Source: a virus. Taken from it: DNA of 64,000 nt. The stretch spans positions 1 to 64,000 of IMG/VR virus record IMGVR_UViG_3300046674_000373; one strand, given 5' to 3'. A program made the translations under genes and the position numbers. Positions 1-64,000 of the stretch are shown here, piece by piece. The notes beneath the pieces were generated by a model that was not told the DNA's origin, did no database searches, and saw only the letters and a program-made list of their open reading frames with translations. Position 1 is the first letter of the stretch; each line of letters starts with the position of its first letter.

Positions 1-797
1 GGCGTAGCAGGCTCCTCTGCAACGGCCGGCGCTGCGCCCTGGAGCGCGTCGATCAGGTCGAGGTGGAAATGCAGCAGCTGCTTGCTGTTCTGGCTCTTCC
101 CCTGCCAGGCCGCGCTGCCGTCGTTGGCCGACTTCAGGCCTTCGATGTCACCTGCGTCGGCCAGGTCCTTCAGCTTCGCGGCGAGCTTCTGGTAGAACGG
201 GGTCGCCTTATAGTTCGGGTCGAATTGCGGCAGTTCCGGCAGACCCGCGGCTGGTGATGCTGATGTAGGCGTGGCATCCGGCGTCGGATCGGTGGTTGGG
301 CTTTGATCCGCTGGTGCAGGCGCAGCGGGCTCCGCCGGCGCATGCTCGACGGCCGCATGCCAGCCGGCGCCCTGTCCCGGGCTGACCTTATGCTTCGACC
401 CCATCTGCTCGAGCAGGTAGTTGGCGACCAGGACCTGCTTCTTCGCGTGCGTGTTGGTGCCGTATTTGCTGCCGACGATGGCGGTCGCATCGCCTTGCGC
501 GGCGTGCCCCAGTAGCGTCGGCAGGTGCTTGTCGTTGAACGCCGCCATCTCGGGATTCTTGGCGGCCTTCTCAGCTGGGTACTTCAGCTGGTCGATCTGC
601 TCGTTCGTCAGGACAACGGGCGCGTGCACACCGGCGGCAGTCGGGTGCGCGCTGAGTGGGGCACCCTTGGGGGCTGGCTTGTCGTGGTGAATTTTATGCC
701 ATCGGCCGCCGTACAGCGCGAAACCAGGCTGGTGCGCGATCTTGACCTGGTCGGATTTGAAAATGTAGAGGCGCGGCGCGCTGGCGAGGGTGTCCAT
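1..797 (-). CDS. Large phage protein of unknown function, N-terminal part, cut by left edge
   Basis: The reading frame opens at an ATG (795-797) soon after the stop of the upstream gene and stays open to the window edge, giving about 265 residues. Two stretches look like copies of one helical repeat: residues ~88-132 (containing GTNTHAKK) and ~200-250 (containing AWQGKSQNSK). Both follow the pattern 'A-x-x-GD-x-x-x-(I/L) ... N ... K ... LL'. A Pro/Ala/Thr-rich linker joins them at ~145-190. No catalytic motif is visible. Its place downstream of the terminase-like and methyltransferase genes suggests a virion or packaging protein, but this is inference and no family was recognised. Confidence 0.6.
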   Translation of the reverse strand, partial: MDTLASAPRLYIFKSDQVKIAHQPGFALYGGRWHKIHHDKPAPKGAPLSAHPTAAGVHAPVVLTNEQIDQLKYPAEKAAKNPEMAAFNDKHLPTLLGHAAQGDATAIVGSKYGTNTHAKKQVLVANYLLEQMGSKHKVSPGQGAGWHAAVEHAPAEPAAPAPADQSPTTDPTPDATPTSASPAAGLPELPQFDPNYKATPFYQKLAAKLKDLADAGDIEGLKSANDGSAAWQGKSQNSKQLLHFHLDLIDALQGAAPAVAEEPAT

Positions 798-812
798 GCC
801 ACCATATTCGCG

Positions 813-1136
813 TCACGATCCCGCCGCAGGCATCTCGCCGCGATTGCGCGCGTACAGCGCCCTGGAGTCGAACGGCTTATACTTGATCTTCTGGGCTTCC
901 AGATTGGTCAGCAGCTCCTTGGTCCAGACATACTCCGGCATCTTTTGCTGCAGGCGCTTGATCTCGCGAGCGGCCTTGGCCGGCGTCGACCGTGGCTCCC
1001 ACAGCATCAGGCGACCGGGATCCTGTGGAGGGAAGCCGGGCACGCTGACGAGGATCATCGTCCGTTTCCTCTGCTTGCGCTGTTCCGCCTGCTCCTCGCG
1101 CATCTGCTCCGGGATCGGTTTCTGGCCCTCGCTCAT
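813..1136 (-). CDS. Hypothetical phage protein, 107 aa
   Basis: Highly charged N-terminus (residues 1-25 rich in Glu, Gln, Lys, Arg), then a short hydrophobic strand (MILVSVPGF) and a mixed helical C-terminus. The ATG at 1136 overlaps the TGA of the upstream small membrane gene by four bases (ATGA), as at most junctions of this operon, which fixes the start. No family recognised. Confidence 0.6.
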   Translation of the reverse strand: MSEGQKPIPEQMREEQAEQRKQRKRTMILVSVPGFPPQDPGRLMLWEPRSTPAKAAREIKRLQQKMPEYVWTKELLTNLEAQKIKYKPFDSRALYARNRGEMPAAGS

Positions 1137-1249
1137 CGCACCATTTCTGCGGCCAGCGTCAGCCCGCAGAGCCAGCCGAGCACGCCACACATCAGGAAGA
1201 ACACGACGCCGACACCGGCCTCGCCCAGCTCGCGACGATACCGCTTCAT
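1133..1249 (-). CDS. Small membrane protein, 38 aa
   Basis: Starts MKRYRRELGEAG, followed by one predicted transmembrane segment (VGVVFFLMCGVLGWLCGLTL) and a short tail. Both ends are held by four-base ATGA overlaps with neighbouring genes, the main reason to accept so short a gene. The basic N-terminus suggests N-in topology. Function unknown; it is one of several one-TM peptides in this operon. Confidence 0.55.
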   Translation of the reverse strand: MKRYRRELGEAGVGVVFFLMCGVLGWLCGLTLAAEMVR

Positions 1250-1374
1250 AGCAGCGCCCACCACACACCACCCCAGAACGGCACGCACACGGCCAGGATG
1301 ATGGCGAGCCCCAGTCGCGGGCTCTTGCGCTCGCGCGCAGACGCCGGCGGCACAGTTACAGTTGCGGAATCCAT
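1246..1374 (-). CDS. Small membrane protein, 42 aa
   Basis: An ATG preceded by a good ribosome site (GAAGGAG, about five bases upstream) opens 42 codons: a Pro/Ala-rich basic N-terminus (residues 1-20) and one hydrophobic segment rich in Trp (GLAIILAVCVPFWGVWWW). The stop overlaps the next start by four bases. Likely an inner-membrane peptide; no function can be assigned. Confidence 0.55.
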   Translation of the reverse strand: MDSATVTVPPASARERKSPRLGLAIILAVCVPFWGGVWWALL

Positions 1375-1405
1375 GCTGTCTCCTTCGATTGCAGGAACGG
1401 TACCG

Positions 1406-1576
1406 TCACGCCCGCACGAGTGCGCGGGTCCGATAGGTGATCACGTCGCGGATGGTCGACTCGCCCACGCCGTACTTTCTGGCCAGCGCGCCGTAGCCGT
1501 GGCCGCGCTTTCCGGGCTGGTGCAGGCTCCGGATCTCGCGCACCTGGTCGTCGGTGAGGATTCGGCGTCGGGTCAT
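1406..1576 (-). CDS. Small helix-turn-helix DNA-binding protein, 56 aa
   Basis: Almost the whole protein is one HTH: 'LTDDQVREIRSLHQPGKR' followed by 'YGALARKYGVGESTIRDVI'. This resembles the recombinase/resolvase-type or sigma-4-like HTH of small phage regulators. The start ATG overlaps the upstream DUF4406 stop by four bases. It could regulate this operon or bind DNA during packaging; the sequence does not say which. Confidence 0.65.
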   Translation of the reverse strand: MTRRRILTDDQVREIRSLHQPGKRGHGYGALARKYGVGESTIRDVITYRTRALVRA

Positions 1577-1884
1577 CCAGCCACTCCCGCCGACGGCGCA
1601 TGCGTCACCTCGAACCCCAGCTCGCGCGCGATGTGGTGCTCCAGAGAGGCACCCTTCGACATCTGCCATCCCGGCAGCATGTGGATGCGCGTGCACGTCA
1701 TCATCAGGGGTAGGTCGGCACGCATGTAGTCGGCCCAGGTCGCGCCGTTGGCGAGCTTCACCTCGGCCGGGTTGACCACCTCGTAGCCGAGCGCCCGGTA
1801 CCACGCTGCCTCCGCATTGAATGCCGGGGCGTTGAACTGCGGGACACCGGTCATTGGACCGCTGAGATAGATGCGGCCCTTCAT
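1573..1884 (-). CDS. DUF4406-like protein, nucleoside 2-deoxyribosyltransferase fold
   Basis: 103 residues beginning with the family signature IYLSGPMTG, followed by 'FNAPAFNAEAAWYRALGYEVVNPAE' (given here in part: AFNAEAAW, VVNPAE) and 'MRADLPLMMTCTRIHMLPGW'. This is the DUF4406/deoxyribosyltransferase-like arrangement common in phages, and full length for the family. These proteins are presumed to act on nucleosides, but the activity is rarely shown. The start overlaps the methyltransferase stop region by four bases. Confidence 0.8.
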   Translation of the reverse strand: MKGRIYLSGPMTGVPQFNAPAFNAEAAWYRALGYEVVNPAEVKLANGATWADYMRADLPLMMTCTRIHMLPGWQMSKGASLEHHIARELGFEVTHAPSAGVAG

Positions 1885-3425
1885 GCTGCCACTTCCATCT
1901 CGCGCTCGTGCGCGAAATTCGCCTCGATCAGCGCGCGCGCCAGCGGCGGGCAGACGCTGTTGCCGATCATGCGGATCTGCGACGCTTTCGAGAGCTTCTT
2001 GCCGTTGTAGTACGGGTCGAGGACGTAGGTGTCCGGGAAGCCCTGCGCACGCGCCAGCTCGCGCGGCGTCAGCATACGCATGCCGATGTCGACGATCTGG
2101 TAATCCTGGCCGCGGATGGTGACCAGGCCGATGCGATCCTTCGTCGGGATCGTGTGCATCGGGTCGGTCGCCGGCTGGTCTTGGCCGCCCTCGCTATAGT
2201 ATTTGATCAGGAAGGCGCGGACCTCGGCGTGGTGTGTGCCGCCGGCGCTAATCGTATGCAGCGGCTCGCGGATGTCGGCCGTGCTGCTGGTACCGCGCAG
2301 CTTCACCAGGTTACTCGTCACCACAGCATGGTGATCGGTCGTGGTCACAGTGCCGAACGGGACTTTGACGCCCGTCCCGACCACGCCGCCGTAGTGCTTG
2401 GCGAGCATGGCGGACACCAGCGCGAAGTGGCCGCCCTTCACCTCCGCGCAGATCGTGTTGAGCGGCTTCTCCATCGACATTACGCGCTGGACGCTTGCGT
2501 TGGCGTGCTCGGTGAGGAACGGTGCCAGATTGCCGACGACGAATGGCTCGTCCGAGTCGACGATGTACTTCTTCACGCCCTTGGCGATGCGCGTCAGGGT
2601 CTTTTCCGCCAGCGGCTTAGAGCGCTCGAAGATGCTCGGGCACGGGATCGACCAGTCGATGCAGTCGGCCGCGGTGAGCCATGGCTTCAACCCGCTCGCG
2701 ACGAAGCCGGGCTGCTTCGGATTGCCGTGGGTCGGCTTGGGCCACACGATCGGGCGGCCGTCACGGCGAGCGAAGATGAACAGGCGCTTGCGGATGGTCG
2801 GAGTGCCGTAGTCGCAGGCGCGCAGGATCCGGTGCTCGACCTTGTAACCCAGCCCAGTGTGCAGGCGCTCCATCGGGAAGTCGGCGCCGAGCGCGTCGAA
2901 GATTTCCTGCTCGTCCGGGTGCCCCCGCTCCAGGCCGGTGGTGAGCGCGGCGAGGAAGGCTTGGAACGTGCGGCCCTTCAGGGCCTTGATCGGCTTGCCA
3001 TGGCTGTCGATTGGGCCCCAGTCGCGGAACTCTTCGACGTTCTCCAGGCCGATGCAGCGCGGCATCTGGAACGTGGCCCACTTGAGGGTGACCCAGGCCA
3101 AGCCGCGGATCTTCTTGTCCTTCGGCTTGCCGCCCTTGGCCTTGCTGTGGTGCTTGCAGTCCGGGCTGAACCAGGCAAGCCCGATCGGACGGTTCTGGGT
3201 GATGAAGCCCGGGTGGATGTTGAACACATCCTCCTCGTAATGGGCTGTGTCGGGGTGATTCGCGCTGTGCATGGCCAGCGCCTCGCCGTCGTGGTTGATG
3301 GCGATGTCGATCTCGCGGCCGAGCGCCATCTCGATGCCGGTGGAGGCACCGCCGCCGCCGGCGAAGTTATCGATCACCAGTTCGTTGCCGAGATCGAGGT
3401 CCAGAGTGAATTCGTCGCGCCTCAT
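1881..3425 (-). CDS. DNA (cytosine-5)-methyltransferase
   Basis: 514 residues with the ordered C5-methyltransferase motifs. Motif I is FAGGGGASTG (residues ~21-30, AdoMet binding), motif IV is SPDCKHHS with the probable catalytic Cys at ~90 (PDC instead of the usual PC), motif VI is ENV (~128-130), and motif VIII lies near RLFIFARR. Motif IX-X sequence comes near the C-terminus (MRMLTPRELARAQGFP, then GNSVCPPLARALIEAN). The product probably methylates phage DNA and blocks host restriction. No endonuclease partner is adjacent, so it looks like an orphan methylase. Start ATG overlaps the upstream stop by four bases. Confidence 0.92.
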   Translation of the reverse strand: MRRDEFTLDLDLGNELVIDNFAGGGGASTGIEMALGREIDIAINHDGEALAMHSANHPDTAHYEEDVFNIHPGFITQNRPIGLAWFSPDCKHHSKAKGGKPKDKKIRGLAWVTLKWATFQMPRCIGLENVEEFRDWGPIDSHGKPIKALKGRTFQAFLAALTTGLERGHPDEQEIFDALGADFPMERLHTGLGYKVEHRILRACDYGTPTIRKRLFIFARRDGRPIVWPKPTHGNPKQPGFVASGLKPWLTAADCIDWSIPCPSIFERSKPLAEKTLTRIAKGVKKYIVDSDEPFVVGNLAPFLTEHANASVQRVMSMEKPLNTICAEVKGGHFALVSAMLAKHYGGVVGTGVKVPFGTVTTTDHHAVVTSNLVKLRGTSSTADIREPLHTISAGGTHHAEVRAFLIKYYSEGGQDQPATDPMHTIPTKDRIGLVTIRGQDYQIVDIGMRMLTPRELARAQGFPDTYVLDPYYNGKKLSKASQIRMIGNSVCPPLARALIEANFAHEREMEVAA

Positions 3426-3619
3426 TTGGCACGCTCGCTAGGACCGGTCAGCGAAACTGCAAATGCTTTGCAAGGGGGCGACTCGTACACGAACACGAAC
3501 TCAGGTGAAAAGCCCTGGAGCCTCGCGAGCTCGGACGATGTGAGCATGCGCAGCGGCATTTCCGCATAGAGAAGCTCCCAGTTAACAGCCGGGACGGCTG
3601 GGACGAGGCCGCCCATCAT
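3422..3619 (-). CDS. Small protein resembling the C-terminal motif of C5-methyltransferases, 65 aa
   Basis: Residues ~21-41 (MPLRMLTSSELARLQGFSPEF) closely match the motif IX region of the adjacent cytosine methyltransferase (MRMLTPRELARAQGFP). Motifs I-VIII and motif X are absent, so it cannot be an active methylase alone. It overlaps its neighbours by four bases on both sides and is therefore probably translated. It may be a degenerate partial duplication or a split-off regulatory fragment. Confidence 0.6.
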   Translation of the reverse strand: MMGGLVPAVPAVNWELLYAEMPLRMLTSSELARLQGFSPEFVFVYESPPCKAFAVSLTGPSERAK

Positions 3620-4134
3620 GCCGCACGCTCCAGCACGTCAACCTGCCGCTCCGCCATGCGCACCAGACGCGGATCGGCCTGTCGCAGAACTTCCAGCAGC
3701 AGCCGTTTCTCTTCGAGATAGACCACGGCGAACTTCGGATCGTGCCGCACGATCGAGGATGTGTTGCTGATGAGGTCCGCGCACTTGATCGACTGAATCC
3801 ACCCCTCGGCGCGCGACAGGCGCTCGCGCGATGCGGCCTTGCGCGCGGCGCGGTTGCCCGTCTCGAGGTCGGACAGGTCGCGCACTCCCGACGCGATCAC
3901 GAAGCTGAACTCGCGCTGCAGCTCGTCGAACGTGACGCCCTGGTCTTCCATGCAGTCGTGCAGCCAGGAGACAGCGATAGCAGTGTCCAAGGTGACACCC
4001 GGCAGCTCGCCAGTAGCGGCGACAATACCCGCCACTTCGGCCAAGTGATCAGCGTAGGGGTTCCCAGTGTATTTGCGCTGCTGAGCGGCGTGCACGCGGC
4101 GCGCGAATTGCATTGCTTTGAAGGCGAATGTCAC
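3616..4134 (-). CDS. HD-domain protein of the SpoT/Mesh1 (p)ppGpp hydrolase type
   Basis: From a GTG start that overlaps the previous stop (GTGA), 172 residues. The pattern 'ARRVHAAQQRKYTGNPYADH ... SWLHDCMED' (His15, His30, His-Asp 59-60, Glu-Asp 63-64) is the signature of the metal-dependent HD domain in SpoT hydrolases and Mesh1-like small alarmone hydrolases. Length suits a stand-alone hydrolase. A role in removing (p)ppGpp during infection is inferred from family resemblance; other HD phosphohydrolases with different nucleotide substrates remain possible. An ATG at 4161 would add nine residues. Confidence 0.75.
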   Translation of the reverse strand: MTFAFKAMQFARRVHAAQQRKYTGNPYADHLAEVAGIVAATGELPGVTLDTAIAVSWLHDCMEDQGVTFDELQREFSFVIASGVRDLSDLETGNRAARKAASRERLSRAEGWIQSIKCADLISNTSSIVRHDPKFAVVYLEEKRLLLEVLRQADPRLVRMAERQVDVLERAA

Positions 4135-4661
4135 GCGACACCGCCTTTCTTGAACATCCACGGTTCAACGCGGAAGGTCGGGATTACCTCGCCGTCGACG
4201 ACGGGCTGGAGGATGATTGAGTGCTCGCGGACCTGCGGGCCTTCGAAGAACAGCACCGATGTGCCGCGTTCGAAGAAGATCGAGTGCACCTCGTCGGCGC
4301 CCATGGAATAGGTATCGCCTTCCATGTAGGTCTGGCTGCGCCAGGCCCAGAGCCCGCGCTCGACCGCCGTGCTCTCGTATTTTCCAGGCGCGCCGGAGTA
4401 GACAAGCTGCGTGATCTCGTACTCGTCACCGCCGCAGTCGCGCGACCAGACGAGGTTCCGCACTCGGCCGGCGAGCACTTGGCAGTGGAAGTCGAACCGG
4501 TGCGAGTGCGGGATGATGGGCTCCTGGTGCTCGCGCGAGCATTCCATCAGCCGAACCATGCCGGCGTCGCTCGGCGCGCCGATGAGCCAGCTCGTGAGGC
4601 CAGGTATCCCGCCGTAATTACGGACGGGCGAGTGCTTCATCTTGTTGAGGAAGGGCAGCAT
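4131..4661 (-). CDS. Cupin-like hypothetical protein, 176 aa
   Basis: Contains a cupin-like stretch 'IPHSHRFDFHCQVLAGRVRN' with two His that could bind metal, then a run of beta strands ('EGDTYSMGADEVHSIFF', 'TSVLFFEGPQ'). It is the first gene after a probable promoter at 4696-4719 and starts a four-gene run with the HD protein and cytosine methylase. No strong ribosome site precedes the ATG at 4661; an internal Met at residue 8 is an alternative. Substrate unknown. Confidence 0.6.
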   Translation of the reverse strand: MLPFLNKMKHSPVRNYGGIPGLTSWLIGAPSDAGMVRLMECSREHQEPIIPHSHRFDFHCQVLAGRVRNLVWSRDCGGDEYEITQLVYSGAPGKYESTAVERGLWAWRSQTYMEGDTYSMGADEVHSIFFERGTSVLFFEGPQVREHSIILQPVVDGEVIPTFRVEPWMFKKGGVA

Positions 4662-4695
4662 ACGTTCGTTTAGTTGAAGTTGATCAAGGATTACC

Positions 4696-4719
4696 TAAAG
4701 CAATTATGCCGCAAATTTG
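4696..4719 (-). promoter_or_regulatory. Candidate promoter with CAAATTTGC/ATAATTGCTTTA motif
   Basis: On the minus strand this reads CAAATTTGC, three or four bases, then ATAATTGCTTTA. The same two blocks with near-identical spacing occur on the plus strand at 22,681-22,704 ahead of another gene. It sits 35 bases upstream of the cupin-like gene and just after the stop of the methyltransferase gene, in one of the few non-overlapping gaps of the operon. Confidence 0.5.
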
Positions 4720-4732
4720 TTGTTTGGTGGGA

Positions 4733-6169
4733 TTATTTCGATGCATTCCCGTGTATTTGGTGCTCTACTGCGACAGCCCTCGGGAACAACGCCCCGCTCA
4801 CCGCGTGCACCGCGCGCCGGCCGGTGAACATCTCCCAGCGGCGCACGATCACGTCGACGTAGACCGGGTCGAGCTCCATCAGGCGCGCCGACATGCCGAG
4901 CCGATCGGCCGCGATCAGGGTCGAGCCGGAACCGCCGAACGCGTCGATGACGATGTCGCCGCGGCGCGCCGACGCGCCCAGCATCTTCTCGACCAGCCCG
5001 ACCGGCTTCATGGTCGGGTGCTCGGCGTTGCGGGACGGCCGCTCGTGGTACAGGACCGATCCGGGCTGCTCCTCGAGGGTGGCATCCCCCGACACGATCA
5101 GGAGGTTGTCGCCGGCGCGGATCGCCCAGCGGCCGTCCTCGAGGCGCGTGACCGGCCCGCCCTCGCCGTATTCAATAATGGTCGTGCGCTTGCGGCCGCC
5201 GTACCACCGGTGTGCAGCGCCCGGCTTCCAGCCATACAGGATGGGCTCGTGCATCCACTGGTAGTCGGAGCGGCCCAGCACCAGGCTCTGTTTGCGCCAG
5301 ATGAGGCAGCCGGACAGCTTGAACCCGGCCTGGCGGAACGTGTCGCGGAAGTTCAGCCCCTCGGTGTCGGCGTGCGCCACGTAGATCGGCGCGCCGGCCT
5401 TGAGCACGGTGAACATGCAGCCGTAGGCGTCGAGCAGGAACTGCCGGAAAGCAGCATCCGGCATCGCGTCGTTCTTGATCGTGAGCCGGTCCTTGGTGCC
5501 GCCCTCGTAACTGACGTTATATGGAGGATCGGTCCATGCGACGTCGGCGCTCTCGCCAGCCATCAGCGTGGCCCAGTCGGCGGGCAACAGCGACGAGCCG
5601 CACATCACCCGATGCGGCCCGCACACCCAGACGTCACCCGAGCGTGAAACCGGCTCGTCCGGCGCCGGCGGCGCTTCATCCGGATCCGCCTGGTGCGCGG
5701 GCGGCTCTACCACCCCGTCGAACAGCTCGGCGAGCGTGTTCTCGTCGAAGCCGGCCATGCCCAGGTCGAACCCCTCGGCGCCGAGCGCGTCGACCTCGTG
5801 CTTGAGCAGGTCGAGGTCCCAGCCGGCCATGGCGGCGAGCTGGTTGTCGGCGAGGATGTAGGCGCGGCGCTGGGCCGGGTTCCAGCCGCTGCAGTCGATC
5901 ACCGGCACCTTGCCCGGCGGGATCGGCGCGCCGCCGGGGAAGCGGATGGTCTCGCCGCGGCGGTAGAGCTCGCCGGCCGCCATGATCCGGCCGTGCCCGG
6001 CGATGACCCCCTCGCCGTCGGCCAGGACGGCATTCGTCCAGCCCCACTCGAGCAACGAGCGCGCTATCGCATCGACCTGCGCCGGGCTGTGGGTCCGGGC
6101 GTTATAAGCGTAGGGGAGGAGTGCATCGATATCGCGCAGCGCGATCTGCGGGACAGCAGGCTCGGGCAA
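4733..6169 (-). CDS. ParB-domain DNA methyltransferase (beta-class N4/N6), copy 1
   Basis: 478 residues. An N-terminal ParB/Srx-like domain (~10-115, with NARTHSPAQ and GHGRIMAAGEL) is followed by a beta-class amino-methyltransferase domain. In that domain the catalytic DPPY (214-217) precedes the AdoMet-binding FGGSGST (near residue 415), together with 'HPTMKPVGLVEKML'. The start is TTG, supported by AGGAA six bases upstream. It lies next to a paralogue and is probably an anti-restriction adenine or cytosine-N4 methylase. Target sequence cannot be read from the protein. Confidence 0.88.
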   Translation of the reverse strand: MPEPAVPQIALRDIDALLPYAYNARTHSPAQVDAIARSLLEWGWTNAVLADGEGVIAGHGRIMAAGELYRRGETIRFPGGAPIPPGKVPVIDCSGWNPAQRRAYILADNQLAAMAGWDLDLLKHEVDALGAEGFDLGMAGFDENTLAELFDGVVEPPAHQADPDEAPPAPDEPVSRSGDVWVCGPHRVMCGSSLLPADWATLMAGESADVAWTDPPYNVSYEGGTKDRLTIKNDAMPDAAFRQFLLDAYGCMFTVLKAGAPIYVAHADTEGLNFRDTFRQAGFKLSGCLIWRKQSLVLGRSDYQWMHEPILYGWKPGAAHRWYGGRKRTTIIEYGEGGPVTRLEDGRWAIRAGDNLLIVSGDATLEEQPGSVLYHERPSRNAEHPTMKPVGLVEKMLGASARRGDIVIDAFGGSGSTLIAADRLGMSARLMELDPVYVDVIVRRWEMFTGRRAVHAVSGALFPRAVAVEHQIHGNASK

Positions 6170-6234
6170 ATCCAGTTCCTCGGCGCGGGGTGCGCCCGAG
6201 AACTGTTGTCGTCACGACAAGTAGGGATCGATCG

Positions 6235-7746
6235 TCAGAACATCGAACCAGGGTCGAGGTCCGCCGGCGGCGCACCTGACTTGGCCGCCGGCGCGCGCGC
6301 CTCGCCCGGCAGCGGGAATAGCTCGCCCGTCACAGCGTGCGCGGCGCGGCGCCCGGTCAGCTGCTGCCAGCGGAGCACGATCGTATCGGCGAAGGCCTCG
6401 TCGAGCTCGATCAGGCGCGCGCACAGGCCCATGCGATCAGCCGCGACCAGCGTGGAGCCAGACCCGCCGAAGCCATCGGCCACGATGTCGCCCGGGCGCG
6501 CCGAGTTGCGCAGCAGGCGCTCGAACAGCTCGACCGGCTTCTGCGTAGGGTGCAGACCGGACTTCGCCGGCTTGCCCACGGAGAGGAACGTGCTCGGGTG
6601 CTCCTCCACGGTCGCGGCGCCGTCAACGACCATGACGGCGTCGCCGATCTTGATCTGCCAGCGGCCGTCCGGCAGCTGCTGGAACGGGCCGCCATCGCCG
6701 AACTCCATCACGGTGGTTTGCTTCCTGCCCCCGTACCAGCGCGACTTGCTGCCCGGCTTGCGGCCCACCAGGATCGGCTCGTGGATCGGCTGGTACCGGG
6801 CCGGTCCGAGCACCAAATTGCTTTTTTTCCAGATGATATTCTGGCTGAACGTGAAGCCGGTGCGGTCGAATTCGGCGCGGAAGGTGCCACCTGCCTTGTC
6901 GCTGTGCGCGACGTAGATCGTGGCGCCGGGCTTCATCACCTCGAACAGGGCCGCGTAGGTACTGGCCATAAACTGGGCGAAGTCGGCGTCCGACATCTTG
7001 TCGTTCTTGATGGTGCCGCTGCTCGATCGATCGCCCGCGCTGCTGGTGCCCGCGGTGGCGGCGTCCATCAGCCGATTCTTACGATCGACGTCCACATTGT
7101 AGGGAGGATCGGTCACGATAATATCGGCCAGCTCGCCCTGCATCACGGCGTCCCAGGCTTCCATGGTGGTGCTGTCGCCCACGTACAGCCGGTGCGGGCC
7201 CATGACCCAGCAATCGCCCTGGCGCGATACCGGGTCGGCCGGCACCTCCGGTACCTCGTCCGGATCGGTCTCGCTTTCCGGGTCCTTCTCCTCGACCAGC
7301 CCTTCCAGCAGTGCCGCGAGCGACTCCTCGGAAAAGCCGACGTCGGCCTCGAGGTCGAAGCCGACGTCGCGCAGATAGTCGGTCTCGGCTTTCAACTCCT
7401 CGAGAGACCAGGAGCTGAGTTCTTGGCTTCTGTTATCCTGGATCACCAGCGCGCGACGCTCGTCTGGCCCCAGGTGGGACAGGTCGATGCACGGCACACG
7501 CACGAGGCCGAGCTTTTTAGCCGCTAAAATCCGGCCATGCCCGGCGAGAATGCCGCCGTCGGCAATCAGCACCGGGTTGGTCCAACCGAAGCGCTGGATC
7601 ATGCGCGTGAGGGCCGCCGTGCTCGCCGGCGTATGCTGGCGCGAGTTGGCAGCATAGGGCAACAGCTCGTCGACCGCGCGCATGACGATCTCGCGCGGCA
7701 TGAAGATGCCGGAATCCTCGGGCCCGACGACGCGCAGGTTTGCCAT
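6235..7746 (-). CDS. ParB-domain DNA methyltransferase (beta-class N4/N6), copy 2
   Basis: 503 residues with the same architecture as its neighbour. The ParB-like domain holds NSRQHTP and GHGRILAAKKLG (~25-120), DPPYNVD starts at ~213, the conserved 'IHEPILVGRKPGSKSRWYGGRK' block follows (shared with copy 1 as HEPILYGWKPG ... RWYGGRK), then HPTQKPVELFERLL and FGGSGST. A Ser/Thr/Gly insert after DPPY (~225-245) distinguishes it. Its ATG overlaps the terminase-like gene's stop by one base. Divergence from copy 1 suggests different target sites. Confidence 0.88.
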   Translation of the reverse strand: MANLRVVGPEDSGIFMPREIVMRAVDELLPYAANSRQHTPASTAALTRMIQRFGWTNPVLIADGGILAGHGRILAAKKLGLVRVPCIDLSHLGPDERRALVIQDNRSQELSSWSLEELKAETDYLRDVGFDLEADVGFSEESLAALLEGLVEEKDPESETDPDEVPEVPADPVSRQGDCWVMGPHRLYVGDSTTMEAWDAVMQGELADIIVTDPPYNVDVDRKNRLMDAATAGTSSAGDRSSSGTIKNDKMSDADFAQFMASTYAALFEVMKPGATIYVAHSDKAGGTFRAEFDRTGFTFSQNIIWKKSNLVLGPARYQPIHEPILVGRKPGSKSRWYGGRKQTTVMEFGDGGPFQQLPDGRWQIKIGDAVMVVDGAATVEEHPSTFLSVGKPAKSGLHPTQKPVELFERLLRNSARPGDIVADGFGGSGSTLVAADRMGLCARLIELDEAFADTIVLRWQQLTGRRAAHAVTGELFPLPGEARAPAAKSGAPPADLDPGSMF

Positions 7747-8468
7747 CAGAACTGGTCGGTCCCGTCATCCGGCACAGCGCGCTCGATCTGCGCCGCCGGC
7801 TCCGGCTCCTGGGTCTCGGCGCCGTCGCGGTCGATCACCACCACGGTACGCGCCGCATCAGCGCCGCGGGCAGCCTGGTCCATGCCATACGCCCGGCACT
7901 CGCCGGTCTGGATCAGCATCAGGGTTTCGGCCGCGATCTTGCCCAGCTTGGCCTTGTCGAGGTCGCCGGACTGGACCGCCTCGTAGATGATCTTGCGCGG
8001 GGCCGACCATTCTTTTCGATGCCTGTCTATGAGTTGCGCGCGCACGTCAACGGCGAACTGTTCGGACAATTCTTTTGCGGCCTCGGCCGCCGCGATCTCG
8101 TCGCTCAATGGTTTCCCCAGGTCGGTCATTTTCGTCTTGAAGCTGTTGGCGAGCTCGCCGGCGCGCGCGCTCAGGTTCTGGATGGCACGCCGGGCCGGCT
8201 TCCAGTCGTCTGTGGCCTTCCAGCGCCGCACGGTGCCGACCGGGACGCCGGTCTCCTTGGCGACCGACTCGCAAGTTGTCCCAGGGACGCCCTCGTACAG
8301 CGCGCGCGCGGTGGCGCGCCGATCAGTCCCCGGGTCCTCGGTCCCGCCAGGGCGCTTGTCGCGCGACGACACACCGCCACGAGCGCGCGGCACCGGGTTC
8401 CCCTGCTCGTCGAGGCGAACCCGGTAGCCGCCGGCCTTCTTGCGCCAGTCTTTGGTGCCCTCGGTCAT
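7746..8468 (-). CDS. HTH protein, likely terminase small subunit
   Basis: 240 residues from an ATG that overlaps the DUF3307 stop (ATGA). Residues ~65-88 form an HTH (ESVAKETGVPVGTVRRWKA) of the kind found at the N-terminus of phage small terminases. It is followed by a long charged helical segment (~100-180) and an acidic C-terminus. The position, between accessory genes and the methyltransferases that lead toward the missing head genes, fits a DNA-recognition subunit. The large terminase is not in the window, so the call rests on domain layout and context. Confidence 0.55.
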   Translation of the reverse strand: MTEGTKDWRKKAGGYRVRLDEQGNPVPRARGGVSSRDKRPGGTEDPGTDRRATARALYEGVPGTTCESVAKETGVPVGTVRRWKATDDWKPARRAIQNLSARAGELANSFKTKMTDLGKPLSDEIAAAEAAKELSEQFAVDVRAQLIDRHRKEWSAPRKIIYEAVQSGDLDKAKLGKIAAETLMLIQTGECRAYGMDQAARGADAARTVVVIDRDGAETQEPEPAAQIERAVPDDGTDQF

Positions 8469-8797
8469 GGTATTGCGGCGACCAGCGCCCACACCACCTT
8501 GCAAGCCAGGTGTACTAACTGGTCAGTGTTCAAGGAGATACGCTGCTCGCACTTGAGCCAATCCGTCCCAGCGTGGATCAGGACCTCGGCGATGCTCAGC
8601 GTCAGCGAACCCGTGATCAGGATCACGAACCCGCCGTGGATCATGGCGTGCGCAAAAAGCGCGTGCGGCCAGAAGGCCTTGCCCAAAGCCGTGTTGCGGT
8701 TCTTCGCATCGGACAGGAACGGGCCCTGCAGAGGGTAGTCGGCCAGTGCGTGTGCAAAGACCAGCAGGAACAGCGTGGTAGCGAACGAGGTCAACAT
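8465..8797 (-). CDS. DUF3307-like membrane protein
   Basis: 110 residues with the family-typical start 'FATTLFLLVFAHALADYPLQ', a conserved Lys a few residues later, His residues in the next hydrophobic segment (HALFAHAMIHGGFVILITGS) and about three transmembrane helices overall. Common in phages and prophages, with no settled function. The stop overlaps the terminase-like start by four bases. Confidence 0.7.
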   Translation of the reverse strand: MLTSFATTLFLLVFAHALADYPLQGPFLSDAKNRNTALGKAFWPHALFAHAMIHGGFVILITGSLTLSIAEVLIHAGTDWLKCEQRISLNTDQLVHLACKVVWALVAAIP

Positions 8798-8812
8798 GGC
8801 CGCAGGATGACA

Positions 8813-9613
8813 TCACGACGCCGGGGCAGACACCTGCATGAAGTACGGCATCACGTACAGGCTGTGCTTGATGCACTTTTCGTTCCACAGCTCGACGAAG
8901 CGCTTCATCTGCTCCTCGGACAGGTGCTGGAAGTAGAACTTGATCGCCTTCAGCGGTTCGCTGCCATCGGTGGCCTTGATGTAGACCTTGTAGTTCTTGT
9001 CCGAGCCTTCGAGGAAGATCGTGCCCGCTTCGATACGCGCCATCAGGATGTCGCCGTTCAGGCTGCCGCAGTACGAGCATGTGTCGTCATCGCGCCATAC
9101 CATCTCACCGTTGAACGGCGGCTTGAGCGAACTCAGGATGGCGCCGTTCTCCGCAGCGCGCGGGCAGAGGATAGCCTTTGGAGCGGGCTCCGGGAACTGC
9201 TCGCAGCCCGGCGCCACGTGGTCGTTGTCGCATGGCGGTGGCGGTTCGATGCTGGCGGGCGACGGGCTAAGCCGCTCCTTCAGCGCGTAGCCCATCAGCG
9301 GCCAGATTTTCTGCATCGCGTTCTGGCGCGCGATCGTGCGGCCGATCTCGGCGTCGAAGTTTTCCGGGCTGGCGCAGGCGCTCTCGCCGGTGACGGTGAA
9401 GCCGTTGCGCAGCACCAGCACGCAGAAGGTGAGCAGGTGGAGCGGCGGCGTACTGCCGTCATCAAGACCATCTGCGATAGCCGAACCACGCACGCCATCG
9501 GCTGCCGTGAAGTAGTGCGTTTCGGCGATGTTCGCCTCGATGTCCGCTGGCGTCACGCGCGGCGCCGTCAGGCCCTTGGCCTGAATCTCGGCCTCGATTT
9601 TTTTGTCATCCAT
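8813..9613 (-). CDS. Gp49-like domain fused to a second phage domain, 266 aa
   Basis: Residues ~18-112 match the phage Gp49/66 family pattern ('VTPADIEANIAET', 'CVLVLRNGFTVTGESACA', 'NFDAEIGRTIARQNA', 'KIWPLMGYALKERL'). After a Pro-rich linker (~113-150) comes a separate domain: 'CSYCGSLNGDILMARIEAG', 'DKNYKVYIKA', 'KFYFQHLSEEQMKRFVELWN'. From memory, these two parts are usually separate phage proteins, so this looks like a fusion. Both are of unknown biochemical role. The ATG at 9613 lacks a clear ribosome site. Confidence 0.7.
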   Translation of the reverse strand: MDDKKIEAEIQAKGLTAPRVTPADIEANIAETHYFTAADGVRGSAIADGLDDGSTPPLHLLTFCVLVLRNGFTVTGESACASPENFDAEIGRTIARQNAMQKIWPLMGYALKERLSPSPASIEPPPPCDNDHVAPGCEQFPEPAPKAILCPRAAENGAILSSLKPPFNGEMVWRDDDTCSYCGSLNGDILMARIEAGTIFLEGSDKNYKVYIKATDGSEPLKAIKFYFQHLSEEQMKRFVELWNEKCIKHSLYVMPYFMQVSAPAS

Positions 9614-9677
9614 AGTTTTCCTTGGTGGTGCCGATCAAGTCGGCGGAGGTGCCGGCGGCCGGCCGGCGGCGGTGTGC

Positions 9678-10181
9678 TCAATCGAAGCTGCTGGAGCCGC
9701 TGTCGCTGGAGCTCGACCCCGAATCGCTGCTGCAGCTGTACGAGCTGCTGTCGTGGCTGCTCGAACTGTGGTCGTGGCTACTGTGGTGGCTCGACGAGCA
9801 GTGCGACGACGAGCTGCTGGTGCTGGACGTGTCCGGCGCGAACCAGGTGCTCCCCGTCTGCATCCGCGTGGCCCAGTCGTCGTCCACGGTCGTGGTGCTG
9901 GCGGCGCGCTGCGGCGTGTCATCCTCGCGCAGGCGGGCCGGGGTTGACGGCTTGCCCGAGACCGCGTGCAGGGACGGCCGCTCCCGCGACGGTGCGGTGC
10001 GCGCCTGGTGTGCGCGGAGCCGCGCGGCCAGCTGTTCCTGGCGCTCGATTTCCTGCCGCTGGCGCCGTGCCTCGGCTTCGCGAACCTTCCGGATCCAGCG
10101 CAGGCGCATCAGGAACAGGCCCAGAACAATGACCAGCCCCACGGCCGGGCCGGCCCAAATTTCCCAGTTTTCGACTTGCAT
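9678..10181 (-). CDS. Membrane-anchored protein with serine-rich tail, 167 aa
   Basis: The start is set by AAGGGGAAA just upstream of ATG 10,181. A single transmembrane helix (~8-25, GPAVGLVIVLGLFLMRLRW) is followed by a basic Gln/Arg/Glu coiled-coil-like stretch (~27-60). The last ~45 residues are almost only Ser with His, Asp and Cys. Topology is probably N-out with the Ser-rich tail in the cytoplasm, by the positive-inside rule. No family recognised. Confidence 0.6.
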   Translation of the reverse strand: MQVENWEIWAGPAVGLVIVLGLFLMRLRWIRKVREAEARRQRQEIERQEQLAARLRAHQARTAPSRERPSLHAVSGKPSTPARLREDDTPQRAASTTTVDDDWATRMQTGSTWFAPDTSSTSSSSSHCSSSHHSSHDHSSSSHDSSSYSCSSDSGSSSSDSGSSSFD

Positions 10182-10234
10182 GGGTTTCCCCTTTTTTCGT
10201 TGTTGGCCGGGAACCGCCCGGCAGCGGTGGGTGG

Positions 10235-10408
10235 TTACGAGCGGATCGAAGCGATCACGCGCCAGGCCCATGCGTCCAGCTTTGGTGTAGCCCAGATCGC
10301 GAACTGCAGCCCCGCACCGATAATCTGGTATGCCAGGAACAGGAGAGATAGAAGCAGCAACGCAGCCAGTAGTGCACCGACCGGGTGAGTGCGGATGATC
10401 TCGATCAT
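10235..10408 (-). CDS. Small membrane protein, 57 aa
   Basis: Begins MIEIIRTHPVGALLAA with a strongly hydrophobic helix (residues ~10-32, LLAALLLLSLLFLAYQIIG) and a short Trp-rich amphipathic tail. Starts three bases after the stop of the upstream gene. Probably a single-pass inner-membrane protein; function unknown. Confidence 0.5.
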   Translation of the reverse strand: MIEIIRTHPVGALLAALLLLSLLFLAYQIIGAGLQFAIWATPKLDAWAWRVIASIRS

Positions 10409-10411
10409 GGG

Positions 10412-10696
10412 TTACAGCTCCAGGCGGCGAAGGGCGTCTTCGAGTTGGGAATTGTAGGAGTGCAGCTCGTCACGAATGTTGGACAGCCGCGAACCGAGTG
10501 CCGTTTGCGCGGCTTCCTTGAGGGCCTTGGGAGCGCCGACCTCGGGCGCCTGAGAACGCAGCACCGGCTCCAGGCGTTGGAGCAGGCCATTGATCGTGGA
10601 GCCGATCGCCTGGATCTCATCGGCCAGGCGGCTGACGTTTTCGGGGATTTCGTTCTGACGGATGGAATCGGCCAATGCCGTGAATTGTTGACCCAT
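10412..10696 (-). CDS. Helical coiled-coil hypothetical protein, 94 aa
   Basis: The ATG has AGGAA six bases upstream. The 94 residues are predicted almost wholly helical, with heptad-like Leu/Ile spacing through 'LADEIQAIGSTINGLLQRLE' and 'LSNIRDELHSYNSQLEDALR'. No catalytic motif or membrane segment. It may form a coiled-coil oligomer; role unknown. Confidence 0.6.
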   Translation of the reverse strand: MGQQFTALADSIRQNEIPENVSRLADEIQAIGSTINGLLQRLEPVLRSQAPEVGAPKALKEAAQTALGSRLSNIRDELHSYNSQLEDALRRLEL

Positions 10697-10779
10697 GAAA
10701 ATTCCTTCTGCGCTCTCGCGCTCAATGCCGCGCACAACCCCGGATGCCAGCGGCGCGGCCACGCTGGCGGGGTGAATTG

Positions 10780-11121
10780 CTACAGGCTGCCGGCGCGGGT
10801 GCAGTCGGCGTGCTCGTCGGGGGCAGCTTTTTGGGCCATGCGAGCGCGCTGTGCGTTGAAGCGTGCACGAAGCTCTTCCTCGGTCGGCTCGATGTAGGCG
10901 GTGAAGAATGCGATCACCGGCGCCAGCCAGAAGAACAGCGGCCCGAGCAGGGCAAACAAAAGCGGCAACATATCCCAGAACAGATCGACGCTGGTGCGCC
11001 AGGCGCGGCGCGCAAAGTGCGGCACGTTGCGCCACGCCAGCAGCAAGCCGATCGTGGTCTCCTTCAAACCGTCCGTGCCGTGCACGTAGATGCGCCAGCG
11101 GCGCGCAAGATGCAGATCCAT
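10780..11121 (-). CDS. Membrane protein, 113 aa
   Basis: An amphipathic N-terminal half (HLARRWRIYVHGTDGLKETT) is followed by two closely spaced hydrophobic segments (~50-75: 'DMLPLLFALLGPLFFWLAPV', 'IAFFTAYIEP') and a charged C-terminus. Function unknown; it lies in the accessory run of small proteins. Confidence 0.55.
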   Translation of the reverse strand: MDLHLARRWRIYVHGTDGLKETTIGLLLAWRNVPHFARRAWRTSVDLFWDMLPLLFALLGPLFFWLAPVIAFFTAYIEPTEEELRARFNAQRARMAQKAAPDEHADCTRAGSL

Positions 11122-11131
11122 ACCCCTCCCG

Positions 11132-11428
11132 TTATGCGGCGCTGGTAGGCTGGGCAGCCCGCCATAGCGCCATGATTGTTTGCTCGATCTGACGCCGGGC
11201 CAGCTTCCCTTTGATGTTCGCCGTGTCGTTCTTATCCCCGCGCTTCTCCTCGATCTTGGCCAGCATGCGCTGGCGATCGAGCTTACTGGGCAGGTTCAGG
11301 ATGTAGCGGGCCTCGCACTCGGCGCGCCACTCGGCACTGTCGGACAGCACCTCGCGGCCGTCGACCAGGCGCACCGGATTGGCGACGTAGGTCGTGCCAG
11401 CGTTGAAGCTCGGCGGACGGTCGGTCAT
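11132..11428 (-). CDS. Hypothetical phage protein, 98 aa (DUF7696-like pattern)
   Basis: ATG 11,428 overlaps the upstream stop by four bases. The pattern 'SAEWRAECEARYILNLPS' followed by 'RQRMLAKIEEKRG' and a C-terminal 'RQIEQTIMALWR' resembles a small conserved phage family of unknown role. No metal or nucleotide motif. Confidence 0.55.
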   Translation of the reverse strand: MTDRPPSFNAGTTYVANPVRLVDGREVLSDSAEWRAECEARYILNLPSKLDRQRMLAKIEEKRGDKNDTANIKGKLARRQIEQTIMALWRAAQPTSAA

Positions 11429-11841
11429 GGCAATTCCAAGCAGTCGATGTGGACCGACTGGCACTCGCCGATCTCCTTACCGTCGAAAAACACCTTGACA
11501 GTACTGCGGCCCGCGCCGGGCTTGCCCGCCCACGACAGCGACTCGTCCTCGCCATCGTTGGGGCGGATCGGGCGGAGGAACTCGTCGCCAAGCATGCGCC
11601 GCTTGACCTGCATCGTGAACGGGGCCTGAAACCACGGCAGCATGGCGCCGTCGCTGGCCGCCCTGACCCACCACACGTTGATACCGTCCCGAACTGGGTC
11701 GTACGACAGGCCGGGCAGCATCACATCGCCGATCGCGAGCATCCGCTCCACGATGACGAACCGGCCCAGCAGCCCCGGCGTTACGATACCCGGCCCGACC
11801 ACCACAGCCAGGTCCCCCGGCTTGCAGCGCAGCCCGCTCAC
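11425..11841 (-). CDS. Hypothetical phage protein, 138 aa
   Basis: Starts 'MSGLRCKPGDLAVVVG', a KOW/SH3-like opening (GDLAVVV-x-P), then several beta strands and a basic centre (FTMQVKRRMLGDE). Overlaps both neighbours by four bases. Possibly an SH3-like beta-barrel; not assignable further. Confidence 0.55.
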   Translation of the reverse strand: MSGLRCKPGDLAVVVGPGIVTPGLLGRFVIVERMLAIGDVMLPGLSYDPVRDGINVWWVRAASDGAMLPWFQAPFTMQVKRRMLGDEFLRPIRPNDGEDESLSWAGKPGAGRSTVKVFFDGKEIGECQSVHIDCLELP

Positions 11842-12341
11842 TTGGCGCCCCCGGTCCGCTTGATGATGTAGTCGCCCGGCCGGCGCGCGCCCCGGTCCAG
11901 TTCACGGATCCGCTTGTCGGTCTCGCGGAAGGCCCGGATCATCATCCGGTGCGGCGCCACGGCCAGCATCTCCTCGAAGCTGTCGATCATCCACGTCACG
12001 GCGGTCAGGCCCGGCCCGGTCAGGCGGATCGGCACGCCTTCGCGGATCGCGCGCTCGGATGCCTGGCGCAGCGCGCGCTGGGCGTCGGCCAGCAGCCCGT
12101 CAGGGTCCTGTGCCGAGCCGCGCTCGAGCATCACCTCGATCACGTTCCCGACCATCGCGCAGGTGCGCCAGTCCATCACGGCGGGCTTGTCGGCGGTCTG
12201 GATGTGCTCCAGGGCGCGGCGGGCGGCGTTCACGCGCACGGCGGCATCAGCGGCCGACATGGGCGCGGTGGGCGAGGCCATCAGCTCGTCGACCAGGGTG
12301 TAGGCGTCCTTGGGCGCCGGGGTCTTGCGGCGGCGGGTCAC
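11838..12341 (-). CDS. Hypothetical helical protein, 167 aa
   Basis: A GTG start (GTGA overlap with the preceding 37-aa gene) opens a mainly helical protein. Repeated Ala-rich helices ('AADAAVRVNAARRALEHIQ', 'LLADAQRALRQASERAIREG') are followed by 'GLTAVTWMIDSFEEMLAVAP', and the C-terminus is basic. No known motif. Downstream neighbours suggest an accessory role. Confidence 0.55.
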   Translation of the reverse strand: MTRRRKTPAPKDAYTLVDELMASPTAPMSAADAAVRVNAARRALEHIQTADKPAVMDWRTCAMVGNVIEVMLERGSAQDPDGLLADAQRALRQASERAIREGVPIRLTGPGLTAVTWMIDSFEEMLAVAPHRMMIRAFRETDKRIRELDRGARRPGDYIIKRTGGAK

Positions 12342-12451
12342 AGCAGTCTCTCCAACACCATGCCGACACCGGCGCAGCCGGCCATCAGCACCAGCGTGAG
12401 GACGGCACCGCAGACCATCTGGGACAGGGTGACAATGACGGCGCGGGTCAC
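12338..12451 (-). CDS. Small membrane protein, 37 aa
   Basis: A GTG start overlapping the upstream stop (GTGA) gives MTRAVIVTLSQMVCGAV followed by one hydrophobic helix (LTLVLMAGCAGVGMVL). Overlaps on both sides support translation despite its size. Function unknown. Confidence 0.5.
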   Translation of the reverse strand: MTRAVIVTLSQMVCGAVLTLVLMAGCAGVGMVLERLL

Positions 12452-12798
12452 AGCTCGGGCCTCCCGGCGAGGCCGCAGTAGCCGCGGGTCGGGACCGTGA
12501 TGCTTTCGGTGACCTCGCGTCGAAGCGCTCCGACCTCCTCGATTTTGCGCTCGGATCGGACGTCGGTCTCACCCCAGCGCCACATCGCGCACTTGTCGGC
12601 GATGCAGCGGGAACTGGCCGGATTACGCGGACCGCAACCAATACCGCTGGCGCTGTTGCAGCCGCCGACGACGTGGTTCTCCTGGCTCACGATCTCCATG
12701 CCGGAGCCGGCCGAACGGCGCTCCTCGATGACCTCGTGCCGCGCAATGCGCACCATCGGGCACCAGGTCGCGGCGGCCTGTTCGCGGGTGAGCATCAT
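12448..12798 (-). CDS. Cysteine-containing hypothetical protein, 116 aa
   Basis: Conserved-looking Cys cluster in 'GGCNSASGIGCGP' and 'SSRCIADKCAMWRW' (four to five Cys within ~25 residues), which could bind zinc or iron. The rest is polar. Overlaps both neighbouring genes by four bases. No family name can be assigned with confidence. Confidence 0.55.
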   Translation of the reverse strand: MMLTREQAAATWCPMVRIARHEVIEERRSAGSGMEIVSQENHVVGGCNSASGIGCGPRNPASSRCIADKCAMWRWGETDVRSERKIEEVGALRREVTESITVPTRGYCGLAGRPEL

Positions 12799-13361
12799 GC
12801 GGCACCTCGCGCCGGTCGCACCTCGACCACCGTGTCGTAGTTGCCCATTGCCAGTGGCAGGCGAGGGCGCTGGGTGATGGTCAGTACGTAGCCCCAGCGC
12901 GCAGCGGTAGCAGCGGCGGCCTGCGCCATGGTGCGAACGCGGTCAGCGGCAGTGAAGGTGTTCTCGTCGGGCCGCAGCGCGTGGATGCGGGCCTGTAACG
13001 CCTCAAGATCACCTGTCGAGCGCACGCCCTCTGGCATGTCCGGCTCAGCCAGATCGTGCACACCCATCTCCAGCACCTCGCCCAGCAGCGCCCCCGCCGC
13101 TTCAACCTCGGAGCGCAGCTGGTCGCGTTCGGCGGCGAGGTCGCTGAGCGCCGTCCCGACGCCGGACAGCGCCTCGACGTACTCAGTGGGGACGCCCGCG
13201 AACACATTCCAGCACGCGGCCACGCGGCGGGCGTCAGCGAGAATGTTGTCGGCGATCGCGCCATTGTACGTGCTGGCGATATGGTCGCCGCGCTCGTCCA
13301 CCAGCACAGCGCCGGTCAGCTCTCCCACCACCAGCCGCCCCGGCGTATGCTGGCCGCTCAT
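12795..13361 (-). CDS. Ea22/Ead-like hypothetical protein, 188 aa
   Basis: The N-terminus 'HTPGRLVVGE' and 'ADARRVAACWNVFAGVPTE' match a motif widespread in phage Ea-type and nuclease-associated proteins ('NARRLVACWN'). A coiled-coil-like middle (~75-100) and an Ala-rich helix follow. No catalytic motif visible. Part of the left accessory operon. Confidence 0.55.
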   Translation of the reverse strand: MSGQHTPGRLVVGELTGAVLVDERGDHIASTYNGAIADNILADARRVAACWNVFAGVPTEYVEALSGVGTALSDLAAERDQLRSEVEAAGALLGEVLEMGVHDLAEPDMPEGVRSTGDLEALQARIHALRPDENTFTAADRVRTMAQAAAATAARWGYVLTITQRPRLPLAMGNYDTVVEVRPARGAA

Positions 13362-14215
13362 GCTGCCTCCCGGGCGCCAGCCAGGCGCGTGAGGAACGCG
13401 GCCAGCGACTCGCCGGCGGCCTTCTCGACCTCGACCACGGTCACGCCGTCACGCTGCACCTCGAGGATGTCATCGGACCACAGGGCGCAGCGGTAGACCG
13501 GTGCAGCGGGCGTTCCCGGTTGCGCGGGAACGGGGGCGACGGACAGGTGACCCGTCAGGGTGACTGTGGGCGCATGGATCTCGACGACGGCGGGAGCCGC
13601 TGCCTGCGGTACGGTCGGCGCAGCCGTGGGAGCCTCGGTAGGCGCGGCGGTCGGGGCCGACGTTGGCTCCGGCGTGGGCATCTTGAGCAGCGCGTCGAAC
13701 GGGCCCGGGGCGGACACGGCCGGCTTGGCCTCGACGGCCGGCGGGCGCGGCGCGGCCGAACCAGCAGGGCCGGGGCCGATGGTCCAGGTCTTGCCGTCCT
13801 TGATGAGGCGGCTGGTGCGCACCGCGCTCGCCAGCGCGGTCGAAGCGTACTCGTCCGGCGTGAGCCCCATGACGATATGCAGCTCGGACGTGCTGGCACT
13901 GCCGTACTGACGGATGAACGCAAGCGCGCGCTCGATGCGGTTCAGGCCGGGCGCGGCGGTGAAGTTCATGGCCCGCGCCTTGGCCTGCAGCACGGCATAG
14001 CCCTCGGCGGCCTTGAACGTGTCGCTCAGGTCGTAGACCTTGCAGGGCACGCCATTGGGCGCGAGGCCGTCAGCCTCGACCACTTCGCCGACGGCGATCA
14101 AGGAGGAGAGCGCGGCCGACACGTCGGCGGGGTCTTGGTCGAGCCGGTCGCTAAGGTCGACCAAGCGGCTCTTCGGCTTGGCCGCGAGAAGTTCGTGGAT
14201 GCGGTTGTCACTCAT
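13358..14215 (-). CDS. Winged-helix DNA-binding protein with Pro/Ala/Thr linker, 285 aa
   Basis: Two wHTH-like units are visible: residues ~3-60 (SRLVDLSDRLDQDPADVSAA, then LSSLIAVGEVVEADG) and ~95-145 (RALAFIRQYGSASTSELHIV, then SRLIKDGKTWTIG). A low-complexity linker of TAAPTEAP-type repeats (~170-205) joins a C-terminal beta-rich segment (RCALWSDDILEVQRDG). Likely binds DNA and may regulate this operon; the target is unknown. Confidence 0.6.
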   Translation of the reverse strand: MSDNRIHELLAAKPKSRLVDLSDRLDQDPADVSAALSSLIAVGEVVEADGLAPNGVPCKVYDLSDTFKAAEGYAVLQAKARAMNFTAAPGLNRIERALAFIRQYGSASTSELHIVMGLTPDEYASTALASAVRTSRLIKDGKTWTIGPGPAGSAAPRPPAVEAKPAVSAPGPFDALLKMPTPEPTSAPTAAPTEAPTAAPTVPQAAAPAVVEIHAPTVTLTGHLSVAPVPAQPGTPAAPVYRCALWSDDILEVQRDGVTVVEVEKAAGESLAAFLTRLAGAREAA

Positions 14216-14236
14216 GTTCGTCCGGGGCAGAAAGGA

Positions 14237-14365
14237 TCAGGGCGCGGTCAGGAAGGCCGCGAGCGGAAGCGCCAGGCAGAGGCCCAGCACCAGGAGCCCG
14301 GCGGAAGCAGCGCGGCGGGCGAAGGCAGTACGGCGGGGCGCGGGAGCGCGATTGCGGGTGCTCAT
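14237..14365 (-). CDS. Small membrane protein, 42 aa
   Basis: Basic N-terminus (STRNRAPAPRRTAFARR) followed by one hydrophobic helix (SAGLLVLGLCLALPLAAFL). The start overlaps the upstream stop by four bases. A signal-anchor topology is likely; role unknown. Confidence 0.5.
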   Translation of the reverse strand: MSTRNRAPAPRRTAFARRAASAGLLVLGLCLALPLAAFLTAP

Positions 14366-14655
14366 TGCGCGCTCCCGACCCACGAGGGAGCGCCATCGGC
14401 CGTTTGCTGGTCGCGCCACGCGACAAATGGCGCGCGCACGATGGTGTGGAAGCGCTCGGCGGCCGCCGGATCGGTGTCGAGCTCCCCTCGGGAGCCGATC
14501 CCGCAGGCCCCGAGAATGAACTCTTTAGCCATGTCCTCGGTGAACTCGCCATGGCCGGGCGCGAGCGCGGCGAGCCAGCGCCGGAACTGCGGGTCGCGGC
14601 AGAACGTGCACGCCATGATGCAGAGGTCGCGGCTGGGGCGGGCGGCGGCGGTCAT
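14362..14655 (-). CDS. Hypothetical phage protein, 97 aa
   Basis: Starts MTAAARPSRDLCIMACTFCRDPQF (key part: CTFCRDPQF). It carries a CxxC pair and the pattern 'FRRWLAALAPGHGEFTEDMAKEFIL', reminiscent of a small conserved phage family. Start and stop both overlap neighbours by four bases. Function unknown. Confidence 0.55.
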   Translation of the reverse strand: MTAAARPSRDLCIMACTFCRDPQFRRWLAALAPGHGEFTEDMAKEFILGACGIGSRGELDTDPAAAERFHTIVRAPFVAWRDQQTADGAPSWVGSAQ

Positions 14656-14810
14656 TGGGAGAGCTCCGGGGCCGGGCCGAGCAGCTTGGCGTGCCAGCGC
14701 CCATGTGCCTTTGCGAACCGCTCCGCGCCCTCTGCCTCGTATGCGACCTGCTCGATGGGCAGCAGCTCGCGGCCGCCGTATGCGGCATCGAACTCGGCGT
14801 CGGTCATCAT
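14652..14810 (-). CDS. Hypothetical protein, 52 aa
   Basis: Begins MMTDAEFDAAYGGRELLP and contains 'AERFAKAHGRWHAKLL'. Small, soluble and acidic-helical. Overlapping start and stop codons with both neighbours support it. No family recognised. Confidence 0.5.
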   Translation of the reverse strand: MMTDAEFDAAYGGRELLPIEQVAYEAEGAERFAKAHGRWHAKLLGPAPELSQ

Positions 14811-15244
14811 GCCAGCACCGCCGTAAGGGCGTACGCGCCAGCGAGGCGCGGGTGGCGAGCTGCATAGACTCTTGCCTCAGCCTCGGCGTCGAAGGTCATC
14901 GCCACTTGAGGGCAGTCGATCAGGTGGATTGTGCGCTGGTCGGAAATGCGCGTGACGTAGCGCTCGCCAAGCAGCGCCGACTTGGTCGTCGCCAGCACCC
15001 ACTTGCGCACGCCGCGCCACTGGTGGGACGAGTGCTCGCCGAAGACTGAGCTGAAGCGGCAGGTCTCGTCGGTGAACCACGCCGCGCCGCTCCAGTAGCG
15101 GAAGCGGCCGATCAGCCGCATGCGGGCGCGCCTGCCCATCGGCGTGCTGTTGCGCACCTCGTACCGGCCCGGCAGCGCCGGATGATGCGTATTGGCGGAG
15201 AACCAGTCCGTCACCGGCGAATCGTTGACCAAAGTTTGAGCCAT
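14807..15244 (-). CDS. Hypothetical protein, 145 aa
   Basis: Pattern 'PALPGRYEVRNS ... RFRYWSGAAWFTDE' resembles a small phage domain often seen with 'PGwYevr...yWdGe.W' (inference). The C-terminal half 'FDAEAEARVYAARHPRLAGAYALT' is helical. It is the first gene after a gap containing a GATGTAATTCTACATC palindrome, so it may start its own transcript. Confidence 0.55.
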   Translation of the reverse strand: MAQTLVNDSPVTDWFSANTHHPALPGRYEVRNSTPMGRRARMRLIGRFRYWSGAAWFTDETCRFSSVFGEHSSHQWRGVRKWVLATTKSALLGERYVTRISDQRTIHLIDCPQVAMTFDAEAEARVYAARHPRLAGAYALTAVLA

Positions 15245-15269
15245 CGCATCCCCTGTTGATAAAATTATT

Positions 15270-15285
15270 GATGTAATTCTACATC
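15270..15285. promoter_or_regulatory. Palindromic operator candidate GATGTA-ATTC-TACATC
   Basis: A perfect 6-bp inverted repeat with a four-base centre lies 26-41 bases upstream of the 145-aa gene. The minus strand continues 'ACATCAATAATTTTATC', related to the CATCAAA motifs at 18.9 kb and 22.7 kb, so the same regulator may bind all three. Confidence 0.4.
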
Positions 15286-15310
15286 GAAGAACTTGCTTTG
15301 TGGCGACTTT

Positions 15311-16039
15311 TTACACAGCCGATGACCGCGAAGACTTCACGGGCAGCAGAGTTGCTGCATCGAGCAGCGTAAAGTGCCCGCCGCGCCAGCCCATTGTGTC
15401 GATGTGGATGACGTTGCCGAGCGTGACCGGGCCCTTGCTGAGTGGGGTATGGCCTACGACCACGGCGCGCACGCCCTCGACAGTCTCGATGCGGCCCGAG
15501 TTGATGCGGTCGCGCGACCACTGCAGGTAGTCCACCAGCGCGCCGCGCTCGCGGTTCGACAGCGCCGGGTTTTCCAAGGCGGCAGTCACCTGGCGCCACG
15601 ACGAGAACGGCACGTCGGCGTGCACGATGCAAACCAAGCCGTCGGCGGTTTCCAGCTCGATCGCCACCGGCAGAGCCGACAGGGCCGCCGCGACCTCCAG
15701 CTGGGTCTCGCGGTCGAGCGCGATCATCCAGCCGCCGCCGTTCGCCGCGTAGGTTCCCACTTCCATGTGCCCAGTCGGCCAGCGGATAGCCATGTCCTCG
15801 TGATTGCCGGCGACAGCGAACACCCAGGGCTGCGCCAGCCACCACAGCGCCTCGATCGATTCCGGCCCGCGGTCCACCAGATCGCCGACCATGAACAGGC
15901 GGTCGCCCGCGCTGTCGTCGAACTTGATGGAGTCAAGCGTCTGACGCAGGGCCGTGAAGCTGCCGTGTACGTCGCCGACGATGATGTCGCGGCCGGTGGT
16001 ATTGCGCGACACCCGGCGCACCAGGGAGGGCGCGCTCAC
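15311..16039 (-). CDS. Serine/threonine protein phosphatase of the PPP family
   Basis: 242 residues with the PPP metallophosphatase motifs in order: GDVHGS (~22-27), GDLVDRGPES (~52-61), GNHEDM (~78-83), and His residues at 'IVHADVP' and 'VVGHTPLSKG'. Length and motifs match lambda phosphatase and bacterial PrpA/PrpB. It would bind two metal ions and dephosphorylate proteins or nucleotides in the cytoplasm. The ATG overlaps the preceding stop by four bases. Its role in infection is unknown. Confidence 0.9.
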   Translation of the reverse strand: MSAPSLVRRVSRNTTGRDIIVGDVHGSFTALRQTLDSIKFDDSAGDRLFMVGDLVDRGPESIEALWWLAQPWVFAVAGNHEDMAIRWPTGHMEVGTYAANGGGWMIALDRETQLEVAAALSALPVAIELETADGLVCIVHADVPFSSWRQVTAALENPALSNRERGALVDYLQWSRDRINSGRIETVEGVRAVVVGHTPLSKGPVTLGNVIHIDTMGWRGGHFTLLDAATLLPVKSSRSSAV

Positions 16040-16317
16040 AGGTCCTGCTCCAAGGGTTTGCCGTCAAGGCGGCCGGTGACTGTGATCTCGAAGCTCGGCT
16101 CAAAGTCAGGCGCCACGGTGGTGGCGATGATGCAGAAGCCAGCGAACAGGGCCGCGCCCAGGTCGAACAGGAAATCTGGCACCCAGTTGCGCGTCTCAAC
16201 GTTGGGCGCGTGCGATCCGAGGTCGCCGACGTAGACCGGGGCGAAGCCAAACATCCAGCCGCGGTGCGTGAAATTGGCCTTGAGTTCCTCGGCCGTGATA
16301 CGGTTGAAAACGCTCAC
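16036..16317 (-). CDS. Hypothetical protein, 93 aa
   Basis: Start chosen at GTG 16,317 because AAGGGAG sits six bases upstream. A longer frame to 16,383 would run through a repeat shared with the integrase region and is probably not coding. Contains a hydrophobic segment ('FLFDLGAALFAGFCIIATTV'), perhaps membrane-associated. No family recognised. Confidence 0.55.
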   Translation of the reverse strand: MSVFNRITAEELKANFTHRGWMFGFAPVYVGDLGSHAPNVETRNWVPDFLFDLGAALFAGFCIIATTVAPDFEPSFEITVTGRLDGKPLEQDL

Positions 16318-16340
16318 GAAAATCTCCCTTAAAATTATTG

Positions 16341-16362
16341 TTTTGCGCCCTATGTGCGCCCT
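16341..16362 (+). repeat. 22-bp repeat shared with the integrase upstream region
   Basis: Contains TGCGCCCTATGTGCGCCCT preceded by TTT. All 22 bases are repeated exactly, in the same orientation, at 42,888-42,909, just upstream of the integrase. Each copy is a pair of TGCGCCCT units 11 bp apart (one helical turn). Confidence 0.85.
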
Positions 16363-16401
16363 GAAAATCTGAAATTGCCGCAAGTCTTTGATTTATAAGA
16401 C

Positions 16402-16417
16402 AGTGATAAATGTCACA
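16402..16417. promoter_or_regulatory. CRP-like site AGTGATAAATGTCACA
   Basis: Matches TGTGA-N6-TCACA except for the first base. It lies 85 bases upstream of the GTG start of the 93-aa gene, in a 108-bp intergenic gap. The right half matches two stronger sites 400-450 bases away. Confidence 0.4.
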
Positions 16418-16425
16418 TCATCATT

Positions 16426-16881
16426 TCACTGCCCGGAACTGACCTCGCCGGCCACGATCACAGAGGGGAAATCAGGCGTCGGCGCCGGGTTCGACATGCA
16501 GCGGATCCCGGCGTCGATCAGCGCCGCGCCAGACCGGCCGGACGGTGTCGCCTTGCGCAGTTTCGTGCCGCAGCAGCACACCTCCGCCGCTGCCTGCGCC
16601 GATGCCTCCAGGCCGCAGTTCGTACACTGGTAGCGCCGCCATCCAGGCGCGTCGGCCGGCCTGCTGACCAGGCGCCCGAAGCAGGCCCGGCAGATGTGCG
16701 GCTCGAGCGCCCAGGTTTCGTCGCCTGGTGCGGCGTCGCGGCCGCCGAGTCGCCTCTCATGCGCCTGCGCCTGCCCGCGCGCGGAATACGAGTGTTCGGC
16801 AGACAATCCGCTCATTTTGTGATCACCATCACATTCCCCCGCGCCACCGCGCTTTTTGTGATCCACATCACATCCTTTCAC
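16426..16881 (-). CDS. Zinc-ribbon hypothetical protein
   Basis: Contains two Cys pairs, 'HICRACFGRLV' and 'YQCTNCGLEAS', then 'CCCGTKL', a zinc-ribbon arrangement. A GTG start at 16,881 overlaps the preceding stop (GTGA) and gives 151 residues. An ATG at 16,815 gives 129 and would leave two CRP-like palindromes in non-coding DNA, so the true start is uncertain. It may bind DNA or RNA together with the adjacent zinc-ribbon protein; role unknown. Confidence 0.6.
   Translation of the reverse strand: MKGCDVDHKKRGGAGECDGDHKMSGLSAEHSYSARGQAQAHERRLGGRDAAPGDETWALEPHICRACFGRLVSRPADAPGWRRYQCTNCGLEASAQAAAEVCCCGTKLRKATPSGRSGAALIDAGIRCMSNPAPTPDFPSVIVAGEVSSGQ
16818..16833. promoter_or_regulatory. CRP-consensus palindrome TGTGATCACCATCACA
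   Basis: An exact TGTGA-N6-TCACA match with extended T-rich flank. A second exact site lies 39 bp away (16,857-16,872). Located immediately upstream of the internal ATG of the zinc-ribbon gene. Confidence 0.5.
16857..16872. promoter_or_regulatory. CRP-consensus palindrome TGTGATCCACATCACA
   Basis: A second exact TGTGA-N6-TCACA site, with the same TTTT left flank as the site 39 bp away. Regulation by a host CRP/Vfr-like factor is inferred only from the match to the well-known consensus. Confidence 0.5.
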
Positions 16882-17405
16882 CACAGCCCCTGCTGCCTTG
16901 CCGCACTCACCCCGCGGCCCCAGCCGAGCAGCACGCGCTTTTCGCTGTCCCTGAGCAGCTCGATGGTCAGCTCGTCCATGCTCGCGGTCCTCTGCCTGAC
17001 CAGCACCCGCACCTGGCCGGCGACGACATAGCGTGCGATGCGCTTGTCCAGCTGTGGATGCGTGATCGGGAATTTCCCGCGCCCGTTCCGGCCCTTGACC
17101 CACTCGTATTCCCGGTTCTTGCAGCAGACGCAGATGTTGCCGCCGATCAGGCGCATGTCCGTGCGGTGGCAGCGCGCGCAGGTCCCGGTGCCCCGTAGCT
17201 TGTTCAGCGCTGCATCGACCACGCCCACATGCTGGGCTCCGATCTGACACTGGCGGCACTTGTGCAGCCTATCCGGCGCGTCCTTGCCGTTGGCCTTGAC
17301 CCACATCTCCTTGCAGGCCTCGACCCGAAGCGTGGCCCTCAGTGCTGTGCACTGAAACATCTTCTGCCCGGGCATTTCCGGGTATTCGAAGTATTCGATT
17401 GCCAC
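16878..17405 (-). CDS. Zinc-binding protein, possible transcription regulator, 175 aa
   Basis: GTG start with GAGGGG upstream; an ATG at 17,423 is an alternative. Cys pattern: 'FQCTALRATLRVEACKEMW', 'HKCRQCQIGAQH', 'CARCHRTDMRL', 'GGNICVCCKNREYEWVKGRN'. This looks like two zinc ribbons, of a type often seen in phages of betaproteobacteria. It is the first gene of the left minus operon, next to the divergent control region. A late-activator role would fit its position but is inference. Confidence 0.65.
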   Translation of the reverse strand: MAIEYFEYPEMPGQKMFQCTALRATLRVEACKEMWVKANGKDAPDRLHKCRQCQIGAQHVGVVDAALNKLRGTGTCARCHRTDMRLIGGNICVCCKNREYEWVKGRNGRGKFPITHPQLDKRIARYVVAGQVRVLVRQRTASMDELTIELLRDSEKRVLLGWGRGVSAARQQGLW

Positions 17406-17843
17406 GCTGCCCCTCGACAACATTGTTGTGGCGCAAATTCTACGGGGAAATGGTCACTGTGTGTGATATTTCGAGAGCAATCGCCGGTAAAAGCGTGGCT
17501 GAGGCGGAACAGAGTGCAGTTCAGGGTAGTTGCGAGCAAGGTTCCGGCAAGTTCCGGCTCAGTTTCCCCTTTGGTTCCTCCTATTATTATTCTATTTTCA
17601 TAGAGGAATAGAGATAGATAGAGAGGGAAGGGGAACTAAGAAACCAAAGAAGCATACCCCCATACAAAACTTAATTTAAAAAGTATTGGTAATCACATTA
17701 CCATTACCATACAATATCAATCTCTATCTGTGGATATTTGTCTCCGCATGGTTACCCGGTTACCCGGTTACTGTTGCGGTATTTCCTTTGAAAATCAAAA
17801 GCTTGCCCAGAACCGCCGGGGTAACTCGGTGGTATCCGGACGC
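17406..17843. promoter_or_regulatory. Divergent control region between the left minus operon and the plus operon
   Basis: About 440 bases without a convincing gene, with an AT-rich core (17,570-17,730) in a GC-rich genome. It holds the palindrome GGTAAT-CAC-ATTACC (17,688-17,702) followed by a second ATTACC, and three tandem GGTTACCC units (17,750-17,771, the last partial). It also contains AT-rich direct repeats (TATTATT, GATAGATAGA). Both operons start from its edges. It could hold operators, promoters or a replication origin. Confidence 0.6.
17750..17771 (+). repeat. Three tandem GGTTACCC units (iteron-like)
   Basis: Two full copies and one six-base partial copy of GGTTACCC, spaced 8 bp. 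The core TTACC recurs in the nearby GGTAAT/ATTACC palindrome, so one protein may recognise both. Confidence 0.6.
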
Positions 17844-18551
17844 ATGAAAGGCGCGGCGAGGAGCATGAACCCGAACGACACAAGCAAGGTGCTGGCCGAC
17901 ATCATCGGCATGGCTGAGGGCCGAATAAAAATATTTAGCGTCACGTTACACGAGGCGCGCGCGCTTGCGGACCGGGTGACCGCGCGCCGACCCGAGCGGC
18001 AGTTTGAGGTGAAGGGCGAGGACGGCAAGGCAGCGGTGCGGCGGCTGCCCAATCTGGAGCAAGCGGCGCAGCGCGCCCAGCGCGGTCGACCGGCGCTGTA
18101 CGACTTCGGCGACATGGAGGTCGGCGAGACGCGCACGATCGAGCTGCCCGTCGATCAGCACCAGGTGGTGCGCAATGCCGTCAAGCGCGTCCGTGACCGC
18201 AAAGGGTGGGACGTGGTCGCCAAGGCCAGCGGCGCGCGCGTCATCGTGCAGCGCGTTGGCCCGGGCAATCCGCCGGTGCCGGTCGGGCCAGTGCGCGGCT
18301 ACGGCATGGGCGCGCTTCAGCCGGGCCAGCACATTGATATTCCATCGAGCCCCGACCTGGTCGTGGCGAACGTGCGGCGCCGCGCCACCTATTACAGCCG
18401 CAAGATCGGTGCGCGCCTCACGGTCACAGTTAACGAGCTGGGCGGCTGCCGCATCACGCGCAGCACCACGCCAGCCACGGCCAGCGCAAAGCCGACCCCG
18501 CGCGTTCGGACCATCCCCCAGCTGTCCACATTCGATGAAGAGGAGTTCTAA
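17844..18551 (+). CDS. Tandem-domain putative DNA-binding protein, first gene of plus operon
   Basis: About 235 residues. An N-terminal helical part ('GMAEGRIKIFSVTLHEARAL', ~15-35) precedes two copies of a ~45-residue unit: 'IELPVDQHQVVRNAVKRVRD ... RVIVQRV' and 'IDIPSSPDLVVANVRRRATY ... GGCRITR'. Each unit runs strand, basic helix, two strands. The unit is basic and suits nucleic-acid binding. The start is uncertain (ATG 17,844 or 17,865), as neither has an ideal ribosome site. Its position suggests an early regulator. No family recognised. Confidence 0.6.
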   Translation: MKGAARSMNPNDTSKVLADIIGMAEGRIKIFSVTLHEARALADRVTARRPERQFEVKGEDGKAAVRRLPNLEQAAQRAQRGRPALYDFGDMEVGETRTIELPVDQHQVVRNAVKRVRDRKGWDVVAKASGARVIVQRVGPGNPPVPVGPVRGYGMGALQPGQHIDIPSSPDLVVANVRRRATYYSRKIGARLTVTVNELGGCRITRSTTPATASAKPTPRVRTIPQLSTFDEEEF

Positions 18552-18895
18552 TGGATAAAGTAATTTTCAAGCGCGGCCGGCCCGGTGAGGACCTGATCGA
18601 GTACCAGGGCAAGGTAGTGGGCGCGATCAACCGCGTCGGCAATGGCGGCCGGTACGACGTCGTCATCTATAAGCCGCGGCGCGAGCTGATCGTCTACAAC
18701 GCCGAGCAGGCCAGAGCGCGCGCAAAGCAGTCGGTCCTCTACCCCGAAAGCGACCACAAGGGAGGCTGGCGCTTCATCGATGAGCACCAGCCAGAGGTGC
18801 AGCCAGAGATCAGGCTGCGCTCGGGCCTGGTCATCGAGGAGTATGACCCGGTGAAGGAGGCGCAGGCGGAGCGCGATTACTTGGACAATCTCTAG
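18551..18895 (+). CDS. Hypothetical protein, 114 aa
   Basis: Coupled to the previous gene by a TAATG stop/start overlap. Begins MDKVIFKRGRPGEDLIEYQG; mixed alpha/beta with an acidic C-terminus. No motif recognised. Co-transcribed with the tandem-domain protein, so probably functionally linked. Confidence 0.55.
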   Translation: MDKVIFKRGRPGEDLIEYQGKVVGAINRVGNGGRYDVVIYKPRRELIVYNAEQARARAKQSVLYPESDHKGGWRFIDEHQPEVQPEIRLRSGLVIEEYDPVKEAQAERDYLDNL

Positions 18896-18921
18896 TGGCT
18901 GGCAAGCAACACGTTAGGCAT

Positions 18922-18965
18922 ATACATCAAAAATAATGCACACTACAGCAAATTTGATGTATTAT
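18922..18965 (+). promoter_or_regulatory. Promoter with 10-bp inverted-repeat operator ATACATCAAA/TTTGATGTAT
   Basis: Perfect 10-bp arms at 18,922-18,931 and 18,953-18,962. A candidate -10 TATTAT (18,960-18,965) and weak -35 TGCACA (18,937-18,942) are 17 bp apart and overlap the arms. The 18-mer CAGCAAATTTGATGTATT (18,946-18,963) recurs inverted at 22,675-22,692. It drives the small-gene run starting at 19,016. Confidence 0.5.
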
Positions 18966-19015
18966 TCAGTCATCGAGCAGCGCATAAGGCGCGGCGACAA
19001 ATGAAGGGGAAGATG

Positions 19016-19201
19016 ATGAACATCAACGCATACACGGAATTCCAGAACATCAAGGTCGGCGAAAAGTTCATCGACGCGGACGGCTTCGAATACGAAAAGG
19101 TCAGCGCCGAAAAAGCACGCCACTTCGACGCTCGCTACATCAACGGCCACATGGACTACGAGTACAGCGCCGACGACCGCCTGCGCGTGCAGTCCGCCTA
19201 A
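19016..19201 (+). CDS. Hypothetical protein, 61 aa
   Basis: Start MNINAYTEF chosen because AAGGGGA lies a suitable distance upstream; ATGs at 19,001 and 19,013 are alternatives. Pattern 'FQNIKVGEKFIDADGFEYEK' suggests a small beta-barrel. The first gene after an operator-like inverted repeat. Function unknown. Confidence 0.55.
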   Translation: MNINAYTEFQNIKVGEKFIDADGFEYEKVSAEKARHFDARYINGHMDYEYSADDRLRVQSA

Positions 19202-19242
19202 CCCCACCCCGCCCGCTCCGGCGGGCTCTACTGGAGACCACC

Positions 19243-19473
19243 ATGGACACTGAGATCACCGGCCCTGCCCTCACCGAACAGCGCACCTTGACCGTCGCCA
19301 TCGGCCGGAGCAAGAAACCCGCGCGCACGTTGGCCAACGCCTCCCGCGCCTACCGCAACTACCTCGACGAGAAGGACCTCGGCGCGAGCGCTGAGCCGGG
19401 CTGCACGGTCTTCGACGCAGCTGGCGCCAAGGTCGCCACGGTCTCGTACAACGGCCGTGTCTGGGCTGCCTGA
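19243..19473 (+). CDS. Hypothetical protein, 76 aa
   Basis: GGAGACCACC precedes the ATG. Contains 'ASRAYRNYLDEKDLGASAEP' and a C-terminal beta hairpin 'VFDAAGAKVATVSYNGRVW', a small phage-type fold of unknown role. Confidence 0.55.
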   Translation: MDTEITGPALTEQRTLTVAIGRSKKPARTLANASRAYRNYLDEKDLGASAEPGCTVFDAAGAKVATVSYNGRVWAA

Positions 19474-19502
19474 CCCGCGTCGGGCCTCAACCAAGGATAA
19501 AA

Positions 19503-19697
19503 ATGAAAAATACCGCCGACCTGAAAGAACTGATCGCCACCGCCACCGCGCGCGGCGCCGACGTGCGCACCACCGAATTCGAAGGCGAGATTGCCTCAGT
19601 GCATGTCCTCCGCATGCCAGGCATCGACCCATTCCCGATGACAGCCACCGTCGCGGCCAAGTGCCTGCGCGAACGACTGGCCTGCGAGCCGGCCTAA
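19503..19697 (+). CDS. Hypothetical protein, 64 aa
   Basis: Helical start 'DLKELIATATARGADVRTTE' followed by beta strands. AAGGA lies nine bases upstream of the ATG. No family recognised. Confidence 0.5.
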   Translation: MKNTADLKELIATATARGADVRTTEFEGEIASVHVLRMPGIDPFPMTATVAAKCLRERLACEPA

Positions 19698-19702
19698 ACA
19701 CC

Positions 19703-19861
19703 ATGAACGCCAAACACCTCCACGAGAATGGTGGCGCATTGATCGACCTCCTCTTGATCGTCCTTGGCTGCCTGTGCGTCTATGGCGCGATCGACCCCGA
19801 CGGCGCCGAGCAGCTGCTGCGCCACCTTCAACAAACTGCCTTGAGCATAGTGACCGCATGA
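19703..19861 (+). CDS. Small membrane protein, 52 aa
   Basis: One transmembrane helix (LIDLLLIVLGCLCVYGAI) then a short amphipathic helix. Its TGA overlaps the ATG of the DUF4262 gene by four bases. Role unknown. Confidence 0.5.
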   Translation: MNAKHLHENGGALIDLLLIVLGCLCVYGAIDPDGAEQLLRHLQQTALSIVTA

Positions 19862-20295
19862 ACCTCTACGATAAAATCCGCGCGGGCATCGAGACCCACG
19901 GCCACTTCGTGCTGACCATCTTCGGCACCGAGTCCGCGCCGCCCTTCGCCTACACCATCGGCCTGTCCGAGAAGTACGGCCACGAGATCGTGGTTATCGG
20001 CCTGCCGCCCGAGATCGGCCACCCGATCCTGAACAGCGCCGCGCGCCTGATGGCTGCCGGACAGCTGCCGCTGAACACGCCGCTGGTCGACATCGCCAGC
20101 ATGCCCGTCATCCTTCGCGAGTGCTCGCCTGAGCTCATGGGCGACTACGGCATCCAGGCGGGCCGCTACTACCAGCGCGACGACATCAAGTTCCTGCAGC
20201 TAGTGTGGCCTGACGCCGCTGGCCGGTTTCCCGAAGATCCGCAGTTCGACGCCCACATGCGCCGCGTGCAGCCGCTGCTGTACGTGCTTCAATAA
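19858..20295 (+). CDS. DUF4262-like protein
   Basis: 145 residues with the DUF4262 signature 'GHFVLTIFGTESAPPFAYTI' followed by 'GLSEKYGHEIVVIGLPPEIG' and 'FLQLVWPDAAGRFPEDPQF'. Full length for the family, which is found in many bacteria and phages without a known activity. Start overlaps the previous stop (ATGA). Confidence 0.8.
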   Translation: MNLYDKIRAGIETHGHFVLTIFGTESAPPFAYTIGLSEKYGHEIVVIGLPPEIGHPILNSAARLMAAGQLPLNTPLVDIASMPVILRECSPELMGDYGIQAGRYYQRDDIKFLQLVWPDAAGRFPEDPQFDAHMRRVQPLLYVLQ

Positions 20296-20317
20296 CCACA
20301 ACTTACCCGGGAGGGGT

Positions 20318-20941
20318 ATGGACCATAACAAAATCGCAGCGGCGCAGAGCCGCATGACGGACAAGATCGCCGGCAATCTGACCGGCGAGGAGATCGCGGC
20401 CGCAGCCTTCGCTCAGTTCGGCATCGTGGCTGAGGACGCCGAGGTCGTCGCTTTCGCGCTGTGGCTGCTGGAGCAGAGCGGGCACGGCAAGCCGGTAGAG
20501 GCCGCAAGCACCGCCACAGCACCTCTCCAGCCGCACGAGACGTTGTCGGCGCACCTCAGCGACCGCCAGGTAGCCAAGATGAACGGATACCTGGTGGCGG
20601 CCTATGCCGCCCTGAGCCCCGTCTCCACCACTGACCAGCGCCTCACGGGGCGCCTATGCGTGCACAACGTCCAGCGCATGCTGCAAGGCGACACGGAACC
20701 CCGCTCCAGCGACCCGGCCAGCGCCTATACCGCGCGCACGGGCCGCTATCTGTCGCTCGAGGAGCGCATGGCGGAGCGTACACGGGCTGGCCGCCGCGAC
20801 ACCGGCATCATCACCGAGCAGTCGCCGATCCTGCACATCTTCGCCTGGCTCGACCGCAACCAGTGGGCCTGCTGGCTGGGCCTGGCGCTCTGCATCTTCG
20901 CCGTCGGCTATATCGAGGCGCACTCCGAGATCGGGCTGTAG
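20318..20941 (+). CDS. Hypothetical protein with C-terminal membrane anchor, 207 aa
   Basis: GGGAGGGGT lies just upstream of the ATG. Soluble helical N-terminal part (~1-170) and one hydrophobic segment near the end ('ACWLGLALCIFAVGYIEA', ~185-202), suggesting a tail-anchored membrane protein. No family recognised. Confidence 0.6.
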   Translation: MDHNKIAAAQSRMTDKIAGNLTGEEIAAAAFAQFGIVAEDAEVVAFALWLLEQSGHGKPVEAASTATAPLQPHETLSAHLSDRQVAKMNGYLVAAYAALSPVSTTDQRLTGRLCVHNVQRMLQGDTEPRSSDPASAYTARTGRYLSLEERMAERTRAGRRDTGIITEQSPILHIFAWLDRNQWACWLGLALCIFAVGYIEAHSEIGL

Positions 20942-20987
20942 ATAAGCAACCGAGCCAGCCGGACGCTGGCAATATCCAAGGACAATA

Positions 20988-22595
20988 ATGGAAGCCATAA
21001 CTGCCCAAGAGACCCACATCCACGACTACGGCGACTTCGACGCCTTCGTCCGCGGCATCAGCGACCGCTTCGCCAGCATCGAAGGCCCGGTTTTCGAGAC
21101 CGACGCGACCGGCCTGTACGATGCCTACCTGAACAGCTTCACCGATCCTGCGGCACGCCAGTACCACACCTGCAGCTGCTGCAAGCAGTTCATCGAGCGC
21201 TTCGGCACGTTCGCCACCGTCAACGACGACGGCCACCTGGTCCCGATCTGGAACGCCGACGACGCGCCCGAGCACTACAAGGCCGGCGTCGAGGCCATGG
21301 CGCGCCTGGTCCGCCGCGCGTCGATCACCATGCCATTCCTGTCGAGCCTGACGATGTACGGTACGCCGGTGTCCGGCCGCCGCAGCGACGGCGACAGCTG
21401 GACCCACTTCGCAATCATGCCGCGCCCGGAGCGCGTCTACGCGGGCACCAGGCTGAGGACTGCCTACCAAGCCGCATGCGAGAAGCGCGAGGAGTTCGCG
21501 TCCGTGCGCCAGGCGCTGGGCGAGTACACCAGCGAGACCTGCAACACCGCGCGCCGCCTGCTGAACGACGACCTGCTGGGCAACAGCGAGGCTGCGCTGG
21601 GTCAGGCCAACTTCCTGTGCGACCTGCACGCCGCCCGCGACAGCGTCCAGGGCAGCCAGGCGAAGGACAACCTCGTCTACAACGCCGTTGCCCAGGCGCC
21701 GTCCGGCTTCTGCCACCCGCGCTCGAGCATGATCGCCACGCTGCTGGATGACATCGCCGCCGGGAAGAGCTTCGAACGGGCCCAGGCGGCTTGGAACGCG
21801 AAGATGCACCCGCTGCGCTACCAGCGTCCGCAGGCGGCGCCGACGGCCGGTAACATTGCCCAGGCCGAGAAGCTGTTCGCGCAGCTGGGCCTCGCCCCGG
21901 CGCTGGCGCGTCGCATCGCGCGCCTGGACGAGATCCCGAAGTTGTGGGAGCCGCGGCAGGAGCTGCCGGCCCAGCCGGAGGGCGGTGGCGTCTTCGGTCA
22001 CCTGACGCCCAAGGGCGCTGCGGCCGCGCCGGCCATGACCACGCCGGAGATCATGATCACGCTGGAGAAGTTCGTTCGTACGGTGGTCCCGACCGCGGAG
22101 AAAATCGAGGTGTTCCTCAGCGTGCGCATGCACTTCCTGACCATCACCACTGCGGTGGACCCACAGGCGCCGAAGCTGTTCCAGTGGGATCACCCGTTCG
22201 CCTGGTATGTGTGGCACGGCGGATCGATCCCGTCGCAGTACGGCCTGACCCCAGGCTGGGCGGCCGCAGCCGGCATCACGCGTTTGCCGTCACGTTGGGG
22301 TGACGAGAGCGAAGAGCGCTTCCAGCACCAGGGCGACGGCATCATCCTGCTGGTCGAGGGCGCGCGCGAGACGCGGCAGGCTGGCGCCGGGATATTCCCG
22401 CAGTGCCTGCGCTCGGACCTTCGCGAGGTGCGCGCCACGATCGAGGCATACTCGCGCGACGCCAAGATGCAGCGGCTGAGCGACGGGTCCGCGATCGGCA
22501 TCGACCTGCGCCAGGGCGGCAGCGGATACCCGGTCACCGTGCGCGTCACGGCAGATGGCCGGGCCCAGACGTACATGATCGACCGCTGGGATTGA
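20988..22595 (+). CDS. Large hypothetical phage protein, 535 aa
   Basis: AAGGACAATA precedes the ATG. Near the N-terminus is 'YHTCSCCKQFIERFGTFATV' (three close Cys, perhaps metal-binding). The middle is helical ('NTARRLLNDDLLGNSEAALG') with two basic stretches, and the C-terminal ~150 residues are beta-rich. It ends with a clear terminator. I recall similar sequences in other phage genomes but no function. It is the largest gene of the plus operon. Confidence 0.7.
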   Translation: MEAITAQETHIHDYGDFDAFVRGISDRFASIEGPVFETDATGLYDAYLNSFTDPAARQYHTCSCCKQFIERFGTFATVNDDGHLVPIWNADDAPEHYKAGVEAMARLVRRASITMPFLSSLTMYGTPVSGRRSDGDSWTHFAIMPRPERVYAGTRLRTAYQAACEKREEFASVRQALGEYTSETCNTARRLLNDDLLGNSEAALGQANFLCDLHAARDSVQGSQAKDNLVYNAVAQAPSGFCHPRSSMIATLLDDIAAGKSFERAQAAWNAKMHPLRYQRPQAAPTAGNIAQAEKLFAQLGLAPALARRIARLDEIPKLWEPRQELPAQPEGGGVFGHLTPKGAAAAPAMTTPEIMITLEKFVRTVVPTAEKIEVFLSVRMHFLTITTAVDPQAPKLFQWDHPFAWYVWHGGSIPSQYGLTPGWAAAAGITRLPSRWGDESEERFQHQGDGIILLVEGARETRQAGAGIFPQCLRSDLREVRATIEAYSRDAKMQRLSDGSAIGIDLRQGGSGYPVTVRVTADGRAQTYMIDRWD

Positions 22596-22616
22596 TTGTG
22601 CGCCAGTAATTAACAA

Positions 22617-22648
22617 CGCCGCGTGTTGCAAAAGCCACGCGGTGTTTT
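22617..22648 (+). terminator. Rho-independent terminator
   Basis: Nine-base stem (CGCCGCGTG/CACGCGGTG, one G-T pair), eleven-base loop, then TTTTCTATT. It closes the transcript of the 535-aa gene. Confidence 0.75.
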
Positions 22649-22658
22649 CTATTAGTGC

Positions 22659-22698
22659 ATCAAAATTATTTGCGAATACATCAAATTTGCTGGATAAT
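22659..22698 (+). promoter_or_regulatory. Promoter with direct CATCAAA repeats
   Basis: Candidate -35 TTGCGA (22,670-22,675) and -10 GATAAT (22,693-22,698) are 17 bp apart. Direct repeats CATCAAA at 22,659 and 22,679 flank the -35. CAAATTTGC plus ATAATTGCTTTA are shared with the site at 4,696-4,719. Placed right after a terminator, so it probably starts a new transcript. Confidence 0.6.
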
Positions 22699-22737
22699 TG
22701 CTTTACAGGTCCAGTCGGGCCGCCAACAAGGACAATG

Positions 22738-23412
22738 ATGAATGCGAAAGCATATCCCCAAGAGATGAACCGTTCGGTGCGCAGCCGGAACCTGCGCGAA
22801 GGCTTCTACCAGGGCATGCAGTCTGGGCACCACCGCCGCGGCGAGCGCCGCACCGCCCTCCGTCCCATTTGTCCCTACCTGGTCGACGAGAGCCGGTTCG
22901 GTGACGGCCCGTGGCTCGGGGAGCCGAGCAGTCTGCACTTTAAGACTGCCGAGGGCTTCGACGCGGTCATCCTGCGCGCCAGGCACAGCGGGGCGCTGCT
23001 GGGCTACGTCGGCGTGCCGGCCAGCCACCCGTGGCACGGGAAGCAGTACCACCACCGCGTCACCGCAACCCGCGAGCAACTGGAACAGCCCGTCGACACG
23101 GACAAGCTTAGCTTCATCTCGATGTTCACCCACGCATTGTCCGACCACGACAGCAATGAGGTAAGCATTGACTGCCTCATCCGCGTGCACGGCGGCCTGA
23201 CTTATTCGGACCGTGGTTATTCGAGGATCGGCGAGGATCCGCGCTACTGGTACTTCGGGTTCGACTGCGCGCATTACCGCGACCTGTGCCCGGCGTATCA
23301 AGGCTTCACGGGTGACGGCACCTATCGCGACATCGGCTACGTCAAGGCCGAGATCGCCGCTCTGTCGCGCCAGCTGGCCGCCGTCGTAGCGCGCGCCGAG
23401 GTCCCGGCATGA
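22738..23412 (+). CDS. Hypothetical phage protein, 224 aa
   Basis: Second of two adjacent ATGs chosen, with AAGGA five bases upstream. Contains 'LHFKTAEGFDAVILRARHSG' and 'LLGYVGVPASHPWHGKQYHH', then 'RYWYFGFDCAHYRDLCPAY', and ends with a helical segment 'YVKAEIAALSRQLAAV'. The pattern recalls a conserved phage family, but no function is known to me. First gene after a strong promoter. Confidence 0.65.
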   Translation: MNAKAYPQEMNRSVRSRNLREGFYQGMQSGHHRRGERRTALRPICPYLVDESRFGDGPWLGEPSSLHFKTAEGFDAVILRARHSGALLGYVGVPASHPWHGKQYHHRVTATREQLEQPVDTDKLSFISMFTHALSDHDSNEVSIDCLIRVHGGLTYSDRGYSRIGEDPRYWYFGFDCAHYRDLCPAYQGFTGDGTYRDIGYVKAEIAALSRQLAAVVARAEVPA

Positions 23413-23597
23413 AGGCGCTTTTCCAAGCCATCCACGACCTGCTCTTCCCACCCGCCGAGAAGATGCGGGCCAAGGCACTCACCGAAGCGCATCGCCTGCT
23501 CGAGCACTACACGCAAGCCCACGAGGAGTGCGAGGCGATGATCGGCCTGTACCAGAAGCGCATCGCGCGTCTGGACACTCTCCAGGAGCAGCCGTGA
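23409..23597 (+). CDS. Hypothetical coiled-coil protein, 62 aa
   Basis: Helical throughout ('AKALTEAHRLLEHYTQAHEE', 'IGLYQKRIARLDTL'). Start overlaps the previous stop by four bases and its stop overlaps the next GTG start. Confidence 0.5.
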   Translation: MKALFQAIHDLLFPPAEKMRAKALTEAHRLLEHYTQAHEECEAMIGLYQKRIARLDTLQEQP

Positions 23598-23677
23598 GCG
23601 ATTGCCTGGTCGACCTCCTATATGGTGCCGTGGCGGGCCTCATCGTCGCGGCTATCTTCCTTTACTTCCTCCCCTGA
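23594..23677 (+). CDS. Very small membrane protein, 27 aa
   Basis: GTG start in a GTGA overlap with the previous stop. Almost entirely one transmembrane helix (VDLLYGAVAGLIVAAIFLYF). Accepted because of the coupling and because similar one-TM peptides occur throughout the genome. Confidence 0.4.
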   Translation: MSDCLVDLLYGAVAGLIVAAIFLYFLP

Positions 23678-23682
23678 CCACC

Positions 23683-24924
23683 ATGACCACTACCATTCGA
23701 AAAGACGGCGCGCCGACGCGCAGCCGGGCCGAGCTGCTGGAGTACCTCACCACCTGGATCGACGCGTCTACCTGGCCGGCCGTCTCCGCCGACGATCTGC
23801 GCGAGATCGTCGCTGCGCTCACTGGGCGCCCGTCGATCGAGCAGATCGAGGACCTGGCCGTACGCTGCGGCCTCGTCGGTAAGGGTATCCACGACAAGGT
23901 GATCGAGTTCGCTGACCTGGTGCGCGAGGCTGAGCCGCTTCCGCCTGGGGCACTCGCGCGTTCCGCGCCGCTCGTCGATGGCCGGCAGGACGCGCTCTAT
24001 CCGGGGTACGTGCTTCCCACCGGCAGCCAAGTGCATCCGGACATGGCGCTGCCGTCGATTCCGTCCAGCGGCACTAATGCCGCACAAGACAGCAGCGCCG
24101 ATTTTCACTTTCCGCAAAGTGCACCCGTTAGTACACCCACAAACGCAGCAGAGCAGTGCGAAACACCTACTGCTGCCAACGCGGATGGTTTGTCGTTCGC
24201 GGTCGAGGCGCTGGAACTGTGTGCGACCTGGATCGAGGGCATCACGCCGGAGCAGTTGGAACTGTGGCGCGAATCGAAAGTGGCTGAAATCCGCCGCGAT
24301 CTACGCAAGCTCTCAACCAACAGAACACCCGCTGAGAAAGCAGGCGGTCTGTCCGGCGAAGCCAGCCGCCAGAACATGGAACTGGTAATCGCGCGCCTTG
24401 AGCAGATATCAGGCAACTTCAGCACCGACTACCGCGAGGACGCCGCCCAGGCGCTGGTGTGCGCGCGCGCCGTGCGGGCGAAGCTGACTGACAGTCCTAC
24501 TGCTGCGGACGCAGTAGTTCAGGAACCTGAGCACATGAACACGCAGTCGTCGCGGGAATACCTGGTCAAGTTCATGGAGCAGCATTTCACCGACAAGACG
24601 TTCCACCGCTACATTCGCGGCGAAGCCACGCGCAACCACTTGGCGGGCGATTTTGCCTGGCAGCTGGCCCGCGCACTGCGCATGCTGCCAACGACTGCTG
24701 TGGGCGCAGTTGGTCGTGTGTACACCTACGCCAACCAGCCGCAAAACGGCCCAGCCTGGCAGTTCGGCGAAGCGGCAACACTTACGATGAAAAAGCCAGG
24801 CGGAGACTGGATCGATACCGGCCTGCAGCTGCTGCTGGAACTGCAAAACAAGGGCTATGGCATCGTGGAAGTGCCGGGACTGACGCGACCTACTGCCAAT
24901 GGCGCAGGAGGTCAGCATGGCTAA
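23683..24924 (+). CDS. Hypothetical protein, 413 aa
   Basis: Starts MTTTIRKDGAPTRSRAELLE. The N-terminal part is helical ('TGRPSIEQIEDLAVRCGLVG'). A polar low-complexity linker (~115-170) leads to a second helical domain ('NMELVIARLEQISGNFSTDY') and a C-terminal beta-containing part. No known motif. It precedes two small genes with tight spacing. Confidence 0.6.
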   Translation: MTTTIRKDGAPTRSRAELLEYLTTWIDASTWPAVSADDLREIVAALTGRPSIEQIEDLAVRCGLVGKGIHDKVIEFADLVREAEPLPPGALARSAPLVDGRQDALYPGYVLPTGSQVHPDMALPSIPSSGTNAAQDSSADFHFPQSAPVSTPTNAAEQCETPTAANADGLSFAVEALELCATWIEGITPEQLELWRESKVAEIRRDLRKLSTNRTPAEKAGGLSGEASRQNMELVIARLEQISGNFSTDYREDAAQALVCARAVRAKLTDSPTAADAVVQEPEHMNTQSSREYLVKFMEQHFTDKTFHRYIRGEATRNHLAGDFAWQLARALRMLPTTAVGAVGRVYTYANQPQNGPAWQFGEAATLTMKKPGGDWIDTGLQLLLELQNKGYGIVEVPGLTRPTANGAGGQHG

Positions 24925-25159
24925 ACAGGCGACCTACCTGCTGCGTAGCACGTTCGAAGGCGTGGCGTATTACCTCAATAATGTTTCCGCAAATGGCTGC
25001 AACGTCGAGTTCGACCGGCGCATAGACCACGCATGGCGTTTCACCGGAAAGGGGCGCGGCGACCTGATGAGGGACCACGGCCACATTCGCGGGCGTTGGG
25101 TTCTGCTGGACCGCGAGCAGAAGCGCAGAGCAGCCGCCCAGGAGGCAGGCGATCTATGA
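24917..25159 (+). CDS. Hypothetical protein, 80 aa
   Basis: AGGAGGT lies four bases upstream of the ATG. Contains 'GVAYYLNNVSANGCNVEFDR' and 'GHIRGRWVLLDREQKRRAA'. Overlaps both neighbours. Function unknown. Confidence 0.55.
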   Translation: MAKQATYLLRSTFEGVAYYLNNVSANGCNVEFDRRIDHAWRFTGKGRGDLMRDHGHIRGRWVLLDREQKRRAAAQEAGDL

Positions 25160-25341
25160 GCGCGACCGCGATCACCACGAAGCCGAACTGTTCGCGCTGC
25201 GACAAGCCGCTGACGCTGGAAGAAATGCACCACCTGGTCAACGGCGACGGCACCGCGCAGTGCAGCGAATGCGAAGGCGAATGGGTCGCCCAGGTGGCCG
25301 CCTGGCGGCGCGGCGAGCGGCCCGATTTCCCGCAGCGATAA
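25156..25341 (+). CDS. Small zinc-ribbon protein, 61 aa
   Basis: Two CxxC knuckles, 'CSRCDKPLTLEEMHH' and 'AQCSECEGEW', 26 residues apart, the size and spacing of a minimal zinc ribbon. Start overlaps the previous stop (ATGA). Possibly a nucleic-acid or protein adaptor. Confidence 0.6.
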   Translation: MSATAITTKPNCSRCDKPLTLEEMHHLVNGDGTAQCSECEGEWVAQVAAWRRGERPDFPQR

Positions 25342-25386
25342 CCAACACACCAGCTGCCGGCTAGGCAGTACATACGAAGGACAACC

Positions 25387-26826
25387 ATGAACGACAAGAA
25401 CAACAGCAGCGCACCTCAACCATACTGCATGGGTATGGATTGCATATGCGATGGCTCAGCGTGCATCCCCACCGCCGAGCAGCCATCCACTCCCGCCGCC
25501 CGCGAGCTGGACGTGGAGGCCGAGCGCGTGCGCCACAACGATCAACTCGACGCACTGGAAGACTTGCGCAAGGCCGTCAAGGATGAGGTTAATGACGAAT
25601 GGCTACTCGCTTTCGTCACGCAATACCCTTTCGCCGCCCGTCGCGCATCCCACCCCGCACCTGAGCGTAGCGAAAAACTAGCAAGCGCACAGGAAGGGCA
25701 AGGCGGGCTGATGGTTCGCGAAGCAATCGAGCGCGCGCTGGAAGGCGTTCACATCGAAGACGGGACTGTTACCGCTTTTAATCGCGTAGTCGCGGACATC
25801 GAACGCGCCATCCTCTCCCGCCAGCCAGTGACCACGATGGGCAGCGTAGCGGAGGGCGATGACCGCCAGGCGATGAGCCACGCCGACATGCTGAGTCTGA
25901 GCGAAAAGAACCCGACACTTGCATCCGGTCTGCCGTTGCACGCCGCACCCCAGCCCCCAGCAGACAGTGCGCGCTTCGGGGAGAGCGTGGATACGCCGGA
26001 GTTCACGGCGCTGCTGATGGCGCACTCTGCCGAGTTCTACGCCTATACCGTTGAGCGCGACTCGCCGCGTGCCCATGATGCGTCCAACGCGAAGGTCAAG
26101 GAGGCCCGTGCAGCGCTCATCGCCTACCTCGACGCCAAGCTGGCACACGCACGCGCAGAGGGCCGCGAGTATCAGCGCAAGGTGGGCGAGAAGATCATCG
26201 AGCGTTTGCGCGCAGCAGGCGCAGGCCAGCCCGAATTGACCGTGTGGTACGGCCCCATGCCTGAGTCGAACGGCAAAAGCAACTTCACGGCGATCCTGCG
26301 GCGCAAAGATGGGTCCACGCTGGACGGCATGTCCAATAGTCACACCATCGCCCGGTCCGAGTACCCCGAACGTGTACGCTACGAGGCCGACCGGGTGCGA
26401 CACTTGATCGGTGAATTGGCCGAGCGCCCGCACATCCTCGACTACGACGCCGACAAGCACAGTGGCTACGTGGAACCAGTCCGCGCAGCAGGCGGTAGCG
26501 TGGAAGGCATCGACCTCGACAAGCTGATGCGCTTCAACATGCGGGGAAACCTTATGAACCCCGAGCGTTGGGGCCTCTACGTGCGCTTCTACGACGTTGA
26601 AGAACTCGTCGCCTCTCGCCGCTCTGCTGGAAGCGCACCAGCGGGAGAAGCGGTGCGGGATGGGTTGCGTGAGCGTGTGTTGGAAGCGTGGGCGAATTAC
26701 GAACGCATGGGAGAAGTCTGCTCGTTCGAGGGCCAACCTATGATCTACGCGAGCACTTTGGAAGAAATCGCAACCATCGCCGCCACCCCTAGCGCCACTG
26801 CCGAAGATGCAGGAGGTGGGCAATGA
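25387..26826 (+). CDS. Hypothetical mosaic protein, 479 aa
   Basis: GAAGGACAACC precedes the ATG. N-terminal Cys-rich opening ('CMGMDCICDGSACIP'), several helical blocks, a stretch 'TPEFTALLMAHSAEFYAYTV', and 'PELTVWYGPMPESNGKSNFT' followed by beta strands. The patchwork of unrelated-looking blocks and varied linkers suggests assembly from smaller phage modules. No catalytic motif recognised. Confidence 0.55.
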   Translation: MNDKNNSSAPQPYCMGMDCICDGSACIPTAEQPSTPAARELDVEAERVRHNDQLDALEDLRKAVKDEVNDEWLLAFVTQYPFAARRASHPAPERSEKLASAQEGQGGLMVREAIERALEGVHIEDGTVTAFNRVVADIERAILSRQPVTTMGSVAEGDDRQAMSHADMLSLSEKNPTLASGLPLHAAPQPPADSARFGESVDTPEFTALLMAHSAEFYAYTVERDSPRAHDASNAKVKEARAALIAYLDAKLAHARAEGREYQRKVGEKIIERLRAAGAGQPELTVWYGPMPESNGKSNFTAILRRKDGSTLDGMSNSHTIARSEYPERVRYEADRVRHLIGELAERPHILDYDADKHSGYVEPVRAAGGSVEGIDLDKLMRFNMRGNLMNPERWGLYVRFYDVEELVASRRSAGSAPAGEAVRDGLRERVLEAWANYERMGEVCSFEGQPMIYASTLEEIATIAATPSATAEDAGGGQ

Positions 26827-27089
26827 ACAGCGAGAAAATCGCGCGCCTGCAAGATGCTGTGAAGCGCGTGCAGGATGAACTGGATGCCTGCCTTGCCGAC
26901 GAATTCCCGAAGGGGGCGCGGGTGGCTGTATTCCTGCGTCACGGCCAGCAGAACCCGACATGGGGCGAGGTGTTCGCCATCTGGAACGGCAACGTCCAGT
27001 TCAAGCTGGAAAATGCCAAGCCGCGCAGCAGCCGGCCCTACCGGATGGTCCAGCCGCAGCAGATCGTTGAAGTGCGAGGGGCCGCATGA
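26823..27089 (+). CDS. Hypothetical protein, 88 aa
   Basis: Helical N-terminus ('KIARLQDAVKRVQDELDACL') and an SH3-like C-terminus ('FLRHGQQNPTWGEVFAIWNG'). Start overlaps the previous stop. No family recognised. Confidence 0.5.
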   Translation: MNSEKIARLQDAVKRVQDELDACLADEFPKGARVAVFLRHGQQNPTWGEVFAIWNGNVQFKLENAKPRSSRPYRMVQPQQIVEVRGAA

Positions 27090-27136
27090 CCGCGCTCGAT
27101 ATCGAAAAGGGAGATGCGAAGCTGGACCACGCTTGA
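27086..27136 (+). CDS. Possible 16-aa coupled peptide
   Basis: ATGA overlap with the previous stop opens 16 codons (MTALDIEKGDAKLDHA). It may be a decayed gene or a coupling peptide; coding status is uncertain. Confidence 0.25.
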   Translation: MTALDIEKGDAKLDHA

Positions 27137-27202
27137 GCCGCGCCAACGCGCCCGCTCACGCATGACGCGACAATGGAACCTCTTCTGTCGCTGGAGGTGT
27201 CC

Positions 27203-27595
27203 ATGCCGTTCGTCATCCCCGAAGCCCGCAGCCTGCAGGGACACCCGCTTGTGGGCAAGGGCGAGTGCGTCGAACTCATCAAGCAAATGGTGCCGGGCCT
27301 CATCGGGCATTCGACCGAGGACTGGCGCCCCGGCGCGCATGTGCTCGACACCGAGAACTTGCCGGTAGGGACCGCGATTGCAACGTTCGTCAATGGCCGC
27401 TTCCCGCGCCGTAACACCGGCCAGCACGCGGCCCTGTTCCTCGGCTATGCGGGTAAGGCGGCGCTGTGGGTCATGGACCAGTGGGCGCACGACGAGAACC
27501 GCCGGAAGGTATGGGCGCGGGTCATCCACCACGGCAGGCCGGGCGACACCCAGAGCAACAGCGCCGAGGCGTTCTACGTGATTGAGCTGAAATGA
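27203..27595 (+). CDS. BPSL0067-like amidase-fold protein
   Basis: Start fixed by GGAGGT six bases upstream. 130 residues: 'GKGECVELIKQMVPGLIGHS', 'GTAIATFVNGRFPRRNTGQH', 'AALFLGYAGKAALWVMDQW'. The conserved Cys early, His in 'QHAALF' and Asp in 'MDQW' fit a papain-like (NlpC/P60 or CHAP) Cys-His-Asp arrangement. BPSL0067-family proteins are often encoded beside STY0301-like secreted proteins, as here, a layout resembling amidase effector and immunity pairs. No export signal is visible. Effector, lysis or exclusion roles are all possible. Confidence 0.7.
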   Translation: MPFVIPEARSLQGHPLVGKGECVELIKQMVPGLIGHSTEDWRPGAHVLDTENLPVGTAIATFVNGRFPRRNTGQHAALFLGYAGKAALWVMDQWAHDENRRKVWARVIHHGRPGDTQSNSAEAFYVIELK

Positions 27596-27990
27596 CCCCC
27601 GCCCTGTTCCTCGCCGCCGCGGCGGCCAGCGCGCCGCTGTCCTGCCCCTTGACCCTGCCGCGCGAAACGGTCGCGGTGCGCGCCCCGCCGCAGTGGCATG
27701 GCTACGTGCCGCCCGATATCATCCGCCTGACCGGCTTCGGCCTCTTGGGCGGGGCACCGGAAACGCTGAGCTACCTTGCGCCCACAGCCAGCACCCGTAG
27801 CACGGTGGCGCGCAGCACGATCACCTGGCGGCTCGACGCCGATACCCCGCGCTGGCTGTACTGCACCTACGACGATTCGGCCGCGATCCAGATAGCGCGC
27901 CCGCTGCCATCTGGCGGCACGGTCTGCACGATTGCCTACCGCAAGACCAGGCAGGACGGCATTACCGACATGGCCGCCTCCTGCCGCTAG
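27592..27990 (+). CDS. STY0301-like secreted partner protein
   Basis: 132 residues with a short Ala-rich signal-like N-terminus ('ALFLAAAAASAPLSCPLTLP'), then 'GFGLLGGAPETLSYLAP', 'TITWRLDADTPRWLYCTYDD', 'SGGTVCTIAYRKT'. The paired Cys (CTY ... VC) could form a periplasmic disulfide. The ATG overlaps the amidase-like stop by four bases, so the pair is translationally coupled. Immunity to the upstream protein is inferred from arrangement only. Confidence 0.6.
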   Translation: MTPALFLAAAAASAPLSCPLTLPRETVAVRAPPQWHGYVPPDIIRLTGFGLLGGAPETLSYLAPTASTRSTVARSTITWRLDADTPRWLYCTYDDSAAIQIARPLPSGGTVCTIAYRKTRQDGITDMAASCR

Positions 27991-28031
27991 CGGTCGTCTC
28001 GGTGCGCGCCGCCTTGACCCACCTCACCACC

Positions 28032-28066
28032 TGGCACGCCGGCACCGTCTAGACTCTGGCGTGCCA
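28032..28066. terminator. Inverted repeat between convergent operons
   Basis: Perfect nine-base arms TGGCACGCC (28,032-28,040) and GGCGTGCCA (28,058-28,066) with a 17-base loop, in the 205-bp gap where the plus and minus operons meet. No T-tract follows, so termination is not certain. Confidence 0.4.
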
Positions 28067-28195
28067 TGTCCCAGCTACCCCGCCAAAGAGATCGCCGCGC
28101 GCATCAGCTGCGGCCGCGCCGTTTCTTAGATGAAAGAAGGAATGGGTTCGACCGGCGCGCCCGCATTGCGCCGGCGCACCCTCCCAGCCCGCCGT

Positions 28196-31036
28196 TTAGA
28201 TCGGCAGGCCGTTGTCCGGTTCGAGGATCAGGTTCATCGGGATACCGACGGCCTTGGACGTGATGCCGTTGAACTTGAAGCTCTGGTTGTCCATCTTGCT
28301 CGCGCCCGGCACGCGCAAGAGCTGGCCGCGCAGGTTCGTCGAATAGGGCGTCTTCGCGACCAGGTCGGTAATGGCGGCGGAGTTGTTCGAGACCACCAGG
28401 AACTGGCCCTCGTCCGTCCTCTCGATCCGGATCCCGTTCCGGCGCAGGATGGCAACGCACTCTTCGTGGTGCAGTCCGGGCGATCCCGCGCCGCGCGCCG
28501 CGACCTCGGCGATCTCGTACACCGAGTAGTCCACGTGGTTGACGCGCAGCTTCGCGTCGAGGATGGCGCCCAGCGCCTTGGTCGGGTCGTCGGCGTTGCT
28601 GCCGTCGTTCGCGTGCTCCTCCCAGTCGTAGTAGTCGATCAGCTTCAGGGCCTGCTCGTCGGTCGGGACGGCCTTGGAGGTGAGGCACCAGGCGCCCGCC
28701 ATCAGCGTGCCCAGCTGGTCGCCGTCGCGCTGGCGGCCGAAGCGCTTGGCCGCGACGCGGCGGAACACCTTCAGCGTTGCCAGGATCGTGGGCATCATCG
28801 ACAGGGCCCGGTTCAGCAGGCGACTGGAAATTTCCGGGTCGCCGTCGATCTTGTTCAGCTCGGCCTCGAGGCTGTCCCATTGCTGGGCCTGCTCTGGCGT
28901 GACCGGGTTGCTCGGGGTCTTCAGCGCCAGCACGGTCAGGCGGTCGACGTCGGCCTGGCCGCCGGGGAAGTTGGTGTTGATCGACGCCAGGCAGAACATC
29001 GAGCGGATCCGGAACGTGTTGCCGTCGCCGGTCGGCGTGCCCTTGAAGGTCTGGGCCTGCGATTCGGTCGAGGTCTTGCGGATCAGCGCGATCATGCCGG
29101 CCACGCGGCGCTTGTCGGTCTCGTCGTTCGATTCAAGCTCGTCGATCAGCACCGGCAGCGCATCGGCTTTCAGGTTCTGGCGGATGCCGGCCTCGGTACT
29201 GTCACCGTTGGCGTGCAGCGAGATGTCGCGCAGCAGCGCGCCGGCGAACTTGTTTTGGATGGTCGATTTGCCGGACCCGGCCTCGCCGGTGAGCCAGATG
29301 TGCGAGCGCCAGGTCAGCGCGCCGCAGATCGGCGCCAGCATGGCCCAGCCGGCCAGCAGCGCGGCGCTGCCGGGCTTGTTCCAGCGCGCCATGCCGGCGA
29401 CCTTGAGCAGCCAGCGGCCCTCCTCGTCGGTCATCGCCTGAGCATCCTTGTGCTCGGTCAGCAGGTCGGACGCCATCGGGTAGACGTAGGCCGAGCTGAT
29501 CGAGGTGATATCGGTCTTGACGCCGTCGACGGTCAGGTAGCCGCCGTGATGGTAGACGGAGCGGTTCTTGTCGATCCAGGCGCCGCGGCCGCGCACGCGG
29601 CTCGGGTCGTAGATGCCGCGCCGGTGCGCCACGCCGAACAGCCACTCGGCCGCGAGGTTGGTGTCGAACTTCGACTGCCCCTTGGTGCGCGCCGGGAAGT
29701 ACATCTCCCAAAAGTTCAGCGGTGCGTACTCGAGCAGCGCGGTCACGTTCATGTCGCTCTTGGTGAGCACGCAAATCTGGCGCTTGGCGTCGCTGAAGAT
29801 GTAGAAGTCGTTCTGGTTGTAGCCCAGGATGGAGAAGTGCCCGTTGTTGGCGATCTCGTCCTCATCGAAGTCCTGGCGCGGCTCGTCGATCGGGATCGGC
29901 GCGGGCGGAATATCCTGCGGCGGCTCGGGCATGTCGGGCAGCGCCGCGGCGGCCGGATCTGGCTCAGGAGCCGCTGGCGTCTCCTCGTACGGCTTGGCGC
30001 CCGCGATGGCTGCGGCGACCGCTTCTGGTCCGTCGGCCAGGTGCAAGTCGTTGAAGTCGCAGCGCTGCTCCGGAGCGTCGGCCAGCACCGGCACAGCGAC
30101 CAGCGCGCCCACCTCTTGCGCCACCTTGCGTGCGGTGGAGAGGCCCGGGTTCTTCGGATCGTCCTGGTCGTTGTCGGCCAGCATGATGATGATGGCGCTG
30201 GGCACGCGCTCGCGGATGGCCTTGGCAACCGTCGGCAGGTTGCTGGTGTCGAAGCAGGTCAGCACCAGGTGGCCGGTGGCCTCGTGCGCGCTGGCGCAGG
30301 TCGCGTAGCCCTCGCCGAGGCAGAACACCGGCCGGCCGTCTTGCTGGAGCGGCTTGCTGCCGACGGCGAAGAAATGCCCACGCTTCGCGCCATCCTTCAG
30401 GTAGCGCTTCCCGCCGTCCGGCTTTTGCGAGATGCACTGCAGTGAGTGCAGCTTGCCGGTGCGGTCCCGCATCGGCACGTACAGCCCGTTCTTGGTGACC
30501 TCGACCAGCTTCTGCGTGACCTCGCCCGTTTCCGGGTCGGGGTCCTCGTCGAGCCGATACCACGGGCCGACGCGCAGGCCGTAGGACTTGACGCCCTTGC
30601 GCTGCAGGTAGGGGTGGTCGTCGGCCGGGCGGCTCTTGTTCTCCCACAGGTCCAGCGCGAATTCGGCGGCGGCGGCGGCCAGCTGTGCATCAAGTAGCGC
30701 CTGCTCGGCTTCGCGCGCGCGGCGCGCCGCTTGACGCGCCTCAATCTCATCCTTGGTGGGAGGCTTATACTTGGTATCCTCGGTCCAGCCGCGCTGCTTG
30801 GCCTCATAGATCAAAGTACCGAGCCCGACCGCGCCGGGCCCGTCAGCCTTGATCGACTTCCAGGCGGATTTGGCGTCCTTGGCGTTGTAGCCGGCGGCGG
30901 TCAGGCTCCATTCGTCCCAGAGGTAAAAGCCATCGTCGCCGAGCTCGGACTTGATGGCGCAGCCGATACGGATCCAGAATCTCCGTTCCAGATCGGCTGG
31001 GATTGCGGTTAGTGCTGAACGAATGCGGTCATGCAT
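28196..31036 (-). CDS. Primase-helicase replication protein
   Basis: 946 residues. Residues ~3-80 look like a PriCT-type domain ('DRIRSALTAIPADLERRFWI', 'SAWKSIKADGPGAVGLGTLI'). A Toprim domain follows (~235-320) with the acidic motif GEGYATCASAHEATG and ADNDQDD. The C-terminal half is a P-loop ATPase with Walker A LTGEAGSGKST (~582) and 'ALPVLIDELESND' as a Walker-B-like strand. The architecture fits a phage replicative primase/helicase that loads or unwinds at the origin. No zinc-finger domain is visible at the N-terminus. Start ATG 31,036 lacks a clear ribosome site. Confidence 0.85.
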   Translation of the reverse strand: MHDRIRSALTAIPADLERRFWIRIGCAIKSELGDDGFYLWDEWSLTAAGYNAKDAKSAWKSIKADGPGAVGLGTLIYEAKQRGWTEDTKYKPPTKDEIEARQAARRAREAEQALLDAQLAAAAAEFALDLWENKSRPADDHPYLQRKGVKSYGLRVGPWYRLDEDPDPETGEVTQKLVEVTKNGLYVPMRDRTGKLHSLQCISQKPDGGKRYLKDGAKRGHFFAVGSKPLQQDGRPVFCLGEGYATCASAHEATGHLVLTCFDTSNLPTVAKAIRERVPSAIIIMLADNDQDDPKNPGLSTARKVAQEVGALVAVPVLADAPEQRCDFNDLHLADGPEAVAAAIAGAKPYEETPAAPEPDPAAAALPDMPEPPQDIPPAPIPIDEPRQDFDEDEIANNGHFSILGYNQNDFYIFSDAKRQICVLTKSDMNVTALLEYAPLNFWEMYFPARTKGQSKFDTNLAAEWLFGVAHRRGIYDPSRVRGRGAWIDKNRSVYHHGGYLTVDGVKTDITSISSAYVYPMASDLLTEHKDAQAMTDEEGRWLLKVAGMARWNKPGSAALLAGWAMLAPICGALTWRSHIWLTGEAGSGKSTIQNKFAGALLRDISLHANGDSTEAGIRQNLKADALPVLIDELESNDETDKRRVAGMIALIRKTSTESQAQTFKGTPTGDGNTFRIRSMFCLASINTNFPGGQADVDRLTVLALKTPSNPVTPEQAQQWDSLEAELNKIDGDPEISSRLLNRALSMMPTILATLKVFRRVAAKRFGRQRDGDQLGTLMAGAWCLTSKAVPTDEQALKLIDYYDWEEHANDGSNADDPTKALGAILDAKLRVNHVDYSVYEIAEVAARGAGSPGLHHEECVAILRRNGIRIERTDEGQFLVVSNNSAAITDLVAKTPYSTNLRGQLLRVPGASKMDNQSFKFNGITSKAVGIPMNLILEPDNGLPI

Positions 31037-31254
31037 AAACGCCGCAGACCTGAATGAATTTAAACAAAGCCGCTCCCCATCCCGTCCTCCCCTTACATTT
31101 GAATAGGTGGGCGGCACACGCAGGGGGAGGACCACGCGCGCCTGTTCAGCCGGGAGCTAACCGGCGATAGCCCGTAGAAAGCATGCAATATTGGCGCTGG
31201 AATCGCGCGAGTATTGCTGTGTAATTAATGGCTGAGGAGTGTATCTTACCGGAA

Positions 31255-31698
31255 TTAAGTGCTGCCGGGACACTTCCACTCAGAAATTATTTTTGCAGCC
31301 TCTTCCGGCGAGTTGGCAATACCAGCGATGCCGCCGGCGCGCTGGACGACGTCGCGCCACGTGATCTGCGCCGGTGACGCGCGGCCACCCTTGCTGCGCT
31401 TGCACTCGATCGACGTGAACACGGCAACGTCGCGGCCGACCATCTCCTGCGTGATCTCGACCGTGGTCCAGCCCGGCAGGTCGCAGGCGCCAGCAACCGG
31501 ATCGCCTTTGACGTCGGCGAAGCCGAGCGCGATCGAGCGCGGCGCGCGGATCAGGACGGCACCGTCTGGCAGGCGCGTGATGCCCTTCGGCCCCAGGTTG
31601 GACAGCCAGGCGCGGCCCTCGTTGAGCCGGAAGAGGCGGCACGCGAACTGCTGCAGGTGCAGCCAGATCGCGCGCTGGTTGGTGCCTTCAAGAGCCAT
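31255..31698 (-). CDS. VRR-NUC-type nuclease
   Basis: 147 residues. 'RLFRLNEGRAWLSNLGPKGI', 'GACDLPGWTTVEIT' and 'FTSIECKRSKGGRASPAQIT' with 'WRDVVQRAGGIAGIA' reproduce the VRR-NUC layout, in which an acidic residue before the E-x-K pair and a following Gln form the PD-(D/E)XK active site (Asp in CDLPG, Glu and Lys in IECK). Such proteins cut branched DNA or act in replication and repair. Lies between the primase and ssb genes. Confidence 0.8.
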   Translation of the reverse strand: MALEGTNQRAIWLHLQQFACRLFRLNEGRAWLSNLGPKGITRLPDGAVLIRAPRSIALGFADVKGDPVAGACDLPGWTTVEITQEMVGRDVAVFTSIECKRSKGGRASPAQITWRDVVQRAGGIAGIANSPEEAAKIISEWKCPGST

Positions 31699-31707
31699 CG
31701 GTCAGCG

Positions 31708-32148
31708 TCAGAAGGGGATATCGTCATCGACGGCGCCGCCGGCCGGTGCCGCGGGCCGGGCTGCCGGCCGCTGCTGGGGCGTCGGCTGCTGGCGCTGCGC
31801 CGGCGCGCCGCCCTGCTCGCCATCCTGCTTGGTGCCGCCCAGCATCTGCATGTTCTCGGCGACGATCTCGGTCGCGTAGCGCTCGATGCCGTCCTTGTCG
31901 GTGTACTTGCGGGTTTGGAGACGGCCCTCCACATAGACCGACGAGCCTTTCTTCAGGTACTGCCCGACCACCTCTGCCAGGCGGCCGAAGAAAGAGACGC
32001 GGTGCCACTCGGTGACGGGTTCCTTGTCCTTCGGCTTGTACGAGGTGGCGACGGCGATGTTTGCGATCGCGTCTCCGGACGGCAGATATTTAATTTCCGG
32101 GTCGCGGCCCAAGTTTCCAATCAGCTGCACCTTATTCAAACTGGCCAT
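31708..32148 (-). CDS. ssb: Single-stranded DNA-binding protein
   Basis: 146 residues. OB-fold signature '[20 protein letters not shown]', '[20 protein letters not shown]', '[17 protein letters not shown]', then a Gln/Pro/Ala-rich linker and the classic acidic tip DDDIPF that binds partner proteins. Length and motifs match bacterial SSB closely, so it may have been acquired from a host. Its start lies inside the end of the HNH gene (17-bp overlap). Confidence 0.97.
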
Positions 32149-32665
32149 TTTCGCTCCTTGTGCGTTTCACATAGTTTTCGATCCCATGGTGCCGGGCATG
32201 CTCAGCGCGGGTCATGAGTTCAAGATTGTCGGGGTCGTTGTTGGTTTTGTTTTCATCTTTATGGTGAACCACTTCGTTTTCCGTGATCCGCCGTCCGATG
32301 ATCTTCTCCATCTCGACCACATGAACGGAGCGCCCCTTGTGTTCTCCGGTCGTGTATTCGAGGTACCCGTTTGGCCTCAGGGATACCCCCGCAGCGCTTT
32401 TCACTCGGCTGCTTTGCTGGTGCCCGAGTGACATCTTTCTTTTCGTGTCCTCGCTATGTGGACGCCTCTTTCCGATCAGGTGAACACCGAGCTTGTGCGA
32501 CACGGCCTTGATCCCATCCGCTCGAGAACGCAGAGGAATGCCGAAATCGATAAGCCGATTACGCGCCGTCGATATAGTTAGACCGGTTATCTTTGCGATG
32601 TCCGGGATGCTTTTCGTTTCGGCCACATAAAGGCGCTCCAGATATTCTTTGTCGATTGGCTGCAT
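32132..32665 (-). CDS. HNH endonuclease with N-terminal HTH (homing type)
   Basis: About 177 residues from ATG 32,665 (a GTG at 32,680 is possible). N-terminal HTH '[20 protein letters not shown]' is followed by a NUMOD3-like '[15 protein letters not shown]' and an HNH core '[20 protein letters not shown]' with 'RAEHARHH'. This is the arrangement of phage free-standing homing endonucleases. It sits directly upstream of ssb and overlaps its start, suggesting insertion between the helicase and ssb. Confidence 0.88.
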
Positions 32666-32683
32666 AAAGAGTGGTGTCACAAC

Positions 32684-34204
32684 CTAAAAATTGTTCTGGT
32701 ATTTTTCGCGGGCGCGCTGCTTGGAGCCAAAAGTATGGCGAGCCCAATTCGGCGAGTAGCCCATCTTCGCGCCGTAGGCCTCGAGCTCTGGCAGCGTCTT
32801 CATGTTCCGGATGGTCTGCTGGCGCTGCTTCTTCATCAGCTCGCGCATCTCGGGCGTGACCTCCTCGAGGTTGCCCTCTGCGTATTCCAGCTTGCGCGGC
32901 TTGGTCTCGTACACGTGGCCACAGCCGGGGCACTCCGGCGCTGGGACGTGGACCAAGTGGCACTTCGGGCACTGCGCGAGGTCGAGCTCCTTCTTTTCCT
33001 TCTTCTTGCCCTTGCCCTTGACCTCACCCTCGAGCGACCACTCGCGCTCGTCGTCGGCGAAGCCGTGTTTGAGGGTTAGGCCCGCATGGTCGAGCACATA
33101 AAAGATACGACCTTTTGGCCCAGCGTCGATCGCGGCAAAGCGCTGCTCGATGCTGTCGAGTGGCATCCCTGGCGCGTAGACAAGCCTCGATCCACGGCCG
33201 ACGAATTGCAGGTATGATGACAACGACATGGAAGGACGCAGCAGGATCACCGCTCCGACACACGGGCAATCCCAGCCTTCGACGAGAAGCATTGCCGAGG
33301 TAACCACCTTCAGCTTTCCATTTTCCAGCTCGCGCGTAGCTCGCTCGCGCTCCTCAGAAGTGCTCTCGCCACAAAGCATCATGGCCGGAATGCCAGCTGC
33401 ATTGAATTCGTCGGCAACGTGCTGTGCGTGCGCGACGTTCGCGCACCAGGCTGCAGCTGGAACCCCCGGGCAAATTCGTTTCCAGTTTTCTATGGCCGAG
33501 CCGGTAATCTTCGGCTTGTCCATGACTGCGGCCAGCGAATCGCTGTCGAAGTCCTTTCCGCGCATCTTGACTTCGGAGAGGTCGACTTTGATCGGCGCCG
33601 CGTAGACAACAGGTCGAGCGAGGTAGGCCTGCTCGATCATTTGGCGGAAGCTGATACCTTGGACGATCTCGTCGAACAGGCCGCCACTGTGACGGCCAAG
33701 GCCTTTTCCATCAAGGCGAATCGGACTTCCGGTCACACCGAGGATGCGGGCGGGGTGGAAGTGGTTGCAAATGTCGAGGTATGACTTGGCGGCGCTGAGG
33801 TGGCATTCGTCGATCACGATCAGATCGAATGCGTCTGGTGGAAGATTTTTAAGGCGCCGAACCAGGGTCTGGACACTAGCCAACTGCACTTTGCGCATTC
33901 GGTTTGGCGTGAATCCAGACATGATGATGCCGTGCGCAACGCCATAGTCGGTCAACTTGCGACTCGCCTGTTTAATCAGGATGTCGCGGTGGGCGAGGAT
34001 GAGAACTCGGTTTCCTTTGTTTGCAGCGCTGCGGGCAATAAAACTGAAAACAACCGTTTTCCCAGATCCGGTAGCAGCCACCAGCAGCACCGCTTTCACT
34101 TTGGCCGCGAACCTAGCCCGGACCTTGGCGACGAAATCTTCCTGGTAGTCGCGCAACGCGACAATGACGGACTGCACGCCCGCCACGATGGCATTCTGGC
34201 TCAT
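32684..34204 (-). CDS. SF2 DEAD/DEAH-type helicase with zinc ribbon
   Basis: 506 residues. Walker A ATGSGKT (44-50), DECH box (132-135), motif III-like GVTGSP, and C-terminal helicase motifs 'MLLVEGWDCPCVGAVILLRP' and 'LQFVGRGSRL' (motif VI). After these is a zinc ribbon 'CPKCHLVHVPAPECPGCGH' (~430-450) and a helical tail. ATP-driven unwinding in replication or recombination is expected. Its position, two genes above ssb, supports this. Confidence 0.92.
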   Translation of the reverse strand: MSQNAIVAGVQSVIVALRDYQEDFVAKVRARFAAKVKAVLLVAATGSGKTVVFSFIARSAANKGNRVLILAHRDILIKQASRKLTDYGVAHGIIMSGFTPNRMRKVQLASVQTLVRRLKNLPPDAFDLIVIDECHLSAAKSYLDICNHFHPARILGVTGSPIRLDGKGLGRHSGGLFDEIVQGISFRQMIEQAYLARPVVYAAPIKVDLSEVKMRGKDFDSDSLAAVMDKPKITGSAIENWKRICPGVPAAAWCANVAHAQHVADEFNAAGIPAMMLCGESTSEERERATRELENGKLKVVTSAMLLVEGWDCPCVGAVILLRPSMSLSSYLQFVGRGSRLVYAPGMPLDSIEQRFAAIDAGPKGRIFYVLDHAGLTLKHGFADDEREWSLEGEVKGKGKKKEKKELDLAQCPKCHLVHVPAPECPGCGHVYETKPRKLEYAEGNLEEVTPEMRELMKKQRQQTIRNMKTLPELEAYGAKMGYSPNWARHTFGSKQRAREKYQNNF

Positions 34205-34225
34205 GGGTGGCCCTACGGCAGCGGA

Positions 34226-34480
34226 TTACTGCTGCGCAGCGCCGCCGGCAGCGGCCTGTTTCTCGCGAAATTCCTGCTCCAGCCGCATCACCTCGGCATC
34301 CATCTCGTCCAGCTTGGTCACCGACTGCGGCGGCCGGGTCATCCAGCGCTCGTAGGTCGCGCGCGCGATGCCGGTGTTCTTGGTGACCTGGGTCATGTTG
34401 GAGCCAACCGCCTTCGCGCGCTTCTCCATATCTTCCAGCCGCGCATGCATTTCGGCGGCAAAAGTCGTCTTCTCGGACAT
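34226..34480 (-). CDS. Small HTH regulator, possible repressor or Cro-like protein, 84 aa
   Basis: ATG 34,480 has GGAG at a good distance. 'NMTQVTKNTGIARATYERWM' is a clear HTH flanked by helices; the C-terminal third is coiled-coil-like ('LDEMDAEVMRLEQEFREKQA'), suggesting dimerisation. First gene of the replication block, facing the recombination block across a 176-bp gap that contains an 11-bp inverted repeat. Likely controls one or both divergent promoters. Confidence 0.7.
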   Translation of the reverse strand: MSEKTTFAAEMHARLEDMEKRAKAVGSNMTQVTKNTGIARATYERWMTRPPQSVTKLDEMDAEVMRLEQEFREKQAAAGGAAQQ

Positions 34481-34524
34481 AGACACTCCAATAAAAATTT
34501 TTCTAATTGTAGCCGAAAATCACT

Positions 34525-34562
34525 ACTACACACAAAAATATTGTATGATTATTGCGTGTAGT
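34525..34562. promoter_or_regulatory. Operator candidate ACTACACACAA/TTGCGTGTAGT in divergent gap
   Basis: Two 11-base arms (one mismatch) separated by 16 AT-rich bases (34,536-34,551, containing TATTGTATGATTA). They sit between the HTH gene and the RecE-like gene, and both transcripts must start nearby. Binding by the adjacent HTH protein is inference. Confidence 0.55.
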
Positions 34563-34656
34563 TAAGTGCATTTCAGAGTATTGGAGTGCCGCAGGCTTGA
34601 TTGCATCGCCTGCTTTCCTTCATTTTTATTGAGTGATTTGTTTCGGAACCGAACCT

Positions 34657-35688
34657 ATGACGGATCTATACGATCAGGGCGGCGGCAAGTTTGCGCCAGC
34701 TATTGACCACCCGACAGGCCTGGTGGAGTGCAGTAACGAAGAGTACCACTCGGGCCCGGGCATCAGCAAAAGCTCCCTGGATGCCATCGCGATAAGCCCG
34801 CTCTACTATTGGGATGCCTACCTTAATCCTGACCGCGAACCGCGCGAGGAGAAACATTGCTTCGCTGTTGGCGACGGCACGCACAAGCTGGTGCTGGAAC
34901 CGGGCGAATTCGAAAAGCACTACGATGTCGGCTTCGACAAGTCGAAGTACCCGAGCGCGCTGAATACTTCCGACGACTTGCGGCAGGCGCTGGCTAAGCA
35001 TGGCGAGATGGTCAGCAGCAAGGCGGCCAAGCCGGAATTGATCCGCATGCTGCTGGAGATCGACCCGGCCGCCGAGATCCTCGCCGAGCTGGAGCGTAAG
35101 TACAACGAGGGCCTCCGCGGGAAGACCCTGATCGACGCCAAATCCTACAAGGACATGCTGGGCATGCTGCGCGCGGTGAACAACCACCACACCGCGCCCG
35201 GGCTGCTCTTCAATGCCAGTACCGAGCAGTCGTTCTATGTGGTCGACCAGTTCGGCGTGCTGCGCAAGTGCCGGACGGACGCGATCACCTTCGACGGGCG
35301 GTACGTGGCCGACCTGAAGACTACCGACGACGTGAGCGAGGCCGGGTTCGGCCGCACGATCGCGCAGCGCCGCTACCATGTTCAGGCGGCCTGGTACCTC
35401 GACATCCTCAAGATGCTCTACGGCGCCGACGCCCCGCGCGAATTCGTGTTCATCGCGGCGCAGAAGACGCGCCCATACGACGTCGCAGTGCACTTTCTGA
35501 ACGAGGCCGACATCCACCTCGGCCGCCGCCTCTACCAGCAGGACCTCGCCACCTACATCCACTGCCTGCGCGCCGGTTATTGGCCCGGCGCCGACGGCGG
35601 CGAAATCATCCAGGCGCGGCTGCCGAACTGGGCCGAGTACCAGGCGGATGCCGCCGACCTGTCCGGCTGGAACGCGCTGGCCGCCTGA
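34657..35688 (+). CDS. RecE/exodeoxyribonuclease VIII-type exonuclease
   Basis: 343 residues. N-terminal 'EYHSGPGISKSSLDAIAISP' is the family signature, as in phage DUF3799 / RecE C-terminal nucleases. The active site pattern appears in 'LRKCRTDAITFDGRYVADLKT' (given as key parts RTDAI and VADLKT; Asp and Asp-x-Lys of PD-(D/E)XK) followed by 'YHVQAAWYLDIL'. Probably a 5'-3' dsDNA exonuclease feeding ssDNA to the annealing protein two genes downstream. Starts with weak ribosome site; ATG 34,633 is an alternative. Confidence 0.85.
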   Translation: MTDLYDQGGGKFAPAIDHPTGLVECSNEEYHSGPGISKSSLDAIAISPLYYWDAYLNPDREPREEKHCFAVGDGTHKLVLEPGEFEKHYDVGFDKSKYPSALNTSDDLRQALAKHGEMVSSKAAKPELIRMLLEIDPAAEILAELERKYNEGLRGKTLIDAKSYKDMLGMLRAVNNHHTAPGLLFNASTEQSFYVVDQFGVLRKCRTDAITFDGRYVADLKTTDDVSEAGFGRTIAQRRYHVQAAWYLDILKMLYGADAPREFVFIAAQKTRPYDVAVHFLNEADIHLGRRLYQQDLATYIHCLRAGYWPGADGGEIIQARLPNWAEYQADAADLSGWNALAA

Positions 35689-35716
35689 TCACCTTCCCCA
35701 ACCACCGAGAGCACAC

Positions 35717-36301
35717 ATGAGCAAGTTCACAGTCGAAGAGCGCGGCAAGTGCGTCATCATCTACGGATTCATGCCAGTAGACTGGCTGTCGCGCTTTAGC
35801 AAAATGATGCCAGGCGCGCTCGTCGCTCCGCATCTGGCGCAGATGCTGGGCGCGCACTTCGCGTTCGGCCTGAAGGCCGACGTCGACGCGCTGATCGCCG
35901 AGCTGAAGCCACAGGTCGAGGCCCGCGTGCGCGCTGAGCCTGCCAACAGCAACCTCTCTCACGAGGCCTCCATCTGGCTGGCCTCCGGCGAGCGCGGCGT
36001 CAGCAGCAACACGATCTTTTCCAAGCTGACCGGCGTCGACTCGCTGGACAACTGGACGGCTGACTGCCCCTCGGACGTTTGGGACCTGCGCCGCTGCCGG
36101 CTGCTGCTGGAGCAGGTGCCTGAGCTCGTCGCCCGGTTTCCGCAGATGGCGACGGCATCGAAGCGCTGGTCCGCCCTCGTGCGCGAGTGGGACACGATCT
36201 GCCGTGTGATGGACGAGGAACTGCCGAACTGGCGCAACCCGAAACTGAACGACAACGCCCCCATGACCTACAAACTTCTCAAACAGGCCGTCGGCCACTA
36301 A
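35717..36301 (+). CDS. Hypothetical protein in recombination module, 194 aa
   Basis: Starts MSKFTVEERGKCVIIYGFMP. Mixed alpha/beta ('PHLAQMLGAHFAFGLKADVD', 'ASIWLASGERGVSSNTIFSK', 'NDNAPMTYKLLKQAVG'). No catalytic motif. Placed between the exonuclease and the SMC-like ATPase, six bases before the latter, so probably part of the recombination complex. Confidence 0.6.
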   Translation: MSKFTVEERGKCVIIYGFMPVDWLSRFSKMMPGALVAPHLAQMLGAHFAFGLKADVDALIAELKPQVEARVRAEPANSNLSHEASIWLASGERGVSSNTIFSKLTGVDSLDNWTADCPSDVWDLRRCRLLLEQVPELVARFPQMATASKRWSALVREWDTICRVMDEELPNWRNPKLNDNAPMTYKLLKQAVGH

Positions 36302-36306
36302 CCACC

Positions 36307-37629
36307 ATGACCACAAAAAAAATCGCGAAGGTACGCATCAGCAACATCCTCGGCATCGACGAGCTGGAGTTCACGCCGGACGGCAAGCTGACCGAGATCA
36401 CCGGCAAGAACGGCAAGGGCAAGACCTCGGTGCTGGAGGCGATCAAGTCGGTCGCAGGCGGATCCGACGCCACGCTCCTGCGCAAGGGCGCCGAAAAGGG
36501 CGAGGTCGTCCTGGTGCTGGACGACGGCACCGAGCTGATCAACAAGGTGACCGCGTCGAGCAGCACCAAGACGATGATCCGCGACGGCAAGAAGGTGCCG
36601 AAGCCAGCCGACGCCATCCGCCAGCTGGTCGACCTGCTGTCGGTGAACCCGGTCGAGTTCCTGACCGCGCGCAAGCAGGACCGCGTCAAGGTACTGCTTG
36701 AGGCGATGCCGATCGAGCTCGACGTCGAGAAGCTGTCCCGGATCGCCGGCGTGCCTGTCAAGGCCGCGCCAGGCGTGCCGGCCCTCGACCTGATCGAGCT
36801 GGTGCGCAAGCAGGTCTACGAGGACCGCACCGGCACGAACCGTGCCGTCAAGGAGAAGGACTCCACGATCAACCAGATGACGCTGGCGCTGCCGGAAGTG
36901 CCGGAAGGCGTCAGCGGCAACGAGGACGAGCTGCGTGCGCAGCTGGAGCAGGCGCGGACCACGCGGGACGCCGAGCACCAGCGGATCGCGACCAAGCTCG
37001 ACGGGATCCGCAAGGAGAACTCGGACAAGGTCGCCACGCTTCGCGCCGAGGCTCAGGCCCAGATCGATGCGATCAACGCGAAGCTGCAGCAGGACGTCGA
37101 CGCAGCGAAGGCAGAGCTGACCGACTGGGAAGGCAAGGCGGCGCGCCAGCGCGAGCTGACCACCGAGCGCTTCACCACCGCGGCGTCGCCGCTGAACGAA
37201 GCGCTGGCCGTCATCAAGTCCAGCCGCGACACCTTCGCCAAGCGCGAGCAGGCCGAGGCCTACATCAAACAGATGCAGGAGGAGCTGGCAGGCCTGCAGC
37301 AGGACGCCGACCGCCAGACCAAGGCGCTGGACGCGATCGACGCCTACAAGGTCGAGCTGATCAGCAAGTTGCCGATCCCGGGTCTCGAAGTGGTCAACGG
37401 CGAGGTGCTGCGCAACGGCATCGTGTTCGACCGCCTCAACACGGCGCAGCAGGTCGATATCGCGATCGAAATCGCCAAGCTGCGCGCCGGCGAACTGGCC
37501 ATCGCCTGCGTCGACAACTTCGAAATGCTCGACCCGGAAGCCTTCGAAGAGTTCCGCGCGCGCGCCGAGGAATCGAACCTCCAGCTCTTCGTCACCCGCG
37601 TCACCGGCGACGAATTCCAGATTCAGTAA
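36307..37629 (+). CDS. SMC/RecF-like coiled-coil ATPase
   Basis: 440 residues. N-terminal 'ISNILGIDELEFTPDG' and Walker A GKNGKGKTSVLEAI (~33-46) as in RecF/SbcC-type heads. A coiled-coil region (~185-320, 'AQIDAINAKLQQDVDAAKAE') leads to a C-terminal half with 'LAIACVDNFEMLDPEAFEEF' as the Walker-B-like segment. A miniature Rad50-like DNA end-binding protein working with the exonuclease and annealing protein is a reasonable inference. An A8 run just after the start codon may be prone to slippage. Confidence 0.85.
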   Translation: MTTKKIAKVRISNILGIDELEFTPDGKLTEITGKNGKGKTSVLEAIKSVAGGSDATLLRKGAEKGEVVLVLDDGTELINKVTASSSTKTMIRDGKKVPKPADAIRQLVDLLSVNPVEFLTARKQDRVKVLLEAMPIELDVEKLSRIAGVPVKAAPGVPALDLIELVRKQVYEDRTGTNRAVKEKDSTINQMTLALPEVPEGVSGNEDELRAQLEQARTTRDAEHQRIATKLDGIRKENSDKVATLRAEAQAQIDAINAKLQQDVDAAKAELTDWEGKAARQRELTTERFTTAASPLNEALAVIKSSRDTFAKREQAEAYIKQMQEELAGLQQDADRQTKALDAIDAYKVELISKLPIPGLEVVNGEVLRNGIVFDRLNTAQQVDIAIEIAKLRAGELAIACVDNFEMLDPEAFEEFRARAEESNLQLFVTRVTGDEFQIQ

Positions 37630-37653
37630 CCCCCACCACTCTCAGGAGAGAAC

Positions 37654-38751
37654 ATGCAAGACCTCGTACCAACCCAGCACCAGCAGCAACACCATCCCGT
37701 CCCGTTCGGCCAGGGCCGCGGGCTCGCGCAGACCGGCGCCATCAACCAGGGCGCCGTCACCGTCGAAGTCGAGCGCGCGATTGCCGAAGCGCAGGGCCAG
37801 ATGGCGCTGGCGAAGCGCTTCCCGCGCGACCTTACCGCGGCGCACGCCGAGCTGATGCTGGCCTGCAAGTCGCCAGCCTTCGCTGGTGTCGCCTTTTATT
37901 CCAAGCCGCAAGGCGGCAGCACGGTGACCGGCCCGTCCATCCGCATGGCCGAGCAGATCGCCCAGGTGTACGGCAACTTCCAGTACGGCCACCGCGAACT
38001 GTCGCGCGACGACTCCAAGTCCGAGGTCGAGGTGTTCGCCTGGGACATGGAGAAGAACAACTACGTGAAGCGCCAGCTGACGGTGCTGCACGTGCGCGAC
38101 ACCCGCGAGGGCCCCAAGAAGCTGCGCGACCAGACCGACATCGACATGAAGATCAACAACGTCGCGAGCAAGCAGTCGCGCGGGCTGATCCTCGCGATGA
38201 TGCCGAAGTGGCTGGTCGAGGAAGCCGTCCAGGATTGCCGCAAGACCATTGCCGGCAACAACGAGGAGCCGCTCGAGGTGCGCGTCCGCAAGATGACGCA
38301 GGCGTTCGCCAAGTTCGGCGTCAAGCCGCAGCACCTGGAGAAGTACCTAGGCCACACGCTGGACGAGGTGCTGCTTGACGAGCTGGTCGACCTGCAGGGC
38401 GTGTACAACTCGCTGCGCGACGGCACGCCGGCATCGGACATCTTCGGCGACCACGACGATGAAAGCCCGCAGGCCGAGTCCACCAGCAAGGGCATCGCCG
38501 AGACGGCCAAGGCTGGCGCGGCGGCGAAAGCGGCGGCCGACAAGACGAAACCTGCCGCTAAAGCAGGCACTGTTGCACAAAAACAAGGCGCAGCCGAGCC
38601 GGCACCGGATAGCAATCCCGTGAAATCGGAAAGCAAGGCCGTGGAAGAACAAGCCACGCCAGCCGCTACACCGGCCGAGAACTCGCAAGCACAAACCGAG
38701 GGTGCTGATTCTGTACCAGACCGTACAAAAGACGGTGCGGACCTGTTCTAA
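37654..38751 (+). CDS. Probable single-strand annealing recombinase (RecT/Sak-like), 365 aa
   Basis: AGGAGAGA precedes the ATG. Core 'AHAELMLACKSPAFAGVAFY', 'GGSTVTGPSIRMAEQIAQVY' and 'VEVFAWDMEKNNYVKRQLTV' is a conserved phage recombination-type domain (~45-235). The C-terminal ~100 residues are a Lys/Ala/Glu-rich disordered tail. Following an exonuclease and SMC-like ATPase, it likely anneals ssDNA. Exact family (RecT, Sak, Rad52-like) could not be fixed by eye. Confidence 0.65.
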   Translation: MQDLVPTQHQQQHHPVPFGQGRGLAQTGAINQGAVTVEVERAIAEAQGQMALAKRFPRDLTAAHAELMLACKSPAFAGVAFYSKPQGGSTVTGPSIRMAEQIAQVYGNFQYGHRELSRDDSKSEVEVFAWDMEKNNYVKRQLTVLHVRDTREGPKKLRDQTDIDMKINNVASKQSRGLILAMMPKWLVEEAVQDCRKTIAGNNEEPLEVRVRKMTQAFAKFGVKPQHLEKYLGHTLDEVLLDELVDLQGVYNSLRDGTPASDIFGDHDDESPQAESTSKGIAETAKAGAAAKAAADKTKPAAKAGTVAQKQGAAEPAPDSNPVKSESKAVEEQATPAATPAENSQAQTEGADSVPDRTKDGADLF

Positions 38752-38781
38752 GCAACAAAAGAAGGCAAACGGGGCAGTTTT

Positions 38782-38994
38782 ATGACGGACAAGGCAAAGA
38801 ACTATTTCACGCCAAAGGAATTGTCGGAGCATTTGGACGGACGCATTAAGGTCCGGACGTTGAATAACTGGCGCCAGAATGGCTCGGGCCCGCCTTTTAC
38901 GAAGATCGGCGGTGCCGTGCTGTACCCAGTGACCGCCGTCGAAGCCTGGCTCAAGTCCAGGACGGTGTCGAACACCAGCCAGTATTCGAAGTGA
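38782..38994 (+). CDS. Excisionase/AlpA-like HTH protein
   Basis: 70 residues: 'YFTPKELSEHLDGRIKVRTL' then 'NNWRQNGSGPPFTKIGGAVL' and 'YPVTAVEAWLKSRTV'. This is the MerR-like winged HTH of AlpA/excisionase proteins. It may direct integrase toward excision or act as a regulator; the integrase is 4 kb downstream on the same strand. Confidence 0.75.
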   Translation: MTDKAKNYFTPKELSEHLDGRIKVRTLNNWRQNGSGPPFTKIGGAVLYPVTAVEAWLKSRTVSNTSQYSK

Positions 38995-39041
38995 CCAGCG
39001 CGGGGCTCCGGCCCCGCATTTTTCAAAGCCGGGGAGGCAAT

Positions 39042-39695
39042 ATGCATGCAGAAAAAGATGCTGTAGCGGCGGCCGCGCGCGCGCCGAAAGAGAGACCGAT
39101 TTTGTTCAGCGGCGCCATGGTGCGCGCGCTGCTCGACGGCAGCAAGACCCAGACGCGGCGCATCGCGAAGCCGCGCCGGAAGCCCAGCCTGCTCGATGGC
39201 ACGTGGACAGACGACTACGTGCTCGACGCAGGGAATCATGAGTGGCTGATGGCGGATAACCCCTACGGCCAGCCCGGCGACCGCCTGTGGGTGCGCGAGA
39301 CGTTCGTCCATATCGATGATGAGGGCGACAAATTCGACGGTATGGGCAGCCAGACTTACTACCGCGCGTCGTGCCCCCAGCCGGAACGCGACGACGCTTG
39401 GCTACGCGAGCGCGGTCTTCGCTGGCGCCCCAGCATCCACATGCCACGGGCGCGCAGCCGCATCCTGCTTGAGGTGGTCAGCGTGCGCGTCGAGCGGCTG
39501 CAGGATATCAGCGAGGCAGATGCGCAGTCCGAAGGCGTGGCCGAGTGGGCGCGCGGCGCGTGCGCAGCTGGCAACCCGAACGGATACACCGACGTCGGCT
39601 ACTACTCCCTACTGTGGGAGCAGATCAACGGCGCCGGCAGCTGGGATGCCAACCCATGGGTGTGGGTGGTCGAGTTCAAGCGGGTGCAGCCATGA
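39042..39695 (+). CDS. ASCH-domain-like phage protein
   Basis: GGGAGG lies four bases from the ATG. 217 residues: 'RPILFSGAMVRALLDGSKTQ' then 'TRRIAKPR', 'GQPGDRLWVRETFV', 'MPRARSRILLEVVSVRVERL', 'SEADAQSEGVAEW' and 'NPWVWVVEFKRV'. This full pattern is the common phage ASCH (PUA-like) protein, which may bind RNA or modified nucleotides. Length usual for the family. Confidence 0.85.
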   Translation: MHAEKDAVAAAARAPKERPILFSGAMVRALLDGSKTQTRRIAKPRRKPSLLDGTWTDDYVLDAGNHEWLMADNPYGQPGDRLWVRETFVHIDDEGDKFDGMGSQTYYRASCPQPERDDAWLRERGLRWRPSIHMPRARSRILLEVVSVRVERLQDISEADAQSEGVAEWARGACAAGNPNGYTDVGYYSLLWEQINGAGSWDANPWVWVVEFKRVQP

Positions 39696-40111
39696 CGCGC
39701 GCCACAACCGCCAAGAAGACCGATCGCCTGGCGCACGTCAACGACCTGATCAAGACCATTTCCGATTACGGCCGCCGATTCTTCTACAACAAGGAGCGTG
39801 ACCGCGTCGCGCGCATGCTGATCGGCCCGAAGGGTCACCTTTACTTTCAAGACGACTACACCGGCAAGGCGATCTACGTCGCGTACCAAGGTCGCTGGAG
39901 TGGCTTTAGCCACGGCGGCACGCTGAAGACCCTGGTCGAAGCGCTGGCCAACTACGTCCGGACCGGACAACAGCTGTCGATCGGCTGGATCGGGCCGGAG
40001 CGCTTCGACGACAGCAATATCTGGGGCTACGCCGAGGACGAAATGGCGAAGTGCCGGGCGGCCGCCCTGACCAACCCGGCGATCAAGCGTCGGGACGCCG
40101 CCACGGCGTGA
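39692..40111 (+). CDS. Hypothetical protein, 139 aa
   Basis: Start overlaps the ASCH stop by four bases. Pattern 'DYGRRFFYNKERDRVARMLI' and 'AYQGRWSGFSHGGTLKTLVE' recurs, from memory, in phages beside ASCH genes. No catalytic residue evident. Confidence 0.55.
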   Translation: MTRATTAKKTDRLAHVNDLIKTISDYGRRFFYNKERDRVARMLIGPKGHLYFQDDYTGKAIYVAYQGRWSGFSHGGTLKTLVEALANYVRTGQQLSIGWIGPERFDDSNIWGYAEDEMAKCRAAALTNPAIKRRDAATA

Positions 40112-40126
40112 CAACACAAGGTATAT

Positions 40127-41227
40127 ATGGAATGGACCAATCAACAGGCGGCCGCGCTCAAGGCCGTTCATAGCTGGCTACGCGACCCGAAGGGCAAGCA
40201 GGTTTTCCGCCTCTTCGGCTTCGCCGGTACCGGCAAGACTACCCTCGCCAAGCACATCGCCCAGTATGCCGACGGCCTCGTCTGCTTCGCCTGCTTCACC
40301 GGCAAGGCCGCGCTTGTCCTCCGGAAGAAGGGCTGCGAGGGCGCCAGCACCATCCACTCGCTGATCTACAAGATCGACGATCCGGAGGCCCAGCACCCGG
40401 AGTTCGTGCTGAACCCGGACAGCCCGCTCTCCATCGCGGAGCTCGCGATCATCGACGAGGTGTCGATGGTCGACGAGGACCTCGGCCGCGACCTGCTCAG
40501 CTTCGGCAAGAAGGTGCTGGTGCTGGGCGACCCGATGCAGCTCAAGCCCGTGCGCAAGGACGAGGGGTACTTCACCGACCCGAAGGACAGGCCGGACGTG
40601 ATGCTGACCGACATCCGGCGCCAGACGGCCGAGAACCCGATCATCCGACTGTCGATCGACGTGCGCGAGGGCCTCGGCTTGGTCGCAGGCGAGTACGGCG
40701 CGGCGCGCGTCATCCACCGCTCGCAGGTCGACCCGGAAAGCGTGCTGGCCGCCGACCAGGTGCTGGCCGGGATGAACAAGACCCGTCGCACGTTCAACCG
40801 GCGGATCCGCGAGCTGCGCGGCCGCACCAGCCCGCTGCCCCAGGAGGATGATCGCCTGGTCTGCCTGCGCAACAATCGCGAGCTCGGGCTGCTGAACGGC
40901 TCTCTCTGGCGCACCCAGCGCGCGTCTGCCTTCGGTGAGATCGTGACGCTGGAGGTCGATTCGCTGGACGGTCTGCAGGACCCGGGCGCGGTCACGGTGC
41001 CGGCCGCCTTCTTTCTCGGAACCGACGCCGACCTGGACTGGCGAATCAAGCGCCAGCATGAGGAGTTCGATTTCGGCGAGTGCCTCACCGTGCACAAGTC
41101 GCAAGGCTCCCAGTGGGACAACGTGATGTTGTTCGACGAGAGCGCCACCTTCCGCGAGCAGCGAATCAACCACCTGTACACCGGCATCACCCGGGCGGCC
41201 GAGCGGCTGACCGTGGTGCTGCCTTAA
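40127..41227 (+). CDS. SF1 helicase of the Dda/RecD type
   Basis: 366 residues. Walker A GFAGTGKTTL (~31-40), motif Ia near 'CFTGKAALVLRKKGC', 'STIHSLIYKI', motif II AIIDEVSMVD, motif III 'VLVLGDPMQLKPV', and C-terminal 'CLTVHKSQGSQWDNVMLF' and 'YTGITRAAERLTVVL' (motifs V-VI). Matches T4 Dda-like 5'-3' helicases in size and motif order. Likely helps replication restart or initiation. Confidence 0.93.
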   Translation: MEWTNQQAAALKAVHSWLRDPKGKQVFRLFGFAGTGKTTLAKHIAQYADGLVCFACFTGKAALVLRKKGCEGASTIHSLIYKIDDPEAQHPEFVLNPDSPLSIAELAIIDEVSMVDEDLGRDLLSFGKKVLVLGDPMQLKPVRKDEGYFTDPKDRPDVMLTDIRRQTAENPIIRLSIDVREGLGLVAGEYGAARVIHRSQVDPESVLAADQVLAGMNKTRRTFNRRIRELRGRTSPLPQEDDRLVCLRNNRELGLLNGSLWRTQRASAFGEIVTLEVDSLDGLQDPGAVTVPAAFFLGTDADLDWRIKRQHEEFDFGECLTVHKSQGSQWDNVMLFDESATFREQRINHLYTGITRAAERLTVVLP

Positions 41228-41241
41228 CCTGAAAGGAGTTT

Positions 41242-41796
41242 ATGAATACCCTCTGGAGCATCATCGCCCACCTGGTCTCGCGCCCGGCCGTGGTCGACTA
41301 CCTGATCAAGCGCGCGAAGCGGACGCCCTACATCCACATCACCGGTCCGGACGGCAGCGTCTACATGGAGCGCTACTGGCTCTTCAATCCGTACCCGGCG
41401 AACTCGTCCGGCAACCGGCCGTGGTGGAAGTTCCCGATCTCGATCCGGCTGCACCGGATCATGCGCGAGGACGACGACCGCGACCTGCATGACCACCCGT
41501 GGAACGCCCGAACGGTCATCCTGCATGGCTGGTACCGCGAAGTGCGCCTCAAGCAGCACCAGCACGAGACGTACGAGAAGGTGTATCCGGTCGAGCTGGT
41601 TCCGGTCACCTACCGACGACTGCCAGGCGACACTGCGCGCCTGCGCTTCGGCGAGTACCACCGCATTCTGCAGGTCAGCCCGGGCGGCGTCTGGACCCTG
41701 TTCATCACCGGCCGCTACCGCGGCACCTGGGGCTTTCTCGTCAGCGGGGTGAAGGTGCCATGGCGGCGTTACCTGGGCATCGAGGAGCAGGCATGA
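41242..41796 (+). CDS. Cupin-like phage protein, 184 aa
   Basis: AAAGGAG precedes the ATG. 'RDLHDHPWNARTVILHGWYR' gives two His in a cupin-type metal motif; 'YHRILQVSPGGVWTLFITGR' is the second cupin motif with one His. Related in design to the cupin-like gene at 4,131-4,661 but not obviously homologous. Substrate unknown. Confidence 0.7.
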   Translation: MNTLWSIIAHLVSRPAVVDYLIKRAKRTPYIHITGPDGSVYMERYWLFNPYPANSSGNRPWWKFPISIRLHRIMREDDDRDLHDHPWNARTVILHGWYREVRLKQHQHETYEKVYPVELVPVTYRRLPGDTARLRFGEYHRILQVSPGGVWTLFITGRYRGTWGFLVSGVKVPWRRYLGIEEQA

Positions 41797-42050
41797 TGAC
41801 CGCTACCGCCCCACGCTACGCCCTTTACCCCGGCTTCGTCCGCAGCCAGACCGACGGCGACCGCCACTACATCGGCGCGCTGACCCTGGCGCACCTGTAC
41901 GGCGTGCGCGTGCAGGACTGCATCGTCATCAACCCGAACGACGCGGACGACCCCAGCCAGCGCGAGAAGCTGGAGCGGGCGCGCCGGCTCGTGCCGCTGG
42001 TGCCGCGCTACGACGGGAACTACACCCTGCCTCTGGCGAGGGCGGCATGA
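41793..42050 (+). CDS. Hypothetical protein, 85 aa
   Basis: ATGATG start overlapping the cupin stop. 'RHYIGALTLAHLYGVRVQDC' then 'NDADDPSQREKLERARRLVP'. Small alpha/beta protein, often seen in phages in this position (inference). Function unknown. Confidence 0.55.
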   Translation: MMTATAPRYALYPGFVRSQTDGDRHYIGALTLAHLYGVRVQDCIVINPNDADDPSQREKLERARRLVPLVPRYDGNYTLPLARAA

Positions 42051-42310
42051 CCGCCGCCGTCTTGACCCCGGCCCAGCTCATGCTGCTGCGCGAGGCGCTG
42101 GGCCTGAGCCACTACCAGCGGGCGCCGATCCGGCACAACCTGCCTGCTCATGCCGCCAAGGGGCGCGAGGACGACGTCGCTGCTCTGGAGCGTATGGGCT
42201 ACCTGCGCACCAGGATGTTCGCCGGGGAGGGTGGTTGGGAGTCCGTCACCGAGATCACGGCCGAGGGCGAGGCTTGTGCGCTGGCGAACTCGACAGTGGA
42301 GGGCAGCTGA
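42047..42310 (+). CDS. Hypothetical protein, 87 aa
   Basis: Start overlaps the previous stop (ATGA). 'TPAQLMLLREALGLSHYQRA' and 'LERMGYLRTRMFAGEGGWES' recall a small winged-helix-like protein. Its stop and the next start share one base. Confidence 0.5.
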   Translation: MTAAVLTPAQLMLLREALGLSHYQRAPIRHNLPAHAAKGREDDVAALERMGYLRTRMFAGEGGWESVTEITAEGEACALANSTVEGS

Positions 42311-42642
42311 TGGCCGTCTACGTCGACGACATGGAGGCGCCGTACGGCCGCATGAAGATGTGCCACATGCTGGCCGATTCGGATGCCGAGCTGCACACCA
42401 TGGCCGACCGGATCGGCGTGGCGCGGCGCTGGCACCAGGCGCCGCCGCACGACAGCCACTACGATATTGCGCTCAGCAAGAAGGCACTGGCCGTCGCCGC
42501 CGGCGCGATCGCGATCACGTGGCGCCAAGCCGGAGCCATGAACTTCCGGCGGCGCGTCACCGGCCAGCTCGGCGACCCGAGCGACGCAGTCGAGTGGATG
42601 ACTAGCTACAAGGCCAAGGTCCGGGCCGCCGCTCCAGCCTAA
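42310..42642 (+). CDS. DUF4031-like protein
   Basis: 110 residues that match the DUF4031 consensus almost throughout: 'MAVYVDDMEAPYGRMKMCHM', 'ADRIGVARRWHQAPPHDSHY' and 'DIALSKKALAVAAGAIAITW'. The family is widespread in phages; nuclease or toxin roles are not established. Last gene of the recombination operon, followed by a terminator. Confidence 0.85.
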   Translation: MAVYVDDMEAPYGRMKMCHMLADSDAELHTMADRIGVARRWHQAPPHDSHYDIALSKKALAVAAGAIAITWRQAGAMNFRRRVTGQLGDPSDAVEWMTSYKAKVRAAAPA

Positions 42643-42649
42643 AAAACTA

Positions 42650-42674
42650 CGGGCGGCCCTTTTGAGGCCGCCCG
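42650..42674 (+). terminator. Rho-independent terminator
   Basis: Perfect nine-base stem CGGGCGGCC/GGCCGCCCG, seven-base loop, then CTTTGT. It closes the recombination operon just before the integrase control region. Confidence 0.75.
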
Positions 42675-42681
42675 CTTTGTC

Positions 42682-42701
42682 TGCGCCCTATTTGCGCCCT
42701 A
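42682..42701 (+). repeat. TGCGCCCTA pair (direct repeat)
   Basis: TGCGCCCTATTTGCGCCCTA: two TGCGCCCTA units 11 bp apart. Related single and paired copies follow at 42,870 and 42,888-42,909. Candidate integrase arm-type sites or attP core flanks. Confidence 0.75.
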
Positions 42702-42887
42702 GAGCTTGGCCCCAGAGGGTAAATCCATGCTCCACCTAGCGAAAATAGCAGTTGCGCTGAGACAATGAGACATTTATCATCCCTATCACGGAAGTACACG
42801 GAAATGCATTTGTGTGCGTAATTTCAACGCGTTAGCCATCTCGACCGGCGACCGGCGAAACCCGCAAAATGCGCCCTGTACCCGTAT

Positions 42888-42909
42888 TTTTGCGCCCTAT
42901 GTGCGCCCT
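42888..42909 (+). repeat. 22-bp repeat, copy 2, just upstream of integrase
   Basis: Identical and in the same orientation to 16,341-16,362. Contains a TGCGCCCT pair 11 bp apart; ends 16 bases before the integrase start codon. Confidence 0.85.
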
Positions 42910-42925
42910 AACCGTCGAGCACAAC

Positions 42926-44098
42926 ATGAAGAGATCGCCTACTAAAATCACGAAGAGCATGATCGACTGCGCCCTACCGGAGGCCTCCGACAGCTTCCTC
43001 TGGGACAGCGAGGTTAAGGGTTTCGGGGTCCGGATCCAGCCGTCTGGCACCAAGTCGTACATGGTTCGGTACCGCACCAAGGAAGGTACCCAACGCAAGC
43101 AGAACCTCGGCCGCACCAACGTGCTCACGCCGGCCGAAGCCCGCGAGCTGGCGCGCAAGGTGCTGGCCAAGGTCGCCGCCGGCGAGGACCCGATGGCTGA
43201 GCGCCGCAAGGAAGAGAGCCAGCCCACCATCGCCGATCTCGAGGAGCGGTACACACGGGAGCACGCCAAGCCGTTCAAGAAGCCTGCCAGCCAGCATATC
43301 GATGCCCAGAACTGGCGCCTCTACATTCTGCCGGAGTGGCGCACCCGGCTCGTCGCTGAGATCAAGAAATCCGACATCCTGACCCTGTTCGGCAGCATGG
43401 CCGACAAGCCGGCAGCAGCCAACCAGACGCTCGCCCTGCTCTCCAAGGCCATGAACCTCGCCGAGGATTGGGGCTGGCGCGCGTCGAACACGAACCCATG
43501 CCACCGGATCAAGCGCTACAAGCTGAAGAAGCACACCGCCGTCCTGACCTACGAGCAGATGGCCCGCCTGCACCAGACGATGACAAAGATGGTCGCGGAA
43601 CGCCGATTGACGCCGGAGTTCGCGGCCGCGATCCGGCTGCTACAGCTCACCGGCTGCCGCAAGAACGAGATCCTGGAAGCCGAGACGGCATGGGTGGACC
43701 GCAGCAAGCGCGTGCTCCGGCTACCCGATTCGAAGGTCGGCCCGCGCGACATTCCGCTGTCCGAACACGCCCTTGAGATCATCGAAGACCTCGACGGCCA
43801 GTACCTGATCGGGGGAAACCGGGGCAAGGCGACCAGCAACGTCTACAGGGTCTGGGCCCGGGTGAAGAAGGAGGCAGAGCTGCCGGCGGACCTGCGGATC
43901 CACGACCTGCGCCACAGCGCCGGTTCGCTGGCTCACATGGCCGGCATGACCCAGTCCCAGATCGCCGAGCTGCTCGGCCACAGCATTCTGGCGACGACCG
44001 AGAAGTACATCCACAACCACGACGGTGATGCCGCCAAAGCCGCGAACGTGCTGGGTGCGGTGGTTACGGCAGCTTGGAAGGAGCCGGTTGCGGCTTGA
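42926..44098 (+). CDS. int: Tyrosine integrase (DUF4102 type)
   Basis: 390 residues. N-terminal DUF4102-like arm-binding domain ('DSEVKGFGVRIQPSGTKSYM', 'NLGRTNVLTPAEARELARKV', residues ~25-100), core-binding helices (~110-210), then the catalytic domain: Arg in LTGCRKNEIL (~241), Lys in a beta hairpin, HDLRHSAGSLA (~322-332), GHSILATT and the nucleophile Tyr in TEKYIHN (~360). Start ATG 42,926 chosen because the upstream frame runs through the TGCGCCCT repeats. Its 3' end overlaps the converging Rz1-like gene by 35 bp. Confidence 0.95.
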   Translation: MKRSPTKITKSMIDCALPEASDSFLWDSEVKGFGVRIQPSGTKSYMVRYRTKEGTQRKQNLGRTNVLTPAEARELARKVLAKVAAGEDPMAERRKEESQPTIADLEERYTREHAKPFKKPASQHIDAQNWRLYILPEWRTRLVAEIKKSDILTLFGSMADKPAAANQTLALLSKAMNLAEDWGWRASNTNPCHRIKRYKLKKHTAVLTYEQMARLHQTMTKMVAERRLTPEFAAAIRLLQLTGCRKNEILEAETAWVDRSKRVLRLPDSKVGPRDIPLSEHALEIIEDLDGQYLIGGNRGKATSNVYRVWARVKKEAELPADLRIHDLRHSAGSLAHMAGMTQSQIAELLGHSILATTEKYIHNHDGDAAKAANVLGAVVTAAWKEPVAA

Positions 44099-44357
44099 CC
44101 GTCGGCTTGGGATCGCAGCCGGACATGGCCACTTCCAGCCCGGTTGCGTACCCATCCATCGCTGCATAGTCCTGCAGCGCCACCTGCGCGGCGACCTTGT
44201 CGCCCGGGTACGGCCCGGTGCCGAACTTCGGCTCGGGCCGTTTCTGCTTGTCGCCCAGGCAGCCGACGGCCACGGGCACCTTAACCTCGACGACCTTCGG
44301 GACTGTGTTGCAGGCGGCCAGCGCCAGCACCAGCAGGGCAAGGAGCGCACCTCTCAT
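44064..44357 (-). CDS. Rz1-like outer-membrane spanin lipoprotein
   Basis: Starts MRGALLALLVLALAAC: a signal peptide ending in a lipobox (LAAC), so the Cys would be lipidated. The mature part is Pro- and Lys-rich (VPKVVEVKVPVAVGC, 'PKPTVKPQPAPSKLP') as in Rz1. Start overlaps the Rz-like stop by four bases. It would bridge to the inner-membrane partner and fuse membranes at lysis. Confidence 0.8.
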   Translation of the reverse strand: MRGALLALLVLALAACNTVPKVVEVKVPVAVGCLGDKQKRPEPKFGTGPYPGDKVAAQVALQDYAAMDGYATGLEVAMSGCDPKPTVKPQPAPSKLP

Positions 44358-44719
44358 TTCCAGACCCCCCATGCTTCCCGGAGAACGCCGTCGCAGGTGG
44401 TGGCCTTGCTGTTGGCGACGGCGTCCTCGCGGTTCTTGGCGCGCTTGATCGCATCAGCCGCGAAGGCCTCGGCCATCTTGCGGCGCTCCTCGGCCGCATC
44501 GGACTGAGCCTGCAAGGCCTCGACGGCGCGGTTCTGCTCGCGCACCTTGTCGAGCAGCGCGTCGTACTCGGCTTGCTTGGCCGTCAGCGCGCGCTGGTGG
44601 GCTGCATCGAGCCGCCAGCCATTCACCATCGCGCCGGCAGTCGCAGCCAGGGCCAGTAGCGCCACCACCAGCACCACGCGCGCCAGGAGCTGATACTGCT
44701 CGGGGATCAGTTTAAACAT
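44354..44719 (-). CDS. Rz-like inner-membrane spanin
   Basis: 121 residues: one N-terminal transmembrane helix (~12-34, LLARVVLVVALLALAATAGA) then a long periplasmic coiled coil ('ALTAKQAEYDALLDKVREQN', 'ALQAQSDAAEERRKMAEAFA'), the usual Rz layout. Overlaps the endolysin end by 13 bases and the Rz1-like gene by four. Confidence 0.82.
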   Translation of the reverse strand: MFKLIPEQYQLLARVVLVVALLALAATAGAMVNGWRLDAAHQRALTAKQAEYDALLDKVREQNRAVEALQAQSDAAEERRKMAEAFAADAIKRAKNREDAVANSKATTCDGVLREAWGVWK

Positions 44720-45291
44720 ACGGCTGTCCCCCACGAGGTGAACTTCGGCTGGTGCTTGAGCAGGATCCAGCGCGGGTATAGTCGGCTGTATTCGAAGTTC
44801 TTGGCTGACTGGCCCGCGTTGACAGACTCGGTGGCATCGAACCACTTGCCGGGATGCGTGGTGCGCTTCTGCGCGCGCTGCACGTAGCCGAGGCCCGCGT
44901 TGTAGCCCTTCAGCGAGGCCGCCCAGCGATCACAGGCGGTGTCGCCCTTCACGCGCGCATAGTTCCAGCCGTCGAGGCGGACCATCGCGCGGATCGCCCA
45001 GGTCGGGTTGTACGGGTCGGGCGCGCCGAGCTCCGGGTACGAGCGAGCTACCTGCTTCGCCGTCCCGTCCATGAACTGCGCCAGGCCGCGGCCGTTGTCC
45101 CAGGCTGTCACGTCAGGCCGCCAGTTGCTCTCCTGCGTGATCTGCCCGGCGAACATCGGTACGGGGGCATTGAGGCCATAGACGGCCTGCGCTTCGCGCG
45201 TGAGCGTCGGCCTGAACCGCGCGGCGGCCTCCGGCGGTCCGGCCCACGCCGGCGCCGCCAGGAGCAGCAGGATGGCGACCAGCCGGAGCAT
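44707..45291 (-). CDS. Secreted lysozyme-like endolysin
   Basis: 194 residues with a cleavable or SAR-like N-terminal signal (MLRLVAILLLLAAPAWAGPP). The body has a transglycosylase/lysozyme-type core: Glu in 'GQITQESNWRPDVTAWDNGR', 'GLAQFMDGTAKQVARSYPEL' and 'YNAGLGYVQRA'. Cuts peptidoglycan glycan strands. With its own signal, it could reach the periplasm through Sec, with the holin setting lysis time. Confidence 0.85.
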   Translation of the reverse strand: MLRLVAILLLLAAPAWAGPPEAAARFRPTLTREAQAVYGLNAPVPMFAGQITQESNWRPDVTAWDNGRGLAQFMDGTAKQVARSYPELGAPDPYNPTWAIRAMVRLDGWNYARVKGDTACDRWAASLKGYNAGLGYVQRAQKRTTHPGKWFDATESVNAGQSAKNFEYSRLYPRWILLKHQPKFTSWGTAVCLN

Positions 45292-45557
45292 CACAGGCCC
45301 AGCGCGATCGCGAGCATGGCCGCGCCGACGATTATGGCGCGGCGGATATGCTCCAGCGGGTTCGATTCGTCGGTGATGCGCGCGCGGAAGCAGTTGCGGT
45401 CGACCCAGTAGCCAGCGAAGGCCGCCAGCGTGAGGTGACCGAGCTTCCACAGAACGATCTGGACCTGCGGGGCAGTGCCGCTCGCGGCGAGCAGCGCGGC
45501 AGCCACGTAGAGGCCGATCGAGATCAGCACCCACTGAAACATGCGCATTTTATCCAT
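45291..45557 (-). CDS. Putative holin, 88 aa
   Basis: GGAGAA eight bases from the ATG. Two or three hydrophobic segments (~8-28 'LISIGLYVAAALLAA', ~38-52 'LGHLTLAAFAGYWV', ~70-88) and a basic stretch 'RRAIIVGAA'. Directly upstream of endolysin (one-base overlap), the usual holin site. Similar proteins are annotated as putative holins in phages of betaproteobacteria. Confidence 0.65.
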   Translation of the reverse strand: MDKMRMFQWVLISIGLYVAAALLAASGTAPQVQIVLWKLGHLTLAAFAGYWVDRNCFRARITDESNPLEHIRRAIIVGAAMLAIALGL

Positions 45558-45598
45558 GGCGAAGGTTCTCCGGAGATGGCGTTGGGAAGGGGGGGGAA

Positions 45599-45871
45599 TT
45601 ACTTGGCGCCGACTTTGTCGGCGACCTTTTCGACACTGCGTTTCAGGTCGCCAAGGGCTTCCTTGACCTCCTGGAACTTGTCTTTGTTCGAGCTGTCCTG
45701 CATCGCGTCGCGCTCGCGCTGGCTGGAGATGCGCTCCTCGAGGACGGTGACCCGCTTGTCCATCGTGCTCCAGCCGACCGCTGCCGTGATCAGGAATCCG
45801 AGGAAGGTCAGGATGTGGCCGAGGTTGACAGTCTTGTCGAACCGGACGCGGTTGTCGGATGCGTTTGCCAA
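45599..45871 (-). CDS. XhlA-like membrane protein with coiled coil, 90 aa
   Basis: One transmembrane helix near the N-terminus (~18-36, GHILTFLGFLITAAVGWSTM) then a coiled coil ('KRVTVLEERISSQRERDAMQ', 'KEALGDLKRSVEKVADKVG'). Resembles XhlA-type hemolysin/holin-associated proteins. It precedes the holin and may regulate lysis timing. Confidence 0.6.
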   Translation of the reverse strand: MANASDNRVRFDKTVNLGHILTFLGFLITAAVGWSTMDKRVTVLEERISSQRERDAMQDSSNKDKFQEVKEALGDLKRSVEKVADKVGAK

Positions 45872-45959
45872 TTGTCGGCCCTTAAAGAATGCCCGGTGGG
45901 GCGTGTGCGTTTCGATGGGGCAATCCTACGATCACGACGCGCCAGATCCGGAACAGCGG

Positions 45960-46718
45960 TCAGAAACCAAGGGCGATATACAGCCCGGGCTGCGTCGCCA
46001 CGGATGCACTGGTGTTGTAGGCAACGAACGCAGTTTTGTTGAACGTGTTGGCATTCACGCCAGAGATTGCCACTTTCCCGACGTTGTCTGCCCCGGCAGT
46101 GGCAATGCAGGACAGGCACGCATTTGGGAAAGCCATCGCGTAAGTGACGGTTTGACTGCCATTCCCAGCAATAGACGGGACCTGACCCCACTGAAGGATC
46201 AGCCCACCCGGGAACATCTGGTAGCCGTTCGTGGTCAGCGAGCGCGCAAACTGATGCTCATAAGGAAGTGCGGCGGTGCCCAGCATGCACCAGGTGTTCG
46301 CTGCCACCTTGACGATGTTCGCGTGAGAGCCATTCGTGGCGGTTGCACTGGCTCCTGCCGCAAGAGTTTCGCCGCAAAAAATGGTGTCGCCAGCTGCCGG
46401 TGTGATCGTTGTAATGGCGCCAGACGAAAATGAGATCGGGAAGCTTGCCCCCAGCGGGAGGCCCGCTGTCGACGGGAGATTCAGCGTCGTCGCCAGGCAG
46501 ACAGCGCGCTTGCCTGCGTCAGCTGCCGTGAGGCTACCAGTCGGCCCGGCCACTTGGACGTTGCCGGCCATGTTGCCAAGCGCGCGCTGAACGGCATCCA
46601 TGGTGGCGAGGGATTTCGTGACGTCGAACTGCGGTGGCGTGATCGCTGCGATCACATTACCAGCGGTATCAGCCGTCAGCGCCGCGGCGAGGTTGGTCAG
46701 CTTGGTCGGTGCGTTCAT
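45960..46718 (-). CDS. Tail-fibre protein with C-terminal gp53-like receptor-binding domain
   Basis: 252 residues. N-terminal 'MNAPTKLTNLAAALTADTAG' and a glycine/alanine-rich middle. The C-terminal ~80 residues ('GLILQWGQVPSIAGNGSQTV', 'MAFPNACLSCIATAG', 'GLYIALGF') match the phage tail-fibre tip fold often described as gp53-like, where the pattern 'G-x-I-x-Q-W-G-Q' is common. Likely receptor contact. Confidence 0.75.
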   Translation of the reverse strand: MNAPTKLTNLAAALTADTAGNVIAAITPPQFDVTKSLATMDAVQRALGNMAGNVQVAGPTGSLTAADAGKRAVCLATTLNLPSTAGLPLGASFPISFSSGAITTITPAAGDTIFCGETLAAGASATATNGSHANIVKVAANTWCMLGTAALPYEHQFARSLTTNGYQMFPGGLILQWGQVPSIAGNGSQTVTYAMAFPNACLSCIATAGADNVGKVAISGVNANTFNKTAFVAYNTSASVATQPGLYIALGF

Positions 46719-46758
46719 ACATCCTTTCGTTGTCGCCGGGCCTGGGCCCGGGAGAGGC

Positions 46759-46953
46759 TTACTGCGCGGGGCTTGGTGGCGGCACCACGACCGGCGGCGG
46801 CGCCTTCCACTTGCCGTCCGCCAGGCGCCAGCCGTGCCGTACGTTGTCAGGGACCTCGACGAAGTCCTTTGCGATCGACGGGTGGAACGAGTTTTCCGGG
46901 TCGCTGGACACGTCCACAGCAACGTCGTTGATGATGCGTGCGAAGTTCTTCAT
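46759..46953 (-). CDS. Small tail-fibre-associated protein, 64 aa
   Basis: 'MKNFARIINDVAVDVSSDPE', then 'FVEVPDNVRHGWRLADGKW' and a Pro/Val tail. This opening (residue on index, 'V-x-V-x-x-x-x-G-W') is the usual start of short phage proteins between fibre genes, sometimes fibre chaperones. Function inferred from position. Confidence 0.6.
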   Translation of the reverse strand: MKNFARIINDVAVDVSSDPENSFHPSIAKDFVEVPDNVRHGWRLADGKWKAPPPVVVPPPSPAQ

Positions 46954-46957
46954 GGGG

Positions 46958-47875
46958 TTACCACTCCACGATCACGAGGCCAGTACCACCGGCGCCGGCA
47001 CTCGTCGCGCCGCCGCCACCACCACCACCGATGCCACCGGGAGCGCCGTTATTGGCACCGCCGCCGCCACCACCACACATGCTGGTCGAAGACGTGACAG
47101 TGTTAGTCGCTCCGCCGCCACCGATACCGCCAAGCATCGGGTTGTTGCCCGAGTCGACCCCGCCACCGCCACCCACGAAGCCATCAAATGGGAACCGGAT
47201 AACAGCAGCGATCGGGTTGGTGTCGCCGTTCACGTTATTGACGTTGGTGGTTGAACCAGAACTTCCGTTGTAGCCGCCGGACCGAAGGCCGGCAATGTTA
47301 GGGGCACCATAGGTACCGATCGGCAGCCCGAACGGCGAGCCGCCGCTCAAGGTACCGGCAAGCGAATCGCCGCCGCCGACACCGGCACCACCGCCACTGT
47401 AAGAGTTACCACCGTCGCCCAGCTGACTGCCGGCCCCAGCACCGCCAAGAGAATTAGCTTTTCCGCCCTTTGCCTGGAAATCGCCACCGGTACCAGATCC
47501 GCCGGCGCCATTCCCGCCCTGCATGCCTCCGGTAGCGGAGATCAGCGCTCCGAAGGAGCTCGTGCCGCCGATGTTGCCGGCAGTGCCGCCGGCGCCGACG
47601 GTCACGTTGAATGACGCTCCCGGCGTGACGGTGAATGCGCCATGCGCGTAACCGCCGCCGCCACCGCCACCCGTAGTGCTGCCGCCGCCACCGCCGCCGA
47701 TCACTCGCACGCGGATCGCCGAGACGTTCGCCGGGATGACCCATACCTGCGATGCCGAGAACACCTTCCAGCGGCCGGTGCCGAATTCGCCCAGGAACCC
47801 ACCTGGACGAGCCACCTGGTTGTCAACGATGTTGATGGTGTCTGCCGATGCCGGCAGCGTAATATTGCGGCCCAT
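46958..47875 (-). CDS. Glycine-rich tail adhesin, possible gp38-like
   Basis: 305 residues. 'SQVWVIPANVSAIRVRVIGG' leads into blocks of poly-Gly ('GGGGGGSTTGGGGGGGY', 'GGNGAGGSGTGGDF', 'GGGGGVDSGNNPMLGGIGGG', 'GGGGGGANNGAPGGIGGG') ending 'TGLVIVEW'. Poly-glycine motifs of this density are known from T-even-type adhesins that pack polyglycine-II helices at the fibre tip. The N-terminal beta module would attach to the tail. Gly runs make this segment prone to variation. Confidence 0.7.
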   Translation of the reverse strand: MGRNITLPASADTINIVDNQVARPGGFLGEFGTGRWKVFSASQVWVIPANVSAIRVRVIGGGGGGSTTGGGGGGGYAHGAFTVTPGASFNVTVGAGGTAGNIGGTSSFGALISATGGMQGGNGAGGSGTGGDFQAKGGKANSLGGAGAGSQLGDGGNSYSGGGAGVGGGDSLAGTLSGGSPFGLPIGTYGAPNIAGLRSGGYNGSSGSTTNVNNVNGDTNPIAAVIRFPFDGFVGGGGGVDSGNNPMLGGIGGGGATNTVTSSTSMCGGGGGGANNGAPGGIGGGGGGGATSAGAGGTGLVIVEW

Positions 47876-47887
47876 TCTTCGCCTCGA

Positions 47888-48205
47888 TTAGTTGACTGGG
47901 ATGCCGTGTGCGCGCGCCGACACGTTGGCAACGTCAGCACGCACCCAGATTTTCTCGCCAGCGGAGATCGCCAGTCCGGTGTTCTCCATTACGCCGTTGG
48001 CCTCGACGCGCGAGTCATACTCGATGTAGTCGGCTGCCGCCGGGGCCACCCCGGCGCCGATCGCGATGCGGATCTTGATCGGCGCCGCGTTGCGATTGCA
48101 CAGCCGAACATTGACGACGAGGTCGAGCGTCTGCGCGTCCATCAGCAGTGTGTCGGTGGCCGCCGCCAGATCGGCGCTGCCCAATTTGCCAGTTCCAAGC
48201 GTCAT
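47888..48205 (-). CDS. Tail-associated beta-rich protein, 105 aa
   Basis: 'GSADLAAATDTLLMDAQTLD', 'NVRLCNRNAAPIKIRIAIGA' and 'GLAISAGEKIWVRADVANVS' suggest a small beta sandwich found beside phage fibre genes. Overlaps the next fibre gene by four bases. Confidence 0.6.
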   Translation of the reverse strand: MTLGTGKLGSADLAAATDTLLMDAQTLDLVVNVRLCNRNAAPIKIRIAIGAGVAPAAADYIEYDSRVEANGVMENTGLAISAGEKIWVRADVANVSARAHGIPVN

Positions 48206-49041
48206 ACAAACTGCCCCATAAAGTAGGATCGCCCCGCGACCAGTTTGCGCAGGTTGAGCGGTTCATTCGGCTCGTTCTGGACGAAAAGCACGCGGATGCC
48301 GGCCGGCAGCGTGCGCGCCAGTTGAACCTGTGTCGCACTCAGGATGGCGAACTCGAACTCGCGCGAGCCGTCGACATAGACGGCGACACCATCCGTGGTG
48401 CACACGCTCAGCGTGAACGTGTCCTGGCCTGCAACCGCGGTCTGGATCTCCTTGATCACGTCGACCGCGATGTTGAGCGATGCTGTCGGGTCGGCCCACT
48501 CGGTGTCGCCGTCCGCATTGGTCTTCTTGCGCAGCACCTGTCCGGTGGTCCCACCCGGGAATAGCAGCGCTGGCGTGATGGTCGACAGCACCCAGTCGCG
48601 CGTAGCGCCAACGATAGTCGCGTCGATCACCAGCGTGATGGCCGAAGCGTTCGATAGCTTCAGGCCGAACTTGATGACCAGGTCACGCGTTGAGCCGTCG
48701 GCCACCACCGGCTTGTAGGTCTCCGGGAAGTTGGCGACGGCGAACAGCACGCCATTGGCTGTGTACAGTCCCACTTCGCGGATTGCCCAACCGCCCTGGT
48801 TCGGTGGAATCAGGAGCTCGGCATACAGCAGCGTCGGGTCGGTAGGGTCGGTGTCGAGACTCGACAGGTTGTTCCGGTACACCTCACGCACGAGCGTCGT
48901 CTGCGCCGCTGATGGCGTAGTCGGGTTACCGCCACCGTCCCCAACCGCCATTGCCGTCAGCTGCACCGGCACGCCGGTTTGCGTCGCGGCCGTGTACAGC
49001 ACAAGTCCGGCTTGGGTCAGTTTTGCTAAGAAGGTCGCCAT
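48202..49041 (-). CDS. Phage tail-collar fibre protein
   Basis: 279 residues. N-terminal 'LTQAGLVLYTAATQTGVPVQ', 'LTAMAVGDGGG', 'LVREVYRNNLSSLDTDPTDP', 'ELLIPPNQGGWAIREVGLYT' is the conserved tail-collar (DUF3751-like) fibre N-terminus of contractile-tailed phages. It binds the baseplate; the C-terminal half is beta-rich and of unknown ligand. Confidence 0.85.
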   Translation of the reverse strand: MATFLAKLTQAGLVLYTAATQTGVPVQLTAMAVGDGGGNPTTPSAAQTTLVREVYRNNLSSLDTDPTDPTLLYAELLIPPNQGGWAIREVGLYTANGVLFAVANFPETYKPVVADGSTRDLVIKFGLKLSNASAITLVIDATIVGATRDWVLSTITPALLFPGGTTGQVLRKKTNADGDTEWADPTASLNIAVDVIKEIQTAVAGQDTFTLSVCTTDGVAVYVDGSREFEFAILSATQVQLARTLPAGIRVLFVQNEPNEPLNLRKLVAGRSYFMGQFV

Positions 49042-49106
49042 GCCGTCATTGTCGTGTCACGACGAGCTCTGGCATGGCGTGGGGTGGCTGCTTGGTGAGC
49101 GCGTTG

Positions 49107-49163
49107 TCAGCCACGCATAGTCGGGCGCCGGGTTGGAAGCGATGGGGTTACAACAATCGTCAT
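49107..49163 (-). CDS. Mini-ORF A2, 18 aa
   Basis: ATGA overlap with mini-ORF A1 opens MTIVVTPSLPTRRPTMRG. Second of two coupled short frames after the 610-aa tailspike gene. Translation is not proven. Confidence 0.25.
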   Translation of the reverse strand: MTIVVTPSLPTRRPTMRG

Positions 49164-49190
49164 GTCAGCCTTTCATGCGCTGCGCGCCGG
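49159..49190 (-). repeat. 32-bp direct repeat, copy A
   Basis: All 32 bases match 51,163-51,194. The two copies lie after the two tailspike genes and encode the shared RRAAHERLT end of the mini-ORFs. A GCGATGGGTTGGG element is found beside each copy but on opposite sides. Confidence 0.8.
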
Positions 49191-49216
49191 GCGATGGGTT
49201 GGGGGATGATGGTCAT
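49160..49216 (-). CDS. Mini-ORF A1, 18 aa
   Basis: ATG follows the tailspike stop codon without a gap (TAAATG). MTIIPQPIARRAAHERLT; its C-terminal RRAAHERLT is identical to mini-ORF B1 after the other tailspike. Translation is not proven. Confidence 0.3.
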   Translation of the reverse strand: MTIIPQPIARRAAHERLT

Positions 49217-51049
49217 TTAGAAGCCGCTCTCCATGTACTCCAGCATCAGATGGATTTCGCTTGCGGTCCCCGCATTCCAGTTGACAGCCGTAGTGCCGAC
49301 TTTCGGCGCGTAGAACGTGATCGTCCCGGCAGCTTCGAAGCGTGCCCAGCCAGTGCCGATCTGCCCCAGCGCCCCGCACCAGATGAATGGAATGAACACC
49401 GGCTGCACGGAGCTAAACGAGGTGTAATGCGTCGAAGGAGTGCGCGGCGGGGTGATGACGACGTTCGCAGTCGCGTCCGTGGTCTGGAACCGCACGCGGA
49501 AATGCCATCGCACCAATCCACCAAAGCGCATGAATTTTGACTTCATCTCGGTGATGGAGGCGACATTGGTCATGTTCGAAGTGGTCAGCGCGTAGTTCTG
49601 CCACTTCAATCCCTGGTCGTAGGCGTACGCGGTTGTCGGCAGCGCGAGTCCGTTGGGCGTGTTCAGCCACATCACGCCCTGATCAACGCCAGCCAGATAG
49701 CCATTGTTTTGGTGCGTGTACGCGCTGTTTACTTGCGGCAGCACGGACGCATCGCTACCCCCTGCCATCACGAGCGGCGTGGCGGTCAGCAGCAGTTTGG
49801 AGCCGGTCATACCGCAGCCGAAAAACTCGCTGTAGGCGTTCGCGTTGTCGAGGTCGCGACCGCAGCCTTCCATCATGCATCCGAAGAACCGGTTGCTGTT
49901 GTTGGCAAGGCCGGTAACCGGATCGGACGCGCGAATCTTGATTGCGGTCGGGGTGGCGTTCGGTGTCGTGCCGTAATTGACCAGTTCGCAATGGACGGCG
50001 ACGAACACATTGGTATCGCCAGCGTCGATCTGGACGCCGGTATTGGCGACCGTTTGCCCGATGCGCCAGTTCTCGAACTTGTTGCGGTTGACCAGCGAGC
50101 CGTTGGCATTCGTCGGAGAGCGAAGCCACAGACCGCGCACGCACTGATAAACCTTGTAGTTGCTCAGCGTGTTGTAGTAGCAACCTGACGCCAGTGAGCC
50201 GTTGTACGGGCCGCACTTGAGCGCAACGCCTTCGGTGCAGCCGACCACATACACGTTGTCGAAGCGGTTGTAACTCTGCGAAACCACGGTGGTGGTCTGC
50301 GTCGTGCTTTCCGGGTAAATCGCATGGCCGGTGACGTTAGCCTTGCCATTGCCGTAAATCGTGAAATCGCGCCCACTGTTGTGGCTGTCCGCAGTGCGAA
50401 GCACGATCATGTTATCCGATCCGGCCAAGAACCGGCAGCAGTGACCAAGAATGTGGATGCGCCCGGTGGTTCCGTTGTCGGAAGTGTAGGGCTGAAGAAT
50501 GCCATTCAAGGCACCATCAGCACCAGCGATGCCGTTTAAAAGGTAGCTTGCGCCGATAGTTCCTTCGACCACCCCGCCGCCAACAGTCTTTAGGTAAGCA
50601 ATGGCTGCCGCCCACGCTGGGCTAGAATTGGTAACGCCAAGAGGATCAGCGCCGAACCAATCAGGCGACACATTGCCGTCATACTGCCGCTTCCAGCGCT
50701 TCTCATTGCTCGCCACAATCACAGTTCCGCCGTTGTCAGCGGTCGTGGTGTCGCTGTCATCCCGCACAAACATGCCAGCAATGCCCGATGGCGCAGCCGT
50801 GCCAAGGTAGCCCGTCACATACACGCTTTTCAGCACGCCGCTGTACGCCCGTAAGGCAGCGTAGTCCGCTGCCTCGAACTTGAACCCGGCAATGTCGGCC
50901 ACGTAGGCGGCCGAATCCGCCAGCATCTTCGCGAACGACCGCACCGGCCCGCCCTCAGTGGTCACGGTGGTGTTCGCATCCCCGTGCACGACCTGGTGCG
51001 CGATGTCAGCGTCAGTTTCAAACTGCAGGACTTTGTCGGTCAGGGCCAT
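49217..51049 (-). CDS. Tailspike with pectate-lyase-like beta helix, copy 1
   Basis: 610 residues. The N-terminal ~140 residues match the second spike: 'HQVVHGDANTTVTTEGGPVR', 'SGIAGMFVRDDSDTTTADNG', 'GTVIVASNEKRWKRQYDG', then '(W)FGADPLGVTNSSPAWAAAI' as the start of a right-handed beta helix. The body has repeated short strands and loops typical of polysaccharide-degrading spikes. Its C-terminus is unlike that of the second spike. Likely degrades capsule or LPS. Confidence 0.8.
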   Translation of the reverse strand: MALTDKVLQFETDADIAHQVVHGDANTTVTTEGGPVRSFAKMLADSAAYVADIAGFKFEAADYAALRAYSGVLKSVYVTGYLGTAAPSGIAGMFVRDDSDTTTADNGGTVIVASNEKRWKRQYDGNVSPDWFGADPLGVTNSSPAWAAAIAYLKTVGGGVVEGTIGASYLLNGIAGADGALNGILQPYTSDNGTTGRIHILGHCCRFLAGSDNMIVLRTADSHNSGRDFTIYGNGKANVTGHAIYPESTTQTTTVVSQSYNRFDNVYVVGCTEGVALKCGPYNGSLASGCYYNTLSNYKVYQCVRGLWLRSPTNANGSLVNRNKFENWRIGQTVANTGVQIDAGDTNVFVAVHCELVNYGTTPNATPTAIKIRASDPVTGLANNSNRFFGCMMEGCGRDLDNANAYSEFFGCGMTGSKLLLTATPLVMAGGSDASVLPQVNSAYTHQNNGYLAGVDQGVMWLNTPNGLALPTTAYAYDQGLKWQNYALTTSNMTNVASITEMKSKFMRFGGLVRWHFRVRFQTTDATANVVITPPRTPSTHYTSFSSVQPVFIPFIWCGALGQIGTGWARFEAAGTITFYAPKVGTTAVNWNAGTASEIHLMLEYMESGF

Positions 51050-51074
51050 GGCGTATTTGGTTGGTTGCGTTGGA

Positions 51075-51167
51075 TCATTGTTGATTCACGACTGGTGCCG
51101 GGCAAGGCGAGCCTTTCAGCAGGTTGCGCTGCGATGCGCTGGCGATGGGTTGGGCGATGGTGGTCAT
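51075..51167 (-). CDS. Mini-ORF B2, 30 aa
   Basis: ATGA overlap with B1. Begins MTTIAQPIASASQRNLLKG; the opening resembles mini-ORF A1 (MTIIPQPIA). It ends 25 bases before the next tailspike start, so it might couple translation. Not proven. Confidence 0.25.
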   Translation of the reverse strand: MTTIAQPIASASQRNLLKGSPCPAPVVNQQ

Positions 51168-51194
51168 GTCAGCCTTTCATGCGCTGCGCGCCGG
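51163..51194 (-). repeat. 32-bp direct repeat, copy B
   Basis: Identical to 49,159-49,190. Lies in the 186-bp gap between the two tailspike genes and codes the end of mini-ORF B1. Confidence 0.8.
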
Positions 51195-51226
51195 TAGGGG
51201 CCAATGGTGGAGGTGATGATGGTCAT
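51164..51226 (-). CDS. Mini-ORF B1, 20 aa
   Basis: MTIITSTIGPYRRAAHERLT, nine bases after the 634-aa tailspike stop. Shares RRAAHERLT and the opening MTII with A1. Confidence 0.3.
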   Translation of the reverse strand: MTIITSTIGPYRRAAHERLT

Positions 51227-51235
51227 GGGTGGCTC

Positions 51236-53140
51236 TTAAACCGTATAGGTGCCAGAAACCATGATGTAGGCAGACGCCTTATATGGGATAGTTGCAACTG
51301 CGCCGCCGCCAGATGGCTCTTGGAAGAACAGGATGTTATTTGCGCCAGGGTTGAAGTTTGCGCGCGGGATAGATCCTGCCGTCCAGGTTAGGTTATTTGT
51401 CCGCGCGATGTTCGCTGCCGGGTACGTGCTGGATGCCGCGACAGTGAACGGAAGCCCAGCAATGGCAAGGTCGCCCGTACCAGTTCCGCCGCTCCAATTG
51501 ACCCAGCATTCGACGAAAACTTGCCGCCCGATTTTTGTGTAGCGGCCATTCTGCGCGGTATAGGTTGCTGTGCCTGCGGTCGACTGGCCGACAACAGTAG
51601 GCGTCCATGTGCCTTCTTTGTAGTCGTCTAGCGTGTTCGGATCGGTTGACGGGTTTTGTGTCGCCGGGAATGTGATTCCATTGCCTCCGGCAAGCGGATC
51701 TTGCCGCCCAAGAGTGACGCGACCTTGCTCAATCCACGTTGTCTGAGAAGGGTCGCCCGTCAGCGCGCCAGAAAACGAATTAATGATGGTTGCTTTTGCG
51801 CCAGTGCTGATATGGATCTGCTCTTGGCCAAGACCGGTATTGTTATTTGTCGCCCGGCAGCCAACAAGGAAGAGTGCACCGCCGCCGCTGACGTTATCCA
51901 TGTAGATAACGTTTTTGCAGCTGTCGCCGGGGATCATCTCGCCGCCGATCACGTTCAAGTGGGTACCCGCGGTACCATCAAAATAGATGTTGTATTGCCC
52001 TGGGTTTGCCTCCATGTGGCAGCCGATCATCGTAACCTTACCGGCCTGCGAGAACTCCACCACGCGCACTCCGTCTGTAGTGTTGCCGCTGGCGTTATTA
52101 CTTTCGATTTCGCATCCAGAGAAAGTGACTGCCCCATTCGGGAAGCCTACGGCGCGAATCGCCTTATCGTTAGATATGATCTGGCACCTGGAAAAGTGGA
52201 GATCATTTGGGGCAAATTCTGAATCGATAGCTAGGTCAATACCGTACGCACAGTTCTCGATGAAGAGATTTTCATACTGGCTGATTAGGTTGCCATAGCC
52301 ATACAGCCCGCGATAGCAGTTCTTGAGCGTGCAGTCTTTAACATGGACGTTTGCGCCATGCTGGGCCTGTATGGCAGATGAACTGGTGTTGGACTTTCCT
52401 GGCCCAATGATGTCGAAGCCATGCACGAGCGCGTGGATACGCACTTCTGGTGCTGAATCGGGATTGCGAGCATCAATCACGATCACCGGGGCATTCGCGG
52501 TTGCCGTGATTGTCGTACGATGCCCGCGAAGTTCGAAGCCTTCGCCGAAGTTTCCACCAACGGTAATCGAGCCGCTGGTTTTCATGTTGCCTGGCGGTAC
52601 GGTGACGCATTTAAGTCCACTGGATTTTGCGTACTGAATTGCGCTGTTCAGTGCCGATGTTGAATCGGTGACGCCATCGCATACCACGCCGAACCATGCG
52701 GAATTGATTGCTCCGTCGAAGCGGCGCTTCCACCGTTTCCCATTGCTCGCCACAATGACCGTGCCGCCATTGTCCGCAGTCGTGGTATCAGCATCATCGC
52801 GCACGAACATGCCTGCAATGCCCGATGCGACCACATACACGCTCTTGCGCGCACCAGCGTAGGCACGCAGGGCGGGGTAGTCGGCCAGTTGCAGGGCGGC
52901 CAGCTCCGACGCGACGCTTTCCGTGCCGTGCATCACCAGGCCCGCTCCACCTACCGCCGCCAGCTGCGCCAGCGACGGCGCCTGCGCGTCGATCGCCGCC
53001 TGGTTATCCGCTACCAGCTTGGCCAGCGACCGCACGGGCCCGCCGTCGGTCGTTACGGTTGTATTCGCGTCCCCGTGAACGATTTGGTGCGCCTTGTCGG
53101 CGTCGAGGAAGAAGCGGGCAACTTTGTCGAAGAGGCTCAT
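51236..53140 (-). CDS. Tailspike with pectate-lyase-like beta helix, copy 2
   Basis: 634 residues with an N-terminus homologous to the other spike ('HQIVHGDANTTVTTDGGPVR', 'SGIAGMFVRDDADTTTADNG', 'GTVIVASNGKRWKRRFDG', 'WFGVVCDGVTDSTSALNSAI'). The beta-helix body is different and carries a separate C-terminal beta domain ('GRYTKIGRQVFVECWVNW', 'AIAGLPFTVAASSTY') typical of spike trimer tips. Probably recognises and degrades a different glycan. The gene follows the baseplate gpI-like gene by three bases. Confidence 0.82.
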   Translation of the reverse strand: MSLFDKVARFFLDADKAHQIVHGDANTTVTTDGGPVRSLAKLVADNQAAIDAQAPSLAQLAAVGGAGLVMHGTESVASELAALQLADYPALRAYAGARKSVYVVASGIAGMFVRDDADTTTADNGGTVIVASNGKRWKRRFDGAINSAWFGVVCDGVTDSTSALNSAIQYAKSSGLKCVTVPPGNMKTSGSITVGGNFGEGFELRGHRTTITATANAPVIVIDARNPDSAPEVRIHALVHGFDIIGPGKSNTSSSAIQAQHGANVHVKDCTLKNCYRGLYGYGNLISQYENLFIENCAYGIDLAIDSEFAPNDLHFSRCQIISNDKAIRAVGFPNGAVTFSGCEIESNNASGNTTDGVRVVEFSQAGKVTMIGCHMEANPGQYNIYFDGTAGTHLNVIGGEMIPGDSCKNVIYMDNVSGGGALFLVGCRATNNNTGLGQEQIHISTGAKATIINSFSGALTGDPSQTTWIEQGRVTLGRQDPLAGGNGITFPATQNPSTDPNTLDDYKEGTWTPTVVGQSTAGTATYTAQNGRYTKIGRQVFVECWVNWSGGTGTGDLAIAGLPFTVAASSTYPAANIARTNNLTWTAGSIPRANFNPGANNILFFQEPSGGGAVATIPYKASAYIMVSGTYTV

Positions 53141-53143
53141 GGT

Positions 53144-54241
53144 TTACCAGTAGTTAGAAGTTGGAATGGTTGCGTGCAGGCCGGTATGCAGCGCGTCGAC
53201 CGCGGACTCGGTTACTGTGGATCCCGATGCCAGCGCCTCAGCTTCCAGATCGGTGCCGGTTAGGTAGTCGCCCGTCGTCAGGCGCGAGTGCAACAGCGTA
53301 TGCAGCACGTCGACGGCTTCCTCGGTCGCGGGCTCGCCATAGGTCGCGCCCTCGGCCAGCAGAGGATTGTCCAGTAGCAGATCGGACAGCCCGACCACCG
53401 AGGTGTCTCCGATCATCACCGCGCCGCCCACGTACAGCGTTGCTTTCACGCGAGTGATGATGGCCAGGCGCCGTAGGAACGTGCCGGCGTCGCGCATGCG
53501 GTCGATGGTCTCGATGATGGATAGGATCAGGGCCACGTAAGCGGTTACTGCCAGCTGCTCCAGCGAAACTTCGAAGTCGACGTCGAACAGGCCATAGGAG
53601 CCGTTGACGATCTGGTCGTAGTCGCTGACCGTGGCCGGCAGGCCGGCGTTGATCACGCGCAGTGCCGACTCGATCGCGACGTTGTTGCCCAGCGGCCGCA
53701 GCACGGTGGCGATGATCCGAGGCCCGTACACCGAATCCGGCTCGTCCTGCTGGCGTGGCACGTCGTAGTAGCCGCCGAGCTCGTCCAGCCACACATCCTC
53801 GGCCGTGTTCGTACTCATCTGCAGCAGCATGTTCTCGATCTGGCGGCCGGCCGCGTCGAGTTCGCGCGCGTTGGCCTCCATGTACGACCACAGCACGCTG
53901 GTGTAGGCATACAGGTGGTCGCCGTTGGACGTGTTGACATCGCCGCTCGCATCGATCAGCACGCCGGCGCCCAGCACTGAGTAGGCGGAGTCGTCGCTGT
54001 ACAGCACCGAGTAGCCTGGCTGCACGGCAAGGTAGTTCGCCAACGACGCGACGCTGTACTGGGTCAGGTCGACGTCGAGCGGCTGCGCGGTGCCGCCGAC
54101 AGGCGTTGTGGTCAGGCGCGCATCGCGCACGGACCAGGTCATCCCCGTACCGTCGCAGCTCAGGCGCAGTGCGAGAAACGGCGCCGGATCCTTGTCGAAT
54201 ATCCGGTGCAGGTAGGACAGCAGGCGGCTCGTCAGTTTCAT
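53144..54241 (-). CDS. Baseplate protein of the gpI / DUF2612 type
   Basis: 365 residues: 'YTSVLWSYMEANARELDAAG', 'EDVWLDELGGYYDVPRQQDE', 'YGPRIIATVLRPLGNNVAIE' match phage tail protein I-like wedge components. The C-terminal ~70 residues hold two short repeats ('DVLHTLLHSRLTTGDYLTG', 'DALHTGLHATIPTSNYW') that may attach the spikes. Position between baseplate J and the spikes supports this. Confidence 0.78.
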   Translation of the reverse strand: MKLTSRLLSYLHRIFDKDPAPFLALRLSCDGTGMTWSVRDARLTTTPVGGTAQPLDVDLTQYSVASLANYLAVQPGYSVLYSDDSAYSVLGAGVLIDASGDVNTSNGDHLYAYTSVLWSYMEANARELDAAGRQIENMLLQMSTNTAEDVWLDELGGYYDVPRQQDEPDSVYGPRIIATVLRPLGNNVAIESALRVINAGLPATVSDYDQIVNGSYGLFDVDFEVSLEQLAVTAYVALILSIIETIDRMRDAGTFLRRLAIITRVKATLYVGGAVMIGDTSVVGLSDLLLDNPLLAEGATYGEPATEEAVDVLHTLLHSRLTTGDYLTGTDLEAEALASGSTVTESAVDALHTGLHATIPTSNYW

Positions 54242-55353
54242 AGGATGGTGATCGCACCAGGCATCAGCTTGGTCGTCTGGTCGACGGTGACATTGGCCGA
54301 GGGGGAGCTGAACACGATGTCGTAGACGCCCGGGATTTCCTTAACCTGCTTGATGATCTCCGACAGGATGGCTGGCTCGCCGATGCCGCGCGAGATGAGG
54401 TATGAATAAACCACCTGCACGGCTTGCGTGACCAAGGTCGGCTTGTCGTAGCCGTCGGCCGCCGTCAGCGTGCCGTCCACATTGACCAGGGCCTCGATCG
54501 CAGCAAAGACCTCGACCTTCACCCCGGCAGACTTCCAGCCCGGCACCGGCTGGCCGCTGGCGTCGTAATAGCCGTGCAGGACCTCGCTCGCCCGTGCGAC
54601 CAGATCAGCCGAGGTTGAGCCGGCGCCGTTGTGCACGTAGCACAGCACCCGCGAGACCGTGGCGGATGGATTGGTCAGGTACGGCTCGATGATCGAGGAC
54701 GATACGACCCGCTCGGTACGATTGCCGTTCGCGTCGGTCAGGAAGGCCAGAGACAGCCCGTAGCGCAGCGCCTTGATGGTGCCGCGGTTGAGCGACGACA
54801 CGAAGTCGTTAAAGCGTGCCTTGCGCTCGTCAGGGGTTTCCTGGTCGACGCCGCTGGCAAACGCCGTCAGGCTCGATGCCGAGGCAAAGGACTGGAGCGT
54901 GGGCTCGATCGTGAACGACACGCCGGCCGCGATGTTGCCAGCCACGCCCGGCTGATCACAGGTGACCAGGACATCGGCATAGGTCGCGCCAGCAGGGATT
55001 GTCACGCTGGCGTTCGAGGTGAACTTGACGCCGCCCGCTGTCGGCGTGAACACCGTGCCGTCGGGGATCAGCGCGGCCGTGGTAGCCGCGGTGACGAACA
55101 CCCGAATGTAACCGATCGCCGGCAGCGCGGTAACTTCGTCAAAGCTGAAACTATTGTAGACGGAGACCTCGATTGCCTCCTTCAGTCCGATGACCATCTG
55201 CTGGTACAGCTCGTCGATTTCCGCTGCAGGAGCCTCGACCATGGTACGCGCGGCCGAGCCGATGTTGAAGTCGGTCAGCTTCTGCTGAGTGGAGCGCATC
55301 CAGTTGATCATACTGGCTGAAATGCTCGCGAAATCTTTGATTTGAAACGCCAT
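54238..55353 (-). CDS. Baseplate wedge protein J (gp47-like)
   Basis: 371 residues: 'FNIGSAARTMVEAPAAEIDE', 'GTVFTPTAGGVKFTSNASVT', 'CDQPGVAGNIAAGVSFTI', 'QETPDERKARFNDFVSSLNR' are the baseplate-J/gp47 signature. It forms the ring linking hub and fibres in contractile tails. Start and stop overlap neighbours. Confidence 0.9.
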   Translation of the reverse strand: MAFQIKDFASISASMINWMRSTQQKLTDFNIGSAARTMVEAPAAEIDELYQQMVIGLKEAIEVSVYNSFSFDEVTALPAIGYIRVFVTAATTAALIPDGTVFTPTAGGVKFTSNASVTIPAGATYADVLVTCDQPGVAGNIAAGVSFTIEPTLQSFASASSLTAFASGVDQETPDERKARFNDFVSSLNRGTIKALRYGLSLAFLTDANGNRTERVVSSSIIEPYLTNPSATVSRVLCYVHNGAGSTSADLVARASEVLHGYYDASGQPVPGWKSAGVKVEVFAAIEALVNVDGTLTAADGYDKPTLVTQAVQVVYSYLISRGIGEPAILSEIIKQVKEIPGVYDIVFSSPSANVTVDQTTKLMPGAITIL

Positions 55354-55967
55354 CACACCACCCTGTTCAGATCCAACGCCACGCCGGAAATCGGCACCAC
55401 TTCCGCCTCGACCGCCAGGCGGTCGCCCTGCGTCGTCGCTGTCACGCGGCTGACGTCCTTGACCCGGCTCTCCGAGCGCAGCGCCTCGTCCACGTAGTCG
55501 GCTGCCACCAGCTCGCGTACCGGGCCCGACAGCGCCCCGATCAGGCGCCCCAGGTTCGCCCCATAGCGCGGGTGGAACATCAGCTCGCCGTGATCGGTCT
55601 CGATGCGGTGCGCCAGCGCCTGGCGCAAGTTGGCGCGGCCTGACACCAGCGCGAAGTCGCCGCCGGCGAACTGAAGTTGTCCGTCCTCGATCTGGCAGTC
55701 GGCTAGGAACACCTGGTCTGGATCGACGCCGGCATCGACCTCGGCGCTGGCGGCCGGTACCCGGATCGTCGACCCGGTCAGCAGTACCCCGACACGCACC
55801 TCGGCCGGATTGTCGGTCAGGTACGGCGGGACCAGGTTGTTCATCCAGCTCAGCTGGGACCACTTGGCCGCATCGCCGAGCTCGCGCAGCGCGACCGCGC
55901 GCAGGGTATCTCCGTACAGGGTCTGGACGAACCGGAAGCCCGTAATCGGGCGGGTAAAGTCGGTCAT
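55353..55967 (-). CDS. gpW/gp25-like baseplate protein
   Basis: 204 residues. C-terminal half 'HGELMFHPRYGANLGRLIGA', 'SRVTATTQGDRLAVEAEVVP' is the gp25-like lysozyme-fold wedge protein. The N-terminal ~95 residues ('LYGDTLRAVALRELGDAAKW', 'VLLTGSTIRVPA') resemble a LysM-type domain, seen in some fused phage baseplate proteins. The ATG overlaps the previous stop. Confidence 0.82.
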   Translation of the reverse strand: MTDFTRPITGFRFVQTLYGDTLRAVALRELGDAAKWSQLSWMNNLVPPYLTDNPAEVRVGVLLTGSTIRVPAASAEVDAGVDPDQVFLADCQIEDGQLQFAGGDFALVSGRANLRQALAHRIETDHGELMFHPRYGANLGRLIGALSGPVRELVAADYVDEALRSESRVKDVSRVTATTQGDRLAVEAEVVPISGVALDLNRVV

Positions 55968-57112
55968 CAGACGGCCACCCCGTTGTTGACCTCGGACAGG
56001 GTCGCACCGATCACTGGTAGCGGTAGCGGTGCCAGCACGACGTCCTGGTGCGAGAGCTTGTACATCGCCGCGCTGGCCACCGGTGACACGCCGACACCGC
56101 CTCCGGAGGATGGGCTGATCGCATAGAACGGGTTCTGGCCTGCATAGACCGATGGCGGGCTGCCGCCGCTGGTAGACGAGCAGTTTGACGCGCCATACAG
56201 CGGGTTGTAGTCCTCGTAAGTCGGCGTCTTCTTCAAGGCGTTGTGCAGCACGCAAAACGCATTGCTATACGCCCCCGCCACCTGCATCAGCTCAGCCTTC
56301 ACCTGGGACGGGATACTGGTGACGGCCGCCATCGTGCGAAACACGTTCATGCCGGTTTGCGCGAGGTTGCGCGCTACCAGTACAAATGGGTCCGCCAGTG
56401 ACAGCCCATTCTGGATGGTGCTGTGCACCGAGGTGAACACGGAGCTCGACAGCCGCATGAAGTCGGTCACCGGCCCCAGGATGGTCTTGTCCACGAAGTT
56501 GCGGGCTTTGTTGATAGCGGAGTTGATCTCGCCCAGCGAGCTAAACAGGCTGTCGAGCCCCAGTCCCTGTGCGCCGCCGAACAGCCCTCCGAGGCCACCA
56601 AACAGGCCAGAAATGGCACCAGGGACGCCGGCCTTCCCCACCGAGATGAAGGAAATCCGGTAGCTGGCAAGCAGCGGGCGGCTTTTGTTGCGCCGAATCT
56701 CGAACGCCAGCGGAACGATCACGCTCGAGTAGCTATTCAGGGCATCGACGAACCGAAGTTTGACGTCGTTCGGGTCGTCACCGCGGTCAACGGCCTCCTG
56801 GCGCAGCTTGTGCCACTGGTGGTAGGTTTTCTCGCGCATTTCGATCAGGCGATCGCCGCCGTCTTGACCGTCCGGTCCGGTGCGCCAACCGAGCGTGCCG
56901 GAGAGCGTCGTGGACTCCAGACCCTCACCGAACGAGTCGATCCAGGCGCCGCCGAGCGTCTGGTTGACGGACGTGCGCGACGGGTGGTTCCGGGACATTT
57001 CCTCCGGGCGGATGAACAGGGTCACCTCGTCCGCATCCCCACCCCGGGCGTCGAGGATGAAGCTGATCGGTCGGTCTTCTGCCTTCTGACTTTTGGCGGG
57101 ACTGAGGTTCAT
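55967..57112 (-). CDS. Tail/baseplate protein, 381 aa
   Basis: Contains 'ISFILDARGGDADEVTLFIR', 'GGAWIDSFGEGLESTTLSGT' and 'RFVDALNSYSSVIVPLAFEI' (N-terminal half), typical of baseplate-hub-associated proteins of contractile phages. The middle is helical; the last ~80 residues include a Ser/Gly-rich stretch and 'AAMYKLSHQDVVLAPL', which may be a LysM-like end. Position between the spike and gp25-like gene supports a baseplate role. Confidence 0.7.
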   Translation of the reverse strand: MNLSPAKSQKAEDRPISFILDARGGDADEVTLFIRPEEMSRNHPSRTSVNQTLGGAWIDSFGEGLESTTLSGTLGWRTGPDGQDGGDRLIEMREKTYHQWHKLRQEAVDRGDDPNDVKLRFVDALNSYSSVIVPLAFEIRRNKSRPLLASYRISFISVGKAGVPGAISGLFGGLGGLFGGAQGLGLDSLFSSLGEINSAINKARNFVDKTILGPVTDFMRLSSSVFTSVHSTIQNGLSLADPFVLVARNLAQTGMNVFRTMAAVTSIPSQVKAELMQVAGAYSNAFCVLHNALKKTPTYEDYNPLYGASNCSSTSGGSPPSVYAGQNPFYAISPSSGGGVGVSPVASAAMYKLSHQDVVLAPLPLPVIGATLSEVNNGVAV

Positions 57113-57147
57113 GCCCGGATCGTAACGTCACGACCCGGGCTGGCTGG

Positions 57148-58017
57148 TCAGGGCACTGGGGTGCTGCTGAGACCTGGCCCAGGCTGCACGCCGGAGGTCT
57201 TGTGCGACTTCAGGCTGATGGTATCGGCCTTGACGTCACCGCCGCTGACGGTGACGTTGCCGGTGATCGCCGCCGCGGCGCCGGCCCCGCCGGACACCGA
57301 GATCCCGTTTTCTATGGTCACGTGCCCGGTGAACGTAGATTCCGGCGCATCGACAGTGAGGTGAGGTGTGGTCAGCGTGGTGTTGCCGCCCACAGTCACA
57401 TCGGCTGTGCCGTCCACATTGACGGTCGCCTTGCCCTTGGTATGCAGGGTCAAGTCGCCGTCATGGGTCAGGGTCAGGTTCCCGTCCGGGTCCACGTGCA
57501 GGTCCAGCTTCCCGGCGCCCAGCACCAGGCGCAGGTGCATCGATGCGCCGGTGTTCTTCTCGGTGGCCCACTTGCCGTCGGCACCCTTGCCGGTCAGGTC
57601 GACGTGATCCTGGCTGGCTCCGACCCGAAAGAACGTGCCGTTCGGCCAGGCCATCTCAAAGTCGCCGGCCTCGTTCAGCGTCGAGTAGACCTCGGACGCG
57701 TGCCGGTCCACCCGCAGGTTCTTCTCGGCAAACGTCATCTGGTTAACCTGCGGATAGCGGAAGCCGGTCACCACAGGCATGATGCCGGAAAAATCGACGG
57801 CCGCGACCGGGTTCTTCGGCCCGACCTTGCTGATGTCCCACTTCGCGTCGCCGCTCTTCTCCTCCGGCGCATACAGGTCGTTGCGGCCGTAGGCGCCGTT
57901 GCCGTTCGAGGTCAGGACCTGCACCCCGGCCAGGCGCGAGAAGTCGTCCGTCATCACCAGGTCGACCGAGTGATCCTCGGGGTGCGTCGCGACCACGACG
58001 CCAAATCTCAGGGCCAT
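57148..58017 (-). CDS. Central spike / baseplate assembly protein V-like
   Basis: 289 residues. N-terminal OB-fold-like start ('FGVVVATHPEDHSVDLVMTD', 'DFSRLAGVQVLTSNGNGAYG'). The C-terminal half has regular beta repeats ('LDLHVDPDGNLTLTHDGDLT', 'LHTKGKATVNVDGTADVTVG', 'GNTTLTTPHLTVDAPEST') that form the triple-stranded prism of VgrG/gp5/gpV spikes. It would pierce the outer membrane. One-base overlap with the hub gene. Confidence 0.88.
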   Translation of the reverse strand: MALRFGVVVATHPEDHSVDLVMTDDFSRLAGVQVLTSNGNGAYGRNDLYAPEEKSGDAKWDISKVGPKNPVAAVDFSGIMPVVTGFRYPQVNQMTFAEKNLRVDRHASEVYSTLNEAGDFEMAWPNGTFFRVGASQDHVDLTGKGADGKWATEKNTGASMHLRLVLGAGKLDLHVDPDGNLTLTHDGDLTLHTKGKATVNVDGTADVTVGGNTTLTTPHLTVDAPESTFTGHVTIENGISVSGGAGAAAAITGNVTVSGGDVKADTISLKSHKTSGVQPGPGLSSTPVP

Positions 58018-59525
58018 CAGGAGCTCGCCATTTCAGAATAGTAGGGGGATTCCGGGCCGCCGTTCTTGCGCATGCGCTCGACGAACCCGAGCCCGCGGTC
58101 GACCTGCAGCACCGTCGTGAAGTTGTTGAACGGCGAGAACTGGTGCTCGACCTGCACCACGTAGTAGAGCGCTGTGAAGGTGCCGCGGCGCAGCTTGATG
58201 TAGTTGCCAGCCCGGATGTTCTCGTTACCCTTGATAGCCAGGGAGCCGCGCTCGAGCAGGACGTTGTCGCGGTTCATCTCGACTAGCAGCTGGCGCCGGT
58301 TCTTGATCCAGTTCGCCACGCTGGTGTCGCGCTTGGTCTTCTCCTCCTCGGAAACGCCAGACGCGGTATTGCCAACCTCGTCGCCGCCCATCTCCGTGTT
58401 CACTTCGAGCTTGCGGATTCCGTACAGCTTGCCCTTGGTGTTGACATACTCGGTCAGGTCGATGGTCTTCTTGTCGCCGGGGGTTGCGCCGGCCTGCTTA
58501 TGGTAGATGTCGCTGACCATTTCGTAGCGCGGCGCGCGCACCCAGTAGTAGTTCGCCACGTTGGCATCCGTCCGCGACACGTTGATGCTGCGGATATCCT
58601 CGGCTGGTACGTCGTAGTAGACGAGCGTGGTCGGGTCCTGGCTTCCGCCGGCGCTGAACGCAACCGGCTCCTTGGTGTCCGGGTCGATCGGCTTGCCGTG
58701 CACGTCGAGGTACGGGTTGGCGCGGTAGATGCAGTAGACCTTGGTATCGTCCTCGGTGATGAACAACTCGTTCCAGGTGCCGACGTCGAGGAAGCGGCGC
58801 AGCAGGTCGTAGAGCGCCCCCTCCTGGTTCTGGGTTCCCGAGAGCGAAGTCACGCCGTGCTTCTGGAGCGCCTTGACTTCGATCGTGCTCGGGTTGCTTG
58901 AATTGCCCTCGACGATGTTCTTGACATAGGGGTTCAGGATCTTGTCAAAGGTCTCCTGCAGGAATTCCGAGCCCTTCTGCCCGATTTTCATCCCGGCGCC
59001 GAACCGTTCGAACATGGCGTAGGCGGAGATGATGTCCTGCCCGATCACGTAGCCCGGGCCGTAGAACAGCTGCAGCATCTGCCATAGCTTGCCGTAGTCC
59101 TGCCCGGTGATGGTGACCGTGCGCGTCGGCCGCCCGTCCTGGTCGACGAATTCCGACCTGGTCACGTCGGACACGAAGCCGCGCATGACCACCGGCGGCT
59201 GCGGCGCGCCATTGGGCACGTGCTGGAACCGGATTTCGACCATGTCCATCGGCTCGACCACGCCGGCCAGGGTATCGGCACCGGCCGGCACCGAGTACGG
59301 CTGGTCGGACACGGTGATGGCGAAGCCGCCCGCGGGCTCGCGCGCCGACTTGGACGTCGAGATCGTGGACTGATCAGTCAGGAACGGGGTGAGGTCGATG
59401 GTCTTGGCCGTGCTGCCGTAGCGCACCGAGACCTTCTCCTCGCCGTCGATCGTGTCGCGCTGGACCGTCTTAAACAGCGTGACCTTGAAGCGCGGCGTCA
59501 GCACCGGGATATTTCGCTGCCCCAT
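58017..59525 (-). CDS. Baseplate hub protein (gpD/gp27-like)
   Basis: 502 residues. 'ISTSKSAREPAGGFAITVSD', 'MDMVEIRFQHVPNGAPQPPV', 'MRGFVSDVTRSEFV' and 'TVTITGQDYGKLWQMLQLFY' are the tail-hub fold; 'GNENIRAGNYIKLRRGTF' is the final beta barrel. Forms the trimeric hub that holds the spike. Directly downstream of the tape measure gene. Confidence 0.85.
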   Translation of the reverse strand: MGQRNIPVLTPRFKVTLFKTVQRDTIDGEEKVSVRYGSTAKTIDLTPFLTDQSTISTSKSAREPAGGFAITVSDQPYSVPAGADTLAGVVEPMDMVEIRFQHVPNGAPQPPVVMRGFVSDVTRSEFVDQDGRPTRTVTITGQDYGKLWQMLQLFYGPGYVIGQDIISAYAMFERFGAGMKIGQKGSEFLQETFDKILNPYVKNIVEGNSSNPSTIEVKALQKHGVTSLSGTQNQEGALYDLLRRFLDVGTWNELFITEDDTKVYCIYRANPYLDVHGKPIDPDTKEPVAFSAGGSQDPTTLVYYDVPAEDIRSINVSRTDANVANYYWVRAPRYEMVSDIYHKQAGATPGDKKTIDLTEYVNTKGKLYGIRKLEVNTEMGGDEVGNTASGVSEEEKTKRDTSVANWIKNRRQLLVEMNRDNVLLERGSLAIKGNENIRAGNYIKLRRGTFTALYYVVQVEHQFSPFNNFTTVLQVDRGLGFVERMRKNGGPESPYYSEMASS

Positions 59526-59527
59526 GA

Positions 59528-62431
59528 TCAGCCAGCTCCCGATGGCGCCGGCATGGTGACGCGCTTCTTGATCGTGAACGGGTCCGCCATCTTCTGGCCG
59601 GTCGGGCTGACCAGGGTGATCTCGCCACTCAAGTTGATTGACTGCTGCGGTCCGCCTGCAGCCTGCTTGGGCGCGCCGTCAGGCATCGGCGTGGCGAAAT
59701 GCCCCCGATTGCGCGAGATGGTGGACACGTAGTCGGTCGTCTCGGCATTGCCCCACTTGGACTGGTCCCAGCCGCTGTTGTAGGCCGCCAGTGCGGCCTC
59801 GTCGGTCTTGAACTTGGCCTTGTTCTCGCGCATCACCTCGCGCTGGATGATGACCGCGTCATCCTCGTTGTACGGGTCGAGCTTGCGGCCGAGGCGTTGC
59901 TCGAGCGCAGCCAGCGTCTTCGGCATGACCTGCGCCAGGCCCATTGCGCCGCTCTTCTTGTTGTAGGCGCTTGGATTGAACCGGCTCTCCTTGCTGATCT
60001 GGGCGGCCGACGTACCAGGCGACAGGCCCACCTCGCGGTCGGTGCGCGCCAGCTCGCGCATGACCTTGTCCGGGTTCTTCAGGCTCGATGCGTTCGGGTC
60101 GGCGGGCGGCGAGCTGGCGCCGGGCGAGGCAGCGTCGATTTTGAGCTGGCGCACGTTGCGCTCGAGGCTGTCCTTCTCGTCCTGCTCGGCCTTGGAGAGT
60201 TGCTCCTGCAATTCGACGATGCGCTTCTGCGCCGCCGTGCGTTTCGCCAGCAGCTCGTCACGCTTCTGCTTCAGCTCGGCGCGCGCGGCATTCGCCTCTT
60301 CATCCGTCTTGGCGCCCAGGATCTTCGTGCGGTATTCCTCGCTCAGCTTGCCGAGCTCGCCGGTCGCGTCGTTCACGCCCACGCCCTTAATGATCGCGCG
60401 CTGCTCCTCGATGTCGGCGTCGTTCTTGGTCTTCAGGTTGCTCAGGCGCTCGCCGGACTCGGTGCGCATCACGGCCTCGGCAATGCCGGTCGAACCCAGA
60501 TGACCCTTCCCCGCCATGTGCACGATGCCGTACCGCATATCCGTCATGAGCGGCACCAGCTTGGTGGCGAGTTCCCGGATCCCCTTATCGACCTGGTTGA
60601 TCGACTCGCGGGTCTTGCTGCCGTCGGTCTGTTCCTGCTCACGCGAGAAGGTCAGCTCCGCCAGAATGTCGCGCAGCTTCTCGGTGTCGCCGCCGTCGAT
60701 GGCGGACTGCAGGCGCTGGTTTTCCTCGACCGACAGCGACTTGCGGCTCTTGCGCAGTGAATCGGCCTGGCCCAGCAGCGTCGAGCGGTCGCCGGTCTCG
60801 ATGTTGGCCATGGCCGAGATGCCGGTAGACGACAGCTGCCCCAGATCTAGGCCCAGCCGGCCCATGCGGCCGGTCATCCCGCCCAGTGACTGGGGCGCGA
60901 TCGTGTGCAGCGCCATCGCCTGATTCTCGTTCACGCCGAGCAGGCGCGCGGTCGCATTGAGCATCAGGCTCGGGTTGCTGGCGTAGTCGTGCTGGATTTT
61001 CGACAGGATGGTCGAGATATTGGTCTCGTCCGAGGTGGCGGCCGTCCCCGACACGCCGCCGCCGAATTTGGCGGAGAACTTCGAATACAGCGAGTCCTTG
61101 CCGAACGCCAGCCGTCCGGTGCCGAACGCGCCCTGCTGCTGGAGCATGGCGGCCTGCACCGGGTCGAGCCCGTATTTCTTGCCCAGCGCCGAGAACAGGT
61201 AGTTCTGGCCCGCCTCGCCGGCCGCGCCGCCGCCCATGATGGCGCCGTTGACGCGCCCGAGCAGCGCCGCGGCGCCCTGCGGATCCAGGCCCGGCGTGCG
61301 CGACGCCAGGAGGCCCGACAGCGATCCGGCATAGCCCTCGACGTTGGCCCCGGACAGGCTGGCACGCGACTGCGTGACTGCGAAGGACGAGATGACCTGC
61401 AGCACCTCGTCCATCTTGCCGAACGATCCGGACTTGCCGACCGCCTCGCCGATCATCAGCGCCAGGCGGCGGCTGTCGTTCGTGTTGGCGGTCACCTGGA
61501 ACTGGCGCATCTGCGCGAAAAACTGGTTCGACTGCTCCGGGTCCATGCCGAAGCTGCGGCCGAAGCCGCCGCCCACCGATACTTCGTCGGCCAGCGTCTT
61601 GTACTGCTCGCGCGAGATGCCCGACAGCCGGGCAAAATCTGCGCCGAGCTTCTGGGTCTGATCGAACGTGGTGTCGATATCGTAGGACGCGGCCCGCAGC
61701 GACTCGCGCAGCAGGTTAAAGCTGACATTCACGTCGCCCAGCGTGCGCTTCAGGGTGTCGTAACCGACGCCCTCCTGGCCGGCCGCGTCCGCCTGCCCCT
61801 TGATGGCGCCGATGCCCTTGCTGATACCAACGGCCGCCAGGCCGCCGAAGAGGCCCATCAGCCCTGCGGCCATCCCTCCGGCCATGCCAGCTGCGCCGGC
61901 GTCCGCAACAACGCCGCCGACCGGCCCGGCGGCGCGCAGACCAGCACGGGCAACCCCGCCCAGCGTTGAGCCGATAGTCGGCTCGTCCTTCCTTTTTCCG
62001 CCGCCCGAAGAGGAATCTGAGGCAGGGGCGCTCGGTCGCGCGCCGCTCGGCGTCGGCGCAGGGGCCGGAGCCTGGAGCCCATAGGCCGTGCCAGCAGTGA
62101 CATGCTGGAACGCCTGCTGCATCCGCTTCTGGCGCAGGACCGGGTCGTCGTAGAGCCGGTTCCAGTCGAGCGCGCCGAATGCGGTGCCCGATTGACCGGT
62201 CGCCTTGATGCGATCGCGCAGCGCGCCGGAGACCTTGGTGAGCTCCTTGAAGCGGTCCTCGATCTGCTTCAGCTCGGCCAGCGTCCCCTGGGGCACCGGG
62301 TTGAACTTCACCTTGTTGGCAGAGGCGACCGTCTGCGCAAGCCGGTTCATCTGCTCGTTGAGCTTGGCTATTGCTTTGTCGGTGTCGCTGCCGTCGAAGT
62401 CGGCGCTGACTGGGATTTTAATGCCGGTCAT
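59528..62431 (-). CDS. Tape measure protein with C-terminal lytic transglycosylase domain
   Basis: 967 residues, mostly helical, with Gly/Ala-rich membrane-like segments (~155-210, 'GLRAAGPVGGVVADAGAAG', 'GGMAAGLMGLFGGLAAVGIS'). Coiled coils occur at ~590-760. A transglycosylase domain (~800-900) has catalytic Glu in 'GTSAAQISKESRFNPSAYNK', 'GAMGLAQVMPKTLAALEQRL' and 'AALAAYNSGWDQSKW'. Its length sets tail length; the enzyme part opens peptidoglycan during injection. Confidence 0.92.
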   Translation of the reverse strand: MTGIKIPVSADFDGSDTDKAIAKLNEQMNRLAQTVASANKVKFNPVPQGTLAELKQIEDRFKELTKVSGALRDRIKATGQSGTAFGALDWNRLYDDPVLRQKRMQQAFQHVTAGTAYGLQAPAPAPTPSGARPSAPASDSSSGGGKRKDEPTIGSTLGGVARAGLRAAGPVGGVVADAGAAGMAGGMAAGLMGLFGGLAAVGISKGIGAIKGQADAAGQEGVGYDTLKRTLGDVNVSFNLLRESLRAASYDIDTTFDQTQKLGADFARLSGISREQYKTLADEVSVGGGFGRSFGMDPEQSNQFFAQMRQFQVTANTNDSRRLALMIGEAVGKSGSFGKMDEVLQVISSFAVTQSRASLSGANVEGYAGSLSGLLASRTPGLDPQGAAALLGRVNGAIMGGGAAGEAGQNYLFSALGKKYGLDPVQAAMLQQQGAFGTGRLAFGKDSLYSKFSAKFGGGVSGTAATSDETNISTILSKIQHDYASNPSLMLNATARLLGVNENQAMALHTIAPQSLGGMTGRMGRLGLDLGQLSSTGISAMANIETGDRSTLLGQADSLRKSRKSLSVEENQRLQSAIDGGDTEKLRDILAELTFSREQEQTDGSKTRESINQVDKGIRELATKLVPLMTDMRYGIVHMAGKGHLGSTGIAEAVMRTESGERLSNLKTKNDADIEEQRAIIKGVGVNDATGELGKLSEEYRTKILGAKTDEEANAARAELKQKRDELLAKRTAAQKRIVELQEQLSKAEQDEKDSLERNVRQLKIDAASPGASSPPADPNASSLKNPDKVMRELARTDREVGLSPGTSAAQISKESRFNPSAYNKKSGAMGLAQVMPKTLAALEQRLGRKLDPYNEDDAVIIQREVMRENKAKFKTDEAALAAYNSGWDQSKWGNAETTDYVSTISRNRGHFATPMPDGAPKQAAGGPQQSINLSGEITLVSPTGQKMADPFTIKKRVTMPAPSGAG

Positions 62432-62718
62432 ATGGGTTCGCCCCAGTCAGCGGGGTCGTCCTCCTCTTCCATTTGCTTCATCACCGCTTCCTTGTCGAAG
62501 TCTTCGTCCTCGATTTCCTCGCCGGGCGGCTTGTCGAAGTAGACGTGGGCCCAGTATTCGGCCTCGATCTGCTCGTACGTGGCGTCAAGATAGCGCGGGT
62601 CCGTCGGCGCCAGGTTGAACTTGCGCCGGTACCAGAACTCCAGCGACGTCGCCATCTCCCGGCCGCGGCGCTTGGACTGCTTGGCTCGCTCCCGTTCGAA
62701 AGGACTGCTCCTTTTCAC
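62428..62718 (-). CDS. Tail assembly chaperone, second frame (frameshift product)
   Basis: This frame has no good start of its own (the GTG at 62,718 has no clear ribosome site) and is open upstream into the preceding gene. Its product contains 'LEFWYRRKFNLAPTDPRYLD' and 'IEAEYWAHVYFDKPPGEEI', a T-type extension of phage tail chaperones. It ends four bases into the tape measure start. Expected to be made only as a fusion with the 63,004 frame by +1 (or -2) slippage. Confidence 0.78.
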   Translation of the reverse strand: MKRSSPFERERAKQSKRRGREMATSLEFWYRRKFNLAPTDPRYLDATYEQIEAEYWAHVYFDKPPGEEIEDEDFDKEAVMKQMEEEDDPADWGEPI

Positions 62719-63004
62719 GCAGGGCCGCGTGGACGGTGCGCAGTTTGGTGTAGGATTCCTGATCGAGCGGGTCGAGGTTGTCGATGTCCCAGCCCAGCGG
62801 TGCCGTCACGGTCAGGACCTTGAGCGCCGCGTACCAGCCGCCGACCAGCTGCAGCCAAGCGGTGGGCGTTTCCACCCCCTCGGTGACGCGCGAATACTCG
62901 GCCGAGATGCGCAGCTCGTCGCGCAGCATGCGCTTGGCGAAGGAAAAGGTGCCGACGCTCGGCACCTCGACGAAGAAATCAGTAGCTTCAGCGGGGCGGG
63001 TCAT
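62585..63004 (-). CDS. Tail assembly chaperone, first frame
   Basis: 139 residues in zero frame: 'ATDFFVEVPSVGTFSFAKRM', 'PTAWLQLVGGWYAALKVLTV', 'APLGWDIDNLDPLDQESYTK'. Placed between tail tube and tape measure, the fixed site of the G/GT gene. After 'LREKEQSF' the frame continues into a Gly/Pro/Ala-rich run with no folded look, consistent with shift into the second frame at or before TTTCGA (62,696-62,701). Confidence 0.82.
   Translation of the reverse strand: MTRPAEATDFFVEVPSVGTFSFAKRMLRDELRISAEYSRVTEGVETPTAWLQLVGGWYAALKVLTVTAPLGWDIDNLDPLDQESYTKLRTVHAALREKEQSFRTGASQAVQAPRPGDGDVAGVLVPAQVQPGADGPALS
62696..62715 (-). promoter_or_regulatory. Candidate programmed frameshift site
   Basis: On the minus strand GAAAAG (AAAA at 62,712-62,715) precedes TTT CGA (62,696-62,701). 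The two chaperone frames differ by +1/-2. A +1 slip of Phe-tRNA from TTT to TTC ahead of a CGA codon, or a -2 slip of Lys-tRNA from AAG to AAA, would both join them. Confidence 0.45.
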
Positions 63005-63060
63005 GTGGTCCTTGAATGGGAAAATGGGTTGGTGAATGCCAGCATGAGGTCACGACACGA

Positions 63061-63085
63061 AAAAGCCCGCACGCGGCGGGCTTTT
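63061..63085. terminator. Bidirectional terminator-like hairpin in the tail operon
   Basis: Perfect ten-base arms AAAAGCCCGC/GCGGGCTTTT with a five-base loop, between the tail tube gene and the chaperone. It could reduce transcription below the abundant tube and sheath genes. Confidence 0.75.
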
Positions 63086-63104
63086 GGGGCTGGGATGGCG
63101 CCCG

Positions 63105-63527
63105 TTATGCGGCCAGGCCGGACACGTCGGTCGCCAGGAAGGTACCGGACGACATAACGATGGCGTGCTTGGTGATCTCCAGCTCGCCCGAGGCATAGGT
63201 GCAGCCCATGTACTTGCGCAGCTCCTCGCCAGTGTCCTTGTCGTACGAGACGATGTCGAACACGAGGCCCTGCAGGGCGCCGTCGCCGTTCTCCGACGCG
63301 AGGCCCAGCTGGCGCAGGGTTGCACGCTTCATCACCATGGTGCTGACCGAAACGGTATGGCGCGCGATGGTGGGCACGTGCTCCTGGACGTGGATATCGC
63401 CGATGCCGCTGGCGGAGTCCGGCGCATAGTCGTCCGACATGCGCACCGACTGGATCAGCCCGACCTGTTTGCCGTCGAGCTGGATGACGATCCGGTTACC
63501 GGAGCGGACGTTCTGATTTTGCTTCAT
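63105..63527 (-). CDS. Tail tube protein
   Basis: 140 residues: 'RIVIQLDGKQVGLIQSVRMS', 'HVPTIARHTVSVSTMVMKRA', 'LVFDIVSYDKDTGEELRKYM', 'ASGELEITKHAIVMSSGTF'. A beta-barrel tube subunit of contractile tails, directly after the sheath gene. AGGAG lies eight bases before the ATG. Confidence 0.85.
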   Translation of the reverse strand: MKQNQNVRSGNRIVIQLDGKQVGLIQSVRMSDDYAPDSASGIGDIHVQEHVPTIARHTVSVSTMVMKRATLRQLGLASENGDGALQGLVFDIVSYDKDTGEELRKYMGCTYASGELEITKHAIVMSSGTFLATDVSGLAA

Positions 63528-63539
63528 TTATACGCTCCT

Positions 63540-64000
63540 TTAGATCGAGGCCGTGCCGCTGTACGGGACGGCGAAGATGGTCACCGGGATGAAGTTGACC
63601 GGGATCACCGGCGAGCACTGGAACTCGACGCGCAGCACGTCGCCCTCCAGCGAGGCGCTGATGTTTTTGTAGGCGGGGCTGTTCTTGTCGCCGACGATGA
63701 CGCCCGGGCCTTGCGGCTCCGGCCGGGCCAGTTCGCGCAGGGTCGAATCGGCAATGCTCACCGCGCGCGAGAGCACAATCGGGTTGCCCTTCTCGCCCCG
63801 CAGGACGTCCAGCGCCTCGCGCACGTTGCGCGCCACGAAATCGACCGCGACGCCGCAGGAAACCTCGACCCGGTTGTAGTTGTCGTTCCCCAGCCAAGTG
63901 GTGATCGACTTGACCACCTTATAGCCAGACGAGGTGTTCTCGACGCACAGCACGCCAGCATCGATCAGCACATCGGTGTCGGTCGGGTTGCGCAGGCTGC
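63540..64000 (-). CDS. Tail sheath protein, C-terminal part, cut by right edge
   Basis: 153 residues to the edge, in frame with no start inside the window. 'LRNPTDTDVLIDAGVLCVEN' is the usual sheath 'D-x-D-V-L' region, followed by 'VDFVARNVREALDVLRGEKG' and a final 'EFQCSPVIPVNFIPVTIFAV'. Forms the contractile outer layer. The reading direction shows that the remaining late genes lie to the right. Confidence 0.82.
   Translation of the reverse strand, partial: SLRNPTDTDVLIDAGVLCVENTSSGYKVVKSITTWLGNDNYNRVEVSCGVAVDFVARNVREALDVLRGEKGNPIVLSRAVSIADSTLRELARPEPQGPGVIVGDKNSPAYKNISASLEGDVLRVEFQCSPVIPVNFIPVTIFAVPYSGTASI

Follow-up and report, generated by a model that had tools for sequence, protein, structure and literature searches.

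Duplicated spacers with a promoter-like motif and overlapping mini-ORFs behind two phage tailspike genes

The window analyzed here comprises the first 64,000 nucleotides of the virus record IMGVR_UViG_3300046674_000373 (96,165 bases in total), and its minus strand encodes a tail module akin to those of Bordetella phage PHB04, Pseudomonas phage Touem01 and several IMG/VR contigs. Read along this strand, a baseplate protein gene (53144 to 54241) is followed by the genes for tailspike B (51236 to 53140), tailspike A (49217 to 51049) and a tail-collar fibre protein (48202 to 49041; phrog_327, 4.5e-64). Tailspike B, a protein of 634 aa, combines an N-terminal HGDA...GGPVRS anchor with a pectate-lyase-like region; its PHROGs matches are to tail spike and EPS depolymerase families, with weak Pfam pectate-lyase and beta-helix matches slightly below the cut-off. 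Tailspike A comprises 610 aa. Other genes near the spikes mostly abut or overlap, whereas the spikes are followed by gaps of 186 nt (gap B, between spike B and spike A) and 175 nt (gap A, between spike A and the fibre gene). The arrangement is known from one record of this phage, with no close relative that carries both spikes. Upstream, a single 589-aa ORF (54238 to 56007 of the window) spans the gpW-like and J-like baseplate proteins; in the related records L014 and L015, each of these has a gene of its own.

The two spikes share approximately 155 N-terminal residues, referred to here as the anchor, and their remainders are unrelated. In DNA, the anchors are approximately 70-80% identical, and the longest exact run common to the two genes measures 16 nt. 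For spike A, the collections contain a single relative that matches over the full length (81.6% amino acid identity); it is encoded at positions 1316 to 3223 of record L047, within a P2-like module of tail protein I, spike and collar fibre. This identity of 82% with the spike of a P2-like tail module indicates that the cassette moved between different tail types. The window and L047 are homologous from the final part of the gene that precedes the spike, and a search for relatives by means of a 55-aa anchor alignment gave no confirmed match. Modular anchored receptor-binding proteins with depolymerase domains are described in a Klebsiella phage model (PMC6872550), which shares with this module a conserved N-terminal anchor, a variable C-terminal receptor-binding or depolymerase part and two spikes per phage. 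The present module differs in its presumed docking partner, a duplicated AVDxLH...NYW tail at the C-terminus of the upstream baseplate protein. This tail (53144 to 53360, minus strand, boundaries approximate) consists of two docking-like segments, ...TEEAVDVLHTLLH... and ...TESAVDALHTGLHATIPTSNYW, the second of which ends at the stop codon.

Tails of the AVDxLH...NYW-stop type occur where an HGDA...GGPVRS-anchored protein follows, on baseplate proteins that otherwise show no relationship to each other. The unrelated tail protein I of L047 (646 to 1311) bears one docking-like segment ahead of a single anchored spike, and similar ...NYW ends lie ahead of anchored proteins in L040 and in the Klebsiella plasmid-phage L044 (5337 to 5996). 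The tail is absent from L014, L015 and PHB04, whose spikes or fibres differ. This distribution suggests, as a lead rather than a result, that the docking-like tail may travel with the anchor, one copy per spike, and its duplication would offer a simple hypothesis for how phages gain two spikes.

The short frames that an initial annotation had reported behind both tailspikes are present on the minus strand exactly where it had placed them, and the ATGA overlap of first and second frames is confirmed for both pairs. In gap B, mini-ORF B1 (MTIITSTIGPYRRAAHERLT; 51164 to 51226) begins nine nt past the spike B stop and shares an ATGA with the 30-aa mini-ORF B2 (MTTIAQPIASASQRNLLKGSPCPAPVVNQQ; 51075 to 51167), the stop of which lies inside the promoter-like motif described below. 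The first base of mini-ORF A1 (MTIIPQPIARRAAHERLT; 49160 to 49216) directly follows the spike A stop, and A1 in turn shares an ATGA with A2 (MTIVVTPSLPTRRPTMRG; 49107 to 49163). A search of the sequence for chained frames added a third, also on the minus strand, in each gap: B3 (MIQRNQPNTPWP; 51040 to 51078), which starts at an ATGA and runs into the spike A start, and the GTG-initiated A3 (49046 to 49114), which ends in the promoter-like motif 4 nt ahead of the fibre ATG. The chain in gap B therefore reads spike B stop +9, ATGA, ATGA and an overlap with the spike A start, and that in gap A reads spike A stop +0 (TAAATG), ATGA, an 8-nt overlap and +4 to the fibre. In both gaps, starts lie within a few nt of upstream stops or overlap them, the proximity expected of mini-cistrons.

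Such frames could couple translation, as described for mycobacterial interspersed repetitive units (MIRUs), whose small repeat-borne ORFs are coupled to a neighbouring gene at -4 nt (ATGA) spacing (PMC12548453). Here too, short intergenic repeat units carry small ORFs, and the junctions at A1/A2 and B1/B2 match those of MIRUs in spacing. Ribosomes would restart from the spike to the first, second and third mini-ORF and on to the next start, so that frame and junctions would count and the peptide sequence would be irrelevant. The unbroken overlapping frames across both gaps and their -4 junctions are consistent with this reading; however, complete overlapping chains also form in 4-14% of shuffled gaps, with 507/5000 shuffles of gap B when ATG alone counts as a start and 212/5000 of gap A when ATG and GTG both count, or 10-14% and 4-5%, respectively, across the sets of start codons allowed. 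Since the two gaps are partly copies of each other and thus not independent, these frequencies cannot be multiplied, and the chain taken alone is not rare. The SD-like AAGG ahead of A2 and B2 is no stronger than background. On the other side, neither the spike A start nor the spike B start has a clear Shine-Dalgarno sequence, which makes some form of coupling plausible, and the 6-nt indel between A1 and B1 preserves the frame, a one in three outcome by chance that also counts against regarding the mini-ORFs as idle. Codon usage of the mini-ORFs is intermediate between null ORFs and gene fragments: all six exceed the null-ORF median (60th to 94th percentile), again contrary to idleness, and they rank low among gene fragments (2nd to 18th percentile).

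The two gaps are linked by repeated DNA. A perfect 32-bp direct repeat, CCGGCGCGCAGCGCATGAAAGGCTGACATGAC, lies behind spike B (51163 to 51194) and behind spike A (49159 to 49190), both on the minus strand, and each of A1, B1 and B2 opens with a copy of a 27-bp repeat. These three frames correspond to related units of 53-62 nt, each opening with ATGAC, and are certain copies (0/2000 shuffles for each pair), with gap B holding a tandem pair. The similarity of A2 is marginal (15/2000 shuffles against A1 and 5/2000 against B2), making a fourth copy doubtful. The repeats exceed chance (0 expected), and neither the unit nor the 32-bp repeat has a further copy elsewhere in the 96,165-base record.

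Similarity among the post-spike frames is mainly at the level of DNA. The identity of RRAAHERLT at two sites directly behind both spikes would fit functional small peptides tied to the spikes, for example as assembly helpers, but the codons of this peptide agree in 9/9 third positions between the two copies, compared with 19/33 identical anchor residues that share a codon, and B2 bears part of the repeat in another frame. These observations point to DNA-level copying or constraint rather than peptide conservation. The remainder of the peptides differs, and peptide-family and protein-level searches returned no homologue for the mini-ORFs. RRAAHERLT itself, which the initial annotation had proposed to look for after tailspike genes, was not found in the viral or genome collections, and degenerate searches there for the peptide and the ATGA junction likewise gave no match; the collections used in all of these searches may omit records that lie very close to the window. 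A function of the peptides as such is accordingly regarded as extremely unlikely.

The post-spike region of relatives bears on the same question. In L047, the closest relative of spike A, the spike is followed by TAA-TTCAC-ATG, with 5 nt to the collar fibre gene and no mini-ORFs. L014 and L015, which belong to the window's own group and carry other receptor-binding proteins, have 13-18 nt from the receptor-binding gene stop to the promoter-like motif and no mini-ORFs between that gene and the next. The suggestion in the initial annotation that these peptides matter is therefore not borne out on the computational side, as the relative that keeps the spike lacks the frames, codon usage is intermediate and homologues were not found; the mini-ORF peptides probably do nothing. 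The absence of mini-ORFs from L047, L014 and L015 also weighs against couplers. The DNA of gap A showed no similarity to phage records. For gap B, only short stretches matched, nearly all in Mycobacterium phages, and these were taken as chance.

A separate alternative is that the repeated DNA is a recombination tract, in which the anchor at the 5′ side and the post-spike repeat at the 3′ side flank a variable receptor-binding part, homologous recombination swaps or duplicates cassettes, and the mini-ORFs are passengers. What the spikes have in common is limited to the N-terminal region and the repeat behind the stop, their C-terminal parts being unrelated; the 32-bp core has sharp edges and 100% identity, against approximately 70-80% for the anchors; and the spike A cassette occurs in a different tail type. 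However, a tract of 32 bp is short for homologous recombination to be efficient, and no other genome was found in which these repeats flank a swapped cassette, making this alternative very unlikely. The same contrast bears on the idea that the frames were copied with the spike gene. This idea holds in a modified form, in that both spikes are followed by a duplicated spacer unit and have the N-terminal anchor in common. The whole unit was not simply co-duplicated, because the core is fully identical and the anchors are not, with no exact run above 16 nt. The full identity of the core, although its flanks and the anchors have drifted, also counts against the explanation favored below, which needs constraint, conversion or recent copying to account for it.

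At the far end of both gaps, a motif of the form NNGTCGTGAC-N3-AC(A/C)AT is conserved on the minus strand. The gap A copy, TCGTCGTGACACGACAATG (49047 to 49065), emerged from the comparison of gap A with relatives and lies 5 nt ahead of the fibre ATG; it is identical or one base off in L014, L015 and PHB04, directly ahead of tail or baseplate genes. The gap B copy, CAGTCGTGAATCAACAATG (51076 to 51094), is located 26 nt ahead of the spike A ATG. The form NNGTCGTGACnnnAC(A/C)AT is common to an entire phage group, including this genome, PHB04 and Touem01 (L048-L051), and the start codon usually follows 5-6 nt later. When a weight matrix trained solely on PHB04 and Touem01 was used to score the gaps, the values obtained for gap A (26.8) and gap B (18.7) were reached by 0/10000 shuffles. 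A weight matrix gives 11 strong matches in this genome versus 0.9 expected, and further sites lie at window position 57136 and at genome positions 66313, 72620, 77658, 79728, 82941 and 89897 (all minus strand). PHB04 and Touem01 have 19 and 15 matches against 2.1 and 2.2 expected, respectively; 33 of these 34 have, within 45 nt downstream, the start codon of an ORF with 50 or more codons, the ATG most often 5-6 nt past the 19-mer. Terminator-like sequence, GC-rich and with T runs, directly precedes some copies, and the leader is longer there. In L014 (14548 to 14592) and L015 (15035 to 15077), a perfect stem of approximately 12 bp separates the motif from the GTG at which the next gene starts; the L015 stem is ACAATGGTCTCC..GGAGACCATTGT, and that of L014 has the same shape and a different sequence.

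From its sequence context, we infer that the motif is a phage-specific promoter. Like phage late promoters, it is short, conserved and close ahead of late genes at 10-19 copies per genome, sometimes directly behind terminator-like sequence, and it differs from them in the start codon usually 5-6 nt past the motif, which implies leaderless or near-leaderless mRNA. A translation signal could also fit this fixed spacing. Sigma-70 promoters and intrinsic terminators were not detected on the relevant strand. A search for a T7-type RNA polymerase with PF00940 gave no match, the control being likewise silent, and four large ORFs outside the tail module have Pfam domains other than a T7-type RNA polymerase. 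No description of the motif or the phage group was found in titles and abstracts of the literature.

The motif weakens the proposal of the initial annotation that the frames couple translation, since it gives the downstream genes a promoter-like signal of their own inside the gap; the proposal is kept as a rival. The motif accounts for the ATGA junctions at the ends of the gaps, and most of each mini-ORF chain would be missing from transcripts begun at it. In favor of coupling, an inverted repeat, CGCCATGCC...GGCATGGCG (49036 to 49079, minus strand), would pair across the fibre start codon in a read-through transcript, a hairpin that translating ribosomes could open. Its predicted stability (-22.1 kcal/mol, z -3.7, 0/200 shuffles) refers to a 58-nt stretch picked after viewing the fold of the whole gap, which is not unusual (z 0.41). 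Whole-gap RNA structure was rejected as a distinguishing feature, both folds being ordinary, as was a known RNA element, with none in Rfam for either gap. The TAAATG, ATGA and overlapping junctions and the hairpin over a downstream start codon resemble termination-reinitiation coupling, whereas the promoter-like motif of the downstream genes and the lack of mini-ORFs in relatives set the locus apart. Taken together, translational coupling as the main role of the mini-ORFs is considered unlikely.

The explanation favored here, with somewhat better than even confidence, is that each gap is a duplicated, lineage-specific spacer with the promoter-like signal of the next gene, and that the mini-ORFs are incidental or at most weak couplers. 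The gaps would separate independently transcribed late tail genes, each consisting of the repeat of approximately 53-62 nt followed by the motif, with the gap B motif serving spike A and the gap A motif serving the collar fibre. Transcripts would start at the 3′ end of GTCGTGACnnnACAAT, placing the mini-ORFs mostly upstream of the transcript starts for spike A and the fibre. The spike region may have been assembled by cassette exchange, in which an anchored spike resembling one of a P2-like phage was acquired; both the anchor and the spacer repeat are present twice. On this view, the mini-ORFs are frames incidentally held open by repeat and motif. Their ATGA junctions trace to the edge of the repeat (TGAC|ATGA) and to the ACAATGA of the motif, which provides the final stop/start overlap of each chain. 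In read-through transcripts from upstream, coupling through the mini-ORFs could still help, because the spike A start lacks a Shine-Dalgarno sequence and a hairpin covers the fibre AUG.

A bolder combination would join a MIRU-like tandem unit of approximately 53-62 nt, whose ATGA-joined mini-cistrons let cassettes join without breaking translation of the next gene, to a phage-specific promoter family with near-leaderless late mRNAs, start codons lying 5-6 nt behind the motif; we regard this as speculative and quite unlikely. In contrast to MIRUs, the units form three certain copies in a single phage, solely behind spikes, rather than an interspersed mobile family, with no copy elsewhere in 96 kb, and the last junction of the chain sits in the promoter-like motif. 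The layout of duplicated spikes, each with a spacer ending in the promoter-like signal of the next gene, is now testable. If the favored explanation is right, the motif would allow late-gene mapping in a little-studied phage group, its distance from start codons would suggest near-leaderless late mRNAs, and the locus would warn that regulatory DNA can give rise to ATGA-linked mini-ORFs. Beyond the window, at genome positions 93221 to 95815, the record encodes an 864-aa protein in which Pfam identifies WGR and ADP-ribosyltransferase domains.

What the first reader, a model, noticed from the sequence alone, without database searches (positions are those of the whole stretch)
62428..63004. Tail chaperone frameshift of the +1/-2 type rather than the usual -1
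The two overlapping frames between tail tube and tape measure are in the classic G/GT position. The second frame starts one base ahead of zero frame (+1, equal to -2). The zero frame loses folded character just after TTT CGA, and the second frame has no own ribosome site. Most known cases use -1 slippage, with -2 and +1 known but rarer, so the exact site (GAAAAG or TTTCGA) is of interest.
Basis: partly seen in the sequence, partly recalled or inferred. Interest (0 to 1): 0.6.

Follow-up and report, generated by a model that had tools for sequence, protein, structure and literature searches.

The report
Phage tail-chaperone +1 frameshift at UUU_CGN
Two overlapping tail-chaperone frames in this phage are almost certainly joined by a ribosome skipping one base forward at TTT CGA, a site kept in 79 of 87 distinct related phage loci, from proteobacterial phages to SPO1 and Staphylococcus phages, and known until now mainly from influenza virus and other eukaryotic viruses.

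Summary
Minus-strand zero frame 62585-63004 (G, 139 aa) and the +1 frame ending at 62428 (T) lie between tail tube and tape measure. The +1 frame has no ribosome site of its own. The shift site is TTT CGA (62701-62696), not GAAAAG. I compared 124 loci (87 distinct below 80% nucleotide identity), from ~90-kb proteobacterial myophages and across Herelleviridae (SPO1, A511, Kayvirus). In every securely placed pair, T is +1 to G. The junction Phe codon is TTT in 87/87, although other conserved Phe columns in the same genes are 26-83% TTT. It is followed by CGA/CGC/CGT in 79/87 and never by CGG. In eight loci stop codons confine the shift to 14 nt around it. Proteobacterial phages add a Shine-Dalgarno-like AAGGAG six bases upstream. 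No downstream structure was found. Best explanation: P-site tRNA-Phe slips from UUU to UUC, giving a G-T fusion. +1 tail-chaperone shifting is already noted for SPO1 (GenBank) and Moonbeam (2015), and UUU_CGN is the influenza PA-X/amalgavirus motif. I found no paper linking the two or describing this conservation, but the original SPO1 and tail-chaperone papers were not readable here. No frameshift was measured.

The parts
62585..63004 (-). Zero-frame gene, G-type tail assembly chaperone (139 aa; residues 1-102 precede the shift)
   Evidence: ORF. AlphaFold2 model of residues 1-102 has pLDDT 92.9. Its best solved match is the HK97 tail assembly chaperone 2OB9 (Z 5.1), and BFVD matches include the tail assembly chaperone of Bacillus phage JL.
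62428..62697 (-). +1-frame T-type extension, read from GAA at 62697 to the stop at 62428 (89 aa after the shift)
   Evidence: phrog_25000 tail assembly chaperone, E 6e-8. Homologous, with the frame at +1, in all 92 loci. Confident fold from its first residues.
62696..62701 (-). Shift site TTT_CGA (UUU in the P site, CGA in the A site); +1 slip of tRNA-Phe from UUU to UUC
   Evidence: TTTCG in 79 of 87 distinct loci; TTT in 87 of 87; in eight loci stops leave a 14-nt window around it.
62702..62704 (-). E-site codon TCC
   Evidence: TCC in 36 and TCT in 19 of 87 distinct loci. In influenza PA-X, changing this UCC cuts shifting by 40-70% (PMC3498833).
62708..62713 (-). Shine-Dalgarno-like AAGGAG, six bases before TTT (likely stimulator)
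   Evidence: GGAG at -10 in 45 of 60 proteobacterial-type loci; mean anti-SD duplex -7.8 kcal/mol at -12; GAG and AAG preferred over synonyms (P about 1e-6 and 4e-7); absent in Herelleviridae.
59528..62431 (-). Tape measure protein with SLT transglycosylase domain, the chaperone's expected client
   Evidence: phrog_669 E 5e-146; PF01464 E 2e-12; overlaps the end of T by 4 bases.
63105..63527 (-). Probable tail tube protein gene upstream
   Evidence: phrog_985 virion structural protein, E 8.5e-39; same position as genes annotated tail tube or major tail protein in SPO1, Dolphis and LysYB2.

Best explanation
This is the tail assembly chaperone gene pair of a ~90-kb contractile-tailed phage. Most ribosomes read the zero frame and make G (139 aa). 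A minority pause with the P-site tRNA-Phe on UUU (62701-62699) and CGA in the A site. The tRNA slips one base forward onto UUC, where its GAA anticodon pairs better, and translation resumes at GAA (62697) in the +1 frame, giving a 191-aa G-T fusion. In this phage and its proteobacterial relatives an AAGGAG six bases upstream probably pairs with 16S rRNA and helps the shift; Herelleviridae use the site without it. By analogy with lambda G/GT, the G part coats the tape measure and the T part recruits tube subunits. Shown here by comparison: the frame relation, the location of the site, and its conservation at nucleotide level. Inferred: the slip itself, its efficiency, the role of AAGGAG, and the protein roles.
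For: T is at +1 to G in all 92 loci, 16 or more of those scored (the exception, L108, has weak scores), and the representatives SPO1, CampHawk, LysYB2, Goe26, LpeD, LfeInf, P59, Grass, Romulus, A511, MCE-2014, EFLK1, Brochothrix A9, Lb338-1 and Alsa_2. TTT 87/87, against 37% TTT among Phe codons in the same genes; at other conserved Phe columns TTT is 26-54% in the proteobacterial group and 56-83% in Herelleviridae, against 100% at the site in both. The next base is C in 85/87; A-site CGA 32, CGC 31, CGT 16, CGG 0 although CGG is 20% of CGN codons. Counting in-frame pentamers in each shift window gives TTTCG 79/87, the next most common 36. Eight loci have a 14-nt window. 18 of 87 loci have no ATG/GTG/TTG in the T frame, and only 4 have an ATG with SD. 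SD peak in the proteobacterial group. Chaperone identity: phrog_25000 over the whole fusion, HK97 2OB9 as best fold, JL chaperone. Literature: UUU_Ynn is prone to +1 shifting in bacteria (PMC5009743); PA-X uses UCC_UUU_CGU with +1 shown by mass spectrometry (PMC3498833).
Against: No fusion protein or reporter was measured. The 87 loci are related, so the product probabilities overstate independence, though the within-gene Phe-column control addresses this. The TTT|CGN pair is not avoided elsewhere in the window's ORFs (7 seen, 8 expected), so the bare pair is probably only weakly shifty. Two loci have TTT followed by A: L082 (TTT AAA AAG) and L116 (TTT AGA AAA AAT); they may use a nearby AAA_A instead. 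In L054 the canonical position reads TTT AGA, and a TTT CGT lies about eight codons upstream. The SD spacing (six bases) is longer than the three of prfB, so its role is uncertain.
Confidence: 0.91

Rival explanations
1. The +1 frame is reached by a -2 slip (as in phage Mu) rather than +1, giving one extra residue.
For: -2 and +1 reach the same frame, and Mu-type -2 shifting is known in tail chaperones (PMC5009743).
Against: After -2 the P-site tRNA-Phe would face CCU, CUU, GAU, CGU and others, which are not conserved and mostly cannot pair (codons), while UUC after +1 is perfect in 85 of 87. At the identical PA-X nonamer, mass spectrometry found only +1 (PMC3498833).
Confidence: 0.04
2. G and T are two separate proteins; T starts at its own start codon or by reinitiation after G.
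For: Most database records annotate T as a separate ORF with a start downstream.
Against: 18 of 87 loci have no ATG/GTG/TTG in the T frame between the last upstream stop and +84 nt, only 4 have ATG with SD, and start positions are scattered. Homology and confident fold begin close after the site. TTT is fixed at a synonymous position.
Confidence: 0.03
3. Shift elsewhere in the overlap (GAAAAG, the reader's alternative) or by transcriptional slippage.
For: GAAAAG lies about 12 bases upstream in the window.
Against: GAAAAG occurs in 16 of 87 shift windows; eight loci exclude everything outside a 14-nt stretch. The T runs are too short for polymerase slippage (general knowledge).
Confidence: 0.02

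Closest known systems
SPO1 gp10.2/gp11.1 tail assembly chaperone (+1 ribosomal slippage noted in GenBank FJ230960; Stewart et al. 2009 not readable here)
   Same: Homologous gene pair (phrog_25000), same place before the tape measure, same +1 relation; site TCC TTT CGT.
   Different: No Shine-Dalgarno-like element; longer T; Gram-positive host. I could not see whether the record or paper names the UUU_CGN site.
Bacillus phage Moonbeam tail chaperone ('unusual +1 frameshift', PMC4299906, 2015)
   Same: +1 tail-chaperone shift in a SPO1 relative.
   Different: No site or motif in the passages read.
Influenza A PA-X +1 site UCC_UUU_CGU (PMC3498833); plant amalgavirus UUU_CGN (PMC5052127)
   Same: Same P-site UUU_C and CGN A-site, same E-site UCC in PA-X; same slip proposed.
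   Different: Eukaryotic ribosomes and unrelated genes. The phages never use CGG; amalgaviruses use all four CGN codons. Proteobacterial phages add an SD-like element.
Bacterial release factor 2 (prfB) +1 shift
   Same: +1 slip of a P-site tRNA with an upstream Shine-Dalgarno-like element.
   Different: A-site is a stop codon in prfB but Arg here; SD spacing three bases in prfB (general knowledge), six here.
Lambda G/GT and most tail chaperones (-1); Mu (-2); HSTV-2 (+1 'very likely', PMC5009743)
   Same: Same role, gene order and outcome.
   Different: Direction and slippery sequence.
YopN-TyeA UUU_Ynn +1 site (PMC5009743)
   Same: UUU_Y tetranucleotide +1 shift in bacteria.
   Different: Single case, not a conserved virus gene.

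Membership tests
Frameshifted tail assembly chaperone (lambda G/GT type) | Two overlapping frames between tail tube and tape measure genes | tested here: met
   same in relatives
Frameshifted tail assembly chaperone (lambda G/GT type) | Chaperone sequence profile and fold for the zero-frame part | tested here: met
   phrog_25000 E 4e-11 over residues 15-184 of the fusion; HK97 2OB9 ranked first with Z 5.1 (modest); JL chaperone in BFVD, E 5e-4
Frameshifted tail assembly chaperone (lambda G/GT type) | Second frame lacks its own initiation signal | tested here: met
   for the window and 87 loci
Frameshifted tail assembly chaperone (lambda G/GT type) | G-T fusion produced at a low ratio and absent from virions | not testable with these tools
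   needs protein data
UUU_CGN +1 shift site (PA-X/amalgavirus type) | Zero-frame UUU followed by CGN at the frame junction | tested here: met
   TTT CGA at 62701-62696; 79 of 87 distinct loci
UUU_CGN +1 shift site (PA-X/amalgavirus type) | UCC in the E site (PA-X) | tested here: met
   TCC in the window; TCC or TCT in 55 of 87 loci
UUU_CGN +1 shift site (PA-X/amalgavirus type) | +1 direction shown by a junction peptide | not testable with these tools
   needs mass spectrometry
[quoted passage not shown]
   A-site codon is CGA; never a stop in 87 loci
prfB-type +1 shift | Shine-Dalgarno-like element about three bases before the P-site codon | tested here: not met
   Element present but six bases before TTT
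-1 tandem slippage (X_XXY_YYZ) | Second frame at -1 to the first | tested here: not met
   Second frame at +1 in every securely placed locus
Mu-type -2 shift | P-site tRNA can re-pair two bases upstream | tested here: not met
   The two bases before TTT vary and give CCT, CTT, GAT, CGT and others

The most novel reading that the evidence does not exclude
One short cassette, (UCC/UCU)_UUU_CG(A/C/U), serves as a conserved programmed +1 signal in bacteria as it does in eukaryotic viruses. It works through re-pairing of P-site tRNA-Phe and some property of the inosine-reading tRNA-Arg in the A site (CGG is excluded), not through a scarce A-site tRNA, because the codons used include common ones (CGC, CGU) in many hosts. 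It would then be a recoding site that evolved independently, or persisted, across domains.
Probability: 0.45. Interest if true: 0.77.

Novelty: new variant of a known kind. Interest (0 to 1): 0.62.

Why it matters
General motifs for forward frameshifts in bacteria and phages are lacking: the PRFect authors state that none has been identified (PMC10885494). A motif fixed across Herelleviridae, including the Kayvirus and A511 groups, and across a large set of proteobacterial phages would let the fused chaperone be annotated correctly. In RefSeq the T half is often labelled 'RNA polymerase beta subunit'. It also gives a tractable bacterial system, B. subtilis with SPO1, for asking how UUU_CGN shifts ribosomes, a question open since influenza PA-X.

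Tried and rejected
GAAAAG as the site: present in 16 of 87 shift windows only. Downstream RNA structure as stimulator: mean z near 0 in both groups. Rare phage or host tRNA as the cause: no tRNA genes in the window, and the A-site codons include common ones. Avoidance of TTT|CGN elsewhere in the window: none seen, 7 against 8 expected. Foldseek against PDB gave no significant match for G; only the second-look aligner brought up HK97 2OB9. Solved-structure sequence search gave nothing. A profile scan of genome contigs could not be run because no stretch of the alignment was conserved enough. Haloarchaeal virus papers behind the HSTV-2 case are not held.

Full report
What is there. On the minus strand, between the probable tail tube gene (63105-63527) and the tape measure gene (59528-62431), lie a zero frame of 139 codons (63004-62585) and a second frame that stays open to 62428. 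The second frame is at +1 to the first. The record is a 96,165-base virus contig; its nearest named relatives are Bordetella phage PHB04, Pseudomonas phages Touem01, Dolphis and Jeremy, Aeromonas phage ST4, Yersinia phage fHe-Yen8-01 and Enterobacter phage phiT5282EW. These are ~90-96-kb phages with the same gene order.

Where the shift happens. All these relatives carry zero-frame TTT CGN at exactly the point where homology moves from the first to the second frame. A profile search with patterns that lie in the T part, and so do not depend on the site, brought 77 more loci. In all 92 loci scored together the second frame is at +1. The T half also finds Spounavirinae. Representatives of SPO1, CampHawk, LysYB2, Goe26, LpeD, P59, Grass, Romulus, A511, MCE-2014 (Kayvirus), EFLK1, Brochothrix A9 and Lb338-1 all show TTT CGN; LfeInf has TTT CTG and Alsa_2 TTT CAA. 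A P59 query matches 569 phage records, mostly Staphylococcus, Bacillus, Enterococcus and Listeria phages. A Rhodovastum atsumiense plasmid that carries phage tail genes has CGA TTT CGC at the same point.

Numbers. Of 124 loci, 87 remain below 80% nucleotide identity. P-site codon: TTT 87 of 87. Next base: C in 85. A-site codon: CGA 32, CGC 31, CGT 16, CGG 0, CAA 3, CAG 2, CTG 1, AAA 1, AGA 1. Phe codons elsewhere in the same genes are 37% TTT, and CGG is 20% of CGN codons. The best control is internal: seven other conserved Phe columns in the proteobacterial group are 26-54% TTT and five in Herelleviridae 56-83%, against 100% at the site in both groups. An unbiased count of in-frame pentamers inside each locus's permissible window gives TTTCG 79, the next most common 36. 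In eight loci a +1-frame stop five bases before TTT and a zero-frame stop nine bases after its first base leave 14 nt for the shift.

Site assignment caveat. For most loci the site was taken from the end of the G profile; for some Herelleviridae and for L054, L090 and L091 the nearest in-frame TTTC or TTTCG was chosen, which favours the motif slightly. The 14-nt loci and the pentamer count do not depend on that choice in the same way. The loci share ancestry, so probabilities multiplied over loci are not to be taken literally. L108 scored at +2 with weak profile scores and was left out of the 124.

Context. In the proteobacterial group GGAG sits at -10 in 45 of 60 loci; at those two codons GAG is used 47 times against 6 GAA, and AAG 38 times, more than the genes' own usage predicts (P about 1e-6 and 4e-7). 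On the protein alignment the Lys column is 97% AAG and the Glu column 89% GAG, at or above the top of the range of other conserved Lys and Glu columns. The mean anti-Shine-Dalgarno duplex energy peaks at -7.8 kcal/mol at -12. Herelleviridae lack it. Neither group has downstream structure beyond shuffles. Eighteen of 87 loci have no start codon at all in the T frame before +84 nt.

Identity. The fused translation matches phrog_25000 (tail assembly chaperone) from residue 15 to 184. The model of residues 1-102 is confident (pLDDT 92.9) and ends in a helix at residue 101, just before the shift. Foldseek against viral models finds the JL tail assembly chaperone; the second-look alignment to solved structures puts the HK97 tail assembly chaperone first (2OB9, Z 5.1, rmsd 4.1 over 85 residues), a modest score. 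The T part folds confidently from its first residues after the site.

Mechanism. UUU in the P site followed by C allows tRNA-Phe to re-pair with UUC, which it prefers; this is the account given for influenza PA-X, where mass spectrometry proved +1 at UCC_UUU_CGU (PMC3498833). SPO1, CampHawk and LysYB2 carry that exact nonamer. In bacteria UUU_Ynn was already noted as prone to +1 shifting (PMC5009743). Exceptions keep the P-site logic: CAA, CAG and CTG still begin with C. The two loci with TTT followed by A have an AAA_A nearby that could serve instead, which is a guess. Why CGG is excluded is unknown; one reading is that the inosine-bearing tRNA-Arg that reads CGA, CGC and CGU matters. That tRNA assignment is general knowledge, and the link is inference.

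What was known. SPO1's GenBank record marks gp11.1 as made only as part of a joint product by +1 slippage, Moonbeam's authors reported an unusual +1 shift (PMC4299906), and Atkins and colleagues list -1, -2 and +1 among tailed phages, with +1 very likely in HSTV-2 (PMC5009743). UUU_CGN is described for amalgaviruses and other eukaryotic viruses (PMC5052127) and a near-identical UCC_UUU_CGG in human PLEKHM2 (PMC12551717). In the open-access library I found no paper naming UUU_CGN as the shift site of phage tail chaperones. Subscription papers, including Xu 2004 and Stewart 2009, could not be read, so priority is uncertain.

Verdict. It is a member of the SPO1-type +1 tail chaperones; the conserved UUU_CGN cassette, its spread, the CGG exclusion and the proteobacterial SD-like element are what appear new.

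Noticed in passing
window 63060-63081, minus strand: A GC stem (GCCCGC...GCGGGC) followed by TTTTT lies between the tube gene and the chaperone gene. A stem plus T-run is found at this position in 40 of 81 distinct loci by a simple fold test, and CampHawk annotates a terminator there. It may lower chaperone expression relative to tube. The generic terminator scan did not list it.
   Followed up: partly
L121 785-1294, L122 749-1285, L123 713-1219 and other Herelleviridae records: The T half of the chaperone is annotated 'RNA polymerase beta subunit' in several RefSeq Herelleviridae records. A Pfam and NCBIfam scan of the one tested (L122) found no polymerase match.
   Followed up: partly
L127 (NZ_OW485606.1, Rhodovastum atsumiense plasmid RHOApe): A 112-kb 'plasmid' carries a sheath gene and this chaperone pair with CGA TTT CGC at the junction; probably a phage-plasmid.
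   Followed up: partly
L082, L116, L054: Loci that lost TTTC at the canonical position: two have AAA_A nearby, one has a TTT CGT about eight codons upstream within its shift window. Possible natural site replacement.
   Followed up: no
window 59528-62431, minus strand: The tape measure protein carries an SLT lytic transglycosylase domain (PF01464).
   Followed up: no
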